DNA of 64,000 bases from Flavobacterium cupriresistens (GTDB lineage Bacteria > Bacteroidota > Bacteroidia > Flavobacteriales > Flavobacteriaceae). Every line of letters starts with the position of its first letter. Position 1 is the stretch's first letter. The notes under the pieces were generated by a model. It saw only the letters and a program-made list of their open reading frames with translations, did not search any database and had not been told where the DNA came from. The stretch spans positions 4,650,001-4,714,000 of the forward strand of contig NZ_CP087134.1 of NCBI RefSeq assembly GCF_020911925.1, given 5' to 3'. Both the position numbers and the translations under genes were made by a program. This document shows positions 1-64,000 of the stretch, one piece after another.

Positions 1-3000
1 CCTGGTGCTACTTCAACACTTAAATTTTCTTTAGCATACCCAGAGATCAAATCCCAATCCCTATCTAACAGCAAAACATTAATACCAACAGGATTTTTCA
101 AAACCTTATGACATTTTTCGCTGCTTACCATCAGTTTTATTCCTGTATCATTCAACATATAAACAATACGATCTGATGGGTAATCAGGATCTATAGGCAC
201 ATAAGCTGCTCCTGATTTCAAGATTCCCAAGATACCAACCAACATCTCCAAACTGCGTTCCAGACAAATCCCCACAAGGGCATCAGGTTCAACACCTTGT
301 TCTCTTAAATAAAACCCTAATTGATTGGACTTTTCATTTACTTCTTTATAACTTAATTCTTCTCCCTCAAAAACTACCGCAATAGCATCAGGAGTTTTTT
401 TAACCTGTTCTTCAAACAAATCAACAAGCGTTTTATCCTTTGGATATTCAGCCGTTGTATTATTGAATATATCTAATAATTGCTGCTCTTCTTGTAACGT
501 TAATATCGACAGACTGTTTATTGGCTGAGTACTGTCACTGATGACCGCAACCAAAAGCTCTTGGTAATGCATCAGCATACGATCAATCGTAGCCTTATCA
601 AACAAGTCTGTACAATACACTAAATCTAATGCAATACAATTGGCCACTTCAGATACATTCAGCGTCAAATCAAATTGAGAGGTAACAGTGTTAAACTCAT
701 AATTTGAAAGCGCAACATTTTCTAAAGCTAATTCACCTGAGCCTTCCGGTGTATTCTGTAATACGAACATCACCTGAAACAGAGGAGTCGTATTCCTGTC
801 GCGGGTCGTAACTACACGGCCCACAACCTTCTCAAATGGAACCAACTGATGGTCATAACTTCCTAAAGTAGTTTCCTTTACTCTGGATAACAGCTCCCTA
901 AAACTTGGATTATCTCCCAAATCACTACGAAGCGCCAAAGTATTGACAAAAAAACCAATCACACCCTCTAGCTCGGATTGTGTACGGTTTGCAATTGGTG
1001 TTCCCACACAAATATCATCCTGACCACTATAACGAGATAACAATACTTTAAAAGCTGATAACAGCAACATAAACAAGGTAACACCTTCTTTTTGGCATAA
1101 CGATTTTAACGAATCACCAAGCTCTTTATCCAAGACTAGCGAAACATTCGATCCTGCTGTACTTTGCACGGAAGGACGAGCATAATCTGTTGGTAAGGAT
1201 AAGGTAGCCACTCCCTGTAAGTTTGCTTCCCAATACGATAATTCCGATTCTAAAGCAGCTTCATTAAGATACTTTCTTTGCCAGATTGCATAATCCGAAT
1301 ATTGTAAAACCAGCTCCGGAAGAACCGCAGCTCTTCCCGATTGCAAGGCATTGTAGATCTCCATAAATTCATTGACCAAAATACCTCCTGACCAACCATC
1401 GCTGGCAATGTGATGAAATACACAAGTCAATACATAGTTCTGATTCCCTAAATCAAACAGACCACTTCTTAACTTATAATCTTTTGACAAATCAAAAGGA
1501 ATCTTTAAATACTCCTGCAGATTGTTATCTAATACACCTTTATTTGTTGTTTCAAATTGATCCAGTCTCCAATCCTCAGGACTAATAACTTCCTGATAAC
1601 CTAGACCGTCCTCTGACAACAAAATGGTACGAAGTACCTCATGGCGTGAAACTATAACTTGTAATGTTTGTTCCAGTATCGACACATTTAATTCCCCTTC
1701 CAAACGTAACGCAATAGGGATATGGTATTCTGTACTACCTTGTAATTGATCTAAAAACCACAAACGTTCCTGGCTGAAAGACAATGGGATTCGCTCCGGA
1801 CGATCTTCAACAACAATAACCGGAAGTAATACTCCCTTTGATTGAGCCGACACATGAGTTCCTAAAGCTGATATGGTTGTATATTGAAATACTTCTCTGA
1901 TTGACAATTCAATAGATAATTCTTTACGTATCATTGACACCAATCGGGTAGCCAGTAAACTATGACCGCCCAATTCGAAGAAATTATCATAAACACTTAC
2001 TTTTTCTATACCTAACAAATTCTGCCATATGGCCGCCAATTGTCTTTCTATTTCTGTGCGAGGCGCAACATACTCCTGTGTAGAAAGAGCTGAGTTATCC
2101 GGATTCGGTAACGCTTTCTTGTCCAGTTTACCATTTGAAGTTAAAGGCATCTGATCCAGTTCAACCCAAATCATCGGAACCATATATTCGGGTAAACTTA
2201 ATTTTAATTGTTCTTGTAGTACCTCTTTGTTCAATGAACCTTCCAACACTACATAACCAACCAAACGTTTATTGCCTGATACATCTTCTTTGGCCAATAC
2301 ACAACATTGAGTAACCGATTCCAATAAGGACAAAGCATTTTCGATCTCACCCAATTCAATACGATAACCACGGATCTTAACCTGATTATCCTTTCTTCCA
2401 ATATATTCTATACTACCATCAGCTAGCCAGCGTCCTAAATCTCCTGATCTATACAAGCGGTCTCCTGCTACAAAAGGATTTGTGATAAACTTCTCTTGCG
2501 TTAATTCTTCTCTGTTTAAATAACCTCTTGCAACTCCTGCTCCTCCAACACATAACTCTCCAATAACGCCTACCGGTACTAAATTTAGATTGGCATCTAA
2601 AATATAACATCCTAAAGTAGGGATCGCTGAACCAATAGCACTAACCGAACTTAACATATCTGAACTTGTTAGCTCTTTATAGGTAACGTGAACCGTAGTC
2701 TCGGTAATACCATACATGTTAATCATTTTACAAGACGGATATAATGCTTTCCAATTTTGTAAATAAACAGGGTTTAATGCCTCTCCTCCAAAAATTACAT
2801 ATCTGATCGCATGATCAAAACTCTCTGATAAGAATGCTTCCTGAAGTGCATAAAAAGATCCCGGAGTCTGGTTTAAAACCGTTACCCCTTCACTGATCAA
2901 TAATTCTTTAAACGAAATAGCGTCTTTGGTTACTGCTTTTGGAACCACTACCAAACGGCCTCCATGAAGCAAGGCTCCATACATTTCCCATACCGAGAAA

Positions 3001-6000
3001 TCAAAACAAAACGAATGAAACAGCGTCCAGACATCATGAGTTCCAAAATCAAATAGACAAGATTCATTTTTAAACAAACGGACAACATTACTATGGGTAA
3101 TTAAAACTCCTTTTGGATTACCTGTACTTCCTGAAGTATAAATCACATAAGCCAAATCATCCGGCGATACTACAATGTCCTGATTTTCCTTAGAATGACC
3201 CGAAATCTTCTCCCAATCTGTATCTAAGAGTACAACATTAAGATCGGTATATTCCTCTAATACTTTATGACTTGCTGCACTACTCAGTACTAAATTAATT
3301 CCGGCATCACCTACCATATAAGCAATACGATCCTCTGGATAATCCGGATCGATTGGCACATAAGCACCTCCTGATTTCAAGATTCCCAAGATTCCAACCA
3401 GCATCTCCAAACCACGCTCTACACAGATCCCCACAAGAGTATCCGGCTCAACGCCTTGTTCTCTTAAATAAGATCCTAGTTGATTCGACCTTTCATTTAA
3501 TTCTTTATAACTTAATTTGGCTCCTTCATAAACCACCGCAATGGCATCAGGAGTATTTTTAACCTGCTCTTCGAATAAAGTTACTAATGTCTTATCTTTT
3601 GGATAGTCAACAGCTGTGTTATTGAAAATATTCAACAATTGGTCTTCTTCCTTCGCAGTAAGCATTAAAAGACTACCTATTGACTGGTTGATATCATTCA
3701 CAATACCTGCCAATAACTCTTGATAATGCAACAACATATAATCAATTGTGACTTTATCAAACAAAGCAGTGCAATAATTAATGTCAAGTGCAATACTATT
3801 ATTATCTTCGACTACATTCAGCATTAAATCAAATTGAGAAGTAACAGCGTCAAACTCATAACTTGTCAGTGTTATATTCTCTAAGGCCAATTTACCTGAC
3901 TCTTCCGGTGTATTCTGTAAGACGAACATTACCTGAAACAGAGGAGTCATGCTCATATCCCGGGCAGTAACCACTTGTTCTACAACCCTCTCAAATGGAA
4001 CCAACTGATGGTCATAACCATCCAGTGTAGTCTTCTTTATTCTGGATAAAAGCTCACTGAAACTTGGATTGCCTCCCAAATCACTACGCAGTGCCAAAGT
4101 ATTGACAAAAAAGCCAATCATACCCTCTAACTCCGATTGAGTACGGTTTGCTATTGGCGTTCCTACACAGATATCGTCTTGACCACTATAACGAGATAAC
4201 AATACTTTAAAAGCTGATAACAGCAACATAAACAAGGTAACACCTTCTTTTTGGCATAACGCTCTTAACGAAGCACTAAGCTCTTTATCCAAAACTAGTG
4301 AAACATTCGATCCTGCTGTACTTTGCACAGAAGGACGAGCGTAATCTGTTGGTAAGGATAAGGTAGCTACTCCTTGAAGCTTCTCCTGCCAATACGTTAA
4401 CTGGGACTTTAAAACAGTTCCTTCGAGATACTTTCTTTGCCAGATTGCATAATCCGAATATTGCAAAGTAAGTTCCGGTAAAACAGCAGTTCTTCCTGAT
4501 TGTAAGGCATTGTAGATCTCCGTAAATTCATTGACCAAAATACCACTTGACCAACCATCGCTGGCAATGTGATGAAATACACAAGTCAATACATAGTTCT
4601 GATTCCCTAAATCAAACAGACCACTTCTTAGCTTATAGTCTTTTGACAAATCAAAAGGAATCTTTAAATAATCCTGGAGATTACTGTCTAATACACCTTT
4701 ATTTGTTATTTCAAATTGATCCAGTCTCCAATCCTCAGGACTAATAATTTCCTGATAACCTAGACCGTCCTCTGACAACAGCATGGTACGAAGAACCTCA
4801 TGACGAGATACAATAGTCTGCAGGGTTTGTTCTAAAATCAATACATCTAATTCTCCTTCCAAACGCAATGCAATAGAAATATGATATTCTGTACTACCTT
4901 GCAATTGATCTAAAAACCATAAACGTTCCTGACTAAAAGACAACGGAATTCGTTTTGGTCGATCCTCTACAACAACAGTTGCAAGCGTCAGCTCTGCTCC
5001 CTTTGATTGAGCTGAAACACAAGCCCCTAAAGCAGCTATAGTGGTACTCTCAAACACCTCTCTTATAGATACTTCTGTAGACAATTCTTTACGTATCATT
5101 GATACCAATCGGGTAGCCAGTAAACTATGACCACCCAATTCGAAGAAATTATCATAAACACTTACTTTTTCTATACCTAACAAATTCTGCCATATGGCTG
5201 CCAATTGTCTTTCTATTTCTGTGCGAGGCGCAACATACTCTTGGGTAGAAAGAGCTGAGTTATCCGGATTCGGTAACGCTTTCTTGTCCAATTTACCATT
5301 AGAAGTTAAAGGCATTTTATCCAATTCAACCCAAATCATCGGAACCATATACTCCGGTAAACTTAACTTTAATTGTTCTTGTAGTACCTCTTTGTTTAAT
5401 GAACCTTCCAACACTACATAACCAACCAAACGTTTATTACCTGCTGTATCTTCCTTGGCCAATACACAACATTGGGTAACCGATTCTAACAATGACAAAG
5501 CATTTTCGATCTCTCCCAATTCAATACGATAACCACGGATCTTAACCTGATTATCCTTTCTTCCAATATATTCGATACTACCGTCAGCTAGCCAGCGTCC
5601 TAAGTCACCTGATCTATACAAACGGTCTTCTGCTACAAAAGGATTTGTGATAAACTTCTCTTGCGTTAATTCTTCTCTGTTTAAATATCCTCTTGCAACT
5701 CCTGCTCCTCCTACACACAATTCTCCAATAACGCCTACCGGTACTAAATTTAGATTGGCATCTAAAATATAACATCCTAAAGTAGGAATCGCTGAACCAA
5801 TAGCACTAACCGAACTTAACATATCTGAACTTGTTAGCTCTTTATAGGTAACGTGAACCGTAGTCTCAGTAATACCATACATGTTAATCATTTTACAAGA
5901 CGGATATAATGCTTTCCAATTTTGTAAATAAACAGGGTTTAATGCCTCTCCTCCAAAAATCACATATCTGATCGCATGATCAAAATTCTCTGATAAGAAT

Positions 6001-6800
6001 GCTTCTTGAAGTGCATAAAAAGATCCCGGAGTCTGGTTTAAAACCGTTACTCCTTCAGTGATCAATAATTCTTTAAAGGAAATAGCGTCTTTTGTTACTG
6101 CTTTTGGAACCACTACCAAACGGCCTCCATGAAGCAAGGCTCCATACATTTCCCATACCGAGAAATCAAAACAAAACGAATGAAACAGCGTCCAGACGTC
6201 ATGAGTTCCGAAATCAAATAAACAGGATTCGTTTTTAAACAAACGAACAACATTACTATGGGTAATTAAAACTCCTTTTGGATTACCTGTACTTCCTGAA
6301 GTATAAATCACATAAGCCAGATGATCCGGTGCCACTACAACACTTAAGTTTTCTGTTGAATAGTTTGAGATCTTATTCCAATCTGTATCTAAGAGTACAA
6401 CATTAATAGCTGCGTATTCCTCCAGTACTTTATGACTTGCTGCACTGCTCAATACTAAATTAATTCCGGCATCACCCACCATATAGGCAATACGATCCTC
6501 AGGATAATCGGGATCTATCGGCACATAAGCACCTCCTGATTTCAAGATTCCCAAGATTCCAACCAACATCTCCAAACCACGCTCTACACAGATCCCCACA
6601 AGAGTATCTGGTGCAACGCCTTGTTCTCTTAAATAAGATCCTAATTGATTCGACCTTTCATTTAATTCTTTATAACTTAATTTGGCTCCCTCATAAACCA
6701 CCGCAATGGCATCAGGAGTATTTTTAACCTGTTCTTCGAATAAGGTAACTATGGTTTTATCCTTTGGATACTCAACTGCCGTATTATTGAAAATATCCAA
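1..6800 (-). repeat. Tandem NRPS module duplication, period about 3.16 kb
   Basis: Coding sequence for T3-C4 with A3 repeats that for T2-C3 with A2 at an offset of 3,159-3,165 bases. For example, 1996 onward matches 5161 onward, 2956 matches 6121, and 1042 matches 4201, with only scattered substitutions and a two-codon indel. Identity is strongest at about 780-3640 versus 3940-6800 and falls off in the C-A linkers. The partial A4 at 1-100 instead matches the A1 stretch near 9555-9650 almost base for base. The pattern indicates recent duplication and/or gene conversion between modules. Confidence 0.9.
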
Positions 6801-9800
6801 TAATTGGTGCTCTTCACCTTTTGATAAAATATTTAAGGTATTTATATTTAATTCTTCTCTTTTTAAACCTTCTAAGAGTTCCGTTAAAGCGTTTTCCATA
6901 TAAACCAGGATACGCTTAGCACCTATACTCCCATCAACCTGAGCATTTAAACTAAAATCATCTCCATAATCATTTATACTCAATGTAAATGGATAATTGG
7001 TACGCTCGTGACCTGCAAGGACAGTTATGCCGGAATCAAATTTATTGGTTTGATTGTCTTGTGATAAAGAAGATGTCGAGTGACGGTAATTTAATAAGGC
7101 ACTAAAAAAAGCTTTATCATTACCTATACCACTCCAATCCTGAATATGCGATAAAGGCGTTTGCTCATAAGACAGTAAATCCTGTAACAGAACTTTAACC
7201 TCATTCAAATACGCTGACACACCACCTTTTAACGTTACTATTACCGGCAATGTATTGATAAACAACCCTAAGGAATCTGCTGCTCCTACAGCCCCTTGAA
7301 GTCTTCCGGAAAACAAGGATCCAAAAATAGCATAGTCCTTATTACTACACTTAGCCACTACCAATCCGTACGCGGCATGGAACAGAACTGCAGGGCTTAT
7401 GGCGTGCAGTACACTTAATTTACGTAATTCTTTGCTTAAATCTTTGGAGAGCACTATATGAGATTCTTCAATATTTCTACCGTCTCCTAAAACATTCACT
7501 AAATCAAAAGGATAGGTAGGTTCTTCGATCGTTCCCAATAAAGACTTAAAATAAGATGCTCCATCATTTACCGATTGGGCATGCAAAGTATGACCTATAA
7601 AATCACGGTACAAAACAGGAACTCCTAAACTATCGCCATTACCTGATAAATACGTCGTAATTTCAGATATGATTTTCTCCATACCATAAAAATCTGATAT
7701 GAGGTGGTGTTGGTATACAATCAAATAATAACAACCATTCTGAGCATCATCTGCTGATTTCAACTGCAGTAATGGTGCTTTTGTAACATCCATCCAATAT
7801 CCTCCAGGGGCTATCAGAAGTTCTAATTGTGGTAAAACTGCTTTTGAATGATCCAATTCTAAATGCTCAATCCATAAAGGTGCTTCACGTAAAACAACCT
7901 GAACTGCGACCGGTAAACCCGAACTCAAAATACAGCTACGTAAAACATCATGACGGTTCACCACAAATTGTAAAGCCTCTATGAAAGAATCTCGTTTACT
8001 CTGATCTGTAAAAGAAAGTAAACTTGGAAGCACATAAGGATCGCCCTCTTTAGGATCACTCATCAAATGATGAAAATGAATTCCTTCCTGCAAAGGGGAT
8101 AAAGGATAGATATCTTCTATGTTAGAAATACCTCCCGTTACAGTTGCCATTATGCTATCCAGATCACTCTGACTCAAATCAGCTAAAGGAACCATTGCTG
8201 GAGTAATAACATCACTATCAACTGTTATACCATTGGTTGGGACACGATAGGCTAATGATAAAGAAGATAACTTCTCACTCATCGATACTATTGTAGGACC
8301 TGCAAAAATATCTTTTACCTCAATATGAAAATCTAACTTCTGTAAACGGGAAATTAATTGAACAGCCAATAAACTATGACCACCCAACTCAAAGAAGTTA
8401 TCATAAACTCCCACTTTTTCTATGCCTAATAAATTCTGCCAAATGGTAGCCAACTGTTGCTCCGTCTCTGTGCGAGGCGCAACATACTCTTGGGTAGAAA
8501 GATCTGAATTATCCGGATTCGGTAACGCTTTCTTGTCCAATTTACCATTAGAAGTTAAGGGCATCTGGTCCAGTCCAATCCAGATCATCGGAACCATATA
8601 TTCCGGTAAACTTAATTTTAATTGATCCTGTAAAGCTGTTTTATCTAGTTTGTTCTCTGAAACTACATAAGCAACCAAACGTTTGTTACCTCCTGCATCT
8701 TCTCTGGCTAAAACACAACATTGGGTAACCGATTCTAATGAAGATAAAACGTTCTCGATCTCACCAAGCTCGATTCGATAACCACGGATCTTAACCTGAT
8801 CGTCTTTTCTTCCAATATATTCTATGTTTCCGTCAGCTAACCAACGTACTAAATCTCCTGTTCTATAAATTCTGTCTCCTTCAACAAAAGGATTTCTGAT
8901 AAACTTCTCCTGAGTTAACTCATCCTGGTTTAAATAACCACGAGCCACTCCTGAACCTCCAATACATAATTCTCCAATAACGCCTATCGGTACTAAATCT
9001 AACGAAGTATTTAAAATATAAATTTCCGTATTACCTATAGGTTGTCCTATGCTAATTTCTTTAGAACCAAAACTACCTTTATTGTAAAAAGATATCGTAG
9101 AAGTTACGGTTGTTTCTGTTGGTCCATATTCATTATAAAATGCATATGCCTTGTTCCAATCCTCCATTAAATCTTTGCTGCAAGTCTCTCCTCCAACCAC
9201 TACTCTTCGCAATGATTTTAAATCTGTCCTTACAGCTAAAGTACTTAACATACTTGGAGTAGTATGAAAATGTGTTACATCTTGATTATCAATAAAATCA
9301 AGTAAATTTTCGGTATCGAGAATTGTTTCTTTGTTGATAAGAACCAACTTACTGCCACTGCACAAAGCCATAAAAATTTGTTCTACTGAAGCATCAAATA
9401 CAAAGTTTGAAAACTGTAAAACAACATCACTTGAATCAATACTAAATGTGTTAATCTGAGAAAAAATTAGATTTACAACATTAGTATGTTCAATCATCAC
9501 TCCCTTAGGTCTGCCAGTACTTCCTGACGTATAAATAACATAAGCCAAATGACTTGGTGCTACTTCAACACTTAAATTTTCTTTAGCATACCCAGAGATC
9601 AAATCCCAATCCCGGTCTAACAAAACAACATTAACACCAGTAGGGTTTCTCAATGCCTTATGACTCGCTGCACTACTTAGTACCAGCTCCATACCTGCAT
9701 CACTCACCATATGAGCAATGCGATCTTCCGGATAATCAGGATCTATTGGAACATAAGCTGCTCCTGATTTCAAGATTCCCAAGATACCAACCAACATCTC

Positions 9801-11354
9801 CAAACTGCGCTCCAGACAAATCCCCACAAGGGTATCTGCCTCAACACCCTTTTCTTTTAAATAATGTCCTAATTGATTGGACTTTTCATTTACTTCTTTA
9901 TAACTTAATTCTTCTCCTTCATAAACCACCGCAGTGGCATCAGGAGTTTTTTTAACCTGCTCTTCAAATAAATCAACTATAGTTTTATCCTTTGGATATT
10001 CAACCGTGATGTTATTGAAAACATCCAATAACTGATACTCTTCCTGTTTGGTAAGAATAGACAGATCAGCAACAGATTGATCTAATCCAAACTCAAACTG
10101 TCTTATAATATGAAGTAGTCTTGTAACGAGTACTTCTATTTCATTACTATTAAAATATTCTTTTTGATAGTCGACATTTAATTCCATAGGAAGATCTTGC
10201 CCATAATCACACCATCGAATAGACAGCGGATATTCAACCAAGCTACTGGATAAATGTTTTATCTCTATACTAAGATCCGGAGATAATGATTTTGGAAAAG
10301 GAAGAGGCTCATAGTTTACTGCCACATCAAAAACCTGCAATCGGTTTTCTGACAATAATTTTAAAGATCTGTTCAAAAACGAAATAGGATACAAACGATG
10401 TCTGTAATCATTTCGTTGCGTTTGACTAATCTCTGACAGAAGATCTGACAAGACTTGATCTTTAGCGTAATTTCCTTTATAAGGAAGCATTCCGGCAAAC
10501 ATTCCTAATGTTTTTCTTTCCTGTCTTCCTACTCTATTGTGAATAGGGATTCCAAAACTAAAACTTTCCTCATCTGTTGTTTTTCCGAAATACAACAACA
10601 AGGCTGCTATCGTAAGTTGTGGGATATTTGCCTTTGTTGACTCTGACAAACGATTAAACAATGCTTTATCTGAGTGTGAAACAGTAAGTGAAAATCGCCC
10701 ACCTCCTACTTCGTTTATGTATTTTTTATTTACTGTTTTTTTAGGAACAGCGTTATATTTTTCTTCCCAATAAATCTTGTCTTTACTACATTGTTCTGAA
10801 TTAATATACTCAAAACTTTTTTGTGTAGCATCAAGATAAGAAGGATACTGTACCTCAGATCCTTCTTCTCCCTTTATAAAATTTTCATATTGATTAATTA
10901 CGTAATCAACTTTTATTGCAAAACCAAATCCATCTGTTATTAAATGATGAAAACAAACAAACCACCAATATTCATCTTTTCCAATTTTGATTAGTGTGTA
11001 CTTATATAATTTTTCTTCTTTTAAGTCAAAAGCAATGTTAAACTGGTTTTGCATCCATTCGCTTGCCTTTTTTCTTGGCTCCAATTCTGACGAAAAATCC
11101 AATTCATCGATAAAAACTTTCTTTGGAAAATCACTAATATAAAATGCCGGTTCATTTTCTGTAAAATCAAATTTGATATTAAAAACATCAAAAACATCAG
11201 ACAAACCTTCTATTACTTGCTTAAATTGAGAGACATCAAAAGACCCTTTAAAAATTGTATAACCACCAATATTATATAATGGACTTTCCGGATTCATCAA
11301 TTGCCCGTAATAGACTTCTTGCTGTGCTATATGTAATTTTGATTTTATATTCAT
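1..11354 (-). CDS. Multimodular non-ribosomal peptide synthetase (3' part beyond the left edge)
   Basis: The minus-strand frame is open from ATG 11354 to the window edge (3,784 full codons), so the protein is incomplete at its C-terminus. Domain order is C1-A1-T1-C2-A2-T2-C3-A3-T3-C4-A4(partial). C motifs are HHLITDG (residue 136), HHLISDF (1216), HHIASDG (2261) and HHIASDG (3314). Carrier motifs LGGHSL have the phosphopantetheine Ser at 994, 2077 and 3132. A-domain cores TSGSTGxPKG and GRKDNQVKIRGYR are visible. Reading the ten-residue code against PheA gives DAEHVGEVT(K) for A1 and DFWNIGMVH(K) for both A2 and A3, the established Thr code. No epimerase or thioesterase domain lies in this part. 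It starts with a C domain, so the first residue may be N-acylated (inference). ATG is 16 bp after the aminotransferase stop, so the two are probably co-transcribed. Confidence 0.96.
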   Translation of the reverse strand, partial: MNIKSKLHIAQQEVYYGQLMNPESPLYNIGGYTIFKGSFDVSQFKQVIEGLSDVFDVFNIKFDFTENEPAFYISDFPKKVFIDELDFSSELEPRKKASEWMQNQFNIAFDLKEEKLYKYTLIKIGKDEYWWFVCFHHLITDGFGFAIKVDYVINQYENFIKGEEGSEVQYPSYLDATQKSFEYINSEQCSKDKIYWEEKYNAVPKKTVNKKYINEVGGGRFSLTVSHSDKALFNRLSESTKANIPQLTIAALLLYFGKTTDEESFSFGIPIHNRVGRQERKTLGMFAGMLPYKGNYAKDQVLSDLLSEISQTQRNDYRHRLYPISFLNRSLKLLSENRLQVFDVAVNYEPLPFPKSLSPDLSIEIKHLSSSLVEYPLSIRWCDYGQDLPMELNVDYQKEYFNSNEIEVLVTRLLHIIRQFEFGLDQSVADLSILTKQEEYQLLDVFNNITVEYPKDKTIVDLFEEQVKKTPDATAVVYEGEELSYKEVNEKSNQLGHYLKEKGVEADTLVGICLERSLEMLVGILGILKSGAAYVPIDPDYPEDRIAHMVSDAGMELVLSSAASHKALRNPTGVNVVLLDRDWDLISGYAKENLSVEVAPSHLAYVIYTSGSTGRPKGVMIEHTNVVNLIFSQINTFSIDSSDVVLQFSNFVFDASVEQIFMALCSGSKLVLINKETILDTENLLDFIDNQDVTHFHTTPSMLSTLAVRTDLKSLRRVVVGGETCSKDLMEDWNKAYAFYNEYGPTETTVTSTISFYNKGSFGSKEISIGQPIGNTEIYILNTSLDLVPIGVIGELCIGGSGVARGYLNQDELTQEKFIRNPFVEGDRIYRTGDLVRWLADGNIEYIGRKDDQVKIRGYRIELGEIENVLSSLESVTQCCVLAREDAGGNKRLVAYVVSENKLDKTALQDQLKLSLPEYMVPMIWIGLDQMPLTSNGKLDKKALPNPDNSDLSTQEYVAPRTETEQQLATIWQNLLGIEKVGVYDNFFELGGHSLLAVQLISRLQKLDFHIEVKDIFAGPTIVSMSEKLSSLSLAYRVPTNGITVDSDVITPAMVPLADLSQSDLDSIMATVTGGISNIEDIYPLSPLQEGIHFHHLMSDPKEGDPYVLPSLLSFTDQSKRDSFIEALQFVVNRHDVLRSCILSSGLPVAVQVVLREAPLWIEHLELDHSKAVLPQLELLIAPGGYWMDVTKAPLLQLKSADDAQNGCYYLIVYQHHLISDFYGMEKIISEITTYLSGNGDSLGVPVLYRDFIGHTLHAQSVNDGASYFKSLLGTIEEPTYPFDLVNVLGDGRNIEESHIVLSKDLSKELRKLSVLHAISPAVLFHAAYGLVVAKCSNKDYAIFGSLFSGRLQGAVGAADSLGLFINTLPVIVTLKGGVSAYLNEVKVLLQDLLSYEQTPLSHIQDWSGIGNDKAFFSALLNYRHSTSSLSQDNQTNKFDSGITVLAGHERTNYPFTLSINDYGDDFSLNAQVDGSIGAKRILVYMENALTELLEGLKREELNINTLNILSKGEEHQLLDIFNNTAVEYPKDKTIVTLFEEQVKNTPDAIAVVYEGAKLSYKELNERSNQLGSYLREQGVAPDTLVGICVERGLEMLVGILGILKSGGAYVPIDPDYPEDRIAYMVGDAGINLVLSSAASHKVLEEYAAINVVLLDTDWNKISNYSTENLSVVVAPDHLAYVIYTSGSTGNPKGVLITHSNVVRLFKNESCLFDFGTHDVWTLFHSFCFDFSVWEMYGALLHGGRLVVVPKAVTKDAISFKELLITEGVTVLNQTPGSFYALQEAFLSENFDHAIRYVIFGGEALNPVYLQNWKALYPSCKMINMYGITETTVHVTYKELTSSDMLSSVSAIGSAIPTLGCYILDANLNLVPVGVIGELCVGGAGVARGYLNREELTQEKFITNPFVAEDRLYRSGDLGRWLADGSIEYIGRKDNQVKIRGYRIELGEIENALSLLESVTQCCVLAKEDTAGNKRLVGYVVLEGSLNKEVLQEQLKLSLPEYMVPMIWVELDKMPLTSNGKLDKKALPNPDNSALSTQEYVAPRTEIERQLAAIWQNLLGIEKVSVYDNFFELGGHSLLATRLVSMIRKELSTEVSIREVFESTTIAALGACVSAQSKGAELTLATVVVEDRPKRIPLSFSQERLWFLDQLQGSTEYHISIALRLEGELDVLILEQTLQTIVSRHEVLRTMLLSEDGLGYQEIISPEDWRLDQFEITNKGVLDSNLQDYLKIPFDLSKDYKLRSGLFDLGNQNYVLTCVFHHIASDGWSSGILVNEFTEIYNALQSGRTAVLPELTLQYSDYAIWQRKYLEGTVLKSQLTYWQEKLQGVATLSLPTDYARPSVQSTAGSNVSLVLDKELSASLRALCQKEGVTLFMLLLSAFKVLLSRYSGQDDICVGTPIANRTQSELEGMIGFFVNTLALRSDLGGNPSFSELLSRIKKTTLDGYDHQLVPFERVVEQVVTARDMSMTPLFQVMFVLQNTPEESGKLALENITLTSYEFDAVTSQFDLMLNVVEDNNSIALDINYCTALFDKVTIDYMLLHYQELLAGIVNDINQSIGSLLMLTAKEEDQLLNIFNNTAVDYPKDKTLVTLFEEQVKNTPDAIAVVYEGAKLSYKELNERSNQLGSYLREQGVEPDTLVGICVERGLEMLVGILGILKSGGAYVPIDPDYPEDRIAYMVGDAGINLVLSSAASHKVLEEYTDLNVVLLDTDWEKISGHSKENQDIVVSPDDLAYVIYTSGSTGNPKGVLITHSNVVRLFKNESCLFDFGTHDVWTLFHSFCFDFSVWEMYGALLHGGRLVVVPKAVTKDAISFKELLISEGVTVLNQTPGSFYALQEAFLSESFDHAIRYVIFGGEALNPVYLQNWKALYPSCKMINMYGITETTVHVTYKELTSSDMLSSVSAIGSAIPTLGCYILDANLNLVPVGVIGELCVGGAGVARGYLNREELTQEKFITNPFVAGDRLYRSGDLGRWLADGSIEYIGRKDNQVKIRGYRIELGEIENALSLLESVTQCCVLAKEDVSGNKRLVGYVVLEGSLNKEVLQEQLKLSLPEYMVPMIWVELDQMPLTSNGKLDKKALPNPDNSALSTQEYVAPRTEIERQLAAIWQNLLGIEKVSVYDNFFELGGHSLLATRLVSMIRKELSIELSIREVFQYTTISALGTHVSAQSKGVLLPVIVVEDRPERIPLSFSQERLWFLDQLQGSTEYHIPIALRLEGELNVSILEQTLQVIVSRHEVLRTILLSEDGLGYQEVISPEDWRLDQFETTNKGVLDNNLQEYLKIPFDLSKDYKLRSGLFDLGNQNYVLTCVFHHIASDGWSGGILVNEFMEIYNALQSGRAAVLPELVLQYSDYAIWQRKYLNEAALESELSYWEANLQGVATLSLPTDYARPSVQSTAGSNVSLVLDKELGDSLKSLCQKEGVTLFMLLLSAFKVLLSRYSGQDDICVGTPIANRTQSELEGVIGFFVNTLALRSDLGDNPSFRELLSRVKETTLGSYDHQLVPFEKVVGRVVTTRDRNTTPLFQVMFVLQNTPEGSGELALENVALSNYEFNTVTSQFDLTLNVSEVANCIALDLVYCTDLFDKATIDRMLMHYQELLVAVISDSTQPINSLSILTLQEEQQLLDIFNNTTAEYPKDKTLVDLFEEQVKKTPDAIAVVFEGEELSYKEVNEKSNQLGFYLREQGVEPDALVGICLERSLEMLVGILGILKSGAAYVPIDPDYPSDRIVYMLNDTGIKLMVSSEKCHKVLKNPVGINVLLLDRDWDLISGYAKENLSVEVAP

Positions 11355-11370
11355 TATAGTATTTAAAGGA

Positions 11371-12768
11371 TTAAACCAGAGCTTGTGATAAATTCTTTTC
11401 TTCACAAACAACAAAGGCCTCTTTCATTATTATTATGGCAGCGTCAACAATTTCTTTAGTTGTAATTAAAGGCGGAACTAATCGCAATACGTTGTTATAA
11501 TGACCTCCTACCTCAAACAATAATCCTCTGTGAAAACATTCTGTTCTAAACTCTTTCAAATACTCCGGGAAAGGTTTTTTAGAAGTTTTATTTTTTACAA
11601 ACTCTACCCCTATCATCATTCCTCTTCCACGTACTTCTCCTATAAACGGATGATCCAATGCCAACAAATTCAATTCCTCTTTCAAATAGTCCCCGATAAA
11701 GTTTGCGTAATCTTCAATTTTATATTTTTCTATAAAATCAAACGCCCCTCTGGCTGCAGCTATACTCACTTGATTACCTCTAAAAGTTCCAATATGTTCT
11801 GCCGTTTCCCAAGCCTCAATATCTCTTTTATAAATTAGTCCGGAAATTGGAAATCCTATTCCTCCAAAACCTTTTGAGAATGTAATTATATCCGGAACTG
11901 CTTTTGTATTCATGAATTCCAAAAATTTTCCTGTTCTGTAGAAACCACTTTGAATCTCATCAAAAATTACAATTACACCATGCTTATTTGCTATTTTTAC
12001 GATACGCTCCAAAAATCCTTTTCTTGGAACAATATTTCCACCTTCTCCTTGTATTGGTTCTAATATAATTGCAGCAGGAAGTGTTATACCGGAATGTCCT
12101 GTTTCCAAGATCCATTCAAAATGATTTGCACAATCATAATTACAAGTACTCTCTTCTTTATTAAATGGACAACGATAGCAATAACTATAGGGTACAAAAT
12201 GTACATTTGGAATAAGTGAGGATATTTTTTTTCTAAAAAAAGTATCCGAGGTCACCGCCAAAGCACCAGAAGTCATTCCGTGGTATCCACCTGAGAAAGC
12301 AATAATACCATCACGACCTGTTTTTATTTTCGCCAATTTTATTGCAGCTTCAACTGCATCAGAACCTGTTGGTCCACCAAAACTAACTTTGTAATCTTCA
12401 CGAATCTCTTCCGGTAAATTGTTTAATATTTTTTGAATTAAAAAAAGTTTGTTTTCTGTTGGAAAATCCAATGCATGAACTAATTCTTCCTGTTGTTCTT
12501 TAACATATTCCATTACAAAGGCATTACTGTGCCCTACATTTAATACGCCACAACCTCCAAAAAAATCAATAAATTGATTTCCGTCTACATCTTCTACAAT
12601 ACTACCTTTTGCACGTTTTAAAGCAATGGGCATTTTCTTAGGATATGAAACAACACTACCTTCAATGTTTTTCTGTAATTCTAATAAAACTTTTGATTTT
12701 TCTCCAGGTAATGAAGATGAAATGATTTTTGCCCCTTGAGACAAATGATAATCCTTAAGTAATTCCAT
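11371..12768 (-). CDS. Class III PLP aminotransferase, diaminobutyrate-2-oxoglutarate transaminase family
   Basis: 465 residues, full length for the family. PLP features are the GPTGSDAVEAA loop (about 132-142), SGGYHGM (159-165), FDEIQSG (269-275) and the Schiff-base Lys in TFSKGFGG (K299). The N-terminal YPKKMPIALKRAKG and the YCYRCPF insert (197-202) resemble enzymes that make L-2,4-diaminobutyrate from aspartate semialdehyde and glutamate. It is the gene directly 5' of the NRPS (16-bp gap), which suggests it supplies a building block, probably Dab. The alternative is another omega-amino acid or a tailoring role. Its own promoter is possible: two TATTTTTG words lie on the minus strand at 12901-12908 and 12920-12927. 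Confidence 0.78.
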   Translation of the reverse strand: MELLKDYHLSQGAKIISSSLPGEKSKVLLELQKNIEGSVVSYPKKMPIALKRAKGSIVEDVDGNQFIDFFGGCGVLNVGHSNAFVMEYVKEQQEELVHALDFPTENKLFLIQKILNNLPEEIREDYKVSFGGPTGSDAVEAAIKLAKIKTGRDGIIAFSGGYHGMTSGALAVTSDTFFRKKISSLIPNVHFVPYSYCYRCPFNKEESTCNYDCANHFEWILETGHSGITLPAAIILEPIQGEGGNIVPRKGFLERIVKIANKHGVIVIFDEIQSGFYRTGKFLEFMNTKAVPDIITFSKGFGGIGFPISGLIYKRDIEAWETAEHIGTFRGNQVSIAAARGAFDFIEKYKIEDYANFIGDYLKEELNLLALDHPFIGEVRGRGMMIGVEFVKNKTSKKPFPEYLKEFRTECFHRGLLFEVGGHYNNVLRLVPPLITTKEIVDAAIIIMKEAFVVCEEKNLSQALV

Positions 12769-12957
12769 AATAATAAGTGGTTGTAATAATGAGTGGTTGT
12801 ATTTAAATTATAAACATAGAATTACATCCAATGATCTGGTGAATCATTGAACTAATTCTAAAAAAATTAAAGAATGATTTTAAAAACGAAATAATTAATT
12901 CAAAAATAAAAGTATAGTCCAAAAATAAAGAGAAACAAATATTATTTAATTGTAATG

Positions 12958-14625
12958 TTATGCCAGAACCGAAGAAAATAAAATTTCCTGATCTACTATT
13001 TTGCCATAATTAAATTTTACTAATCGATCACAAAATTTATAATAAGCATCGTCATGTGTAATCGCAATTACGGTTTTTCCCTTACTCTTAAGCTCCGGAA
13101 TTATACTTTCATAAAAATATTTTCGGAACTCCGGATCTTGTTCAGCAGCCCATTCATCAAAAATAAAAATCTCTTTGTCTTCTAATAATGAATAGATCAA
13201 TGCCATCCTTTTCTTTTGACCGCTGGACAAATTTTGAAATATTTTATTATTCGCCACATCTACCCGAATCACTTCTTCCAGTTTCATTTTATTCAGAAGT
13301 TCTGTCAGGTTTTCATTAGACGGAAGCAAATCAAAACCATCATAATTTTCAGAAAACAAATAATTATCTGAAAAAATACATGATATCATATCTCTGTAAT
13401 CAGATCGATTCTCTCGATCAATAAGATTGGTATTGTTCAACAATATCTCACCTGATTTAGGTATGTAAAGTCCGGATAATAAGTTGATAAAAGTACTTTT
13501 TCCACTTCCGTTTCCTCCCGAAATAAAAATGACTTCGCCTTTCGTTATTTCCAGATTGATCGGTTGAAGTTCAAACGTAACTACACCGTTAGGATCAATG
13601 TGTTTATAACTCAAGTTTTTTATCACTAAATTTTCAAAAACAGGTAATGGATTAGTCGAACTTGTACTTAAATCCGAGTCTTTTATGCTTCCACTGGTAA
13701 TTTCATTAAATTCATTAATCCTGTCAAATGCAATTTTAAATCCAATAATGTTTTTCATAAGATTTATAAAAATAGTTATTGGCCCCATTAAAAATAGAAA
13801 AGCAACCATGAAACCGGAAATAACAATTTGATCTAACTCAAAAATCAAAGGCAGTACAAAAAGCACGACACCGATTATCACATAAAAAAAATACTGTCCT
13901 ATTAATTCATTTCCAAACGCTGCCAACTCAGCCTTAATGCTTAATTTGATTGCATTGTTACGATTTTTAACAATGTGATTAAAATAGATCGAATGACTTC
14001 TCTTACTACTCATCTTAATGCTATTAAAACCATGCAAAAAATCGTTATAATTAGCCATAAAACTATCATCAAGATCTCGTTCTTCAGTCATACTATTCTC
14101 AATGGCTTCATTTCTCTTAACATAAACTAAAGCTAAAGCTATAATAATAATTATCATCATTACAGCTCCTTTCGGATAAAGCCAAAACATATATCCTATC
14201 CCTGCAATTATCATGATTATTGCATTAAAAAAAACGATAAAAGATTCCGGTAACGCTTCTAATGTACCTACATCCTGCATCGCAGTTCTAACTCTTGCTT
14301 CTCCGATTCGCAAATAGGATTCATAATTACATAACCTAAGTTTGTCTATAATTTGAAGTACCATTTCTTTACCAAAATTCAAAGTAACCTTAATCATGTA
14401 CCTTTTAAAATAATAAGTCAGGACAAACGAAACAATAACTAAAACCAAATAAATCAACCAATCATAATCACTTAAAAACGGTAAAGGAGTACCGGCAACT
14501 TTATTACTGACAAGCATTAACAAACTACTACTCCACAATCCGTTTATTAAAGCAAATAATCCTAACAGTGGCAGGGCTACATTTAATTTTAATTTTAATA
14601 CTTTCAGCAAAGTTATTCTTTCCAA
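12958..14625 (-). CDS. SyrD/PvdE-type cyclic peptide export ABC transporter (fused permease-ATPase)
   Basis: 555 residues. About six hydrophobic segments fill the first 300 residues, followed by an ATPase domain with Walker A GGNGSGKST (about 370), signature LSSGQKKR (about 467) and Walker B ending IFDEWAAEQDPEFRKYFY (about 490). The DEWAAEQDPEFR form is characteristic of the COG4615 peptide exporters (SyrD, PvdE) rather than lipid flippases or MDR pumps. Location is the inner membrane. It lies first in the minus-strand cluster, 189 bp ahead of the aminotransferase, and probably exports the NRPS product or an intermediate. A minus-strand -7 element TATATTTG is present at 14676-14683. Confidence 0.88.
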   Translation of the reverse strand: MERITLLKVLKLKLNVALPLLGLFALINGLWSSSLLMLVSNKVAGTPLPFLSDYDWLIYLVLVIVSFVLTYYFKRYMIKVTLNFGKEMVLQIIDKLRLCNYESYLRIGEARVRTAMQDVGTLEALPESFIVFFNAIIMIIAGIGYMFWLYPKGAVMMIIIIIALALVYVKRNEAIENSMTEERDLDDSFMANYNDFLHGFNSIKMSSKRSHSIYFNHIVKNRNNAIKLSIKAELAAFGNELIGQYFFYVIIGVVLFVLPLIFELDQIVISGFMVAFLFLMGPITIFINLMKNIIGFKIAFDRINEFNEITSGSIKDSDLSTSSTNPLPVFENLVIKNLSYKHIDPNGVVTFELQPINLEITKGEVIFISGGNGSGKSTFINLLSGLYIPKSGEILLNNTNLIDRENRSDYRDMISCIFSDNYLFSENYDGFDLLPSNENLTELLNKMKLEEVIRVDVANNKIFQNLSSGQKKRMALIYSLLEDKEIFIFDEWAAEQDPEFRKYFYESIIPELKSKGKTVIAITHDDAYYKFCDRLVKFNYGKIVDQEILFSSVLA

Positions 14626-15283
14626 TGTTTGAATTTTAAATGGTTAATCTGGGTTTTATGCGATATTCCTGATCACAAATATATATCATAAAACAAGAAA
14701 AAACTCAATAAAAAACCAAAAAACCTACATGTTTTGACAATAATTAAAAAATAAAGCCAAAATACTAAATAATATTAATTATTAATAAAAAACAATCCGT
14801 ATTTAATTAATAAAATTGTTAATTAAAGCATATTTCATAATTTTTTTAACATAATAATTCTGATTAAAAATTATTTTTATACATAAAAAATTACAAATAA
14901 CACACTATTCTTACATATTTTTAAAAAATAACTCATAAATCCGCAACGAGAAACATAACAAACTCGCAATCAACAAAATGATTATTATTACCCAATATTT
15001 CTTTCTTTTTGACACATAAAACTTCCGATTTTTTTCATTCGTACGACTACTTAAAAATAGTTAACAATTACTAAATCTTAATGAATTTGGCTTTTACTTA
15101 AACCCTATTTTAATGCTATTGATCTTAGAATTGAAGTATTAAAAAAGTTGAAACATTGCAGGCAAAAAACTCGAACTTTTTACGACTATAACGTTTGTTT
15201 TAAACTAGCAAGTGTGACTATATTTCTAAAGATAATAATACAAATACTATATTTGCAAAACTCTCCACTAAAACATTCTTTTT
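14626..15283. promoter_or_regulatory. 658-bp AT-rich divergent intergenic region with two -7 elements
   Basis: This gap separates the minus-strand peptide cluster from the plus-strand PPTase. It has no credible ORF. TATATTTG occurs on the minus strand at 14676-14683, which would give a leader of about 45 nt to the exporter gene, and on the plus strand at 15248-15255 (next entry). The middle is strongly AT-rich with no clear repeat or hairpin. Confidence 0.5.
15223..15255 (+). promoter_or_regulatory. Predicted promoter of the PPTase gene
   Basis: Exact Bacteroidota -7 element TATATTTG at 15248-15255, with TTTC at 15223-15226 (21-bp gap) as a near match to the -33 TTTG. The start site would fall near 15262, about 22 nt before the TTG start. 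Confidence 0.55.
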
Positions 15284-15982
15284 TTGATACATCTTTTTTT
15301 TACAAGATTTGACAAACCAATTTCTTCTGATAATTGGTCCCGTTTACAAGAATATCTATCGCCGGAATTACGTAAAAAAAGTAATTCATACCGAAAATGG
15401 GAAGACCAACATGCGTTTGTCCTTGGAAGACTGCTGCTAATGGAATGTTTAAACGAAATAGGCATAAGTAAAAACGCCATACTTGATATAAAATACAACG
15501 AATTTGGAAAGCCTTTTTTAAATAACGATATTGATTTTAATATCTCTCATTCAGGTAATTTTGTGATTTGCGCCATTGCACAAAAAGCAAAATTAGGCAT
15601 TGACATTGAAGTGATAACTCCTATTGATTTTAAAGATTACAACTATATTTTGACAGCAGAAGAATGGCAAAAAATTCATCTGTCAGAAGATCCTCTGAAA
15701 TCCTTCTTCAGACTTTGGACTATGAAAGAGAGTTTGATCAAAGCAGTAGGAAACGGTCTGTCCATTCCATTATTAGATATCACTATACATAACAATAAAG
15801 TACTATACGATAACAAGTCATGGAATCTGACTGAGTTAGTCTTAAGCGAAAATAGCTGCGCCAGTGTAGCAACAACCATTGCACACCCAAATTTCGTTTT
15901 TTTTGAGGTTGATTATTCTACCGGTTTTAAAGAGAAGAAAATAATACAGACCAACATTAAGAAAATCGAGTCGCCATTTTAA
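15284..15982 (+). CDS. Sfp-type 4'-phosphopantetheinyl transferase
   Basis: 232 residues, usual length for Sfp-type enzymes. The magnesium/CoA motif LGIDIE lies near residues 104-109 and the second motif WTMKESLIKA near 145-154, with conserved Lys-Glu and a downstream Lys. It converts apo carrier domains to holo form using CoA, here probably the Ser 994/2077/3132 carriers of the adjacent NRPS. The start is TTG (or ATT at 15275): an in-frame stop lies at 15269 and the next ATG is 45 codons in, which would remove conserved N-terminal sequence. It is divergent from the exporter and convergent with the thioesterase. As the nearest PPTase it is the natural partner, though it might also serve other synthases. 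Confidence 0.9.
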   Translation: MIHLFFTRFDKPISSDNWSRLQEYLSPELRKKSNSYRKWEDQHAFVLGRLLLMECLNEIGISKNAILDIKYNEFGKPFLNNDIDFNISHSGNFVICAIAQKAKLGIDIEVITPIDFKDYNYILTAEEWQKIHLSEDPLKSFFRLWTMKESLIKAVGNGLSIPLLDITIHNNKVLYDNKSWNLTELVLSENSCASVATTIAHPNFVFFEVDYSTGFKEKKIIQTNIKKIESPF

Positions 15983-16097
15983 GCCACTAAAAACACAAAA
16001 CGCTCTAGAGCTATGTACTATTTAATTGTTTTTTTAGTTACCATTTTCAATAAAAAAACTTTTTTACAAGACCTGAATTATTTTAAAACAATTTTTT

Positions 16098-16129
16098 AAA
16101 AAAAAGCCACTTATTTTTCAATAAATGGC
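16098..16129 (-). terminator. Intrinsic terminator of the thioesterase gene
   Basis: On the minus strand GCCATTTATT, a GAAA loop and AATAAGTGGC form a stem that is followed by eight T. It sits 35 bp after the thioesterase stop. Confidence 0.65.
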
Positions 16130-16163
16130 ATTAGTGCTAAATCTTTTAAAGTACCATCAAATA

Positions 16164-16907
16164 TTAGTACGCATTTATTCTGGCACCATGAGCCATATGA
16201 GCTATTTTTTGTGCCATTACTTCCGGATGTTTAAGAATAAAAAAGTGATCACCTTCCAGTAACTCAAACGTACAAGGCGAAGATGTTTCATCTTTCCATG
16301 CTTTCATGTCGGTTAAAGTTGTTTTTTCTTCTCCTTCGCCGATTTCCTCTTTTCCCATGCAGATATGAATAGGAAAGGTAAACGGCTCCTCCATCACTTT
16401 AAAATTATAATCTTCAATAGCTTGAAAATCTGATTTCATTATGGGATAATACAACTCTAAAAGCTCTTTACATTCTAAGATCTCTTTTGGTAATCCTCCA
16501 ATTTTTTCAACTTCCTGCCAAAACTCCTCTTCTTGTAATAAAGATTTTTTATTAGTAAACCGATTAAAGCCCGGTGCTCCCCTACCGGTAAAGAAAAGAC
16601 ATGTTGGTTGTTTTAACCCCAGCAGAATTATTTTTTTTGCTAATTCGTATCCCAATAACGTTCCCATACTATGTCCATAAATCACATAACTGCAATCTTC
16701 GATAAGCGGAATAATTTGTTTGATAAGATCGTCTACTAATTCATCAACATCCACTAATAAATTCTCTTTAAAACGACCACCTCTTCCTGGTAATTCCAAG
16801 GTTACCCAATTTAAACTTTTAGGTATGTGTTTTTCAATACTGTTAAAACTATATTTATTACCTCCGGCAAAAGGAAGGGCAATAATTTTATTTCTATTAT
16901 CTTTCAT
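16164..16907 (-). CDS. Type II (editing) thioesterase
   Basis: 247-residue alpha/beta hydrolase. FAGGNKYSF near the N-terminus forms the oxyanion region, the nucleophile is Ser in YGHSMG (about residues 77-82) and the catalytic His is in EGDHFFI (about 218-224). These are hallmarks of stand-alone thioesterases that remove mis-loaded or stalled acyl groups from NRPS carrier domains. It is on the same strand as the NRPS cluster but separated by the plus-strand PPTase, so it needs its own promoter. A TATTTTTG -7 word lies on the minus strand at 16971-16978. It is cytoplasmic and part of the peptide cluster by context and family. Confidence 0.88.
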   Translation of the reverse strand: MKDNRNKIIALPFAGGNKYSFNSIEKHIPKSLNWVTLELPGRGGRFKENLLVDVDELVDDLIKQIIPLIEDCSYVIYGHSMGTLLGYELAKKIILLGLKQPTCLFFTGRGAPGFNRFTNKKSLLQEEEFWQEVEKIGGLPKEILECKELLELYYPIMKSDFQAIEDYNFKVMEEPFTFPIHICMGKEEIGEGEEKTTLTDMKAWKDETSSPCTFELLEGDHFFILKHPEVMAQKIAHMAHGARINAY

Positions 16908-17655
16908 AATTTACAAACAGATGGGAATTTATTAAAATGAAGTTGGAATTTTCCTTTTATTTCTGTTTCGCAAAAATATAGTAAAACTTACAAATTATCC
17001 AATACAAATTATAAGATTTTGAATCTGTCCTTAATTTAGATTTAGTTTTCCAGCATCAAAGACAAAAGCTGTGAAGCAGCACAAAATTGAATGTGGAAAT
17101 TTAGTTTATTTAAAAAAACGTACACGATATTTTTCATTTGAAATGACAAAATTGCAAGAAACAGTACTTGATGAATTGATACTATAAATGCACACCACTT
17201 TTGGCCTTGATACTTTCTTATTTTGCCCCAGATTTGCTTCGAATGTCCGCTATAACAAAATGTCATTAAATTAAGATACTTTTCACGCAGATTCTGCTGA
17301 TTCTACGGATTTTTTTATTCTATTCCCCTAAAATCAATGTGAAACTTTTTTTGACAATCCTTAACTTAATGGAATTACGCTATAGCTCGAAAAACAGATT
17401 TTCGAAGAAAACAACGAAAAAAAATCTGCTAAATCTACCTGAAAACAAAAGAATAAAATGATTTTAACTTAATGATTTTTATATCACAATTACCTCAACA
17501 TCAATATAGTTCAAAACAAATCTTGGCTTAAAATATACTACTCGAAGAATAAATGCTCAAGAAAAAAAATCCTTTAGCATTCATTCACAGCACAATTCGA
17601 GAACTACTGAGAAATACCCCAAAACCAAAAATTAAATCATTAATAACGATACTCC
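16908..17655. other. Spacer without a convincing gene
   Basis: Holds the thioesterase promoter candidate (16971-16978, minus). On the plus strand, about 17035-17185 is open for roughly 50 codons and ends KLQETVLDELIL-stop, but it lacks an initiation codon and family resemblance, so it may be a gene remnant. From 17285 the text 'cgcagattctgctgatt' resembles degenerate intergenic repeats common in flavobacteria. Nothing else was recognised. Confidence 0.4.
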
Positions 17656-19170
17656 TTAATCATTAAACACAATTTTAAATGTCGTCCCTACTCCTACCTT
17701 ACTTTCAACCGTAATCTTTCCATTCATAGACTCGATCTGGTTTTTTGTAATGTACAAGCCTAAACCGTTTGCTTTTTCGTTTTTATGAAATGTTTTATAC
17801 ATTCCGAAAATTAAATTTCCATATTTCTCCAGGTCGATTCCTAAACCATTGTCTTTTACTGTGAATGTTTTTTTCCCGTTTTCAATGAAAAAATTAAATT
17901 CAACGATTAGTGGTTTTTCAGGATCTGCATATTTAATAGCATTGGTACTCAAATTTTGCAATACACTTTCAAGATATGCCGGATTAAAACGGACAACTGC
18001 CTCGGGGGAAACGTTATTTAGTATCGTAACATTATTACTCTCGCTATAGGCATTAACAATATTGAGTACCCTGCTTAAATAACTGTTCAAATTCAGCGTC
18101 TCAACATTGATTTCGGTATTGTTCTGAACATTTACAATTTGAGACAAATCTTCAATTGTTTTACTAAGATCTCCCGAAACCGCACGCAGGTATTTTATGG
18201 TTTCAACTTTATCATCAAAACTTTCTTCGGAATCGATCAGGTCCAGAAGTACTTTAAAATTACCTGCGTGCGCATTTAGATTATGAGATACGATATGCGA
18301 AAAATTCAACAATCTGTTGTTTTTCTCCTTGTATACTTCCAGCTCTCTCTTCAACTCCAACTCTTTTTCTTTTTGAAAAGAAACATCACTGTGAGTCCCT
18401 ATTATTTTTAAGGATCTCCCGGCAGCATCACGTTCTACTACCATTCCTTTGCTAAGAATCCATTTGTATTTTTGATCAGAAGTCAGTACGCGCATAAAGT
18501 TTTCGAAGAAAGGAGTTTTATTATTAAAATGATCCTTCAGTGCTTCAGTGTATGCTTCACGATCATCCGGATGCATTATTTTATTCCATCCCTCTTGTGT
18601 ATTAGAAATATCGGAAGCTTTCCATTCTAATATATTCAGTGATTGTGGTGAGTAGCAAAACCTGTTCGTTTTCAGATCCCAATCCCAAATACCGGCATTT
18701 GAAGTCTCTAACATAAACTTAAAACGTTCTTCAGTTCTTTTAAGTCTTAATTCTTGCTCTTTAAACTCCGTAATATCTCTAATTCGTCCACAAAATTCTG
18801 AACTTCCATCTTTATTGACCATTCGTTTTGAGGTCACTTTAAACCAGCTTAATCCGTTCAAAGGCAATTCTGCCCGAAACTCCACACTCCATTTTCTTCT
18901 TTTTTTAATAGCGTCAAACAAAGAGTTCACAACTAGTTTTTTATCCTCTTTATGAATTCGGTCGTAAATAGAAAATACGGTATCGGTAAACATCACATTC
19001 GATAAGACTTCAAACATTTCATAAGTTACATCATTCATAAAAGGTATGTCATAGTCGTTATCTGCCGAAATCGTAAATACGAAAAGAGCGTCCTGAATCT
19101 CATCAAATACTTTAGATTTAAAAATATTTGTGTTTGCTTTTTTCTTTGTATTGTAAAAATCAAATTCCAT
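17656..19170 (-). CDS. Cytoplasmic PAS-domain sensor histidine kinase
   Basis: 504 residues with no signal peptide or membrane segment. Two PAS regions are visible: about 20-130, and a PAS_3 type at about 150-280 containing IWDWDLKTNRF and HPDDREAY. The phosphoacceptor His is in HIVSHNLNAHAGN (about residue 295), a form common in Bacteroidota kinases. The ATPase domain has the N box NLSTNAIKYA, G1 DNGLGIDL and G2 NGLGLYITK. No response regulator is directly fused or overlapping. The nearest is the NarL-type gene about 480 bp upstream (19650-20300). The long leader carries an element shared with the second kinase (19485-19513), which suggests common control. Confidence 0.88.
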   Translation of the reverse strand: MEFDFYNTKKKANTNIFKSKVFDEIQDALFVFTISADNDYDIPFMNDVTYEMFEVLSNVMFTDTVFSIYDRIHKEDKKLVVNSLFDAIKKRRKWSVEFRAELPLNGLSWFKVTSKRMVNKDGSSEFCGRIRDITEFKEQELRLKRTEERFKFMLETSNAGIWDWDLKTNRFCYSPQSLNILEWKASDISNTQEGWNKIMHPDDREAYTEALKDHFNNKTPFFENFMRVLTSDQKYKWILSKGMVVERDAAGRSLKIIGTHSDVSFQKEKELELKRELEVYKEKNNRLLNFSHIVSHNLNAHAGNFKVLLDLIDSEESFDDKVETIKYLRAVSGDLSKTIEDLSQIVNVQNNTEINVETLNLNSYLSRVLNIVNAYSESNNVTILNNVSPEAVVRFNPAYLESVLQNLSTNAIKYADPEKPLIVEFNFFIENGKKTFTVKDNGLGIDLEKYGNLIFGMYKTFHKNEKANGLGLYITKNQIESMNGKITVESKVGVGTTFKIVFND

Positions 19171-19455
19171 AACTTTACTTCTTTACGTTCTCTTTTCTCT
19201 TTCTGTTGATTGTAGTTTTTGCTTATGCAAAATTGGTACCGGACTTTAAAATTGTTGCTCAGACGGACATCTTCCAAAAAAAAATAAAAAATGACATGGC
19301 GTGTATAACCTAGAAAAAACAAACTAAAAAAGCCGTCTGTAACAACAAAAGTAAATCTCATAATACAGGAAGCCAGATGCCGAAAAAAATAATCCATTCT
19401 GCTGCAAATCCATCCTTATCTATAAAGTCTCAGCAACTGCGTCTTCCTGACAGAA

Positions 19456-19463
19456 CAAATATA
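19456..19463 (-). promoter_or_regulatory. -7 element TATATTTG of the PAS kinase
   Basis: Exact match to TAnnTTTG on the minus strand, 21 bp downstream of the shared TTCTAYA element. Confidence 0.55.
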
Positions 19464-19484
19464 CATGCAATAAAATCAATACTT

Positions 19485-19513
19485 TATAGAACATTGGACA
19501 GGCTGTTGTAGAA
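19485..19513 (-). promoter_or_regulatory. Shared TTCTAYA direct-repeat operator, copy B
   Basis: On the minus strand TTCTACA (19507-19513) and TTCTATA (19485-19491) are 22 bp apart, and the second is preceded by AATG. The same arrangement occurs at 22537-22565 ahead of the second kinase, with the same 21-bp gap to the -7 element. Binding by the NarL-type regulator at 19650 is an inference. Confidence 0.6.
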
Positions 19514-19555
19514 TTATTACTACTGAAAATTCCTCATAAATTTAAAAATCAGCTC

Positions 19556-19585
19556 CAAAAAAAAACAGGAGACTATACGCTCCTA
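19556..19585 (-). terminator. Terminator of the NarL-type regulator gene
   Basis: Minus strand AGGAG (from 19584), an eight-base loop and CTCCT, then G and a run of T. It lies 65 bp after the stop. Confidence 0.5.
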
Positions 19586-19649
19586 TTTTTTAATAAGTAT
19601 CCCAAAACCTATCTCCGGTCTGTGGTTCCTAATTCGTTTTAGCAATTTG

Positions 19650-20300
19650 TTAATCAGAATACAAATGAAAAAAATTGATTAAATCGGCCAAATTATCTAT
19701 TTCCAGTTTTTCAAAAATTCTGTTTTTATAGGTACTTACTGTTGTTTTTTTTATGTTTAAATGTTCTATTATTTCCAGATTACCATAACCTTTAATTAAA
19801 AGCTGCGCCACTTCAATTTCTCTATTGGACAATACATCTAACGGATTTGTTGGTTTTTTTGAAATATAAGAATCCAAAATCCTGTCTTTAAGATTCTGCG
19901 TAATATATTTTCCGGACAAGATCATCGAACTGATGGCATTTTTCATTTCTTCTTCAGAGGTTTCTTTGTTCAGATATCCTGAAGCGCCTGCATTCAAATA
20001 CCGCATTGCGTAAACATTCTCATCATAAGCGGAGAAGATTAATATTTTTATTTCCGGCTGGATTGTTTTTATTTCTGTTATGATGTTGATGCTGTTTCCG
20101 TCGGGAAAATTCACATCTAATATCAGTAAATCTATCCTATGTTCTTTTAAAATATCAAGTGTATCCTTAAAATTCCCCGCCTTATAAATTAAAGCATTCG
20201 AAAATAACTCTTTTATCATCAAAGAAACGCCCTGTCGAACCACAGTATGGTCATCAGCGACTAAAAAACTATAGTTGTTGGATGGTGATTTCATTTTCAT
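19650..20300 (-). CDS. NarL/FixJ-family response regulator
   Basis: 216 residues. The receiver domain has the acidic pair D16-D17, phosphoacceptor D62 in LILDVNFPDG and a conserved Lys in GYLNKET. The C-terminal LuxR-type helix-turn-helix reads LSNREIEVAQLLIKG, with recognition region KKTTVSTYKNRIFEKL. Its 5' end lies 89 bp downstream of the membrane kinase stop, so the two form a likely cognate pair. It is a candidate binder of the elements at 19485-19513 and 22537-22565. Confidence 0.92.
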   Translation of the reverse strand: MKMKSPSNNYSFLVADDHTVVRQGVSLMIKELFSNALIYKAGNFKDTLDILKEHRIDLLILDVNFPDGNSINIITEIKTIQPEIKILIFSAYDENVYAMRYLNAGASGYLNKETSEEEMKNAISSMILSGKYITQNLKDRILDSYISKKPTNPLDVLSNREIEVAQLLIKGYGNLEIIEHLNIKKTTVSTYKNRIFEKLEIDNLADLINFFHLYSD

Positions 20301-20389
20301 TTACCTAATTTAGAATTATTTAAGCGCTTTTCTCTAACAAATTATCTTTTTAACTTTATACATTTAAAGTATACTTATCGGACCTTATT

Positions 20390-22141
20390 TTAAACCAAAC
20401 TTATAAGCAGGTTAAAAATAATCTTAGTCCCTTTTCCTTCCTCGCTTTGAACGTCTATTTTTCCGTTAAACAATTCTACTATTTCTTTACATAAATTAAG
20501 TCCTAAACCTACCCCCAGATTGTTTACTTTATCTGAAACCGTTCCCTGATAATAAAGCTCGAATATATTTTTAAGATCATTTTTAGCAATTCCAATTCCG
20601 CTGTCCTCAATTTCAACTTTTAAATTTACTTTCTTATCCGAGGTTCTTTCAAGGTCTATCTTTACTTTTATCAATCCGTTCTCAGTAAACTTATTCGCAT
20701 TACCGATAATGTTATAAAAAAGCTGGTGAATTTTTGCAGCATCCGAATCGACATCAAGTTCTAAAATCAGATTCGAATTCACTTCTATTTTATTGCCTTT
20801 GCTTTCAACCAGTGAAGTCATCGAATTCACAATCTGATGAATTTCCTCTTTAAGGTGAAATTTCTTTTTGTTTAGTTTAGGCGCATAATTTTCATCTTTC
20901 GAGTACTCCAAAATCTGATTGGCTAAAAGAAGCAATGAGTTCGTAGTAAATTGTATCGATTTAAAAGTATCTTTTATCTCGGGATCTTTTATAGAGGAGC
21001 CAATCATTTTACTGTAAATCGAGATAATGCTTAAAGGAGACCTGATTTCATGACTGACCATCCCCATAATTCTATTCTTAAAATTCAGGCTTTCATGAAT
21101 CTTCGTCTGAGCCATTGTAAGTCTCTTTTCATATTGAAAAGCCAGTCTTGTGAAACCAAAAAGTACAAGCGATATGATAAACATCAGCAGAATCAAAATT
21201 GCGATGGTATAATTCCTTACTATTTTATTCGAATCGTACTGCTTCTGCAACTGTTTTTGGGTATTGTCCTGAAGTACTTTCAATGAATTGTTATAATGAG
21301 GCATCACCTCAGCCTCTAAGTTCAATAGTTCGTTATTAAACCTCTTTAGTTTAGCTTCCTGATCTTTTAAATTGTCGAATGACTTTTTTAAGTTTATAAA
21401 CTGATTTTCGTAATATTTATTAGTAGTATTAAACAGATTTGCAAATTGTTCTTCGATACTCCCGGTCACTATCTTATTATTATATTTCATTGTAACGGTG
21501 ATCTTCAACTGCTCTTTTTGTATGTCCACTTTTCCGGCTAAAGCAGCTCCCAATCTGGAGAATAATCCTTTTTTAGACACGCTGTCTATCGTCATATAAG
21601 AATCCGTTTTGATACTGTCTAAGATTTTTTTGTACTCAAACTTATTTAGTTTAAACGGTCGGGACAAATTATTTTTATCCGGATTGACCTGTGATTCAAT
21701 TATTGAATCGATACTGGATTTTAGAGACTCAACAGAATGTTCGGACTGGTTCTTTTCCTGCAACACCTTCATGAACTCTTTATTGTCTTTTGTAATTAAG
21801 CTTAAACTGTCGATCAAACGACTGATATCGTTTAAGCTGGCGGTGTACGCATTGAGCGATTCTTTGTCTTTATAAATACTATAATTATTAAAGCTTTTTT
21901 GAGAATCAACAAAGGAGTTGTTTATGTTGTTCGTAAAATGTGTTATTCGATTCAATGAATCCATTGAATTCATCGTTTTTGACATTTCCGAATCATTAGA
22001 CGATTCGTTGTACCAAATAACTATTGCAGTTATTTGTAAAAAAATAACACAGGCTATTAAAGTATAGTGCATTATTTTTCTGTGTTTGAACTTTAGTCTA
22101 AAGAAACTAAAGGGGCTATTTTGGGGCTGTTTTCTAATCAA
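20390..22141 (-). CDS. Membrane sensor histidine kinase
   Basis: 583 residues. Membrane segment 1 lies at about 25-45 (HYTLIACVIFLQITAIVIW) and segment 2 at about 310-335 (ILILLMFIISLVLFGF). Between them is a coiled, Lys/Asn-rich periplasmic sensor region of about 260 residues that matches no domain I can name. The phosphoacceptor His is in MVSHEIRSPLSII (about 364). ATPase motifs are NIIGNANKFTENG, DSGIGIAKND and GVGLGLNLCKEIVE. The NarL-type regulator follows after 89 bp. A HisKA kinase paired with a LuxR-type regulator is less usual than the HisKA_3 pairing seen at 23015-25510. A predicted leader of about 360 nt starts at the promoter at 22508-22515. Confidence 0.9.
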   Translation of the reverse strand: MIRKQPQNSPFSFFRLKFKHRKIMHYTLIACVIFLQITAIVIWYNESSNDSEMSKTMNSMDSLNRITHFTNNINNSFVDSQKSFNNYSIYKDKESLNAYTASLNDISRLIDSLSLITKDNKEFMKVLQEKNQSEHSVESLKSSIDSIIESQVNPDKNNLSRPFKLNKFEYKKILDSIKTDSYMTIDSVSKKGLFSRLGAALAGKVDIQKEQLKITVTMKYNNKIVTGSIEEQFANLFNTTNKYYENQFINLKKSFDNLKDQEAKLKRFNNELLNLEAEVMPHYNNSLKVLQDNTQKQLQKQYDSNKIVRNYTIAILILLMFIISLVLFGFTRLAFQYEKRLTMAQTKIHESLNFKNRIMGMVSHEIRSPLSIISIYSKMIGSSIKDPEIKDTFKSIQFTTNSLLLLANQILEYSKDENYAPKLNKKKFHLKEEIHQIVNSMTSLVESKGNKIEVNSNLILELDVDSDAAKIHQLFYNIIGNANKFTENGLIKVKIDLERTSDKKVNLKVEIEDSGIGIAKNDLKNIFELYYQGTVSDKVNNLGVGLGLNLCKEIVELFNGKIDVQSEEGKGTKIIFNLLISLV

Positions 22142-22399
22142 AATTTATATTTTAAAATGAAAAATAAAATAAGGAGTCAAAGAATCAAATCAATAACTCA
22201 CACAACTTTTTTAATTAGGTATCGGAAGAACATCCTGAATGATGTACTACATTTTAAATAAATATTGTTCTATAGTCAAAATTAGCAGTCACTAATTCAA
22301 TTTTAATACGGATAACAGATTTTACTCTCTCTAAGATACTGTTTCTTTGTTTAAAGAACAACAATATTTATCAGCACTAACTACAACACAACAGCTATT

Positions 22400-22423
22400 A
22401 AAAGAGATTTGGGGGATCTTTTT
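22400..22423 (-). terminator. Weak terminator-like hairpin inside the kinase leader
   Basis: Minus strand AAAAAGAT, a loop CCCCCAA and ATCTCTTTT with one bulge, followed by AAT. It lies about 80-100 nt after the predicted start, so it could attenuate the kinase message or end a short RNA. The U tract is short. Confidence 0.3.
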
Positions 22424-22507
22424 AATTGAATAAATAAACTTTATAGGATAAACATATTCTTATTCCGTTTATAAAAATTTACTTATTTCTATTTTCTTAA
22501 TAAAAAA

Positions 22508-22515
22508 CAAAAATA
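22508..22515 (-). promoter_or_regulatory. -7 element TATTTTTG of the membrane kinase
   Basis: Match to TAnnTTTG on the minus strand with predicted start near 22502. The shared operator begins 21 bp further upstream. Confidence 0.5.
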
Positions 22516-22536
22516 GCATGCTGGGATTAAACCGAC

Positions 22537-22576
22537 TGTAGAACATTCTGCAACAGTCTGTAGAACTTGTTCTACA
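22537..22576 (-). promoter_or_regulatory. Shared TTCTAYA operator, copy A, with an 8-2-8 palindrome
   Basis: On the minus strand TTCTACA occurs at 22559-22565 and 22537-22543, 22 bp apart, and the second is preceded by AATG as in copy B. In addition TGTAGAAC-TT-GTTCTACA (22559-22576) is a perfect palindrome, and TGTAGAA-CA-TTCTGCA (22537-22552) is one mismatch from perfect. The proximal palindrome centres near -42 from the predicted start, a usual activator position. Confidence 0.65.
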
Positions 22577-23014
22577 ATTTAATCATTGCTTATACTACAG
22601 TTTTCTTACTACAAAGATATTAATTTTAAAAAAATACGCCGGATTATTTACGAAATCGTTTGATATGGAACAAATCTAATGCCCCAACACTTAGATTCTC
22701 TCACATCTGGTGAATCAAAAAAAATATAAACTAAAGATATGAAAATTATGTAGTCAATTTACAGCATAATTTGAACCTTTTTGTTTCAGAATTAACCCTC
22801 TTATTCTTTCTTACTGTATGTACGATTTCGATTCCACTCAATCTTCGTATGGCAGATTCAAAATTTTTGATGCCTAAGTCATTCTAATTGACTTAAAAAA
22901 AAATTAAGTTTAAAAGTTGTGGGGTTTCTTAGCATAAACAAAAGAAACATCTTGAACATATAACATACTCATTTAGAACTTAAAAACACATGAGGTATCT
23001 TAAGATAAATCCTC

Positions 23015-23647
23015 TCAGATAATACCTTTTTCAATGGCCAATTTAATGAGTTCAGGCGAAGTTTTTACCTGTAGTTTGTGCATGATATTCCGACGGTGTG
23101 TTTTTACGGTATGTTCGCTGATAAAAAGGATACCGGATATGGCTTTGGTGTTCATTCCGTCGGCAACGCATTTTATGATTTCTTTTTCGCGTTCCGAAAG
23201 CTCCTGCATGTTGTTCTTATTTAAGTTTTTTCCACGGAAATAATTAAACAGTTGCTCGTTGATTTTGCTGTGAAAATAATTCTTGCGCTGACTGGTATCG
23301 ATAATCGCCTGTACAAGCTCGGCTTTTGAAGCATCTTTTAGAATATAACCCTGGGCGCCTTTTTCGAGGGCGCTCTTAATTTGTTTCATGGATTGGTGCA
23401 TGGTCAGCATTAATATCGGCACATCATACCCCTTGCTTTTTAATAATTCCATGCTGGCAATTCCGTCCAGTATTGGCATGTCTATATCCATCAGGATAGT
23501 GTCAATTGTCATCGTATCCAGGATAGACGGAATAGTATTTCCGTTTTTTGTATGCTCGACTATTTCAATACCATCTTCCGGTTTGAACATCGATTTTACG
23601 CCTTCGGCAAACAGATGGTGGTCGTCTACTATCAATACTTTTATCAT
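23015..23647 (-). CDS. NarL/FixJ-family response regulator
   Basis: 210 residues. The receiver has D8-D9, phosphoacceptor D54 in ILMDIDMPILDG and a Lys in GYILKDAS. The LuxR helix-turn-helix starts at LSEREKEIIKCVADG, with recognition segment ISEHTVKTHRRNIMHKL. It starts 27 bp after the stop of the TPR kinase, forming a classic operon pair. Two inverted heptamers resembling NarL sites lie about 2.4 kb upstream between the PixA-like genes, making those genes plausible targets. Confidence 0.93.
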   Translation of the reverse strand: MIKVLIVDDHHLFAEGVKSMFKPEDGIEIVEHTKNGNTIPSILDTMTIDTILMDIDMPILDGIASMELLKSKGYDVPILMLTMHQSMKQIKSALEKGAQGYILKDASKAELVQAIIDTSQRKNYFHSKINEQLFNYFRGKNLNKNNMQELSEREKEIIKCVADGMNTKAISGILFISEHTVKTHRRNIMHKLQVKTSPELIKLAIEKGII

Positions 23648-23674
23648 AATCCGTAATTGTTCAGTTAGGTGATA

Positions 23675-25510
23675 CTAAAAAGGCAAATCAATATTTACAG
23701 TAGTTCCGCTTGCCGGATTGCTGTCAAATTTAATGTCTCCCTGTAAATTGAAAATTATTTCTTTAAGGGTTTTGAGCCCCATTCCGGAAATTTCTTTTGA
23801 TTTTTCGGTTACATTAAATCCCTTTCCATTGTCTTGTACAAGTATATTAATGAGGTTTTCATCATCGAAACAAGTCAGTAATATGGATAGTTTTGTGGCT
23901 GCTGCATGTTTCAATACATTGCTCACGAGTTCCTGCACGATACGATATACAATTATTTCATTTTCAGAGCTCATTTGTTCCTGACACATGGCAGCTTTAA
24001 ACTCTACTTCAAGACCATTGACTTGTTGTAAATGCGCGGTCAATTCTTTTAAGGCCGGTACCAATCCGAAATTATCCGAGATTCCCATATTGAGTTCATG
24101 CGACAAATTTCGGATATCGGTGCAGGCCTGATCTACCAATATAGTCAGCGTCTGGTGGTTGGAAATACTTTTTTCGTCGATTGCATTCAGGTTTACTTTT
24201 ATGGTAGCCAGCAAACTTCCAAAATGATTGTGCAGTTCCCGTGCGATACGTTTGCGTTCATTTTCCTGTCCCTGTACCATCGACTGGAGCGTCTTGGTCT
24301 CTTGCGTATTTAGCAGTTTTTTTATTTTTTCATCATGCTGATTGCGCTCATTATGGGCCATCAGCCTAGTGTTTTTAAACCGTTGTCGGAAATACAGTAA
24401 CAACAAAATGGCAAAAAGCAACAGAAAAACAGTCACAATAATATAAATCCGGTTGCTAAGTTGTCTTTTTTCCAGCAGTGCGATTTCTTTTTCCTTTTGA
24501 GTTACTTCAAAATCGGTACGAAGATTGGCAAGTTGTTTTGTTGCTTCGGTATTTTCGATGCTGTCTTTGTAAGCAATATATTGGGATTGATATGTGAACG
24601 CTTTCGGATAGTCTTTCTCGACCTCGTATAGTTCTGACAAAAGCAAAGCCGCATCCCTGATTTGCTCTTTCAGATCAAGAACTTTCGCCATATTGAGCGC
24701 CTTAAGCGTATGATTAATGGCTTTTTCGGTCTGTTTCAGCTCAGAATAAATGCGTCCCAACTGGTTGTGATAATCGGCCATACCAAATGTATCACCAAGT
24801 AAATCAAGCATTTTAATAGCCCGAAGAAGATCCTGTTCGGCAATAGCATATTTTCCTTGTTTCCAGTAAACTAGTGCACGATTCCCTATGGTATAGGCCT
24901 TGCCTATTTCAAGATCAATTTCATCAAAAATAGGTGCCGCTTCGTTATAAAGCGATAAAGCAGAATCGAGTTCGTTGAGCCTGTAATAACTAAATCCTGT
25001 ATTGAGCAGGTTGATCGCCAATTGTTCTTTATTTCCATGCAATCGTATAACGGCTATGGCTTTCTTATTATAGACAATTGCATTTTTAAAGTCGTTATTG
25101 GACATATAGGTATTGGCTATTTCCAGATAATCACTCGTTAGCAGCTTGTCGTTCTTATACTGTATTGCAAGATCAGCGCTTTTAAAAAGATTCTTTAAAG
25201 CCATTTTTAAATTACCCTTTAACCTGTATGCTACACCTATAGATTGATAGGCTTCAATTACATAAGTGAACTGCTTATCTATTGAAGCCATCTCCAACAA
25301 TTTATTGGCATACAATAATACCTCGTCCGGCGAAGAAGAATGCGCAGCTATCTTAGCATAAATCCCCATTTTAGCCTTCGACGAAAGCGTATCTGTTTTA
25401 ACCAACAGTAATTTAAGGCTGTCAGCTCTGGCCTGGTTTTGCGCCATGACTCCGTAGCTGATGCCAAACAATAAAAAACAAAAGATAGCTACTATCCTGC
25501 CTTTATTCAT
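23675..25510 (-). CDS. TPR-repeat sensor histidine kinase of the NarX/HisKA_3 class
   Basis: 611 residues. A signal peptide (MNKGRIVAIFCFLLFGISYGVMAQ) is followed by several tetratricopeptide repeats (about 60-320), a membrane segment (about 352-371) and a cytoplasmic coiled coil. The HisKA_3 phosphoacceptor is in ERKRIARELHNHFGS (His about 423), and the ATPase domain has ELVSNVLKHA, DNGKGFNV and GMGLKTLKE. The periplasmic TPR array probably senses a protein or peptide partner. It lies 21 bp downstream of the PixA-like gene 25532 on the same strand and may be co-transcribed with it. Confidence 0.93.
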   Translation of the reverse strand: MNKGRIVAIFCFLLFGISYGVMAQNQARADSLKLLLVKTDTLSSKAKMGIYAKIAAHSSSPDEVLLYANKLLEMASIDKQFTYVIEAYQSIGVAYRLKGNLKMALKNLFKSADLAIQYKNDKLLTSDYLEIANTYMSNNDFKNAIVYNKKAIAVIRLHGNKEQLAINLLNTGFSYYRLNELDSALSLYNEAAPIFDEIDLEIGKAYTIGNRALVYWKQGKYAIAEQDLLRAIKMLDLLGDTFGMADYHNQLGRIYSELKQTEKAINHTLKALNMAKVLDLKEQIRDAALLLSELYEVEKDYPKAFTYQSQYIAYKDSIENTEATKQLANLRTDFEVTQKEKEIALLEKRQLSNRIYIIVTVFLLLFAILLLLYFRQRFKNTRLMAHNERNQHDEKIKKLLNTQETKTLQSMVQGQENERKRIARELHNHFGSLLATIKVNLNAIDEKSISNHQTLTILVDQACTDIRNLSHELNMGISDNFGLVPALKELTAHLQQVNGLEVEFKAAMCQEQMSSENEIIVYRIVQELVSNVLKHAAATKLSILLTCFDDENLINILVQDNGKGFNVTEKSKEISGMGLKTLKEIIFNLQGDIKFDSNPASGTTVNIDLPF

Positions 25511-25531
25511 TTGAATGAAATTTAATAATTA

Positions 25532-26008
25532 TCAGTTGCCTTGGTTCGCTCTCAATACAGGATCAATTAGTATCGGAAGACTCACCGTTTCACCCAAAAC
25601 GTTCTTAAACTCTATAACAGCCAAAAGATCAAAGGCCACGTTGCTATTTTGATTCGCTTTTTTAATATATACATCAAAACTTACCTGCTTATCAGTCAGT
25701 GAAGATGTAGTAATTATTTCATTATTATCATTAAGAATCTTAAATTCAGTAAAATATATTTTGTGATACGAATAAAGACGAAGTGGTACAATCGTAAAAA
25801 AAATAGTTTCGCCTGTTTCAGTATCGATGCAAAAACTTTTTTCAGCATCACCCATTGCCATTAATCCCTGTTCACAAATAAATGAACTCTCACTGACATT
25901 CACTGGTGGAATAGACAAATCAAAATTAAATTCTTTAAAATTAGAACCCGATTCTTTAATAACACGATCTGTATCGATCTGAATAAAAATGTTTCTTGTT
26001 TTTTTCAT
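25532..26008 (-). CDS. Small AidA/PixA-like protein (divergent member)
   Basis: About 158 residues from ATG 26008. The longer start at 26041 is unlikely because the -7 element TAGATTTG (26039-26046) overlaps it. The N-terminal TRNIFIQIDTDRVI resembles the INILVAVDGTQL opening of the divergent gene 26385. Both end DP-x4-NQG (DPVLRANQG here, DPFIDVNQG there), and both have a middle part rich in beta strands. I infer a distant PixA/AidA relative, with no signal peptide and so probably cytoplasmic. It precedes the TPR kinase by 21 bp. The function of the family is unclear: PixA was described as an inclusion-body protein of Xenorhabdus. Confidence 0.6.
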   Translation of the reverse strand: MKKTRNIFIQIDTDRVIKESGSNFKEFNFDLSIPPVNVSESSFICEQGLMAMGDAEKSFCIDTETGETIFFTIVPLRLYSYHKIYFTEFKILNDNNEIITTSSLTDKQVSFDVYIKKANQNSNVAFDLLAVIEFKNVLGETVSLPILIDPVLRANQGN

Positions 26009-26038
26009 GGCTGATTTATTTTGTAGGTTTATTTTTAA

Positions 26039-26046
26039 CAAATCTA
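26039..26046 (-). promoter_or_regulatory. -7 element TAGATTTG of the left PixA-like gene
   Basis: Exact TAnnTTTG match on the minus strand. The predicted start near 26033 gives a leader of about 25 nt to ATG 26008. Confidence 0.6.
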
Positions 26047-26068
26047 ACTAGAAATTTCTTAGGTGTGA

Positions 26069-26084
26069 TACCCCAAAAGAGGTA
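26069..26084. promoter_or_regulatory. NarL-like 7-2-7 inverted heptamer, left site
   Basis: TACCCCA-AA-AGAGGTA. Against TACYYMT-N2-AKRRGTA the right half matches 7/7 and the left 6/7. Its centre is about 43 bp upstream of the predicted start of the left gene. Confidence 0.5.
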
Positions 26085-26215
26085 TTTGCCAAAATATAGT
26101 ACTTATTCGGTAATCTCCGTTACGAAAGCTTTTTTGCTTCACAAATAACGATACTGCTTTTGGTAATCTATTCCGTATTGTATTACTATAAAAAAGTAGC
26201 ACTTAATTGCCCCGC

Positions 26216-26231
26216 TACCTACTATGGGGTA
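26216..26231. promoter_or_regulatory. NarL-like 7-2-7 inverted heptamer, right site
   Basis: TACCTAC-TA-TGGGGTA matches the NarL-type consensus at 6/7 in each half. It ends 17 bp before the predicted -33 box of the PixA gene. Confidence 0.5.
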
Positions 26232-26248
26232 TTAAAAAAAATCACTCT

Positions 26249-26278
26249 TTTGGCTTACAAATCAGGCTCATAACTTTC
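26249..26278 (+). promoter_or_regulatory. Predicted promoter of the PixA gene
   Basis: TTTG (26249-26252), 18 bp, then TAACTTTC (26271-26278), one base from TAnnTTTG. Predicted leader of about 100 nt to the ATG. Confidence 0.45.
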
Positions 26279-26384
26279 ACAACTTTGTCATGTCTTCAAA
26301 TCAAATATATCGATAACTAAGACAAGGCGTAATCTGAAAAGCCTTCAACAGAGTAGGAAAACAAACCATATAAATTACAAAATC

Positions 26385-26915
26385 ATGGGATTAATTAACA
26401 TTTTAGTAGCAGTAGACGGAACGCAACTGGCAGAACAAGTTGCTAATGGCAAAATCAAGCCAGGGACCAAAACTTCACCAACTTCATTAGGAGCTTGGTC
26501 ACAATCAGATGTGTATATTGCAATGATTTCACAACACAATAATGTTGTAAACAACGAAGGACAGTCTGAATTAAAAATTTCGGCGAATTCCGGCGATACC
26601 GTTCAGTGGGCAATGACCACATTTGGAAATAACGTAGATAATACCGCATTTTTGTATGCAGGATCATTTAGTCCTTCAGGTGCAATTCTTCCAAGCGGAT
26701 TACTTTACTTTAATTCACAGACAGCAGAACATCTTCCAAACAACAGCGGTACTTTGCAAGAGTTTACCAACAATGTATATCTTGCTCAAGGTACAGTTAT
26801 ACAGGTTGGTGTAAAAATCCAGTATACCCTCTCATTTCAGTTGGTAAACAATGCTAATGGAAATGTAATAGGTTACTTTTCATGGGATCCATTCATCGAT
26901 GTAAATCAGGGATAA
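26385..26915 (+). CDS. AidA/PixA family (inclusion-body type) protein
   Basis: 176 residues with no signal peptide. The opening INILVAVDGTQL, the central ISANSGDTVQWAMTTFGNNVDNTAFLYA and the closing GYFSWDPFIDVNQG match the pattern of PixA/AidA family proteins, which are small, soluble and often highly expressed. PixA forms cytoplasmic inclusions in Xenorhabdus and AidA is quorum-regulated in Ralstonia/Burkholderia; the molecular function is unknown. It is divergent from a second, more distant relative with paired NarL-like sites between them, and is followed by a strong terminator. Recognition is from memory of the family rather than a search. Confidence 0.75.
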   Translation: MGLINILVAVDGTQLAEQVANGKIKPGTKTSPTSLGAWSQSDVYIAMISQHNNVVNNEGQSELKISANSGDTVQWAMTTFGNNVDNTAFLYAGSFSPSGAILPSGLLYFNSQTAEHLPNNSGTLQEFTNNVYLAQGTVIQVGVKIQYTLSFQLVNNANGNVIGYFSWDPFIDVNQG

Positions 26916-26947
26916 GAATGCCCCTGAATCAAACCTTTATTACACAA

Positions 26948-26983
26948 AAAAACTTCAATTAGCACTAGCCAATTGAAGTTTTT
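26948..26983 (+). terminator. Strong intrinsic terminator of the PixA gene
   Basis: AAAAACTTCAATT, a 10-base loop, then AATTGAAGTTTTT; a perfect 13-bp stem. Confidence 0.85.
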
Positions 26984-27227
26984 GGTATTTAGAACGGGAC
27001 TTCAACCCGTCTGTCTATCCTTTTTTCCATCAAATACAATTTCTACTAGTAGCCTCTTAATAAATAATTGTGTCCGATCTGACTTCGGGTTTTTGAAAAC
27101 GGATACGGAATATTTATACTAAGCTGTTGCAAAACCTTATAACTTTTGCAAGAAATTCACATTATTCTAATTCCGAAAATAAGGCAGACCTAGTTTGATT
27201 TTAGGTTAATAAAATCAGCCATTTGAA
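26984..27227. other. Spacer with a small hairpin, no gene seen
   Basis: A hairpin ACGGG-acttcaa-CCCGT lies at 26994-27010. No ORF or promoter was recognised in the rest. Confidence 0.4.
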
Positions 27228-27515
27228 TTAATTATTTTTCTCAGAAGTACTTTCACTAACCAAACAATCTATTACATCCATCAAATTATCTCTGGCAAAA
27301 CTTACATCATTGTAGTTATTTGCTTTTCCATTATCAGATTTGATCTGCTCTAAACGCTCTTTTATGATCTTCAAAATTTCCCAGGTCGAAAATTCTTTAG
27401 TATTGGCGCGTCCTTTTAATGTTAGTTTAATCGTTATTTCTTCCTGCTCCGTTCCTCCAAAACCAACAACGTTTTTTCTCTCTATTAATTCTGCTGTTTC
27501 TGTGAAAAATTTCAT
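27228..27515 (-). CDS. Small uncharacterised protein
   Basis: 95 residues, mixed charge, no signal peptide or membrane segment. Pattern: beta-like first half (EITIKLTLKG), helical middle (TWEILKIIKERLEQIKS) and an acidic Ser-rich tail. I do not recognise a family. It stands alone between two terminators. Codon use looks ordinary and the start ATG is the only in-frame choice, so a real small gene is likely. Confidence 0.6.
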   Translation of the reverse strand: MKFFTETAELIERKNVVGFGGTEQEEITIKLTLKGRANTKEFSTWEILKIIKERLEQIKSDNGKANNYNDVSFARDNLMDVIDCLVSESTSEKNN

Positions 27516-27638
27516 GATTTTTTGCTTTTAGTTGTTATCCCTTTTTTATGTACACTATAAATTTAGCTTTTATTTTCAACACTATAATTGATAACCCGTT
27601 TTTTATCAAAACATTAGCATTAAATTTTAAAACAAAAA

Positions 27639-27679
27639 AAAATCCAAATCCCAATAAATAAATTTGGAATTTGGATTTT
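27639..27679 (-). terminator. Terminator of the SIMPL-domain gene
   Basis: AAAATCCAAATCCCAA against TTTGGAATTTGGATTTT, a long stem with one mismatch about 24 bp after the stop. Confidence 0.8.
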
Positions 27680-27702
27680 AAAATATTGAAATTTAGTCTG
27701 AT

Positions 27703-28398
27703 TTAGTCCAGAATAAAACTAACTGTTACGTTTGCTGTAATTTCGATTTCACCAATTGCAAGAGTTTCATTTGAAGCTCCTCCCATTGCATCTGCAGACT
27801 CTGACTTTCTCATCGCTGCATACATAGGTTGTGGACGGTAGATTTGTGAATTATCAGAAATTGTAATTGCCTTACCTACTTTTTGACCCAAAACAGATAC
27901 ATAATCTTCTGCTTTTGCTTTAGCATCTTTAATCGCCAATTTTCTAGCTTCTGATTCGTGTTGCGCTAATTTAGAAGATTCAAAAGAAACGTTATCTAAA
28001 CGATTAATTCCTTGTTGAACCAAACCTTCCATTAACTCATCGTATTTAGACAAATCTTTTAATACAATTTCTACAGTCTGATTGGCATTGTAACTTGTTT
28101 TCTTTTTCTCGTAATCGTATTGTGGATTAAGAGCTACTTGTTTTGTTTTGAAATCTGCTGTTGGAATATTCATTTTTTTAATGAATTTTAAAACCGCGTC
28201 CATTTTTTCGTCATTTTGCTTTTTGACATCCTTAGCATTATTCCCTTTTGTTTCAACCGTAGCTGAAATACAAACCTGATCGGGTGCTACTTTTACTTTT
28301 CCTTCCCCATTTACATTGATTTGAGGAATTTGTTTGGTTTCTTGGCCGTAAGACATAGTCATAAACATAATTGTTAATAATAATACTAGTTTCTTCAT
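27703..28398 (-). CDS. SIMPL (DUF541/YggE-like) domain exported protein
   Basis: 231 residues. A signal peptide (MKKLVLLLTIMFMTMSYGQ) is followed by a SIMPL domain with PQINVNGEGKVKVAPDQVCISATVET, a helical stretch, EARKLAIKDAKAKAEDYVSVLGQKVGKAITI, and a final beta strand NVTVSFILD. Family members are periplasmic or secreted, and E. coli YggE has been linked to oxidative stress. It lies 52 bp downstream of the rhomboid gene on the same strand and may share its transcript. Confidence 0.87.
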   Translation of the reverse strand: MKKLVLLLTIMFMTMSYGQETKQIPQINVNGEGKVKVAPDQVCISATVETKGNNAKDVKKQNDEKMDAVLKFIKKMNIPTADFKTKQVALNPQYDYEKKKTSYNANQTVEIVLKDLSKYDELMEGLVQQGINRLDNVSFESSKLAQHESEARKLAIKDAKAKAEDYVSVLGQKVGKAITISDNSQIYRPQPMYAAMRKSESADAMGGASNETLAIGEIEITANVTVSFILD

Positions 28399-28450
28399 TT
28401 TCGTGATTTTTAAATTATTTGTTAATTGCTTTTCAAAAGTTGTGCCAGCT

Positions 28451-29089
28451 TTACAGCTTTCCTAATTTTGCCATTCCAAAAAGTACTATAATCGGAATTG
28501 CCAACAAAATAACCATTAGCGTATGATCTACTAATAAAGCAGGTTCTTTTATTAAAGTGATTAAATAACCGCCTACTGCACCTCCAAAATGAGCCGTATG
28601 TCCGATGTTATCATTCTTGGCCTTCATTCCATAAATTGAATATAATAAATATAAAATTCCAAAAAGATAAGCCGGTACAGGAATCACAAAAAAGATTCCC
28701 AACATCATATCCGGCTGTAATAAAATCGCAGAGTACAAAACACCCGTTACTGCTCCCGAGGCACCAACGGCACGGTAACTGTAATCGTTTTTATGAAACA
28801 ACATGGTAAGTAAACTTCCGAAAATTAAACTTCCAAAATAAACTAAGATAAAAGAAAAATTGCCTAACCAATTTAAAACTACAGGAGCGAAAAACCAAAG
28901 TGTAAGCATGTTAAAAATCAAATGCATCATATCGGCATGTAAAAAACCTGATGAAAGCATTCTGATTTGCTCTCCGGAACGAATACTTCCGACGTGAAAT
29001 TCGTATTTTCTAAAAAATGCAAAATCATTAAACCCCTTGTAACTTATTAGTACGTTGGCAACTATTATCCCAATCAAAATGGTATTCAT
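28451..29089 (-). CDS. Rhomboid-family intramembrane serine protease
   Basis: 212 residues with about six membrane helices. Catalytic Ser is in VGASGAVTGV (about residue 110) and catalytic His in GHTAHFGGAVGGY (about 166). The HLIFNMLTLWFF segment of helix 2 supplies the usual His/Asn oxyanion residues. It cleaves membrane proteins within the bilayer; the substrate is unknown. It is divergent from the acyltransferase gene at 29202. Confidence 0.92.
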   Translation of the reverse strand: MNTILIGIIVANVLISYKGFNDFAFFRKYEFHVGSIRSGEQIRMLSSGFLHADMMHLIFNMLTLWFFAPVVLNWLGNFSFILVYFGSLIFGSLLTMLFHKNDYSYRAVGASGAVTGVLYSAILLQPDMMLGIFFVIPVPAYLFGILYLLYSIYGMKAKNDNIGHTAHFGGAVGGYLITLIKEPALLVDHTLMVILLAIPIIVLFGMAKLGKL

Positions 29090-29179
29090 AAAAAATGTTT
29101 ATTGTGAAATGTAAATATAATCATTCTTCAACATAAGTGAGTAAGAAACCAAAATATCGGTCGTTATTCATTTTTCTTT

Positions 29180-29187
29180 TATATTTG
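29180..29187 (+). promoter_or_regulatory. -7 element TATATTTG of the acyltransferase gene
   Basis: Exact TAnnTTTG match 14 bp before the ATG at 29202, implying a very short leader. No good -33 box seen. Confidence 0.5.
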
Positions 29188-29201
29188 TAAAAAAAAATTA
29201 C

Positions 29202-30077
29202 ATGCAATTCCTCGTTTATATTTTAGCCTATCCTATTCTTTGGCTTATCTCTATACTTCCTTTTCGAATCTTTTATTGGTTTTCTGATTTTGTATTCTTT
29301 CTGGTCTATTATGTTTTAGGATACAGAAGAAAAGTGGTTCGCGAGAATCTGGCTTTAGCATTACCCCATTTAAGTGATGTGGAAAGAAAAGTAATCGAAA
29401 AGAAATTTTATCAGCACATGTGCGATATGTTTCTTGAAATGATCAAAACCATGAGCATTTCTCCTGAAGAAATGGAGAAAAGGTTTACCGTAACCAATAT
29501 GGAAGTCATTAGAGAATATGAAAAAAAGGGCAAAAGTGCCATTTTGGTCACGTCTCATTATGCCAGTTTTGAATGGATTCTGACGATTAACAAAAAATTA
29601 CTCTTTAAAGGTGTCGGTGTTTATAAAAAAATCGCCAATCCATACTTTGATAAACTGGTTCGAAAAATCAGATCTAAATACGATACTGAATTAGTAGAAA
29701 CCCGAAAAACAATTCCGCTTATGGCCCAAAACCAGAGAGACGGAATTCTGAGTCTTTATGGTTTGGCAAGTGATCAGTCACCAAAATTGGATCGTATTTT
29801 TCACTCGAGTTCTTTTATGGGAATTGAAGTTCCTGTTCACACCGGATCAGAAATGCTGGCTAAAAAATACGATTTAAGCGTTATTTTCTTCAAAGTAAAA
29901 AAGATAAAACGTGGGTATTACGAAGGTACTTTCATTCCGATCTGCGACAATCCACGGGATTATGAAGACTTCAAAGTCACAGAAATGTATCTGGAAGAAG
30001 TAGAAAAACAAATTCTTGAAGCTCCGGAATATTATTTGTGGACACACAAAAGATGGAAACATAGGGTTGAGAGATAA
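29202..30077 (+). CDS. Lysophospholipid/lipid A-type acyltransferase (LpxL/HtrB family)
   Basis: 291 residues. An N-terminal membrane anchor (about 5-45) is followed by the acyltransferase motif HYASFEW (HX4E, about residue 118). In this family it transfers an acyl chain from acyl-ACP to a lipid A precursor, or in Bacteroidota also to other lipids, at the inner membrane. It is a single-gene unit closed by a strong terminator. Specificity cannot be read from the sequence. Confidence 0.87.
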   Translation: MQFLVYILAYPILWLISILPFRIFYWFSDFVFFLVYYVLGYRRKVVRENLALALPHLSDVERKVIEKKFYQHMCDMFLEMIKTMSISPEEMEKRFTVTNMEVIREYEKKGKSAILVTSHYASFEWILTINKKLLFKGVGVYKKIANPYFDKLVRKIRSKYDTELVETRKTIPLMAQNQRDGILSLYGLASDQSPKLDRIFHSSSFMGIEVPVHTGSEMLAKKYDLSVIFFKVKKIKRGYYEGTFIPICDNPRDYEDFKVTEMYLEEVEKQILEAPEYYLWTHKRWKHRVER

Positions 30078-30092
30078 TCTTCTCTAAAGTAT

Positions 30093-30125
30093 AAATCCAA
30101 AAAACGATATTTGTTTTTTGGATTT
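30093..30125 (+). terminator. Terminator of the acyltransferase gene
   Basis: AAATCCAAAAAAC, loop GATATTT, then GTTTTTTGGATTT and further T; perfect stem 16 bp after the stop. Confidence 0.85.
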
Positions 30126-30200
30126 TTTTTTTGAAATTTACTGATAGCGCAGAATTTAGATTTAGGAAAAACATTGAAGTCTTAGGTCAATAATTTTCTT

Positions 30201-30230
30201 CACCATATAAGTAATGTAAGCACATTTGAG
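30201..30230. repeat. Short dispersed repeat, copy 1
   Basis: ATAAGTAATGTAAGC followed by ACATTTGAG. A second copy with two mismatches over 27 bp lies at 42215-42242. Both follow the word ttcttnacca. The rest of the gap 30126-30378 shows no gene. Confidence 0.65.
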
Positions 30231-30378
30231 TTTTTTCTTTGGCTAGTCGATCCTAAACAACGGAAAGTTTATTGTTTCGATATCTCCACTATTTTTACAT
30301 GAACCTTTTGCACACAACACTAAAAAAAGTAACAAAAGTTTGATTTTCAATACTAATAGAAGTAAAAACTCTAAACAC

Positions 30379-31116
30379 ATGAAAAAACCACTGTTCATTT
30401 TACTAGCCATTTTTGGAACCTTTGTTCAACTTCATAGCCAAGAAAAGCCTCTAAGTCCATTAAATAATCCCGCCGACAAAAGTCTTCTCAAGTCTGAAAC
30501 TTCAGAAATGAATTGGTTTATGCTTAAGGATACTCTTAAAGTACAAATAGGAAAGGTACAAACCCAAATTCAGAAAAAGAAAGAGAAAATCTACATTATC
30601 ACAACAGTAGATATGAAACAATCAACTACAAAATGGGTTGATAGCACCATTGTTGAAACACAAAACTTTAAACCGGTCTATCATTCCTCCTTTAATCAAC
30701 AAAGAGACATGGTATTGAAATTTGGAAAAAAAATCACGGGATATTACTTAGACAAAAAAACAGGAACTAAAACAAACATTTCCGAAGAAGTACATAAGCC
30801 TTTTTTTGACAGTAATTTCTATCCACAATTGATACGATTACTTCCTTTGAAAGAAGGTTATTCAAACACCATTTCGATTTTTGATTATAATCCTGCAGCC
30901 AAAATTGGAGCTATTAACGCAACAATTAAAAATACTCAAGAGACAACTATCACTTTTAAAGGACAGAAAAAACAAGTCTGGAAAGTTGAAACCACTGATG
31001 ATATTTCAAATAACACGGCTATAAGTACCTATTATATCGACAAATCGACAAGAGAAATATTGAAACAGGAAATCGATTTTGGTGGTAGAAAAATGTTAAT
31101 GGAATTGGTAGATTAG
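30379..31116 (+). CDS. Exported protein, DUF3108-like
   Basis: About 245 residues from ATG 30379. The upstream in-frame ATG at 30340 would put a polar extension before the signal peptide MKKPLFILLAIFGTFVQLHSQ. The mature part is mostly beta, with FKPVYHSSFNQQRDMVLKF and the closing STYYIDKSTREILKQEIDFG pattern seen in DUF3108 proteins of Bacteroidota. It is probably periplasmic; no enzyme motif is visible. Confidence 0.65.
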   Translation: MKKPLFILLAIFGTFVQLHSQEKPLSPLNNPADKSLLKSETSEMNWFMLKDTLKVQIGKVQTQIQKKKEKIYIITTVDMKQSTTKWVDSTIVETQNFKPVYHSSFNQQRDMVLKFGKKITGYYLDKKTGTKTNISEEVHKPFFDSNFYPQLIRLLPLKEGYSNTISIFDYNPAAKIGAINATIKNTQETTITFKGQKKQVWKVETTDDISNNTAISTYYIDKSTREILKQEIDFGGRKMLMELVD

Positions 31117-31164
31117 GCCTTACTGATTAAAAGGCTTAAACGCAAAGTTAGCAAGGAACACAAA

Positions 31165-31287
31165 GATTTGTTCTCTTTAAAAAAGACATATGAATCTATC
31201 GATGAAAATAAAAAAATATACGAACGCTTAGTTCAAGTGGAAAAAGATAAAGTTGAATATTTAGAGAAATTACTAAAAGCCAAATAA
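31165..31287 (+). pseudogene. C-terminal gene remnant
   Basis: An open frame without a start codon encodes EHKDLFSLKKTYESIDENKK then IYERLVQVEKDKVEYLEKLLKAK and a TAA at 31285. The coiled-coil ending resembles the C-terminal tail of some Bacteroidota helix-turn-helix (Xre-type) regulators. The DNA just upstream ('cgcaaagttagcaagg') looks like intergenic flavobacterial repeat, so the 5' part of the gene appears lost. Family assignment is tentative. Confidence 0.4.
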
Positions 31288-31315
31288 ACTTTTATAAAAG
31301 ATATTAATTCAAACT

Positions 31316-31345
31316 AAAAAGGCTGCCCTTTCGGACAGCCTTTTT
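31316..31345. terminator. Bidirectional terminator
   Basis: AAAAAGGCTGCCC, TTTC loop, GGACAGCCTTTTT; stem with one mismatch between the convergent remnant and glmM. Confidence 0.8.
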
Positions 31346-31457
31346 GTTGTTTTATTGGGTTTTGTCACAAGGATAAAACTCAAAATTCACACAGATTTTC
31401 AGATTTATGTACGTTTATTGTCTTCAAAATCTTATCTCTAAATCTTCAAAAAAGAAA

Positions 31458-32846
31458 TTAAATCCCTGCAATAGCCTTAATCTCATCAATAATTCGAAGC
31501 GCTAAAACGTCTGCTTTTTCCTGAGACGGAGCTTCTGTGTAAATACGAATAATAGGTTCTGTATTTGATTTTCTTAAATGTACCCATTCGGTCGCAAAAT
31601 CAATTTTTACACCGTCGATTGTTGAGATATCTTCGCTTTTGTATTTTTCTGTCATGGCTACTAAAATCGCATCAACATCAATTTGTGGTGTTAATTCGAT
31701 TTTATTTTTACTCATATAATACTCCGGATATGAAGCACGCAATGCTGAAACTGACATCTTTTTATTTGCCAAATGCGTTAAAAATAAAGCCACACCAACC
31801 AAGCTGTCACGCCCGTAATGTGATTCCGGATAGATAATTCCACCGTTACCTTCACCACCAATAATAGCATTATTTTTCTTCATCAATTCAACCACATTCA
31901 CCTCACCTACTGCGCTCGCTTCGTAGTTTCCTTTGTGTCCTACTGTTACATCACGCAAAGCACGTGAAGAAGACATATTTGACACTGTATTTCCGGGAGT
32001 TTTACTCAATACATAATCTGCACAAGCTACCAATGTATATTCTTCTCCAAACATTTCTCCGTCCTCACAAATAAATGCCAGACGATCCACATCTGGATCA
32101 ACTACAACTCCTAAATGGGCTTTTTCTTTTACAACCAATTCTGAAATATCGGTTAAATGTTCTTTTAAAGGTTCCGGATTATGAGGGAAATGTCCGTTTG
32201 GTTCGCAGTATAATTTTACTACTTCAACGCCCATTAATTCTAACAATTTAGGAATAATAATTCCCCCTGACGAATTTACTCCATCAACAACTACTTTAAA
32301 TTTTGCCACTTTTACTGCTTCAACATCAACTAAAGGCAAATTTAAAACCTCGTCGATGTGAATATCCATATAAGCATCATTGATCGTAATTTCTCCCAGA
32401 TTATCCACATCTGAAAAATCGAAAGCTTCTGCCTCGGCAATTTCAAGAATTTTAGCTCCTTCTGCTCCGCTTAAGAATTCTCCTTTTTCATTCAATAATT
32501 TCAATGCATTCCATTGTTTTGGATTGTGAGAAGCCGTCAGGATAATCCCACCGTCTGCTTTTTCCAAAGGCACAGCAACTTCTACAGTTGGCGTAGTGGA
32601 AAGTCCAAGGTCAATTACATTAATTCCTAAACCAATTAAGGTATTTACTACGAGATTATGAATCATTGGACCAGAAATTCTGGCGTCACGACCAATTACA
32701 ACTGTTAATTTTTCTTTTGAAGTATTATTTTTAAGAAAGGTTCCGTAAGCCGAAGCAAACTTTACCGCATCAACAGGAGTCAGGTTGTCTCCCACTTTTC
32801 CTCCAATGGTTCCACGTATACCTGAGATAGATTTTATTAAAGTCAT
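31458..32846 (-). CDS. glmM: Phosphoglucosamine mutase
   Basis: 462 residues of the alpha-D-phosphohexomutase family. The catalytic serine loop is TASHNPKQWNALK (Ser about 103), the metal loop DPDVDRLAF, the sugar loop GGEGNGGIIYPESHYGRDS, and the phosphate-binding loop RKSNTEPIIRIYTEA near the end. It converts glucosamine-6-phosphate to glucosamine-1-phosphate for UDP-GlcNAc and so for peptidoglycan and lipid A. Phosphomannomutase is the alternative, since the family overlaps. It is monocistronic here. Confidence 0.85.
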   Translation of the reverse strand: MTLIKSISGIRGTIGGKVGDNLTPVDAVKFASAYGTFLKNNTSKEKLTVVIGRDARISGPMIHNLVVNTLIGLGINVIDLGLSTTPTVEVAVPLEKADGGIILTASHNPKQWNALKLLNEKGEFLSGAEGAKILEIAEAEAFDFSDVDNLGEITINDAYMDIHIDEVLNLPLVDVEAVKVAKFKVVVDGVNSSGGIIIPKLLELMGVEVVKLYCEPNGHFPHNPEPLKEHLTDISELVVKEKAHLGVVVDPDVDRLAFICEDGEMFGEEYTLVACADYVLSKTPGNTVSNMSSSRALRDVTVGHKGNYEASAVGEVNVVELMKKNNAIIGGEGNGGIIYPESHYGRDSLVGVALFLTHLANKKMSVSALRASYPEYYMSKNKIELTPQIDVDAILVAMTEKYKSEDISTIDGVKIDFATEWVHLRKSNTEPIIRIYTEAPSQEKADVLALRIIDEIKAIAGI

Positions 32847-33053
32847 TTTTTTGAGATATGGTTATTTATTACAAATATAAAAAAGTTGCCGAGTAACTAA
32901 GATGCTTAAGTGCTAAGATTTTAAAATAATATTAAAGCATCCTTACTATTACATACTAAGTTTTATAACAAAATGATTTAAAAAGTTTTTATACATTTAC
33001 TAAAATAAACGTATCGCTTTCGAAACATCGAAATGATACTAACTCAAAAAAGC

Positions 33054-33638
33054 ATGAATTTCCTAGCACACATTTATCTGTCAGGAGACAATGATTTAAT
33101 AAAAATCGGCAATTTTATGGCCGATGGAATTCGTGGAAAACAATTTGAACATTTTCCGGAGGATGTCCAAAAAGGAATTATCCTGCACCGATCGATTGAT
33201 ACTTATACCGATTCGCATACTGTTTTCAGACAGAGTACCAAAAGGTTACATGACAAATACCACCATTACTCGGGTGTGATTGTAGACATTGTTTACGATC
33301 ATTTTTTAGCCAAAAACTGGACGAAATATTCAGATGAAAAACTGGAAACTTTCATTAACCGATTTTATCGATCGTTACACGAAAACTATGCTATTCTCAC
33401 TGAAAAAACGCAGGATCTAATGCCTTATATGATTCAGAGAAACTGGCTTTTAAGTTATCAGACGGTTGAAGGAATCCATCAGATTTTAACCCAAATGGAC
33501 CGAAGGTCAAAAAACGAATCAAAAATGCAGTATGCCAGTGCCGAATTAAAAGAATTTTATACTGAATTCGAGCAGGAATTTACGCTCTTTTTTGAAGATA
33601 TAAAAGAACATTCAAAACAAAAATTACTCTTATTATGA
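33054..33638 (+). CDS. Acyl carrier protein phosphodiesterase (AcpH-like)
   Basis: About 194 residues from ATG 33054; MNFLAHIYLSGD is the standard opening of the family, so the ATG at 33033 is unlikely. Metal-binding HD-type features are FMADGIRGK, ILHRSIDTYTDSH and IVDIVYDHFLAKNW. The family removes 4'-phosphopantetheine from ACP. Its stop overlaps the start of ggt by 4 bp (ATGA), so the two are translationally coupled. A role in recycling the local NRPS carrier is not implied by position. Confidence 0.85.
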   Translation: MNFLAHIYLSGDNDLIKIGNFMADGIRGKQFEHFPEDVQKGIILHRSIDTYTDSHTVFRQSTKRLHDKYHHYSGVIVDIVYDHFLAKNWTKYSDEKLETFINRFYRSLHENYAILTEKTQDLMPYMIQRNWLLSYQTVEGIHQILTQMDRRSKNESKMQYASAELKEFYTEFEQEFTLFFEDIKEHSKQKLLLL

Positions 33639-35320
33639 GAAAAGTTACACTACTGTTTACCTTATTATATATTAGCTGCTCAGCACAACAGACTCCAGCA
33701 AAACCAACCGGATTAGTCGTTACCAAAGCAATGGTGGTTTCTGCCCGTGAAGAAGCATCCAAAATAGGTGTTGAAATCATGAAAAAAGGCGGTAATGCTT
33801 TTGATGCCATGGTTGGTACTGAATTAGCGCTTGCCGTTGCTTTTCCGTTTGCCGGAAATATCGGCGGCGGCGGGTTTATGGTTTACCGAAAAGCAAATGG
33901 CGAAGTCGGATCGTTGGATTATCGTGAAAAAGCGCCATTAGCAGCCACAAAAGATATGTTTCTCGATAAAGACGGAAATGTAATTAAAGGAAAAAGTACG
34001 GAAACTGCTCTTGCTATTGGAGTACCGGGTACTGTTGCCGGTGTTTTTGCTGTTCATAAAAAGCTAGGAACACTGCCTATGTCCGAAATTCTAAAACTCG
34101 TAATTGCTCTTGCTGAAAAAGGGGTAGTTGTAACGCAAAAACAAGAAAAAAACTTAAAAAATTATCATGAAAGTATTGTCAAAATAAACGGAGAGCAAAC
34201 ACTACTCGCGGGAAATTTCAAGGAGAACGATACTATTAAATATTCCGCTTTAGCGAAAACTTTAAAAAGGATTCAAAAAAATGGAAGAAATGAATTCTAC
34301 AAAGGAGAAACTGCCAAAATTCTTGTCGATTATCTTCAGAAAAAAGGTGGAATTATAACCCTTGAGGATTTGGCGAAATATGAAGCAAAATGGAGAAAAC
34401 CACTTCAATTTACTTATAAAGATTTAAAGATCACTTCTATGGCACCACCCAGCAGTGGCGGAATTTGTCTGGCACAAATTTTAAAAATGATCGAACCTTA
34501 TGATTTATCTAAATTAGGACATAATTCTGATGCATCTATTCAAATCATTGTTGAAGCTGAAAGAAGAGCTTATGCAGACAGAAGTCAATACTTGGGTGAT
34601 CCGGATTTTGTAAAAGTTCCAACAAAAGCTTTAATGGATAGTTCTTACTTAAAAGACAGAATGTCAACTTTTAATCCGGAAAAAGCCAGTTTATCTTCCG
34701 AAATAAAAGAGGGGAAAATTACCTATAATGAAAGTACCGAAACAACACATTATTCGATTGTAGATCAATTTGGAAATGCTGTTGCTGCGACTACAACCCT
34801 TAACGATGCTTATGGTTCTAAATACTATTGCGATGAATTAGGTTTCTTTTTGAATAATGAAATGGATGATTTCAGTGCTAAACCAGGTTCCCCGAACATG
34901 TTTGGTTTGGTGGGAAATGAAGCCAACAGTATTGCACCTCAAAAGCGTATGTTAAGTTCTATGACTCCAACAATTGTTGAGAAAGACGGTAAACTATTTA
35001 TGGTAGTAGGTACTCCAGGCGGGTCTACGATAATAACTTCTGTTTTACAAACCATTCTAAATGTTTACGAATACAACTTAAGCATGCAGGAAGCTGTAAA
35101 TGCACCTCGTTTTCATCATCAGTGGTTACCTGATCTTATTACTTTTGAACCTGATACTTTCGATACTAAGACCATCGAAAAACTAAAATCTAAAAACTAT
35201 TTGATCAACGAAAAATCTACTCCAATTATTGGAAAAGTGGATGCTATTCTGGTATTGCCAAATAAAAATTTAGAGGGTGGCGCTGACTTCCGTGGTGACG
35301 ATAAAGCAGCCGGGTTTTAA
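33635..35320 (+). CDS. ggt: Gamma-glutamyltranspeptidase precursor
   Basis: 561 residues, usual length. An N-terminal signal with Cys in ISCSAQQ suggests a lipoprotein or a periplasmic protein. The autocleavage and catalytic Thr is in TETTHYSIVDQFGNAVAATTTLN (about residue 370), which separates the large and small subunits. GTPGGSTIITSVLQTI near the C-terminus is conserved. It hydrolyses or transfers the gamma-glutamyl group of glutathione. Start ATG overlaps the previous stop. Confidence 0.93.
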   Translation: MRKVTLLFTLLYISCSAQQTPAKPTGLVVTKAMVVSAREEASKIGVEIMKKGGNAFDAMVGTELALAVAFPFAGNIGGGGFMVYRKANGEVGSLDYREKAPLAATKDMFLDKDGNVIKGKSTETALAIGVPGTVAGVFAVHKKLGTLPMSEILKLVIALAEKGVVVTQKQEKNLKNYHESIVKINGEQTLLAGNFKENDTIKYSALAKTLKRIQKNGRNEFYKGETAKILVDYLQKKGGIITLEDLAKYEAKWRKPLQFTYKDLKITSMAPPSSGGICLAQILKMIEPYDLSKLGHNSDASIQIIVEAERRAYADRSQYLGDPDFVKVPTKALMDSSYLKDRMSTFNPEKASLSSEIKEGKITYNESTETTHYSIVDQFGNAVAATTTLNDAYGSKYYCDELGFFLNNEMDDFSAKPGSPNMFGLVGNEANSIAPQKRMLSSMTPTIVEKDGKLFMVVGTPGGSTIITSVLQTILNVYEYNLSMQEAVNAPRFHHQWLPDLITFEPDTFDTKTIEKLKSKNYLINEKSTPIIGKVDAILVLPNKNLEGGADFRGDDKAAGF

Positions 35321-35361
35321 TTTAGTTCCCTTTTTTTACTGGTTTTTTAAAGATTATAACT

Positions 35362-35369
35362 TAAATTTG
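35362..35369 (+). promoter_or_regulatory. -7 element TAAATTTG of the ClC gene
   Basis: TAnnTTTG match 25 bp before the ATG at 35395. Confidence 0.5.
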
Positions 35370-35394
35370 TAGTATCCATAATTTTTAAAACAGA

Positions 35395-37179
35395 ATGCTA
35401 AAAAAATATTTCAGAAGACTAGAAAGCATAATTGCTTTGGGGCAATCGCTAATGACACCAAAGCAATTTATTTTTTTATCAAGTGTTTTAATTGGTATTT
35501 CTTGTGCTCTTGCGGTAATTGTTTTAAAAACATTTGCCCATAGCGTATTTTCATTTGCCACTTATATCAATGGGATACTTAAATTGAGTTTCATCAATAG
35601 TTTACTTCCTATTATTGGAATTTTGCTAACCGTTTTAGTTGTCAAAAAAGTACTAAGCGGAACCATACAAAAAGGAACTTCACAAATCCTTTATGCAGTT
35701 GCCAAAAAAGCAAGTATCATCCCTAAGAAACAAATGTATGCTCAAATTATTACTAGCTCCCTAACTGTTGGCTTGGGAGGCTCTGCAGGTTTGGAAAGTC
35801 CAATTGTAATTACAGGTGCTGCTTTTGGATCTAATTTTGCTCAAAATTATAAACTTCCTTATAAAGACAGAACCTTACTTATTGGCTGCGGTGTAGCTGC
35901 CGGGATTTCGGCCGCATTTAACGCTCCGATTGCCGGGGTTCTTTTTGCTATTGAAGTCTTGTTGGTAGACGTAAGTATTTCTGCTTTTACCCCTATTATG
36001 ATTTCTGCTGCAACAGGGGCAATTGTTTCTGCTATTTTACTGGATGAAAGCATCTTATTATCTTTTAAACAACAACAAACTTTTAATTATCACAATACTC
36101 CTTTTTATGTAATTTTAGGAGTACTTACCGGTCTTGCTGCTATTTATTATTCTCGAAATTTTCAGAGAGTTGAACATTACTTTTCAAAACTGGAAATGGG
36201 CCCCTATAAAAAGGCTTTAATAGGTTCTTCTATGCTGGCTGTTCTGATTTTTATTTTCCCTACTCTTTTTGGAGAAGGTTATGAAAGTATAAAAACGCTA
36301 TCAGAAAGTGATCCCGGAAAATTATTAGACAATACCCTTTTTAGTGAATACCGAGACAATAATTGGGTGCTCCTCATCTTTGTTGGATGTACCTTAATGA
36401 TAAAAGTTTTAGCCTCCGGTTTAACTATCGGAAGCGGTGGAAATGGAGGTAATTTTGCTCCTGCCCTCTTTTTAGGTTCTTATCTTGGTTATTTTTTCTC
36501 CAAATTAGTTAATATGACTGGGCTTACAAACTTACCAGTTAGTAATTTTACGATGGTCGGAATGGCCGGAATCCTAAGCGGTTTGTTTCATGCGCCTCTA
36601 ACAGCCATTTTCTTAATCGCCGAAATAACAGGAGGTTACGGACTAATGATTCCTTTGATGATTATATCCTCCATTAGTTTTGCTATCTCCAAGCGATTCG
36701 AAAAACATTCCCTCGATGTAAAAGGATTAGCCAAAAAAGGACATGCTTTTACCAGCAATAAAGATTCAAACATATTATCGACTCTTGATATTGATTCTAT
36801 TATCCAGACAGATTATTTAACCGTACATCCTGATGAGAATTTAACCAAACTCGTCGATCTTATTTCCCACTCTAATCAAGTTGTTTTTGCCGTTGTGAAT
36901 AACGAAAAAGATCTTGTTGGTGTGGTTCACTTTAATGATATTCGAGAAATCATCTTTAATAGTTACCGTGTAAAATACACCTTGATAAAAGACGTCATGA
37001 AAACTCCACTTGCTACCATATCCTCTTATGACAGCATGGAAATTGTTATGAGTAAATTTGAAAAAACTAAAACAGCTTTTATTCCAGTCGTACGAAATGA
37101 AAAATATTACGGCTTTATTTCCAAATCCATAGCACTTGAAGCCTATCGAACTAAGCTAAGAGCTATGACCATCGAGTAA
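35395..37179 (+). CDS. ClC-type chloride channel/antiporter with C-terminal CBS pair
   Basis: 594 residues with 10 or more membrane segments up to about residue 430. Ion-path motifs are GSAGLESPIV (with the gating Glu), AGISAAFNAPIAG and GSGGNGGNFAPALFLG. Two CBS domains follow (about 465-590), which in this family bind adenosine nucleotides and regulate gating. Located in the inner membrane. Whether it is a channel or a Cl-/H+ exchanger cannot be told reliably. It is a single gene between ggt and fic. Confidence 0.92.
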   Translation: MLKKYFRRLESIIALGQSLMTPKQFIFLSSVLIGISCALAVIVLKTFAHSVFSFATYINGILKLSFINSLLPIIGILLTVLVVKKVLSGTIQKGTSQILYAVAKKASIIPKKQMYAQIITSSLTVGLGGSAGLESPIVITGAAFGSNFAQNYKLPYKDRTLLIGCGVAAGISAAFNAPIAGVLFAIEVLLVDVSISAFTPIMISAATGAIVSAILLDESILLSFKQQQTFNYHNTPFYVILGVLTGLAAIYYSRNFQRVEHYFSKLEMGPYKKALIGSSMLAVLIFIFPTLFGEGYESIKTLSESDPGKLLDNTLFSEYRDNNWVLLIFVGCTLMIKVLASGLTIGSGGNGGNFAPALFLGSYLGYFFSKLVNMTGLTNLPVSNFTMVGMAGILSGLFHAPLTAIFLIAEITGGYGLMIPLMIISSISFAISKRFEKHSLDVKGLAKKGHAFTSNKDSNILSTLDIDSIIQTDYLTVHPDENLTKLVDLISHSNQVVFAVVNNEKDLVGVVHFNDIREIIFNSYRVKYTLIKDVMKTPLATISSYDSMEIVMSKFEKTKTAFIPVVRNEKYYGFISKSIALEAYRTKLRAMTIE

Positions 37180-37185
37180 GCTTAA

Positions 37186-37219
37186 TATCGGATAAGTTAA
37201 AAAATTTTATTATCCGATA
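37186..37219. promoter_or_regulatory. Inverted-repeat operator upstream of the Fic gene
   Basis: TATCGGATAA (37186-37195) and TTATCCGATA (37210-37219) form a perfect 10-bp inverted repeat 8 bp ahead of the -7 element. Each arm is itself nearly palindromic (TTATC-C-GATAA). Occupancy would block the promoter, so autorepression by the Fic protein's C-terminal DNA-binding-like domain is a plausible inference. Confidence 0.6.
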
Positions 37220-37227
37220 ATAAAAAG

Positions 37228-37235
37228 TATCTTTG
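37228..37235 (+). promoter_or_regulatory. -7 element TATCTTTG of the Fic gene
   Basis: Exact TAnnTTTG. It ends at 37235, where a GTG start would begin, so ATG 37241 is the likely start and the message may be nearly leaderless. Confidence 0.6.
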
Positions 37236-37240
37236 TGGTT

Positions 37241-38194
37241 ATGTGGAATATAGACCTAATATATAGAAACGAATTTCAATCAACCTTTGAACGATTGTAT
37301 CAGAAAAGGCAGGATTTGCAAACCAGCAGACCCTTGCCAAACATCGCTTTGCATAAAATTCGTGAAAGCCTTTCTTTAGAATGGACCTATAACTCCAATA
37401 GTATAGAAGGAAATACTATGAGTTTGCGAGAAACCCAAATGGTTATTCAGGAAGGGATTACCATAAAAGGCAAATCTTTAAGAGAACACTTTGAAACTCA
37501 TAACCATGACAAGGCTATTGATTACCTGTACTCTATTGTTGATGATACTTACAAACTTAGAAGTATTGATATACTCTCTATACATGGTTTGGTTTTACGC
37601 TCTATTGAAGACGATTTTGCAGGACGTTTACGCAATGGGGGGGTCCGTATTTCCGGTGCCAATTTTATGCCTCCAAATGCAAACAAGGTTTCTGACTATC
37701 TAGACGAACTAATTGATTTTATTAATACAAACCCTTTAGGACTTAATGATATAGAACTGGCTACTATTTACCATCATAAATTAGTCTGGATTCATCCTTT
37801 CTTTGATGGTAATGGGCGTACTGTGCGTTTAAGCATGAATTTACTATTGATGCGTTGTGGGTTTCCACCTGCAATTATTCTTAAAAATGACAGGAAAAAG
37901 TATTACGAAGCCTTAAATCAGGCTAATACAGGAAACTATCAAAAACTAATACTTTTGATGTGTCAGGCTTTAGAACGTACGCTCAATATTTATCTAAATG
38001 CTATGCCGGACAGCGATACCAACTTTCAAAAAATAGCTGATATTGTTAGCGAGCCAGAGACACCTTATGGTCAGGAATATGTAAGTTTACTTGCCAGAAC
38101 AGGCAAAATAGACGCTTACAAAGAAGGCCGAAACTGGTATACTACCAAAGAAGCTATAGAAGAATATATGGCTACCCGAAAAAGAAAACGCTAA
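37241..38194 (+). CDS. Fic family protein (class II, with N-terminal inhibitory motif)
   Basis: About 317 residues from ATG 37241. The inhibitory helix motif SNSIEGN lies near residue 40, and the catalytic loop HPFFDGNGRTVR near residue 184 is intact. Fic proteins transfer AMP (or another NMP) to a target hydroxyl or remove it. The C-terminal part (EYVSLLARTGKIDAYKEGR and WYTTKEAIEEYM) looks like a small excisionase-type helix-turn-helix, which fits binding to the inverted repeat at 37186-37219. No antitoxin gene is adjacent, as expected when the inhibitory helix is built in. Confidence 0.9.
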   Translation: MWNIDLIYRNEFQSTFERLYQKRQDLQTSRPLPNIALHKIRESLSLEWTYNSNSIEGNTMSLRETQMVIQEGITIKGKSLREHFETHNHDKAIDYLYSIVDDTYKLRSIDILSIHGLVLRSIEDDFAGRLRNGGVRISGANFMPPNANKVSDYLDELIDFINTNPLGLNDIELATIYHHKLVWIHPFFDGNGRTVRLSMNLLLMRCGFPPAIILKNDRKKYYEALNQANTGNYQKLILLMCQALERTLNIYLNAMPDSDTNFQKIADIVSEPETPYGQEYVSLLARTGKIDAYKEGRNWYTTKEAIEEYMATRKRKR

Positions 38195-38210
38195 TTTTTA
38201 TTAGCGTTTT
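38185..38210 (+). terminator. Terminator overlapping the fic stop codon
   Basis: AAAACGCTAA, short T/A loop, TTAGCGTTTT then TT; the stem includes the TAA stop. Confidence 0.8.
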
Positions 38211-38270
38211 TTGTTACAATTTATAACATAAACTTCTGCAGCGTAGTATAAAAAGAATAAATCAAAATGG

Positions 38271-38278
38271 TAACTTTG
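38271..38278 (+). promoter_or_regulatory. -7 element TAACTTTG of uvrA
   Basis: TAnnTTTG match 17 bp before the ATG at 38296. Confidence 0.5.
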
Positions 38279-38295
38279 CTTTTTGCTCAAAATAT

Positions 38296-41127
38296 ATGTT
38301 AGAAAAAGACAATACTATTGAAGTTCTTGGTGCAAGAGTTCATAATCTAAAAAATATAGATATTTCGATTCCGCGTGAAAAACTGGTTGTTATTACCGGT
38401 TTATCAGGTTCGGGAAAATCTTCTTTGGCATTTGACACTATTTACGCCGAAGGTCAGCGTCGTTATGTAGAAACTTTTTCTGCCTATGCGAGACAATTTC
38501 TTGGCGGTTTAGAACGTCCTGATGTTGATAAAATCGACGGACTTTCTCCCGTAATTGCGATTGAACAAAAAACAACCAGTAAAAGCCCTCGTTCAACTGT
38601 TGGGACCATTACTGAAATATATGATTTCTTAAGATTACTTTTCGCACGTGGAGCAGATGCTTACAGCTATAATACGGGCGAAAAAATGGTTTCGTATTCT
38701 GATGAACAAATCAAGGATTTAATTATTCAGGATTTTACAGGAAAACGAATCAATATCCTTGCTCCGGTTATTAAAGCCAGAAAAGGACATTATGCCGAAT
38801 TATTCCAACAAATTACAAAACAAGGTTTTCTGAAAGTTCGCGTCAATGGCGAAGTACAGGATTTAGTTTCGGGAATGAAATTAGACCGATACAAAACCCA
38901 TGATATTGAAATTGTAGTAGACCGAATGTTAATTGAAGACACTGCCGACAATCAAAAACGATTGGCAGAAAGCATTAATACTGCAATGCATCATGGTGAA
39001 GATGTATTGATGATTCTAGATCAAGACACCAATGAAGTACGTTATTTCAGTAGAAATCTGATGTGTCCGTCAACTGGTATTTCTTATCAAAATCCGGAGC
39101 CTAATTTATTTTCTTTTAACTCCCCAAAAGGAGCTTGCCCGCATTGCAATGGTTTGGGAACAGTACATGAAATCAATGTCAAAAAGATTATTCCGAATCC
39201 TAAATTATCTATTAAAGCCGGTGGTTTTGCACCACTTGGAGAATACAAATCCTCTTGGATTTTTAAGCAATTAGAAGTCATTGGAGAAAAATTCAGTTTT
39301 AAGATAACAGATCCAATCGAGAAGATTCCGGAAGAAGCTATGACCATGATTTTACATGGCGGAAAAGATAAATTTACCATAAACTCAAAAGATTTAGGTG
39401 TTACTCGCGATTATAAAATTGATTTTGAAGGTATTTCAAATTTTATCAAAAATCAATATGACGAGAGTCCATCTACAACCATAAAACGTTGGGCCAAAGA
39501 TTTCATGGACGAAGTAAACTGTCCGGTTTGTGAAGGTTCACGTTTGAAAAAAGAAGCTTTATTCTTTAAAATCAATACCAAAAACATCACCGAATTGTGT
39601 GATATGGACATCTCTGATTTAACAGCCTGGTTCTTAGATTTAGAAAACCATTTATCAGATAAACAACTGTTGATTGCTTCTGAAGTGGTAAAAGAAATCA
39701 AAGACCGTCTGAATTTTTTAATGAATGTTGGTTTGAACTATCTGGCTTTAAGTCGAAGTTCAAAATCACTATCAGGTGGTGAAGCGCAACGCATTCGACT
39801 GGCAACACAAATTGGCTCACAACTAGTGGGTGTTTTGTATATATTAGATGAACCAAGTATCGGTCTTCATCAGAGAGACAATGAAAAACTGATTCGTTCA
39901 TTAGAACAGTTACGCGATATAGGAAATTCGGTTATTGTGGTTGAACATGACAAAGACATGATCGAAACAGCCGATTATGTGATTGATATCGGGCCAAAAG
40001 CCGGAAAATACGGTGGCGAAATTATCAGTATCGGAACTCCGAAAGAAACTTTGGCATCTGACACGATTACCGCTCAATATCTGAATGGCAAAATGAAGTT
40101 GGAGATTCCAAAAGAAAGACGCAAAGGAAACGGTAAGTTTTTGAAACTTTCGGGAGCGACTGGAAATAATTTAAAAAATGTAACCATTGAAGTCCCTTTA
40201 GGCCAACTAATTTGTGTTACAGGAGTTTCCGGAAGTGGAAAATCGACTTTGATAAACGAAACCCTCTACCCGATTCTGAATGCTTATTATTTTAATGGCG
40301 TAAAAAAACCACAACCTTATAAAAAGATCGAAGGTCTTGAACATATTGACAAAGTAATTGATATTGATCAGAGTCCGATTGGGAGAACACCACGTTCGAA
40401 TCCAGCGACTTACACCGAAGTTTTCACAGAAATCAGAAATCTGTTTACTATGACTTCCGAAAGTATGATTCGCGGTTATAAAGCCGGACGTTTTAGCTTT
40501 AACGTAAAGGGCGGACGTTGTGAAACCTGTGAAGGTTCCGGTGTAAGAACAATTGAGATGAACTTTTTACCTGACGTTTATGTGGAATGTGAAACCTGTC
40601 AGGGAAAACGTTTTAACCGAGAAACTTTAGAAATTCGATACAAAGGAAAATCTATATCAGATGTATTGAATATGACAGTGGATGAAGCGGTGCCATTCTT
40701 TGAAAACATTCCAAAGATATATCGAAAAGTAAAAACAATTCAGGATGTCGGTTTAGGCTATATTACACTTGGACAACAAAGCACAACGCTTTCAGGTGGT
40801 GAGGCGCAACGTATAAAGCTAGCTGGGGAATTGTCTAAAAAAGATACCGGAAATACTTTTTATATACTGGACGAGCCTACAACAGGTTTACATTTTGAAG
40901 ACATCAGAGTTTTGATGGACGTAATCAATAAACTGGTTGATAAAGGAAACACCATACTGGTAATCGAACATAATATGGACGTTATTAAACTCGCGGATTA
41001 TATTATAGACATTGGCCCGGAAGGCGGAAAAGGTGGTGGAGAACTTATCGCAAAAGGAACACCTGAAGAAGTAGTTAAAAGTAAAAAAAGCTTTACGGCT
41101 AAGTTTTTGAAAAAAGAACTTATCTAA
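38296..41127 (+). CDS. uvrA: Excinuclease ABC subunit A
   Basis: 943 residues, typical. Two ABC ATPase units are present: Walker [13 protein letters not shown] (about 32-43) and [13 protein letters not shown] (about 643). Signatures are [13 protein letters not shown] and [13 protein letters not shown]. Zinc modules are CPHCNG, CPVCEGS and the pair CETCEGS/CETCQGK. It recognises helix-distorting DNA damage and loads UvrB. Monocistronic; no SOS-type box was identified at the promoter. Confidence 0.98.
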
Positions 41128-41473
41128 CATTCTAAATTAAAATTATAGTACGCACCCCACAATAACGATTACTTTAATTAATTGATAATGAGAAACAAAA
41201 TTTAAAAAACTTGTTTCCATCGCTATATTTTGGTTAATAAATAAGTTTTTTTGCACCAACTCTCGAAAAAAGAGTTAATTTAGTATCCCTTTTTAATCAA
41301 AAAAAATCAACTTTAATCGATAAAAAGATAAAGCTGAATCAAAAACTGATGCCTTAGCTCCAGTGAAAGAGGAAATCTTATTGCTTTGATCCCTATAACT
41401 ATTGGGGACCACAAGAGATTAGAATGTACAGCAGGAACGAGCTCCTGAAAAATAAATTAATAATACACAAAAA
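41128..41473. other. 346-bp spacer between uvrA and the LOG gene
   Basis: A weak hairpin AACTCT-cgaaaaa-AGAGTT lies at 41258-41276. A short open stretch near 41330-41390 has no start codon and ends in TGA, and nothing in it is recognisable. A promoter for the LOG gene must lie here but no clear TAnnTTTG was found. Confidence 0.35.
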
Positions 41474-42202
41474 ATGAGATTAGAAGATTTTGACAACGAT
41501 GAGGATAAAATTATCCAAGATCGTTTGAAGCAAAAAACATGGAATGAAATCAGAACAAACGACAGCTGGGCGATTTTTAAAATCATGGCTGAATTTGTAA
41601 ATGGATATGAAAGCATGGGACGTATTGGTCCGTGTGTATCGATTTTTGGATCTGCAAGAACAAAGCCAGATGATAAATATTATTTACTGGCAGAAAAAAT
41701 TGCTTTTAAAATTAGTAAAGCAGGTTATGGTGTAATCACAGGAGGTGGTCCCGGAATAATGGAAGCTGGAAACAAAGGCGCGCATTTGGGCGGAGGAACT
41801 TCAGTTGGTCTGAATATCGAATTGCCTTTTGAGCAACACTTTAACCCTTATATTGATCACGACAAAAACCTTAATTTTGACTACTTTTTTGTTAGAAAGG
41901 TAATGTTCGTAAAATATTCTCAAGGTTTCGTAGTAATGCCTGGAGGTTTTGGAACTTTAGACGAAATGTTTGAAGCTATCACCTTAATACAAACTAAAAA
42001 AATTGGAAAATTCCCAATTATATTAGTTGGAGTTGAATTCTGGTCAGGATTGATTGAATGGGTAAAAACGGTACTTGTAGAAAAAATGCAAACAGTAAGC
42101 CCGGAAGATTTAAACTTATTCAAAATTGTAGATACTGAAGACGAAGTAGTAGATGTTCTGGACAAATTCTATAAGAAATACGATTTGAGCCCGAATTTCT
42201 AA
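41474..42202 (+). CDS. LOG-family (TIGR00730) Rossmann-fold protein
   Basis: 242 residues. The nucleotide-binding motif ITGGGPGIMEAGNKGA and the catalytic PGGFGTLDEMFE motif define the LOG family, whose characterised members release the base from cytokinin riboside or other nucleoside 5'-monophosphates. Probable cytoplasmic nucleotide hydrolase. Closed by the terminator at 42325-42350. Confidence 0.92.
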   Translation: MRLEDFDNDEDKIIQDRLKQKTWNEIRTNDSWAIFKIMAEFVNGYESMGRIGPCVSIFGSARTKPDDKYYLLAEKIAFKISKAGYGVITGGGPGIMEAGNKGAHLGGGTSVGLNIELPFEQHFNPYIDHDKNLNFDYFFVRKVMFVKYSQGFVVMPGGFGTLDEMFEAITLIQTKKIGKFPIILVGVEFWSGLIEWVKTVLVEKMQTVSPEDLNLFKIVDTEDEVVDVLDKFYKKYDLSPNF

Positions 42203-42214
42203 ACTTTTTCTTAA

Positions 42215-42242
42215 CCACATAAGTAATGTAAGCGCATTTGAG
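42215..42242. repeat. Short dispersed repeat, copy 2
   Basis: ACATAAGTAATGTAAGC followed by GCATTTGAG; 25 of 27 bases match 30203-30230. Confidence 0.65.
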
Positions 42243-42324
42243 AAACAAGCTTAACGAAGATTAATTTATTATGAATTTACATCGCTTTTATGGTTAAAAT
42301 TTATTACGAAATGCAAAAAAAATG

Positions 42325-42350
42325 AAGCTGTTTTCTTAAACAGCTTTTTT
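42325..42350 (+). terminator. Terminator of the LOG gene
   Basis: AAGCTGTTT, loop TCTT, AAACAGCTT and a T run. Confidence 0.8.
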
Positions 42351-42427
42351 TTATACTATTTTTACAAAAGTCAAAAAAAAATCTACGCTCGTAAATTAAA
42401 GAAACAGCTAAAAAAATTTAAGCCAAC

Positions 42428-45259
42428 TTGAGATCATTTTATAAAAGAATTTTCTTCGTTTTAGTTTTATTCAATTCAGTAAAACAATATGCGCAACATC
42501 AATCTAAGATGGAAGTGGCTGTAAACCTTGAACTAAAAACTTTAAATGTAAAACAGGATATTGTTTTTTACAATACTTCCAATGACACTTTAGATTCAAT
42601 TGTTTTAAATGATTGGAATAATGCTTTTTCTAATAAAAACACGCCACTTGCCAGGCTATTTTCTGATGAATTTTATCGTGGTTTTCATCTGGCCAACGAC
42701 CAAGAAAGGGGAAATACTACAATTCTGAATTTACTCGATGCTAATGACATGGCTTTTGAATGGGAAAGAACCGAGAGAAATCCTGACTTTATCGTGGTGA
42801 AACTAAAGCAAAAACTACTCCCGAATCAAAAAGTTGAGCTTCATCTTAGTTATATTTCTAAGGTTCCAAGCGATAAATTCACTCATTATGGTTTTGATCA
42901 AAATGGTGGAATGAACCTTAAAAACTGGTTTTTGAGTCCCGCCCGATATGAAAATCACACTTTTATAAAATACAATAATTTTAATCTGGATGATATTGTA
43001 AATGCTGCTAGTGCTTATGAAATTGCAATAAAAATTCCGAATACGTATTCGATTACAACCGACTTAAATTCGATTACTACAGATCTTACAAATCCACAAT
43101 CGACTACCTATACTTTTTCCGGAACCAACAGAACTGATTTTAATTTGTTTATCGAAAAGCAAAATAGTTTCAAAAGCTATGAGAATGGCTCCATTGAAAT
43201 TCTTTCTAATCTAAAAAACAAAAAACTTAACGATATCCAAAAAGCGATTGTCATAAACAAGGTAGTCACTTTTGCAAACAACTTTATTGGCACCTATCCA
43301 CATCAAAAAATCACCGTTTCTCAAACCGATTATGACCGAAATCCTTTTTACGGGTTAAATCAGTTACCGTCTTTTATCAGTCCATTTTCAGATGAATTTA
43401 TCTTCGAGATCACCTTCTTAAAGACTTATTTAAACAATTATCTCAAGAATAGTCTCCGTTTAGACTCCAGAAAAGACAACTGGATTCAGGACGGTATTCA
43501 GATCTATGCCATGATGAAATACATGGACGAAAACCATATGGATCAAAAAATGCTTGGAAGTCTTTCGAACATGAGACTTTTTAAGAGTTACAATATTGCT
43601 AATCTGACTTTTAACGAGCAATACAGCTATTATTATATGCTGATGGCTCGTAAAAATCTGGATCAGCCACTTGGAGACCCAAAAAATACATTGATAAAAT
43701 TCAACGAGCAGATTGCCAGTAAATATCGCGCGGGTTTAAGTTTAAGTTATTTAGACAACTATCTAAATCATGACATTGTCCCTAAAAGTGTTCAGGAATT
43801 TTATGATTTAAATAAAAAACAACAAGTTAACAGATTTGATTTCGAAAAAATACTAACTCAAAACAGTCCTAAAAAAATCGATTGGTTTTTCAAAACCATT
43901 ATTGATTCCCGTGATATTATTGATTACAAATTTTCGAATGTCACCAGAACCAAAGACAGCATACAATTTTCGATAAGAAACCGAACAGGCAACTTTGTCC
44001 CAATTCCGGTTTATGGAATTAAAAAAAACGAAGTTGTTTTCAAAAAATGGATTGAGCCTTCAAGTAACGACTCGATTTATCATTTTAACAGAAACAAAGC
44101 CGACAAAATAGTTTTGAATTATGACAATGAGGTTCCAGAATACAACTTAAGAAACAACTGGAAATCTCTAAAAAGTCTGGTGATCACCAACCGTCCAATA
44201 AAATTTAATTTCGCAAAAGATCTTGAAGATCCGTATTACAATCAGATTTTATATGTTCCAACGCTTACCTATAATTATTATGATGGTCTAACGCCCGGAA
44301 TGCGTTTTCACAACAAAACCATTTTAGACAAACCGTTTACCTTCGACATTAATCCGGCTTATTCTATTAATGCCGGTACTTTATCCGGTTCTTCTGCTTT
44401 TTCGTTAAATCATTATTATCGAAACAGTACACTTTATAATGTTAGATATTCCATTAGCCAAAATTATTTTCATTACGCACCGGATGCCACTTATTTCAGA
44501 TTAAATCCGATGGTACAGCTTAGAATTCGTGAAGAAAATTTCAGAGACAACCGAAAACAACTTATTCTGGTTCGTCAAGTTATTGTAAATCGCGAAGCAA
44601 GTAAATACATTACTGATAATTCAAATCCGAATTATTCTGTTTTTAACGCTCGTTATATGAATACCAAAACAGAATTGGTCGATCATTTTAGTTTTATGAC
44701 CGATGTTCAATTTTCAAGCGGATTCGGAAAACTGGCCGGAGAAATCGAATACAGAAGATTATTTGAAAATAATCGAAAGCTAAACTTACGTGTATATGCC
44801 GGAAGCTTCTTATACAACAGGACTGATTCTGATTATTTTAGTTTTGGATTAGACCGCCCAACCGATTATATGTTTGATTATAATTTTTTAGGCCGTTCTG
44901 AAAGTACCGGAATTTTCAGCCAACAATACGTAATAGCCGAAGGTGGTTTTAAATCTAAAATAGAACCACGATACGCAAATCAATGGATGGCGACGCTAAA
45001 TGCAAGTTATTCGATTTGGAATTGGATTGAGGCTTACGGTGACATCGGTTTCATGCAAAACAAACATCAAACCACAGACTTTGCATATGATAGTGGAATC
45101 CGCTTAAATCTGGTTCCGGATTACTTCGAATTGTATTTTCCGATCTATTCTAATAATGGTTGGGAGGTTGCGCAAAAAAATTATGACGAAAAAATACGAT
45201 TTGTTGTTACTTTTTCTCCCAAAACATTAGTCAATCTTTTTACCCGAAAATGGTTTTAA
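42428..45259 (+). CDS. M1-like aminopeptidase-fold protein lacking the zinc site
   Basis: 943 residues. The TTG start precedes a signal-like segment (about 6-23); the next Met (28) would remove it. The N-terminal half follows the M1 peptidase plan: a beta domain with HLSYISKVP, then YPHQKITVSQTDYDRNPFYGLNQLPSF. Where HExxH would be, the text is EFIFEITFLKTYLNNY, and the second zinc ligand NEG is replaced by WIQDGIQIY. The usual GAMEN is also absent. It is therefore probably not a metallopeptidase. The C-terminal 350 residues are strand-rich and end in KWF, perhaps a surface or outer-membrane-linked domain. Confidence 0.75.
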   Translation: MRSFYKRIFFVLVLFNSVKQYAQHQSKMEVAVNLELKTLNVKQDIVFYNTSNDTLDSIVLNDWNNAFSNKNTPLARLFSDEFYRGFHLANDQERGNTTILNLLDANDMAFEWERTERNPDFIVVKLKQKLLPNQKVELHLSYISKVPSDKFTHYGFDQNGGMNLKNWFLSPARYENHTFIKYNNFNLDDIVNAASAYEIAIKIPNTYSITTDLNSITTDLTNPQSTTYTFSGTNRTDFNLFIEKQNSFKSYENGSIEILSNLKNKKLNDIQKAIVINKVVTFANNFIGTYPHQKITVSQTDYDRNPFYGLNQLPSFISPFSDEFIFEITFLKTYLNNYLKNSLRLDSRKDNWIQDGIQIYAMMKYMDENHMDQKMLGSLSNMRLFKSYNIANLTFNEQYSYYYMLMARKNLDQPLGDPKNTLIKFNEQIASKYRAGLSLSYLDNYLNHDIVPKSVQEFYDLNKKQQVNRFDFEKILTQNSPKKIDWFFKTIIDSRDIIDYKFSNVTRTKDSIQFSIRNRTGNFVPIPVYGIKKNEVVFKKWIEPSSNDSIYHFNRNKADKIVLNYDNEVPEYNLRNNWKSLKSLVITNRPIKFNFAKDLEDPYYNQILYVPTLTYNYYDGLTPGMRFHNKTILDKPFTFDINPAYSINAGTLSGSSAFSLNHYYRNSTLYNVRYSISQNYFHYAPDATYFRLNPMVQLRIREENFRDNRKQLILVRQVIVNREASKYITDNSNPNYSVFNARYMNTKTELVDHFSFMTDVQFSSGFGKLAGEIEYRRLFENNRKLNLRVYAGSFLYNRTDSDYFSFGLDRPTDYMFDYNFLGRSESTGIFSQQYVIAEGGFKSKIEPRYANQWMATLNASYSIWNWIEAYGDIGFMQNKHQTTDFAYDSGIRLNLVPDYFELYFPIYSNNGWEVAQKNYDEKIRFVVTFSPKTLVNLFTRKWF

Positions 45260-45413
45260 TTGAATAAATTTTAAATAAAAACATAAATTATTACCACTAA
45301 AATCACAAAATCATTAAACATTCAATAAAAAAACCCTAGTGTTTTAGCAATTTAATTATTAATAATTAAATTATATTTACTTTAATGAATTATGATTATT
45401 GATACTTTTTAAG

Positions 45414-45421
45414 TAATTTTG
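45414..45421 (+). promoter_or_regulatory. -7 element TAATTTTG of the E1 gene
   Basis: TAnnTTTG match 26 bp before the ATG at 45448. Confidence 0.5.
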
Positions 45422-45447
45422 TCGCCTAACATGACCCATTCCAGATT

Positions 45448-47859
45448 ATGATTAAAGAAAAAAACAATTCTACATTGACTTTCGAAGATTTCAAAACTGA
45501 GGTGTTAAACGATTACAAAATTGCTGTAACCAGCCGCGAATGTAGTCTTTTAGGGCGTAAAGAAGTATTGACAGGAAAGGCCAAATTCGGAATATTTGGT
45601 GACGGAAAAGAGGTTCCACAGCTTGCTATGGCCAAAGCTTTTAAAAACGGTGATTTCCGTTCCGGATACTATCGCGATCAAACCTTTATGATGGCTATTG
45701 GAGAATTAACTCCAAAACAATTTTTTGCCGGTTTATACGGTCACACTGATATAGATTTTGATCCAATGTCTGCGGGCAGGCAAATGGGTGGTCACTTTGT
45801 AACACACAGTTTAAACGAAGACGGCTCTTGGAAAGATTTAACAAAACAAAAAAATTCAAGTTCAGATATATCTCCTACTGCAGGGCAAATGCCAAGATTA
45901 CTTGGTTTGGCACAAGCATCAAAAATTTACAGAAACGTTGACGGAATCACTGTCAAAGACAAATTCTCTGTTAATGGTAATGAAGTAGCCTGGGGAACAA
46001 TTGGAAATGCAAGTACTTCTGAAGGTTTATTTTTTGAAACTATAAATGCTGCCGGAGTTTTACAAGTTCCGATGGTTATGAGTGTTTGGGATGATGAATA
46101 CGGAATTTCGGTTCACGCAAGACATCAAACCACTAAAGAAAACATTTCTGAGATCTTAAAAGGATACCAACGTGATGAAGATGCAAAAGGATATGAAATT
46201 TTCAGAGTAAAAGGCTGGGATTATGCCGAACTGGTTTCGACTTATGAAAGAGCCGCAGCAATTGCACGTGAAGAACATGTACCGGTTTTAATTCACGTAA
46301 ATGAATTAACACAACCTCAAGGACACTCTACTTCAGGATCACACGAGCGTTACAAAAATGCCGAAAGACTGGCTTGGGAAAGAGATTTCGATTGTATTCG
46401 TCAAATGCGTTTATGGATGATTGCTGTCAATGTTGCTTCTCCTGAAGAATTAGCTGAAATTGATTTTGAAATTAAAAAAGAAATCCTTGACGCTAAAAAA
46501 GATGCTTGGAATTCTTTTATTAATCCAATTATTGAAGATCAAAAAAATCTTTTGGTTTTATTGGAACAAATTTCAAGTGCCAGTATCAATCATAAAGATA
46601 AAATTCAGAAATACATCTCTGAATTAAGTGCTATAAAATCTCCTTTGAAAAAGGAAATGCTGGTAATCGCCAGAAAAATTCTGCGTTTTATTGAGATTCC
46701 AAACAGTAAAGTTTTATTGTCTGACTGGATTACCAATTATATCAAAACCACACAAGTAAAATTCAGCAGTAATTTACATTCTGATTCTGCCGAAAATGTA
46801 TTTTCAGTACAGAAAGTACTTCCTGAATATGATGAGAATTCAAAAGCGGACTTAGATGGCCGAATGATTCTTCGTGACAACTTCGATGCTATATTCAGTA
46901 AATATCCGGAAACATTGATCTTTGGTGAAGATGTTGGAAACATTGGTGATGTAAACCAAGGTTTAGAAGGTATGCAGGAAAAATACGGTGAACTTCGTGT
47001 TGCCGATGTTGGTATTAGAGAAGCAACCATTATTGGTCAGGGAATTGGAATGGCCTTAAGAGGTTTACGTCCGATTGCTGAGATTCAATATTTAGATTAT
47101 TTATTGTACGCTATTCAGATCATGAGTGATGATTTGGCAACTTTACAATACAGAACGGTTGGAAAACAAAAAGCCCCATTAATTATCAGAACTCGCGGAC
47201 ACCGTTTAGAAGGTATCTGGCACTCTGGTTCTCCGATGGGAATGATTATCAACGCAATTCGTGGAATTCACGTTTTGGTTCCAAGAAACATGACTCAGGC
47301 AGCCGGTTTCTATAACGCTCTTTTAGAATGTGACGAACCTGCTTTAGTGATCGAATGTTTGAATGGGTACCGTTTAAAAGAAAAAACACCACTTAATTTT
47401 GGAGAATTCAAAACACCAATCGGAGTAGTTGAAACACTAAAAGAAGGGGCAGATATTACTTTAGTTTCTTACGGATCTACCTTGAGATTGGTAGAACAAG
47501 CTGCAATTGAATTACTAGAATTAGGTATTGATTGTGAAGTAATCGATATTCAGTCTTTACTTCCGTTTGATATTAATAAAGATATTGTAAAAAGTATCGC
47601 CAAAACAAATCGTCTTTTAGTAATCGATGAAGATGTTCCAGGTGGTGCTTCAGCATTTATTTTACAGCAAATTCTGGAAGAACAGGATGCCTACAAATAT
47701 CTGGACAGCAAACCACAGACTTTAGCTTCAAAAGCACACAGACCTGCTTACGGAACAGATGGGGATTATTTCTCTAAACCTTCTGCCGAAGATATTTTCG
47801 AAAAGGTATATACGATGATGAATGAAGTTAATCCTTCTAAATATCCTAATTTATACTAG
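45448..47859 (+). CDS. Fused alpha/beta E1 component of branched-chain 2-oxo acid dehydrogenase
   Basis: 803 residues. The alpha half has YRDQTFMMAIG, SAGRQMGGHF and the thiamine-diphosphate motif GTIGNASTSEG with the downstream N (about 185-215). The beta half begins near residue 465 and has GEDVGNIGDVNQGLEG, EIQYLDYLLYAIQ, HSGSPMGMIINA and the C-terminal transketolase domain LVSYGSTLRLV. It decarboxylates branched-chain 2-oxo acids and passes the acyl group to an E2 that is not encoded here. In Bacteroidota this complex supplies primers for iso-fatty acids. Monocistronic. Confidence 0.9.
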   Translation: MIKEKNNSTLTFEDFKTEVLNDYKIAVTSRECSLLGRKEVLTGKAKFGIFGDGKEVPQLAMAKAFKNGDFRSGYYRDQTFMMAIGELTPKQFFAGLYGHTDIDFDPMSAGRQMGGHFVTHSLNEDGSWKDLTKQKNSSSDISPTAGQMPRLLGLAQASKIYRNVDGITVKDKFSVNGNEVAWGTIGNASTSEGLFFETINAAGVLQVPMVMSVWDDEYGISVHARHQTTKENISEILKGYQRDEDAKGYEIFRVKGWDYAELVSTYERAAAIAREEHVPVLIHVNELTQPQGHSTSGSHERYKNAERLAWERDFDCIRQMRLWMIAVNVASPEELAEIDFEIKKEILDAKKDAWNSFINPIIEDQKNLLVLLEQISSASINHKDKIQKYISELSAIKSPLKKEMLVIARKILRFIEIPNSKVLLSDWITNYIKTTQVKFSSNLHSDSAENVFSVQKVLPEYDENSKADLDGRMILRDNFDAIFSKYPETLIFGEDVGNIGDVNQGLEGMQEKYGELRVADVGIREATIIGQGIGMALRGLRPIAEIQYLDYLLYAIQIMSDDLATLQYRTVGKQKAPLIIRTRGHRLEGIWHSGSPMGMIINAIRGIHVLVPRNMTQAAGFYNALLECDEPALVIECLNGYRLKEKTPLNFGEFKTPIGVVETLKEGADITLVSYGSTLRLVEQAAIELLELGIDCEVIDIQSLLPFDINKDIVKSIAKTNRLLVIDEDVPGGASAFILQQILEEQDAYKYLDSKPQTLASKAHRPAYGTDGDYFSKPSAEDIFEKVYTMMNEVNPSKYPNLY

Positions 47860-47870
47860 GACCTATATTA

Positions 47871-47914
47871 AAAAAATACCCGACAAGTTTTAAAAAACCA
47901 GTCGGGTATTTTTT
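47871..47914. terminator. Bidirectional terminator
   Basis: AAAAAATACCCGAC and GTCGGGTATTTTTT form a perfect 14-bp stem between convergent genes. Confidence 0.88.
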
Positions 47915-48041
47915 TATCTTTTTTTTGGCATCTAACTCTCCTATTTACTGCTTACCAAAAGTTCAATCAGTCAAAAATAGGTCTACATTTTACCAGTAAC
48001 TAAAAACGCATTTTTTCCTCTGCATTTTTTTTATGAAAATA

Positions 48042-48815
48042 TTATCTTATATTTTCAAATATTTTTCTGTTATTTAATGGCTGTATGACACGGAAATTTT
48101 CTTTACTGTAATTTCCTTGATAGTTCTTAAATTGATCATTTGTCATTTCAATCTGGTTTTTAAACACAAACCAAGTTAAAGGGCCTTCGTTTAAAGTAAA
48201 ATCTAAATGAGGAGTTGTCAATGAACCACTATAAGCATAATATTTATTCGTATCAACAGGCAATAGTGTATTCAAATTTAACAGATTAGACAACGCATTA
48301 GTCCCTTTAAGTTTCGGAGAGCCATCAAATAAAGTTTGAAGCGAAGTATTTGCTTTTCCGTTTTTAACAAGCACTCCTAAAACTGCGTAAGCACCTTTTG
48401 AAGATTTGTGAACAAAATGAATTTCCATTACACCATATTCTCCATTAATACTGTGTTCGCTATGATAATGAAAGTGGAATTGCTGCAGTTCATATTTATT
48501 CCCCTTAATGGTTATAAAATTATCTGTCTTATCTGCCTGTGATAAATTTACTTTTAAATTGTCTTCTGTATTCTCTATATTACTTAAAGTTATTGCGCCA
48601 TAATGAATAACAGGATCTAATGTACTTATCTTCTCGGTAAAAGATGCATTTATATTAATGGGAGTTTGTCCATCGATATTAGCTGTACCTAATGGCTTAT
48701 CCTGATTCACTAAACTCTCCGGAAACTCTTTAACAAAATTCTCCAAATGATCGTCACTCTTGCTGCAAGAAACAAAAGTAATTGTTACTAATAAAAGTAA
48801 GGCTATTTTTTTCAT
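48042..48815 (-). CDS. Alpha-type carbonic anhydrase, lipoprotein
   Basis: About 257 residues from ATG 48815. The upstream in-frame ATG at 48854 would add 13 residues before the lipoprotein signal MKKIALLLLVTITFVSC. The zinc ligands are in QQFHFHYHSEHS (two His) and MEIHFVH (third His). SLTTPHLDFTLNEGPLTWFVF carries the TTPP/substrate-gate region, here TTPH. It hydrates CO2 reversibly in the periplasm, probably membrane-anchored. Convergent with the E1 gene. Confidence 0.9.
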   Translation of the reverse strand: MKKIALLLLVTITFVSCSKSDDHLENFVKEFPESLVNQDKPLGTANIDGQTPININASFTEKISTLDPVIHYGAITLSNIENTEDNLKVNLSQADKTDNFITIKGNKYELQQFHFHYHSEHSINGEYGVMEIHFVHKSSKGAYAVLGVLVKNGKANTSLQTLFDGSPKLKGTNALSNLLNLNTLLPVDTNKYYAYSGSLTTPHLDFTLNEGPLTWFVFKNQIEMTNDQFKNYQGNYSKENFRVIQPLNNRKIFENIR

Positions 48816-48854
48816 ATCTAAATATTTGTATTTATTTGATACGAAAAAAAACAA

Positions 48855-49159
48855 AATGCTTCATTAAGCTTAACAAAAACATACAACTGTTTATATCTAA
48901 TTAACAACTGTCTTTATGTTTTTTATATTTCTATTTTTAGGTTTTTAAATTTCAAAAAGCTTGTGAGAGATATTCTTAAGATTGAAGGGGCAAAACTGAA
49001 GAGGTACAGAATTGTAGAAGTTAGTAAAAGCAGAAAAAGTCTTGCGACTCTTCTACTTTACCTTCTGGATATTTATTGCTGTATGATAGAATGAGTATTA
49101 CACTCAAAACTTCATTTTTAGTTTTCCTTATTTTTAATTTAGTTTCTTACAACAAAAAA
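48855..49159. other. 305-bp spacer with a doubtful small ORF
   Basis: GTG at 48963 opens a 43-codon frame to TGA at 49094. It starts MRDILKIEGAKLKRYRI, which recalls the MxxILxIxG leader of flavobacterial bacteriocin-like or natural-product precursor peptides, but it has no GG cleavage site. It is more likely a decayed relic or chance. Otherwise no feature. Confidence 0.25.
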
Positions 49160-49894
49160 CTATTTGGCACTCAAAATAGCTCTGGCTTTTTCTAAATCTT
49201 CGGCTGTATCAATTCCAATACCAACATGAGTCGTCTCTACCATTTTGATTCGTTTTCCGAATTCCAGATAACGAAGCTGTTCTAGTTTCTCAGAAGCTTC
49301 TAAAGATTTCATTGGCAGACTATAAAAATCCAACAGAGCCTGCTTTCTAAACGCATAAATCCCAATATGCTGAAAATAACGTACCCCAACATCTTTATCT
49401 CTTGGATACGGAATCACAGAGCGCGAAAAATACAAGGCAAATTGCGATTGATCTACCACCACTTTTACATTATTCGGGTTATTGATTTCTTCCTCATCTG
49501 TAATTTCACGCATTAATGAAGCCAAATCAACTTTACGATCGGGATCATTTTTAAAAGCATTTAAAACCTGCTCTAAAGGCGCTGCTTCCGTAAAAGGCTC
49601 GTCCCCTTGCACATTCACCACAATATCTACATCCAGATTAGCTACCGCTTCTGCAATTCGGTCGCTTCCTGATTCGTGTTCTTTGATGCTCATAATGGCT
49701 TTCCCACCATTAGAAACAATTTCATCAAAGATCAAATCCGAATCGGTCACCACAAAAACATCTTCAAATAATTGAGTGGCAACTGCGGCTTCATAAGTTC
49801 TTAAAATAACGGTTTTACCTCCCAAATCCTGCATTAGTTTGGCTGGAAATCGTGTAGAAGCGTAACGTGCCGGAATAACTGCTATTATTTTCAT
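49160..49894 (-). CDS. kdsB: 3-deoxy-manno-octulosonate cytidylyltransferase
   Basis: 244 residues, family length. The nucleotide-binding N-terminus is [15 protein letters not shown] (about 6-20). NVQGDEPF binds metal and substrate, and [12 protein letters not shown] and [10 protein letters not shown] are conserved. It activates Kdo as CMP-Kdo for lipopolysaccharide core synthesis, in the cytoplasm. Monocistronic. Confidence 0.96.
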
Positions 49895-50080
49895 TTTGAT
49901 CTTGTAATTTAGGTTGGAATATAGAAAACAAATATACCTATTCGGTCGCAGGTTTTAAAAATATATTTACAACATACTATTCAAAAAATTCTAACAAATT
50001 CCCTAAACAATTATCATTTAATATCTTACAAAATAAATTTTCGCATGCAAAAAATAATTATTTTTATGCAAAAAAAAATT

Positions 50081-51418
50081 ATGACACAAACATTCCGTTT
50101 TATTTTATTTTCTTTCTTTCTGATCAGTACCAGTGTTTTTTCACAAAAAACAAACTCTCCAATCTTAAATTCATTTTCAGATCGTGTCTTTAAAGGCGAA
50201 GGTTATCAGCCCATTGGTGATCTCAAATGGAAATTTAAAACGGAAGGCAAAATTTTCTCCTCTCCAATTACAAAAAATGGAATTGTATACGTTGGCAGTG
50301 AGGACGGCAATTTTTATGCGCTTGATGAAAAAACCGGAAAAGAAAAATGGAAATTTAAAACCAATGGCGCTGTTCACAGTTCACCAAGTATTTATGAAAA
50401 TACCATCTACTTTGGAAGTTTTGACGGTTATTATTATGCCGTAAATCTAACAACCGGAAAACAACTTTGGAAATTTAAAACAGCAGGCGAACATTGGTAC
50501 CAGGAAATGGGAATATTGGGGTTGAAACCACACGATATGGTAATGGATGAATTATGGGATTTTTATTTGTCATCTCCGGTTGTCTATAAAAACAATAAAT
50601 CAACTTTGGTTATATTCGGAAGCAGCGACGGAAATGTCTATGCCGTTGATGCCAAAAAAGGAAATCTAAACTGGAAATTCAAAACCAATGCTGCTGTTCA
50701 CAGTACGCCGGTTATAAACAAAAACACTTTATATATTGGGAGTTGGGACGCTGATTTGTATGCCCTAAATTGTGATACCGGAAAAGAAAAATGGAAATTC
50801 GAAACTCAAAAAAAAGTAGGTTTCAAAGGCATCCAATCTTCTGTTGCCGTTGCCAATGGCATGGTTTATCTTAGCGCCAGAGACCCTTACATTTTTGCCG
50901 TAGACGCCGAAACCGGAAAATTAGAATGGAAATATGACGCGGAAAACTCCTGGATATTAAGTACGGCTGTGATTCTGAACAACATTCTTTACGTAGGAAC
51001 GTCTGACACCTATGCTTTGCTGGCTTTAGACTCAAAAACAGGAAAAGAATTATCGCGCTTTGAAACCAAAGGGTATGTGTATGGAACACCTGCAATAGCG
51101 GGCAACACGGCCTATTTCGGGGATTTTACAGGGAATTTCTTTGCGCTTAACCTACTTTCTTCCGGAAAAGAATTCAGCTCCATAAGTACTGAAAGCAGAA
51201 AAGAAAACGCTGCCAAAATTTTAAAAGACGATAAATTAGATGCTGTCTATGCGGCTAAGGGTGCCGATTTATCTCTTTACAGCGAAAACAAAAAGGTTAT
51301 GGATGAATTTTACAAACTTGGCTCCATAGTTTCATCCCCGTTTATAAGTAATAAAACCGTTTACTTTGGCAGTGCTGATGGTTATTTATATGCGTATCAT
51401 TTACAGAAAAGTAAATAA
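50081..51418 (+). CDS. Exported PQQ-type beta-propeller repeat protein
   Basis: About 445 residues from ATG 50081. An earlier in-frame ATG at 50045 gives a lysine-rich extension ahead of the signal peptide. The signal TFRFILFSFFLISTSVFSQ is followed by at least six repeats of the form LYALDxxTGKExWKFKT, each forming one propeller blade. No cofactor-ligating dehydrogenase residues were identified, so a scaffold or BamB-like role is as likely as an enzyme. Periplasmic or outer-membrane associated. Confidence 0.85.
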   Translation: MTQTFRFILFSFFLISTSVFSQKTNSPILNSFSDRVFKGEGYQPIGDLKWKFKTEGKIFSSPITKNGIVYVGSEDGNFYALDEKTGKEKWKFKTNGAVHSSPSIYENTIYFGSFDGYYYAVNLTTGKQLWKFKTAGEHWYQEMGILGLKPHDMVMDELWDFYLSSPVVYKNNKSTLVIFGSSDGNVYAVDAKKGNLNWKFKTNAAVHSTPVINKNTLYIGSWDADLYALNCDTGKEKWKFETQKKVGFKGIQSSVAVANGMVYLSARDPYIFAVDAETGKLEWKYDAENSWILSTAVILNNILYVGTSDTYALLALDSKTGKELSRFETKGYVYGTPAIAGNTAYFGDFTGNFFALNLLSSGKEFSSISTESRKENAAKILKDDKLDAVYAAKGADLSLYSENKKVMDEFYKLGSIVSSPFISNKTVYFGSADGYLYAYHLQKSK

Positions 51419-51441
51419 ATTTTAAATAATTATAATTATAG

Positions 51442-51470
51442 ACCTGACAGGTTTTAAAAATCTGTCAGGT
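51442..51470. terminator. Hairpin between convergent genes
   Basis: ACCTGACAG, 11-base loop, CTGTCAGGT; the T tract is weak. Confidence 0.6.
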
Positions 51471-51493
51471 ATGATTTTGAAAAATAAATTAAA

Positions 51494-52918
51494 CTATTCT
51501 ACAAAACTCTCGTCTTTAAAACCAATTAAATAGAGTTTATTTTTAGCACGTGTCATAGCAGTATACAACCATCTGATATAATCGCGATCAATTCCGTTTG
51601 GCAAATAGGGTTGCTCTATAAAAACCGTATCCCACTGCCCTCCTTGCGATTTATGACAGGTAATGGCGTACGAGAATTTCACCTGCAAACCATTAAAATA
51701 TTCGTTGTTTTTTACCTTTTGAAATTTCTTGTACTTGGTGGTTTCTTCCTCATAATCTTTCATCACCTCTTCGTACAAACGATTTGAATCTTCATAGGTT
51801 AATGAAGGAGATTCACTTTTAATAGTATCCAAAATTAAAACGGTTTCAAAAGGCTTTTGATCCGGATAATCGACCATTCTGATTTTTACTTTCGCAAAAT
51901 TGAATCCGTATAACTCTCGGATTCCAAAAAGCTCCAGCACTTCAATAATATCACCATTGGCAATAAAACCGGCTTCATCGGTTTCTTTGAGCCAGAAGTA
52001 ATTGTTCTTTACCACCATCAGGAAATCTCCAACCGAAAGTTCGCTTTCTTTAAACAAAATCCGGGTTCTAATCTGTTCATTGTACTGATTCGCCCTTTTG
52101 TTGGAACGCACTATAAAGGCCGTATCCTCAATACTATAATTGCTGTACGCCGTATTTATAGCATCCTGAATATCGTAACCATCCGTAAGTCTGACGATGT
52201 CTTTGAATTTTTTTACGTTGAATTTAAATTCGGTCAAAAATGATTCTTTTAATAATTCACGTAATTCGGTAGCATTGTATAAAATCCCTGAACTTTCTTC
52301 CTGACGCATTACTTCATCAAGTTCGATATGTTCAATTTCTTTGTCGTAATGAGCACCCAAAGTATGTATATCAAGTGCCGGACTAATATCTAAGTTTACC
52401 GGAGGCAACTGAGCGGTATCTCCAAGAAGAATCATTTTACAATTGGTCCCCGAATATACATAAGAGATTAAATCGTCTAATAACGATCCATTATCATACA
52501 ATTTCGAATCCGAATTGCTGTCTGAGATCATCGAGGCCTCATCGACAATAAAAATAGTATTTTTATGCTTGTTGATTTGTTTGGTGAATGCTACTCCCCC
52601 ACCTGAAGCCTTTTTAGGAAAATAGATTTTTTTATGAATCGTGAAAGCAGGTGTATTCGAATAATTTGCAATAACCTTTGCTGCACGTCCTGTTGGCGCC
52701 AATAAAACATATTTTTTATTGATATCCCCCAAGTTGTTTACAATCGTTGAGATCACGGTTGTCTTTCCTGTTCCGGCATACCCTTTTAATACAAAAATGG
52801 TATCATTGGCCGGTTCTGTTAGGAAAATAGCGATTTTTTGAAAAAATATATCTTGTTTATAAGTTGGCGCAAACGGAAATCTTTTTTGCAAAACACCGTA
52901 AAACTGTGCTGAATTCAT
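51494..52918 (-). CDS. RecD-like ATP-dependent DNA helicase
   Basis: About 474 residues from ATG 52918; the upstream ATG at 52966 adds an atypical hydrophobic extension before MNSAQFYGVLQKRF. Walker A is GYAGTGKTTVIS, Walker B IFIVDEASMISD, motif III GDTAQLPPV. The C-terminal UvrD_C_2 part has SYAITCHKSQGGQWD and WLYTAMTRAK. A superfamily 1B helicase that acts 5' to 3' in known relatives. No RecB/RecC partners are near, so it is a stand-alone enzyme. Confidence 0.9.
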   Translation of the reverse strand: MNSAQFYGVLQKRFPFAPTYKQDIFFQKIAIFLTEPANDTIFVLKGYAGTGKTTVISTIVNNLGDINKKYVLLAPTGRAAKVIANYSNTPAFTIHKKIYFPKKASGGGVAFTKQINKHKNTIFIVDEASMISDSNSDSKLYDNGSLLDDLISYVYSGTNCKMILLGDTAQLPPVNLDISPALDIHTLGAHYDKEIEHIELDEVMRQEESSGILYNATELRELLKESFLTEFKFNVKKFKDIVRLTDGYDIQDAINTAYSNYSIEDTAFIVRSNKRANQYNEQIRTRILFKESELSVGDFLMVVKNNYFWLKETDEAGFIANGDIIEVLELFGIRELYGFNFAKVKIRMVDYPDQKPFETVLILDTIKSESPSLTYEDSNRLYEEVMKDYEEETTKYKKFQKVKNNEYFNGLQVKFSYAITCHKSQGGQWDTVFIEQPYLPNGIDRDYIRWLYTAMTRAKNKLYLIGFKDESFVE

Positions 52919-53171
52919 AGGAAAAATTTGAACTACAAAGTACGGTTTTTTTACAGTCAATGCCAATGTCTAAACTCGATTTCGGTCATAAAGTTTTCAA
53001 AAAGAGCAAAACAAAAAACAAGGCTTAATTAAAATATAACAAGGCCGTAACTTTAACAAAATGTTGTTTTTTGAAATTGCAATTATTATTGTTGCTTTTT
53101 AATTTGTAAGTTTGTCTTTTAATTAAATTCTTTCTTGACACTACAACTGGTAACGAATTGTAAATCAGATT

Positions 53172-53993
53172 ATGCCATTTCAAAACACTAATATAACATC
53201 AAAAAAATACAAAAAACTTTCTATTCAGGTTTCTCTGAACGGATTTTCATTTTGTTGTTTTGATACGCTTAATAATACCATTACTTCGTTTAATGAAGTC
53301 GAATTTACGCCTACACAAAAAGGGTCCAAAATAGAAGAATTGTATGGCGATGCTTTTAAGAAACACACGGAACTAAAAGACGCCTATGATGATATTGTGG
53401 TGATACACAACAACAATCTTTCTACTTTTGTGCCTACTGCTTTGTTTGACGAAAATTATCTGGGCAGTTATTTACAATACAACACCAAGGTTTTTGAAAC
53501 TGATTTTTTTACCTATGATCAGATTTCAAATTACGAAATGAACACCATTTATATCCCGTATGTCAACATCAATAACTTTTTGATCGATCAGATTGGTTCT
53601 TTTGATTACAAACATTCGAACAGCATTCTAATCGAAAAAATACTGGAAGCTTCTAAAAATAACGACGATAAAAAAATGATCGTTAATTTTAATCCCGATC
53701 ACTTCGAACTGATCGTGGTACAAAACCAGAGATTACTACTATTCAATTCTTTCGAGTATCAGACACCGGAAGATTTTATATACTATTTACTTTTTACAGC
53801 AGAACAATTGAGCTTAAATCCCGAAAGTTTTCACCTTGAATTATTAGGAACGATAACTAAAAATGATCCTTTTTATACCATTGCGTATAAATACATTCGT
53901 AATGTTGCCTTTTTAGATGTAAGCACATTACAAGAGAGAAACAGCTTTTCTACCACTCAGAATCAAAAACATTATATTCTATTTCAATCATGA
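53172..53993 (+). CDS. DUF3822 family protein
   Basis: 273 residues with no signal peptide or membrane segment. Features such as LSIQVSLNGFSFCCFD and the FNPDHFELIVVQNQRLLLFNSFEYQTPEDFIYYLLF stretch recall an actin/ASKHA-like fold, and the family is confined to Bacteroidota. It overlaps rsmD by 4 bp (ATGA), a conserved arrangement in the phylum as I recall it, suggesting a role linked to ribosome or RNA biology. Molecular function unknown. Confidence 0.85.
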   Translation: MPFQNTNITSKKYKKLSIQVSLNGFSFCCFDTLNNTITSFNEVEFTPTQKGSKIEELYGDAFKKHTELKDAYDDIVVIHNNNLSTFVPTALFDENYLGSYLQYNTKVFETDFFTYDQISNYEMNTIYIPYVNINNFLIDQIGSFDYKHSNSILIEKILEASKNNDDKKMIVNFNPDHFELIVVQNQRLLLFNSFEYQTPEDFIYYLLFTAEQLSLNPESFHLELLGTITKNDPFYTIAYKYIRNVAFLDVSTLQERNSFSTTQNQKHYILFQS

Positions 53994-54595
53994 GAATCAT
54001 ATCAGGAAAATACAAAGGACGCCGCATTTTTCCACCAAAAAACCTTCCGGTAAGACCCACAACTGACATGAGTAAAGAAGCATTATTTAATGTTTTGAAC
54101 AATCATTTTAGTTTTGAGGGCTTAAAGGTGCTGGATTTATTTTCAGGAACCGGCAATATCAGTTTCGAGTTCGCTTCACGCGGAAGTGCTCCAATTACTT
54201 CTGTTGACGGAGATTTCGGTTGTGTAAAATTCATCAAACAAGTTTCATCGGAATACGATTTTGAAATTGCAGCAACAAAAAGTGATGTTTTTAAATTCCT
54301 TGAAAACTGCAAAACCTCTTACGATATTATTTTTGCTGATCCCCCTTACGGTTTAGATCAGGCTACTTTTGAAAAAATAGTACTAACGGTTTTCGAAAGA
54401 GATTTGCTTCACGACGACGGAATGATGATTATTGAACATTCTAAGTATACCAAATTAGAGCATTTGAGCAATTTCTCTTTTCAGAAAAGCTACGGAGGTT
54501 CTTTTTTCACCTTCTTCGAATTGAATTCTACGGATGATGACGAAGAACTCGTTGATGATTCCTCCAATAAAATTACAGAAGAAGACGAAGGATAG
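53990..54595 (+). CDS. rsmD: 16S rRNA (guanine966-N2)-methyltransferase
   Basis: 201 residues. It opens MRIISGKYKGRRI, as in the family. The SAM-binding loop is LDLFSGTGNISFEFASRG and the catalytic motif IIFADPPYG. The C-terminal tail is acidic (DDDEELVDDSSN), which is longer than in E. coli RsmD. It methylates G966 of 16S rRNA in the small subunit. Translationally coupled to the DUF3822 gene. Confidence 0.95.
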   Translation: MRIISGKYKGRRIFPPKNLPVRPTTDMSKEALFNVLNNHFSFEGLKVLDLFSGTGNISFEFASRGSAPITSVDGDFGCVKFIKQVSSEYDFEIAATKSDVFKFLENCKTSYDIIFADPPYGLDQATFEKIVLTVFERDLLHDDGMMIIEHSKYTKLEHLSNFSFQKSYGGSFFTFFELNSTDDDEELVDDSSNKITEEDEG

Positions 54596-54667
54596 TCGAG
54601 AACAAAACATTTGATTTTTGTTTTTTGCATTTTACATTTTATAAAAGAAATTCAAGCTTATTTTAGT

Positions 54668-54706
54668 TTCATAAGCCTTCGACTTCGCCCAGGGTGACAC
54701 TCGTGG
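54668..54706. repeat. Dispersed palindromic-type repeat, copy 1
   Basis: Contains CCTTCGACTTCGCCCAGGGT followed by GACACT. Related copies lie at 62741-62774 (inverted) and 63341-63368. It is in the spacer downstream of rsmD. Confidence 0.7.
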
Positions 54707-54797
54707 GATAATTTAATTTTGAGTAAGTACGACAACAAAAGAATTGATTGTTGATTTTTATCAAGTTTCACATTTCACATTCAACTTTTTAAACATA

Positions 54798-54826
54798 AAA
54801 AAGCCCTTGACTCACAAGGGCTTTTT
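54798..54826. terminator. Bidirectional terminator
   Basis: AAAAAGCCCTTG, loop ACTCA, CAAGGGCTTTTT; perfect stem between convergent rsmD and the beta-barrel gene. Confidence 0.9.
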
Positions 54827-54829
54827 CTT

Positions 54830-56944
54830 TTATCTAATCCTATCTGAATTTTCATTAACGATTTTTTCCTTGAATTCTGATTCTTTTATTTTTCCAAAAG
54901 AATATTTAAGTGTAATCGAAACTTCATTAGCATCAACTAAATACCGTGCTCTCGAACTTATATTATTAATCGTAAATCTTTCTGTATAAATCGTATTTCT
55001 AAAAATATCATTATAATTTAAAGTACAATTCCAGTTTTTACCAAACGCTTTTGCGAGCGACATATCAAAAATTAAATTTGCCCCTCGCTCAAAAACGCCC
55101 TCTTTTTGTTTTGTTGCACCCCAAAAGGACAGAACTAATGTAAAATCTTTTGGAAGTTTAAAAGTATTATTCGAGTAATAATACAAATAGGTTTTTGTAG
55201 AATTAAACACTGCCGCAGGGTCTTCTATTTTATTTGTCGCGAAAATTAAAGAATTTGTATTTGTCCAAATTTTATAGGTAAATGGTACTGTAAATTCAAT
55301 AGTATAACCTGATTCTTTTTGAAAATTTTTCTCCGTAAAAGTCAAAACATTGTTTTGATTATCAAAAATAAAATCAGCATAAATTGGATTTTTGTTTTGG
55401 TATAAAGTCAATTTTACAGATTTATCATGATACTGAAAAACCGTCGAAATTACATCGATAAAAGTTGGTCCTAAATTGATATTATTGCTATAAATAAAAT
55501 ACGGGTTAATATAGGTTGCAATCATACTCAAAGAAGAATAATTGGGTCTCGAAATACTTTTAGAATAATCTACACTTATACTTTTTGTACTGTCTATTGA
55601 AAAAGAAAACAGCGCTTTCGGGAAAAAATTTGTGTAGTTTTTATTTATTAACGATGAATTGTCTGTGCTGTATTTACTTTTGACATTTGTGTTTTCCATT
55701 CGCAATCCAATCGAAAAATCGATTTTTTTAATTTTTCCTGAAAGCTGTGAATAAGCACCTGAATTGATTTCTTTAAAATTATAATCGAAAGTCGTAGTTT
55801 TATTTTCATCATAATCAAATACATCATAATTAGATTTCGATTTTGCTGCAGAATAAAGTCCACCGTATTCCCAAGTCATTTCATTTTTAAACTTTTTTTC
55901 TAAATTAATGCGCCCCGAAAAAACATCAACATTAAATCTCTGATTCCTATTTTGTGATAATTCCAGCTCCGAATCATTAAAATTATTTTCGACTAAACTC
56001 CATAAATGCTGATTAAAATTGGAGCCCTGAATACCAACAAATAACTTTGTGTCAATCGCTTTAAGTCTTTTTGAATAATTCATAAATGAGTTAATAAAAT
56101 TCTTTTCGCTGGAATTATCACTAAGTGTAAAAACATTATTTTGCTGATCTTGATTTTGGTTAAAAGTAAACGTATTGATATCAAAAGCATCTGCTTTCAT
56201 TTTTCCATTTATATTCATTGAGAAATAATCCTCTTCATTTATTTTATAAAACAAACCGGTACCAAAAATATATTCTTTCACACGAGAAATTGCTGTAACA
56301 TCATAATTAGAAACAATAGCTGCCTGCGGAATTTGATAAGCAATGCTATGATTCTCCCACGGATTTCTTCGGTTGTAATTGAAGTTGGCTTTCCATTCTA
56401 ACTTATTCTTTTTAAAACTGGAATTAAAACCGATATAATTATTGTAATTCTTTTTAAAAGAAGCTGTTTCAGAAATATCCGTTTTAAACCCCTCTTTTCT
56501 GCTTAGTTTACGAGTAATTAAAATTACGGCGCGCCCCTCAGCTTCATACTTTGAAGAAGGATTTTTAATAATTTCAATTGTTTTGATATCGTCGACAGCC
56601 AAAGCATTCAAATCATTCATTCCTACTCTTTGATTGTCAATATAAATAAGCGGCGTTCCTTTACCAACAATCGAAATACTTTCGCGATCAGCACTTACTT
56701 GAACTGTTGGAAGTTTTGAAAGCAAATCAACAGGATTTGGAATCGAATTGTAAACCGAATTGGCAACGTCTACTTTTATATTTCCGTTTGCATTAGTAAA
56801 CGTTTTTTTGTTTTGAGCGATAACAACTTCATCTAATTTATTAGAAATAGTATCCTTCGGAGTTTCCGTTTGTGCATATCCGGCCATCGAAAGGCAAAAA
56901 AGCAATAGCAATAAAATAATTTTTAAGAACAGGTACATTTTCAT
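54830..56944 (-). CDS. Outer-membrane beta-barrel family protein (TonB-receptor-like)
   Basis: 704 residues. A signal peptide (about 1-24) is followed by LDEVVIAQNKKTFTNANGN, a plug-like domain (NPVDLLSKLPTVQVSADRESI and IYIDNQRVGMNDLNALAVDDIKTIEIIKNPSSKYEAEG), then a strand-rich barrel ending in ITLKYSFGKI. It lacks the usual N-terminal carboxypeptidase-like repeat. Typically an outer-membrane uptake or peptide-related receptor; the substrate is unknown. Divergent from a kinase/OmpR-regulator operon with an evident operator between them, so probably a target of that system. Confidence 0.85.
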   Translation of the reverse strand: MKMYLFLKIILLLLLFCLSMAGYAQTETPKDTISNKLDEVVIAQNKKTFTNANGNIKVDVANSVYNSIPNPVDLLSKLPTVQVSADRESISIVGKGTPLIYIDNQRVGMNDLNALAVDDIKTIEIIKNPSSKYEAEGRAVILITRKLSRKEGFKTDISETASFKKNYNNYIGFNSSFKKNKLEWKANFNYNRRNPWENHSIAYQIPQAAIVSNYDVTAISRVKEYIFGTGLFYKINEEDYFSMNINGKMKADAFDINTFTFNQNQDQQNNVFTLSDNSSEKNFINSFMNYSKRLKAIDTKLFVGIQGSNFNQHLWSLVENNFNDSELELSQNRNQRFNVDVFSGRINLEKKFKNEMTWEYGGLYSAAKSKSNYDVFDYDENKTTTFDYNFKEINSGAYSQLSGKIKKIDFSIGLRMENTNVKSKYSTDNSSLINKNYTNFFPKALFSFSIDSTKSISVDYSKSISRPNYSSLSMIATYINPYFIYSNNINLGPTFIDVISTVFQYHDKSVKLTLYQNKNPIYADFIFDNQNNVLTFTEKNFQKESGYTIEFTVPFTYKIWTNTNSLIFATNKIEDPAAVFNSTKTYLYYYSNNTFKLPKDFTLVLSFWGATKQKEGVFERGANLIFDMSLAKAFGKNWNCTLNYNDIFRNTIYTERFTINNISSRARYLVDANEVSITLKYSFGKIKESEFKEKIVNENSDRIR

Positions 56945-57003
56945 TCGTTAACAAGATTTTGGTTTAAGAGCTACAAAAGTGCTTCTAATACGGCGTTCTG
57001 AAA

Positions 57004-57031
57004 GTTAATTGGAGGTTAATGCGGCGTTAAT
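57004..57031 (+). promoter_or_regulatory. Three GTTAAT direct repeats, 11-bp period
   Basis: GTTAAT at 57004, 57015 and 57026, exactly 11 bp apart. OmpR/PhoB-family regulators bind tandem half-sites at this spacing. The last repeat centres about 40 bp upstream of the predicted start of the kinase operon. They lie in the divergent gap to the beta-barrel gene. Confidence 0.7.
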
Positions 57032-57055
57032 GCTGAAATTGTAGCACAAAAGCTT

Positions 57056-57063
57056 TATTTTTG
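57056..57063 (+). promoter_or_regulatory. -7 element TATTTTTG of the kinase operon
   Basis: Match to TAnnTTTG. It overlaps a possible TTG start at 57061, so ATG 57082 is preferred. Confidence 0.55.
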
Positions 57064-57081
57064 ATTCGAATTCCCTTCTGT

Positions 57082-58440
57082 ATGAAACAAAGAATCAATT
57101 TATTAATCACACTTTCTGTTGTCGCCCTGCTCGTTTTATCGGCGGTACAATGTTATTTGGTCAAAACCACTTACGATTTTAAAGTAGCGCAGTTTCACAC
57201 CGAAATCAAGAATGAAATCGCTCGGATTTCAAATAATTACAGTGATATTGACTCCGTTATTGTCAGTAAAAAAGAAGCACTTTACAAAGGATTAGCTCAA
57301 AATTATATTCAAGGAAAAAAGACCAAATTTGAAATCAAAAACGGTATTCTTGGAAATCAATATCAAGACGCCTTAACACAGAAAATTCAACGCAAATTCG
57401 AAAGAGAATTACCCAATCTAAAAATTGATTTTGCGATTGTACTGAATAAATTTATATTGTATCAGAACACCAAAAATGCGGATACTATTTTCTCGGAAAA
57501 GCCTTTTATTCAAAACAAATTATACGGTAATCTGGCTTCGTTAAACCATGCTTTTCTAGTTCGGAGTTATGTCGGGACAACAAACGGATTGTACAAAAAT
57601 CAGGATTATAAATTGCTGACCGAAGATTCGATGTACATTTCGGTAATCGACTGGGAAATGATTATTTTAAAACGAATGATCGGTGTGTTACTATTGTCGT
57701 TGTTTTCTATTCTTACCCTGATTACCCTTTTTGTCATTGCCATTAAAGCTTTAATTAAACAGAAAAAAGTAAACGAAGTTAAAACTGATTTTATCAATAA
57801 TATTACACACGAACTCAAAACTCCTTTGGCGACTTTGAGTATTTCGACCAAAATTTTAGAACAGAAAAACATTCGGGAAAACGATGAGAATTTCAATGCA
57901 ATTGTCAATACGATTTCACGTCAGAACAATCGTTTACAAAGTTTGATCGATCAGGTTTTGGCAAATTCTCTGGCAGAAAATGAAATCGAACTACAAAAAG
58001 AAAAAATAAATACCGAAGAATTTCTGCTTTCGATTATCGAAGATTTTAAAATCGGATATCCAAAAATTACGATTGAAACTGATTTTCAAATGCAAAAAAC
58101 AGTTTTAGTTTTAGATAAATTTCATTTGACAACCGCAATTTTAAATGTTTTAGAAAATGCTGTAAAATACGGTTCCAGCCATATTTTGGTAAAAACCGGA
58201 AATATAGAAAATGAGTTTTCGTTAAGTATTCAAGATGACGGAATTGGGATTTCTAAAAACAAACAAGCGTTGCTTTTTGAAAAGTTTTACAGAGTCGAAC
58301 AGGGAAATTTGCACAACGCAAAAGGCCTCGGATTGGGTTTGTATTACGTAGATCAGATTATAAAAGCACACCAGGGCTCTGTTAACGTTATTAGCGATTT
58401 AGGAAAAGGCGCTGTGTTTACTATTTTATTAAAAGCTTAA
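57082..58440 (+). CDS. Membrane sensor histidine kinase
   Basis: About 452 residues from ATG 57082. Membrane segments lie at about 5-27 (INLLITLSVVALLVLSAVQC) and about 205-227, with a periplasmic sensor domain of about 175 residues between them and no evident HAMP. The HisKA motif is NNITHELKTPLATLS, and the ATPase motifs are NVLENAVKYG, DDGIGISKNK and GLGLGLYYVDQ. The OmpR-type regulator starts 10 bp after its stop. Confidence 0.92.
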   Translation: MKQRINLLITLSVVALLVLSAVQCYLVKTTYDFKVAQFHTEIKNEIARISNNYSDIDSVIVSKKEALYKGLAQNYIQGKKTKFEIKNGILGNQYQDALTQKIQRKFERELPNLKIDFAIVLNKFILYQNTKNADTIFSEKPFIQNKLYGNLASLNHAFLVRSYVGTTNGLYKNQDYKLLTEDSMYISVIDWEMIILKRMIGVLLLSLFSILTLITLFVIAIKALIKQKKVNEVKTDFINNITHELKTPLATLSISTKILEQKNIRENDENFNAIVNTISRQNNRLQSLIDQVLANSLAENEIELQKEKINTEEFLLSIIEDFKIGYPKITIETDFQMQKTVLVLDKFHLTTAILNVLENAVKYGSSHILVKTGNIENEFSLSIQDDGIGISKNKQALLFEKFYRVEQGNLHNAKGLGLGLYYVDQIIKAHQGSVNVISDLGKGAVFTILLKA

Positions 58441-58450
58441 TTACCATATT

Positions 58451-59140
58451 TTGAAAAAACTACTTTTAGCTGAAGACGATTTTGATTTTGCTGCGATTCT
58501 AAAACAATATTTAGAACTGCATCAATTTGAAGTAACCTGGGCAGAAAATGGCGAAATAGCATTAAACTATTTTAAAAACCAAACTTTTGACATTTGTATT
58601 CTGGATGTAATGATGCCAAAATTGGACGGATTTTCTCTGGCAGAAAAAATAGTTACAATCAATCCCGAAACTCCATTTATTTTTTTAACTGCAAGAAAGC
58701 TAACAGAAGACAAAATTATCGGATTGAAACTAGGCGCAGACGACTACATCGCGAAACCTTTTGAAGTAGACGAATTGATCTTGCGTTTGCAGAATATATT
58801 GAAGAGGATCGAACAAAAGAGAAGCCTGGACGGAAATAATGTTATCGAAATTGGCTCGTATATTTTTGATAACGAACGCTTAACTCTCAATAATAAAAAT
58901 CATGTTCAACAGCTTACAGAGAAAGAAGCGTCTCTTATTGAATATTTATATCTAAACCACAACCAGTTATTAAAGAGAGATCAAATTTTAATGTCTGTAT
59001 GGAAAAAAGACGACTATTTCTCCGGTCGAAGCATGGATGTTTTTATTAGCAGACTAAGAAAATATTTTAATTCAGATCCAAAAATCAAAATTGAAAGTGT
59101 TCGTAATATTGGTTTGGAATTTAAAATAGAAAAATCTTAA
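58451..59140 (+). CDS. OmpR/PhoB-family response regulator
   Basis: 229 residues with a TTG start 10 bp after the kinase stop. The receiver has the acidic pair in LLLAEDDFDF, phosphoacceptor Asp in ICILDVMMPKLDG (about 53), and Lys in DYIAKPFE. The winged-helix domain has LTEKEASLIEYLY, RDQILMSVW and SRLRKYF. The GTTAAT triplet at 57004-57031 is its probable operator, implying autoregulation and control of the beta-barrel gene. Confidence 0.94.
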   Translation: MKKLLLAEDDFDFAAILKQYLELHQFEVTWAENGEIALNYFKNQTFDICILDVMMPKLDGFSLAEKIVTINPETPFIFLTARKLTEDKIIGLKLGADDYIAKPFEVDELILRLQNILKRIEQKRSLDGNNVIEIGSYIFDNERLTLNNKNHVQQLTEKEASLIEYLYLNHNQLLKRDQILMSVWKKDDYFSGRSMDVFISRLRKYFNSDPKIKIESVRNIGLEFKIEKS

Positions 59141-59268
59141 TTTAAACGCTATTTAAGTCAATTTACACCAAAATACAAATGAATTAAAAGTCCGTATATG
59201 CCTGTGATATCGACATCTTTAAGCTCTCGAATAAGCTACTTCATAAAAGTTAATTCTGTTTCTTTTTT

Positions 59269-60198
59269 TTAATTCATTAGATTGGATAATTTATCTAAAA
59301 CCAATTGATAGGTTGGTGTTTCAACTTCATATTTCAAACCCTCATCTACTACAAATTGAGTCAATGAAGCCAATTCTATATTTCTTCCGGCAAGCAAATC
59401 ACGATGCATAGAGGAAGTAGTATCTGGTGGTGTTTTTTCGAGTTTCAGAATGGTTTGCATGATAATGTCATCCGGCAGATTTAGTCCTTTTACCGCTGCT
59501 ATCATTGTAATTTCATTCATCAGGGAGACATATATATTTCTTGCTTCGCGGTTTTCTAAAATCTGTCCAATATTGTAATCTAAATAACAGGTTGCCGAAG
59601 CCAATACCGAAATAAACACAAACTTCTCCCAAACGGCATCTTCAATATTTTCAACCAAATGACTGTCTATCAACGCGTTTTTAAAGATCGTCTGTAAGGC
59701 TTTCATTTTAGAAACAGAAACACTGTAAGAACCAAAAAGCAATCTTTGCAGAGAGCCAACATTCTGAACAACACCGGGCGAAACAATCATCGAAAAAATA
59801 TAAACACAGCCTTCCAAAACTTCATTGTCCGGAAAAAGAGCACTAATGCGTTCCGGAGCATCAACACCATTATACAAGGGAAGAATAACGGTGTTTTTAG
59901 TAATACACTTTTTTAAAGCCAGAAGACTTTCTTCAATATCATAAGTCTTTGTGGCGCAAATTAAATAATCCAGTTTGCCAATAAGCTCAGGATCATTGGA
60001 GACCACTTTCGGAAAAACAACCGTTTCAGATTCCTTCGTAATAATTTTCAATCCCGATTCCGCCACTACTCTAAGTGTTTCTCCACGGGCAATAAAAACT
60101 ATTTCTATTTCTTCAGAGTCCTGATACGCTTTCGCCAAAAGTCCCCCGAAATAACCTCCTACACCACCCAGTCCTAAAATTCCAATTCTTGTTTTCAT
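59269..60198 (-). CDS. 2-dehydropantoate 2-reductase family protein
   Basis: 309 residues. The NADPH site is GILGLGGVGGYFGGLLAKAY at the N-terminus. LICATKTYDIEESL and VILPLYNGVDAPERI follow, with the C-terminal helical domain containing WEKFVFISVLASATC (the family Lys in WEKF) and TSSMHRDLLAGRNIELA. Family members reduce ketopantoate to pantoate for coenzyme A synthesis (PanE). Other 2-keto acid reductases share the fold, so the symbol is not assigned. Confidence 0.87.
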   Translation of the reverse strand: MKTRIGILGLGGVGGYFGGLLAKAYQDSEEIEIVFIARGETLRVVAESGLKIITKESETVVFPKVVSNDPELIGKLDYLICATKTYDIEESLLALKKCITKNTVILPLYNGVDAPERISALFPDNEVLEGCVYIFSMIVSPGVVQNVGSLQRLLFGSYSVSVSKMKALQTIFKNALIDSHLVENIEDAVWEKFVFISVLASATCYLDYNIGQILENREARNIYVSLMNEITMIAAVKGLNLPDDIIMQTILKLEKTPPDTTSSMHRDLLAGRNIELASLTQFVVDEGLKYEVETPTYQLVLDKLSNLMN

Positions 60199-60378
60199 TA
60201 TTGTTTGTTTTTATGCCACGAATTGCACTAATTAAACGAATTAAATTCCAAATAACACTTAACGCTTACCGTAAACTTTCCTTTATCAAAATTAAAAGAA
60301 TGAGAAAAAAGAAAGAAAAAAATCCGTACTAAATCCGCGTTTTCGCATCAGCGAATCAGCCTCATCCGCGTCCCATCA
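60199..60378. other. Short spacer with degenerate repeat text
   Basis: Contains 'gccacgaattgcactaatt' and 'aaatccgcgttttcgcatc' words of the kind repeated between flavobacterial genes. No gene seen. Confidence 0.35.
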
Positions 60379-61629
60379 TCATTCCTCCAAAAAAGGCTCC
60401 AAATTCAACTCCATAAAATCACGTTCGCTCTTAGAAATCACTATTGTTGCCACCGTATTCCCGATTAAATTAGTAATCGCTCTGGCTTCACTCATAAATT
60501 TATCAACCCCTAGCAAAAAAGCCAGCCCTTCCACCGGAATTTTATGAATCGCTGTCAACGTCGATGCCAAAACGATAAAACCACTTCCGGTCACTCCGGC
60601 AGCACCTTTAGACGTAATCATCAGGATACCGATAACGCTCAGAATCTCAAAGAAACTCAAATGAACATCGTACAACTGCGCCAAAAAAATTACAGACATC
60701 GACAAATAAATCGAAGTCCCATCCAGATTAAAAGAATATCCCGTCGGAATCACCAATCCTACCACCGATTTACTGCAACCCATTCGTTCCAGTTTAACCA
60801 TAATACTAGGCAAAGCAGCCTCCGAAGACGAAGTTCCAAGAACCAATAAAAGTTCCTCTTTAATGTATTTTAAAATTGATAAAATACTGATTTTATAATA
60901 TTTCAATATACTCCCCAAAATCAAAAACACAAATAAAAACATCGTCGTATAAACACACAACATCAACTTCCCAAGCGGGATCAGCGTTTGTAATCCAAAT
61001 TTACCAATTGTATATGCCATTCCTCCAAAAGCCCCTAGCGGAGCGAGATACATCACATATTTCAAACCGGTAAAAACTACTTTTGAAAATCGTTCTAAAA
61101 CCAAAATGGTCTGTTCGCGTTTTTGGTAAAAATTCAAGGCAATACCACAAACAATGGCAGCTACCAAAACCTGAAGTGTGAAATTTGAAAGGAAAAATTT
61201 TAACCACGAAAAGTTTTCCGCCGCATGATTGGTATACTGGCTTGCATCTTGCAAAGCCAATCCGGTTTTATCTATTTTACCCGGTTTAAAAATATAAGCA
61301 ATCGCAACACCAATGGCCAAAGCAACGGTTGAAACTACTTCAAAATAAGCTAATGCTTTCACACCAATCCGACCGACTTTTTTAAGATTCCCCATTCCGG
61401 AAATCCCCAAAACGATCGTCAAAAATATAATCGGACCTATAAAAAGTTTAATAATATCGACAAAAGTCTTGCCGACAATTTCCATTTTCATTCCGTTTTG
61501 CGGTGAAAAATGACCGAGTAAAACTCCGGCAATAATGGCAATCAAAACCCAAAAGGTCAGATTGGTTACAATGGCAAAAAAAGTACTTTTTTTAGGTTTA
61601 TTTGGAAGATTCGGAGTAATTATATTCAT
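60379..61629 (-). CDS. Dicarboxylate/amino acid:cation symporter (DAACS family)
   Basis: 416 residues with about eight membrane segments and two re-entrant loops. The serine-rich loop is GTSSSEAALPSIMVKLERMG. The transport core PTGYSFNLDGTSIYLSM, the GAAGVTGSGFIVLAST loop and DKFMSEARAITNLIGN match the GltP/DctA fold, with NLDGT and the C-terminal Asn. It imports C4-dicarboxylates or acidic amino acids with Na+ or H+, at the inner membrane. Substrate cannot be fixed from sequence. Confidence 0.92.
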   Translation of the reverse strand: MNIITPNLPNKPKKSTFFAIVTNLTFWVLIAIIAGVLLGHFSPQNGMKMEIVGKTFVDIIKLFIGPIIFLTIVLGISGMGNLKKVGRIGVKALAYFEVVSTVALAIGVAIAYIFKPGKIDKTGLALQDASQYTNHAAENFSWLKFFLSNFTLQVLVAAIVCGIALNFYQKREQTILVLERFSKVVFTGLKYVMYLAPLGAFGGMAYTIGKFGLQTLIPLGKLMLCVYTTMFLFVFLILGSILKYYKISILSILKYIKEELLLVLGTSSSEAALPSIMVKLERMGCSKSVVGLVIPTGYSFNLDGTSIYLSMSVIFLAQLYDVHLSFFEILSVIGILMITSKGAAGVTGSGFIVLASTLTAIHKIPVEGLAFLLGVDKFMSEARAITNLIGNTVATIVISKSERDFMELNLEPFLEE

Positions 61630-61667
61630 GAAGTTTAGTTAGATAGTTTCACAAATATATAAAAAAT

Positions 61668-61978
61668 GCAGACCTATAAGCCGGATTCTGTCTCTGATAA
61701 ATCAGAGCCTTATCATTTATCTAGGCTTACAATTACTCATAAGCTCGAGCTACCTACCCTTCAACAACGGACGAGAAGCCCTTAAATGCTGATATACTTG
61801 GTATTTCACCGCATAGAGTTTACCTGTTTTCACTACAGCATTACCTGTACATACTTTCTGCTGCACTTGTCCTAACGTTATTACTAACGCCGACGGGTGT
61901 TACCCGCTATGCTTCTCTGTGGTGTCCGGACTTTCCTCCCCTCACCTAAGCGAGCGACGATAAGGCGGTCTGCGGGGC
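61668..61978 (-). ncRNA. rnpB: RNase P RNA (type A)
   Basis: The minus strand has the 5' hallmark GAGGAAAGTCCGGACACCAC (near 61920-61940) and the 3' hallmark ACAGAATCCGGCTTATAGG. The terminal helix P1 pairs GCAGACC near 61970 with GGTCTGC at 61668-61674. Length of about 311 nt is normal for a bacterial catalytic RNA that trims tRNA 5' ends. Ends are approximate, taken from P1. Confidence 0.95.
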
Positions 61979-62100
61979 AAAAGTAGCGATTTATAATCGA
62001 AGAATCCCGCTTTTAAAATTTAGATTTTCACACTAAATTCACAATGTTTTAATTTTAAATTGGTTATCTTTAAAATCCATAATTTTTAAATTCAGTTATC

Positions 62101-62394
62101 ATGATTAGAATGTATCATTACGCAACTGTTTCAAAAGCTTTAGATCAATTGAATGAAAAAGGATTCACCTTTGACTTTAATCTAAACTCAGACGCAATTA
62201 AAAAAAATCCTGAAAAATTTGAAATTGTACATGTGTATCGATACGAAGGGGAATCTGACCCGGGCGATGAGGCAGTTGTTTACGGAATAAAATCAAATTC
62301 AGGTAAAAAAGGAGTATATGTATCCGGGTTTTCGGCGGATTCCGATTCCGAAACCGTACAGATCTTACTCGATTTAAGCATAAAAGGCAGGTGA
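62101..62394 (+). CDS. Conserved small protein of unknown function
   Basis: 97 residues (ATG 62101; ATG 62110 is an alternative). It opens [22 protein letters not shown] and has [19 protein letters not shown] in the second half. Similar small proteins in flavobacteria carry the label phosphoribosylpyrophosphate synthetase, but this is far too short for that enzyme and has no PRPP loop. It is soluble and stands alone after rnpB. Confidence 0.75.
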
Positions 62395-62446
62395 TTTTAA
62401 AAGAACCATTATTATAATTTTCAGAAGCTATTCCCGCTGTCTGCTG

Positions 62447-62479
62447 TATCTTTTGTGTCGAACCCCGCCACAAAAGGAT
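62447..62479. repeat. Hairpin intergenic element
   Basis: ATCTTTTGTG, loop TCGAACCCCGC, CACAAAAGGAT (one bulge), flanked by GCTGTCTGCTG and GCCGCTCCCATCAGGGCT. It resembles a dispersed intergenic element I associate with Flavobacterium, but no second copy is in this window. Confidence 0.5.
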
Positions 62480-62580
62480 GCCGCTCCCATCAGGGCTAAG
62501 GCTTCTTGTTTTCAGGAGAAAAAGTTTTTTGTATAGTTATTTAAACCGCAAGGAGCACGAAGATTTCGCAAGGGACGTAA

Positions 62581-62633
62581 AATGTGGCAATGTGCGAATG
62601 AGTCAATGTGGCAATGTGAGAATGTGGTAATGC
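62581..62633. repeat. Octamer tandem repeat AATGTGNN, about 6.6 copies
   Basis: AATGTGGC, AATGTGCG, AATGAGTC, AATGTGGC, AATGTGAG, AATGTGGT, AATGC in exact 8-bp register. Confidence 0.8.
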
Positions 62634-62740
62634 AAAAAATTAAAAGTTGAAAATCAAAAGTTGAAGATCAAGAGTAAAATTCGAAATGTAAAAATCAGTA
62701 ATCAGATCTTTTTTTTTTAACTCCAACTACACCACTACAC

Positions 62741-62774
62741 AAGTGTCACCCTGAGCGAAGTCGAAGGCTCATGA
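62741..62774. repeat. Dispersed repeat, copy 2 (inverted)
   Basis: GTGTCACCCTGAGCGAAGTC followed by GAAGGCTCATGA, the reverse complement of the 54668 copy with a few changes. Confidence 0.7.
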
Positions 62775-62794
62775 AACCAAAATTTCTATTTAAC

Positions 62795-63304
62795 TCAATT
62801 ATACTTCAAACTTAAATTTTCAATAATAAAATCAATTGCAATTTTAACTTTTTCCGGTTTTGTCAATCTTATAATTTTCTTTTTAAAATCTCCTTTTTCA
62901 TCTATCATATTAATCGTAAAACAAGCGACGGAATAATTTAAGTTTGGCTCCCAATTATTTAATCCCCTTCTTCTATTCGAATAATTATAGCTCGTTGAAA
63001 GCTTTCCTTCTCTTACTGATAATCCATCGTCTTCCGCTGTTTGCAATAATTCTCCCTTTAAAACCAACCCAAACAAAAAGATCGCTGTATACAAATTATT
63101 ATTTTTTATGTACAAGCCTTTCCTTGTAAGCAACAGGGCAAAGAATAAAATAATGAAAAGAAACAAAGCAACTTTTCCATAAACGTAACTTCCTAACTGC
63201 AATGAATTAAGCATTACAAGCAAAACCATTACACAACAAAAAGTTAGAATAATCAAATTTTGAAATTGCTTGAAATCTAAATTACGCTCTAATACAACTT
63301 TCAT
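62795..63304 (-). CDS. Small membrane protein of unknown function
   Basis: 169 residues. Two adjacent membrane segments (about 17-35 LIILTFCCVMVLLVMLNS and 44-60 VALFLFIILFFALLL) precede a soluble part of about 100 residues with LNYSVACFTINMIDEKGDFKKKIIRL, probably cytoplasmic. No family recognised. Its stop is 20 bp from the dispersed repeat. Confidence 0.6.
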   Translation of the reverse strand: MKVVLERNLDFKQFQNLIILTFCCVMVLLVMLNSLQLGSYVYGKVALFLFIILFFALLLTRKGLYIKNNNLYTAIFLFGLVLKGELLQTAEDDGLSVREGKLSTSYNYSNRRRGLNNWEPNLNYSVACFTINMIDEKGDFKKKIIRLTKPEKVKIAIDFIIENLSLKYN

Positions 63305-63340
63305 TTAAAAATATTTTTTTTAGTTAATTTATGGTAACCC

Positions 63341-63368
63341 ATGCTTCGACTTCGCTCAGCATGACAAC
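63341..63368. repeat. Dispersed repeat, copy 3
   Basis: GCTTCGACTTCGCTCAGCAT followed by GACAAC, a shorter variant of the copies at 54668 and 62741. Confidence 0.65.
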
Positions 63369-63416
63369 TACATTTACTTTTTTGTCTAGCTACAAATACT
63401 ACATCTCTTAAAAAAA

Positions 63417-64000
63417 TCATACCCCAAACTTCACAATCAAAGGTTTATGATCGCTATACATTCTCCAATCTTCATAACTTCCTACTTCAACACTTTCTAA
63501 AACTTCTATAAAATCATTCGAAGCAAAACAATAATCCAGATGGTACGGTTTATTTTCATGACGATACAAAAACAAAGTCGGATGTATTTCTTTTCCCTGT
63601 TCCTGATTAAAGAATTTATGATATACGCTAAATATATTTTTGGAAGCCAATTTACTCACAACAGCTGAGTGATTCCCTTCTCTTCTTGGTTTATCCCAAA
63701 TGGTGTTGCTGTTAAAATCTCCAACTAACATCGTTTTGGTTCCAGACAATAGTTTTTCATAATAATTAATCGCTTTCCAAACCTGAGTTACATATTGCCC
63801 GTCTTTATCTTGGGGGTTGTTTGCCCAAACAGCAAATAAAACAAAATCTACTTTTCCTTTGGTAACTGCAATGGGCAACACATTTTTGAAATCAGGATTA
63901 TGACAATCCAGCAATTCAAATCTATACGCACTATACGAAAAAACGCCAAGTCCTTTGTGTTGATTTGTACCGTACCAAAGTATATCAGTCGGAATCGGAA
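63417..64000 (-). CDS. Endonuclease/exonuclease/phosphatase family protein (5' part beyond the right edge)
   Basis: The frame stays open from stop 63417 to the window edge (194 codons present), so the start lies outside; the TTG at 63914 is internal. Catalytic motifs of the EEP fold are VGDFNSNTIWD, HLDYCFASNDF and the final SDHKPLIVKF. Members hydrolyse phosphodiesters in nucleic acids or small molecules, and the sequence does not tell which. Confidence 0.85.
   Translation of the reverse strand, partial: PIPTDILWYGTNQHKGLGVFSYSAYRFELLDCHNPDFKNVLPIAVTKGKVDFVLFAVWANNPQDKDGQYVTQVWKAINYYEKLLSGTKTMLVGDFNSNTIWDKPRREGNHSAVVSKLASKNIFSVYHKFFNQEQGKEIHPTLFLYRHENKPYHLDYCFASNDFIEVLESVEVGSYEDWRMYSDHKPLIVKFGV

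Follow-up and report, generated by a model that had tools for sequence, protein, structure and literature searches.

A TPR-Type Kinase and a NarL-Type Regulator Predicted to Control Their Own Operon and pixA Through 7-2-7 Sites in Bacteroidota

Analysis of the locus described here points to a two-component system in which a TPR-type histidine kinase would signal to a NarL-type response regulator, and this regulator would bind 7-2-7 inverted heptamer sites and activate its own operon and a divergent pixA gene in two tiers, with a DUF805b RNA leader acting afterwards, a reading to which we assign a probability of roughly five in six. Judged from the conservation of the sites in relatives, the regulator very probably binds and controls both the pixA pair and its own operon.

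Genetic Organization of the Locus

The window, i.e., the whole 64-kb stretch of DNA that was analyzed, belongs to a Flavobacterium genome of 5.74 Mb and contains the following genes of interest.

23015..23647, minus strand: NarL/LuxR-type response regulator, with a receiver domain (D54) and a GerE domain
23675..25510, minus strand: histidine kinase, with a TPR region, HisKA_3 and HATPase_c
25532..26008, minus strand: gene1, 158 aa, PixA/MakD-like predicted fold, heading the regulator operon
26385..26915, plus strand: pixA-like gene, 176 aa, PF12306 (Pfam PixA, 67.8 bits against a cut-off of 21)

An earlier note, made from the sequence alone, had described the kinase and regulator genes as immediately adjacent to a divergent PixA-like pair. 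The two are more than adjacent, since gene1, the kinase gene and the regulator gene succeed one another on one strand, 21 and 27 bp apart, and form an apparent operon. The start codons of gene1 (26008, minus strand) and pixA (26385, plus strand) are separated by a gap of 376 bp containing the candidate operators O1 and O2. The description of the pair as PixA-like held for the right gene through its Pfam match, but for the left gene, gene1, it may hold at the level of the predicted fold alone, since gene1 matched no Pfam family at E values up to 0.1 and had no match in NCBIfam. When Protein Data Bank sequences were searched with PixA or the gene1 profile, the matches listed were at chance level only, and Pfam scans of eight neighboring proteins revealed no toxin family.

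The kinase has an N-terminus that looked signal-like by eye and a single hydrophobic segment at about 355-373, and the H of the RELH box is present in its HisKA_3 domain. The regulator scored 93.8 bits with PF00072 and 69.4 bits with PF00196, both above the cut-offs, which places it in the broad NarL/LuxR-type family, and its recognition helix reads TVKTHRRNIMHKL. Next to the first system, at 19650-22141 of the window, another pair is encoded, made up of a HisKA-type kinase and a LuxR-type regulator. The regulator gene at 23015 and the kinase gene that comes next are separated by 873 bp (22142-23014) in which no ORF reaches 80 residues. At G000:C1:2443670-2453372, one 16-mer recurs in 34 copies, every 294 bp, as a long tandem repeat that is perhaps a giant repetitive gene.

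Candidate Operators and Their Co-occurrence With the Regulator

26069..26084, minus strand: putative operator O1 of the gene1-kinase-regulator operon, TACCCCAAAAGAGGTA (gene strand TACCTCTTTTGGGGTA), centered at -42.5
26216..26231, plus strand: putative operator O2, the distal site of the pixA promoter, TACCTACTATGGGGTA, centered at -68.5

Both 16-bp inverted heptamers were located where the earlier note had placed them, 60 bp (O1) and 153 bp (O2) from the start codons at 26008 and 26385, respectively. Their arrangement is that of NarL sites, as the note had claimed, with one mismatch in O1 and two in O2 relative to TACYYMT-N2-AKRRGTA. The consensus match alone was nevertheless rejected as a sign of significance and constitutes weak evidence, because 22 places in the 64-kb window fit the consensus with two or fewer mismatches. 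The genome-wide search for the site, in the form TACC-N6-GGGGTA, gave five exact occurrences in 5.74 Mb, two being O1 and O2, 147 bp apart, and the other three lying inside ORFs (L001-L003); given a background of three per genome, two sites within the 376-bp gap correspond to a p of about 2e-8, calculated post hoc. The sites resemble an engineered NarL operator published as TACCCCTAAAGGGGTA (PMC4549865, excerpt), and G118 and Neptunitalea carry TACCCCTTTTGGGGTA. In our judgment it is conservation, not the NarL consensus, that decides that the predicted sites exceed chance.

Within the genus, exact TACCTCTTTTGGGGTA occurred 10 times in 299 genomes, with 8 of the 10 in four genomes that possess the regulator. 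The site pattern TACCYCWWWWGGGGTA was present in 22 of the 299; many of these matches are due to chance, because, with each palindrome counted twice, the pattern gave 37 matches and its reversed control still gave 21. Two regulator-free matches that were inspected lay inside an ORF (G131) and in an intergenic region (G286). The regulator itself was found at E ≤ 1e-60 in 4 of 67 genus genomes tested (4/22 with the site pattern and 0/45 of the others) and in 1 of 395 genomes of the phylum, namely the query genome itself. Orthologs may have been missed, because 7 candidates were scored per phylum genome and the figures of the species scan are lower bounds: 84,980 species representatives yielded at least 344 regulator relatives, of which 80 were kept. 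Among the matches listed, six relatives were 63-98% identical (F. poyangense, Chitinophaga pinensis, Reichenbachiella agariperforans, Marinoscillum furvescens, a Fulvivirga MAG and Neptunitalea chrysea), with F. poyangense the closest named one at 98%, and the other 74 were at most 42% identical. A protein search retrieved 268 regulator matches at E ≤ 1e-70 among 8000 candidates scored, the 120 among the matches listed being at least 69% identical, and the regulator family is therefore larger than isolate genomes suggest.

Ten ortholog loci were compared, comprising the query, three further Flavobacterium genomes (G118, G209, and G285) and the six named relatives; we take them to span three orders of Bacteroidota. 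Some form of the site was present in all ten (Flavobacterium, Neptunitalea, Chitinophaga, Reichenbachiella, Marinoscillum, and Fulvivirga). The strict form TACC-N5-TGGGGTA occurred in 6/6 named ortholog loci (9 matches in 110 kb) and in 0/74 loci with less similar regulators (1.19 Mb; Fisher p 3e-9), while the looser TACC-N6-GGGGTA occurred in 1/74 of the latter, a count against the association. The recognition helix TVKTHRRNIMHK(L/M) was constant in 10/10 orthologs. Its lysine, which aligns with the base-contacting residue K188 of NarL, was present in all ten as compared to 7/74 other regulators. These results bear on whether the true binder might be another LuxR-type regulator of the genome (e.g., 19650-20300), the neighboring one being a bystander. 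Such a regulator is encoded merely 3 kb away, and a first-look regulator search returned 61 candidate places in the query genome; yet the site tracks orthologs of this regulator in distant genomes rather than the 74 less similar regulators, and in 9/10 loci it lies within this regulator's own operon promoter, making a different binder quite improbable. The regulators of Chitinophaga (78% identical) and Reichenbachiella (75%) are nearly as close as those of G118 and G209 in the same genus (80%), which suggests, on the basis of identities rather than a tree, that the module may have spread horizontally.

The Operon Promoter

26039..26046, minus strand: predicted -7 box of the operon promoter, TAGATTTG, 22 bp from O1

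In the nine of ten ortholog operons that carry the site before gene1, a TAnnTTTG-like box was located exactly 22 bp downstream of it, seven boxes being perfect and two having one mismatch; in the Marinoscillum operon an alternative box 36 bp downstream fits equally well. The exception, Chitinophaga pinensis, lacks the site before gene1; there it lies beyond the regulator gene and precedes a gene of 251 residues that has a DUF805b leader. Searching the ten genomes with the operon rule at zero mismatches gave nine places, seven of which are the operons and two of which (G118:C1:1005740 and G209:C1:110062) are near genes without evident kinship. When one mismatch was allowed, 67 matches were obtained, as compared to 46 with the reversed pattern; for searching whole genomes, only the mismatch-free rule is specific. 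In F. psychrophilum the -7 box is reported at -12 to -5 (PMC9723704, excerpt), and with this box position the left transcription start is predicted near 26034 (minus strand), centering O1 at -42.5, in agreement with the earlier estimate of about 43 bp upstream of the start. An alternative distance convention gives values 2 bp larger.

The position of the site also bears on the sign of regulation. The regulator could instead repress from the same sites, keeping pixA and the operon off until a signal removes it, as with SdiA and aidA; Photorhabdus SdiA negatively affects the adjacent divergent aidA (PMC10143992, excerpt), and NarL represses some promoters (PMC4549865, excerpt). In the nine operon promoters, however, the site is found upstream, clear of the -7 box, and none of the nine has a TTG 17-22 bp before that box as a -33 element, an arrangement to be expected of activation; moreover, NarL activates versions of the ogt promoter from -44.5 and -67.5 (PMC7419079, excerpt). 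We therefore consider repression unlikely and favor activation.

The pixA-Type Promoters

26242..26257, plus strand: putative operator O3, weak and proximal, TCACTCTTTTGGCTTA, centered at -42.5, missed earlier and proposed from the register test below
26280..26287, plus strand: predicted -7 box of the pixA promoter, CAACTTTG, kept 48 bp from the distal site

The right site had been placed 60 bp upstream of a predicted start, a distance that fits box TAACTTTC (26271). As the source of the start this box was rejected, being less conserved than CAACTTTG at 48 bp; conservation favors the latter, and the right start is probably near 26292 (plus strand), which would center O2 at -68.5 and O3 at -42.5. 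O3 has five mismatches to the NarL consensus and is a degenerate copy only. In G118, pixA is located on a different contig from the kinase and regulator genes, and its site, 154 bp from the start codon (153 in the window), keeps the 48-bp spacing. That the heptamers are chance matches or a merely inherited spacer could draw on the frequency of the NarL consensus with two mismatches noted above and on the closeness of some relatives, but flanking sequences have diverged in relatives while the site and the 22-bp spacing persist, and together with the retention of site and spacing at the unlinked G118 pixA this leaves the explanation hardly credible.

Fifteen promoters of this second kind (class B) were chosen by eye. 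In 12 of them, a (C/A)AnnTTTG or similar box followed the end of the distal site at a distance of 48 bp, and in the rest at 45, 47, and 49 bp; C or A replaces the first T of the operon-type -7 box. A degenerate operator copy, roughly YCATCCTTTTGGSTTA, ended 22 bp before the class B box, i.e., at the operon-promoter position. The best-scoring register was the predicted one in 13/15 promoters, and the mean proximal score was -0.5 as compared to -17.7 (sd 1.7) for letter shuffles, with 0/20000 reaching the observed value; the count was still 0/20000 when the two promoters that had suggested the copy were removed. An earlier version with 12 promoters had given 7/12 at the predicted register and 0/5000 shuffles reaching the mean. 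Relative to that version, the 15-promoter test used softer pseudocounts and added the G209 241-aa gene, Reichenbachiella pixA, the G285 lectins and the G285 pixA copy. Left out of it were the G209 secreted pair (poor proximal score in the 12-promoter version), Neptunitalea MVL and Marinoscillum 479 aa (both of which fit the 22-bp spacing), Reichenbachiella 6076, the Fulvivirga divergent promoter, Marinoscillum 382 aa and 3732, and the shared site of the G209 241-aa gene, whose own site was used instead.

All ten genomes were then scanned with the distal site, the 48-bp spacing and the conserved start region. The scan returned 11 matches at three or fewer mismatches, nine of them with two or fewer and all at regulon loci, against five for the reversed control; in the query genome it found pixA only. 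Because the scan pattern was drawn from several of the promoters, its main new finds are the G285 lectin cluster and the own site of the G209 241-residue gene. The class B rule covers pixA in four species (with one mismatch in Reichenbachiella), the G118 MVL mannan-binding lectin, the G285 ricin-type lectin cluster, two G209 genes and a Chitinophaga gene. A comparison with 11 operator-less pixA upstream stretches, from five relatives without a gene1 match and without the site, gave a p of 0.0007 that is only indicative, because regulator absence was tested in 2/5 (G060 and G250) and several of these stretches belong to inner members of tandem gene sets. The G285 pixA copy at L052 7362-7880 has an in-frame stop, and the operator upstream of it is degenerate (TACCGCTATAGTGGTA).

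Other Predicted Targets

In nine ortholog genomes, a site pattern was found at 30 distinct places as compared to 10 matches for the reversed control. Inspection of 28 of the 30 placed 25 outside ORFs of at least 90 residues and three inside ORFs; the 25 may not all be functional. Proteins of the Pfam family MVL in G118, Fulvivirga and Neptunitalea each have an upstream site, a G285 protein belongs to RicinB_lectin_2, one protein each in G209 and Reichenbachiella has a type IX sorting tail, and several other putative targets are without a Pfam family. The predicted code recurs, in distant relatives too, upstream of genes for secreted proteins and for lectins of the mannan-binding and ricin types.

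The DUF805b RNA Leader

26324..26359, plus strand: DUF805b RNA (RF02914) in the pixA leader, 45.8 bits against a gathering cut-off of 35.6

The DUF805b RNA is widespread, with matches in 26 of 28 genomes, 23 of them above the cut-off. It also precedes pixA genes that lack the operator, above the cut-off in G112, G157, and G162 and more weakly in a second G157 copy and in G250. Since it is general and occurs before such operator-less genes, we regard it as a separate layer outside the two-component switch. A search of 299 genomes with the leader pattern ACTTTGTAATGTCTT...GAGTA returned no match, the pattern being too strict. Two DUF805b RNAs are located at G000:C1:866571-868387, where one of the three coding-region chance sites also lies; the proteins beside them are presumably DUF805. 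The window further contains a Flavo-1 RNA (62426-62501) and an RNase P RNA (61661-61976), both above the Rfam cut-offs.

Discussion

The sensor-to-inclusion-protein circuit that had been put forward as plausible gains support from the co-occurrence of the strict site with regulator orthologs, its fixed distance to the -7 box and its recurrence at the G118 pixA, binding itself being predicted. Because the left promoter serves the operon to which the regulator itself belongs, the circuit would be autoregulatory. Building on the observed sites, spacing, co-occurrence and domain make-up, we propose that the TPR kinase senses an extracytoplasmic signal and phosphorylates the regulator at D54, as its domains suggest. 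The regulator would bind the inverted heptamers as a dimer, with TACCYCTTTTGGGGTA as the optimum, an expectation based on co-occurrence and on resemblance to the sites of NarL. At its own operon, the one strong site at -42.5, where the -33 element is missing, would provide class II activation and positive autoregulation, the sign of which we infer from the position. At pixA, a dimer on the strong distal site (-68.5) would recruit a second one to the weak site at -42.5; under this presumed hierarchy, pixA would therefore need more active regulator than the operon does, and cooperative loading of O3 through O2 would make it a late output. The pixA message would then carry the DUF805b leader for post-transcriptional control, and in relatives the same code would serve lectins and secreted proteins.

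What the analysis offers is a predicted DNA code, complete with spacing rules, for a Bacteroidota regulator of the NarL type. It also links PixA and lectin genes, about whose roles and triggers little is understood, to a sensor and puts the DUF805b RNA into a defined transcript; targets and mechanism are directly testable with one purified protein and two reporters. A literature search, with most subscription journals outside its coverage, found no paper uniting these parts. The PixA protein AidA is needed by Burkholderia for virulence in Caenorhabditis elegans (PMC9060813, excerpt), and MakD comes from an operon found via a C. elegans model (PMC6123715, excerpt). Given the lectin co-targets, our best guess for the role is that the system responds to eukaryotic hosts or grazers, with about one chance in three of being right; storage inclusions or a stationary-phase function would be the alternative. 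Slightly less likely than that guess is the full picture of a horizontally spread, self-amplifying Bacteroidota module whose two-tier code would direct cytoplasmic lectins, PixA-type and secreted proteins against eukaryotic neighbors, with outputs firing only after self-amplification of the sensor and DUF805b leaders adding a further gate.

Several known systems share parts of this arrangement. The FimS-FimR system of Porphyromonas gingivalis combines a TPR-type kinase with a LuxR-type regulator in Bacteroidota; the kinase described here is only a weak match to the FimS equivalog (53.9 bits against a cut-off of 600). The locus differs from MakC/MakD of Vibrio cholerae and Burkholderia PixA in that gene1 lacks a Pfam or NCBIfam match and the eight scanned neighbors lack a toxin family. 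As in SdiA-aidA of Photorhabdus and SolR-aidA of Ralstonia, a LuxR-type regulator would control a PixA-family gene, and in Photorhabdus the two genes likewise share an intergenic promoter region (PMC10143992, excerpt); however, SdiA and SolR are ligand-binding LuxR receptors with lux-box-like sites and not part of a two-component system. With NarX/NarL of E. coli, the system shares a receiver plus GerE regulator, 7-2-7 inverted heptamers and a near-identical engineered optimum site (PMC4549865, excerpt), as well as tandem sites, as at ogt at -44.5 and -77.5 (PMC7419079, excerpt). It differs from NarX/NarL in that the kinase has a TPR region and scores far below the cut-off of the NarX/NarQ model, that the regulator falls outside NarL proper (PRK10651 equivalog, 120.7 bits against a cut-off of 250), and that the tandem sites are spaced 26 bp apart as compared to 33 bp in the NarL system.
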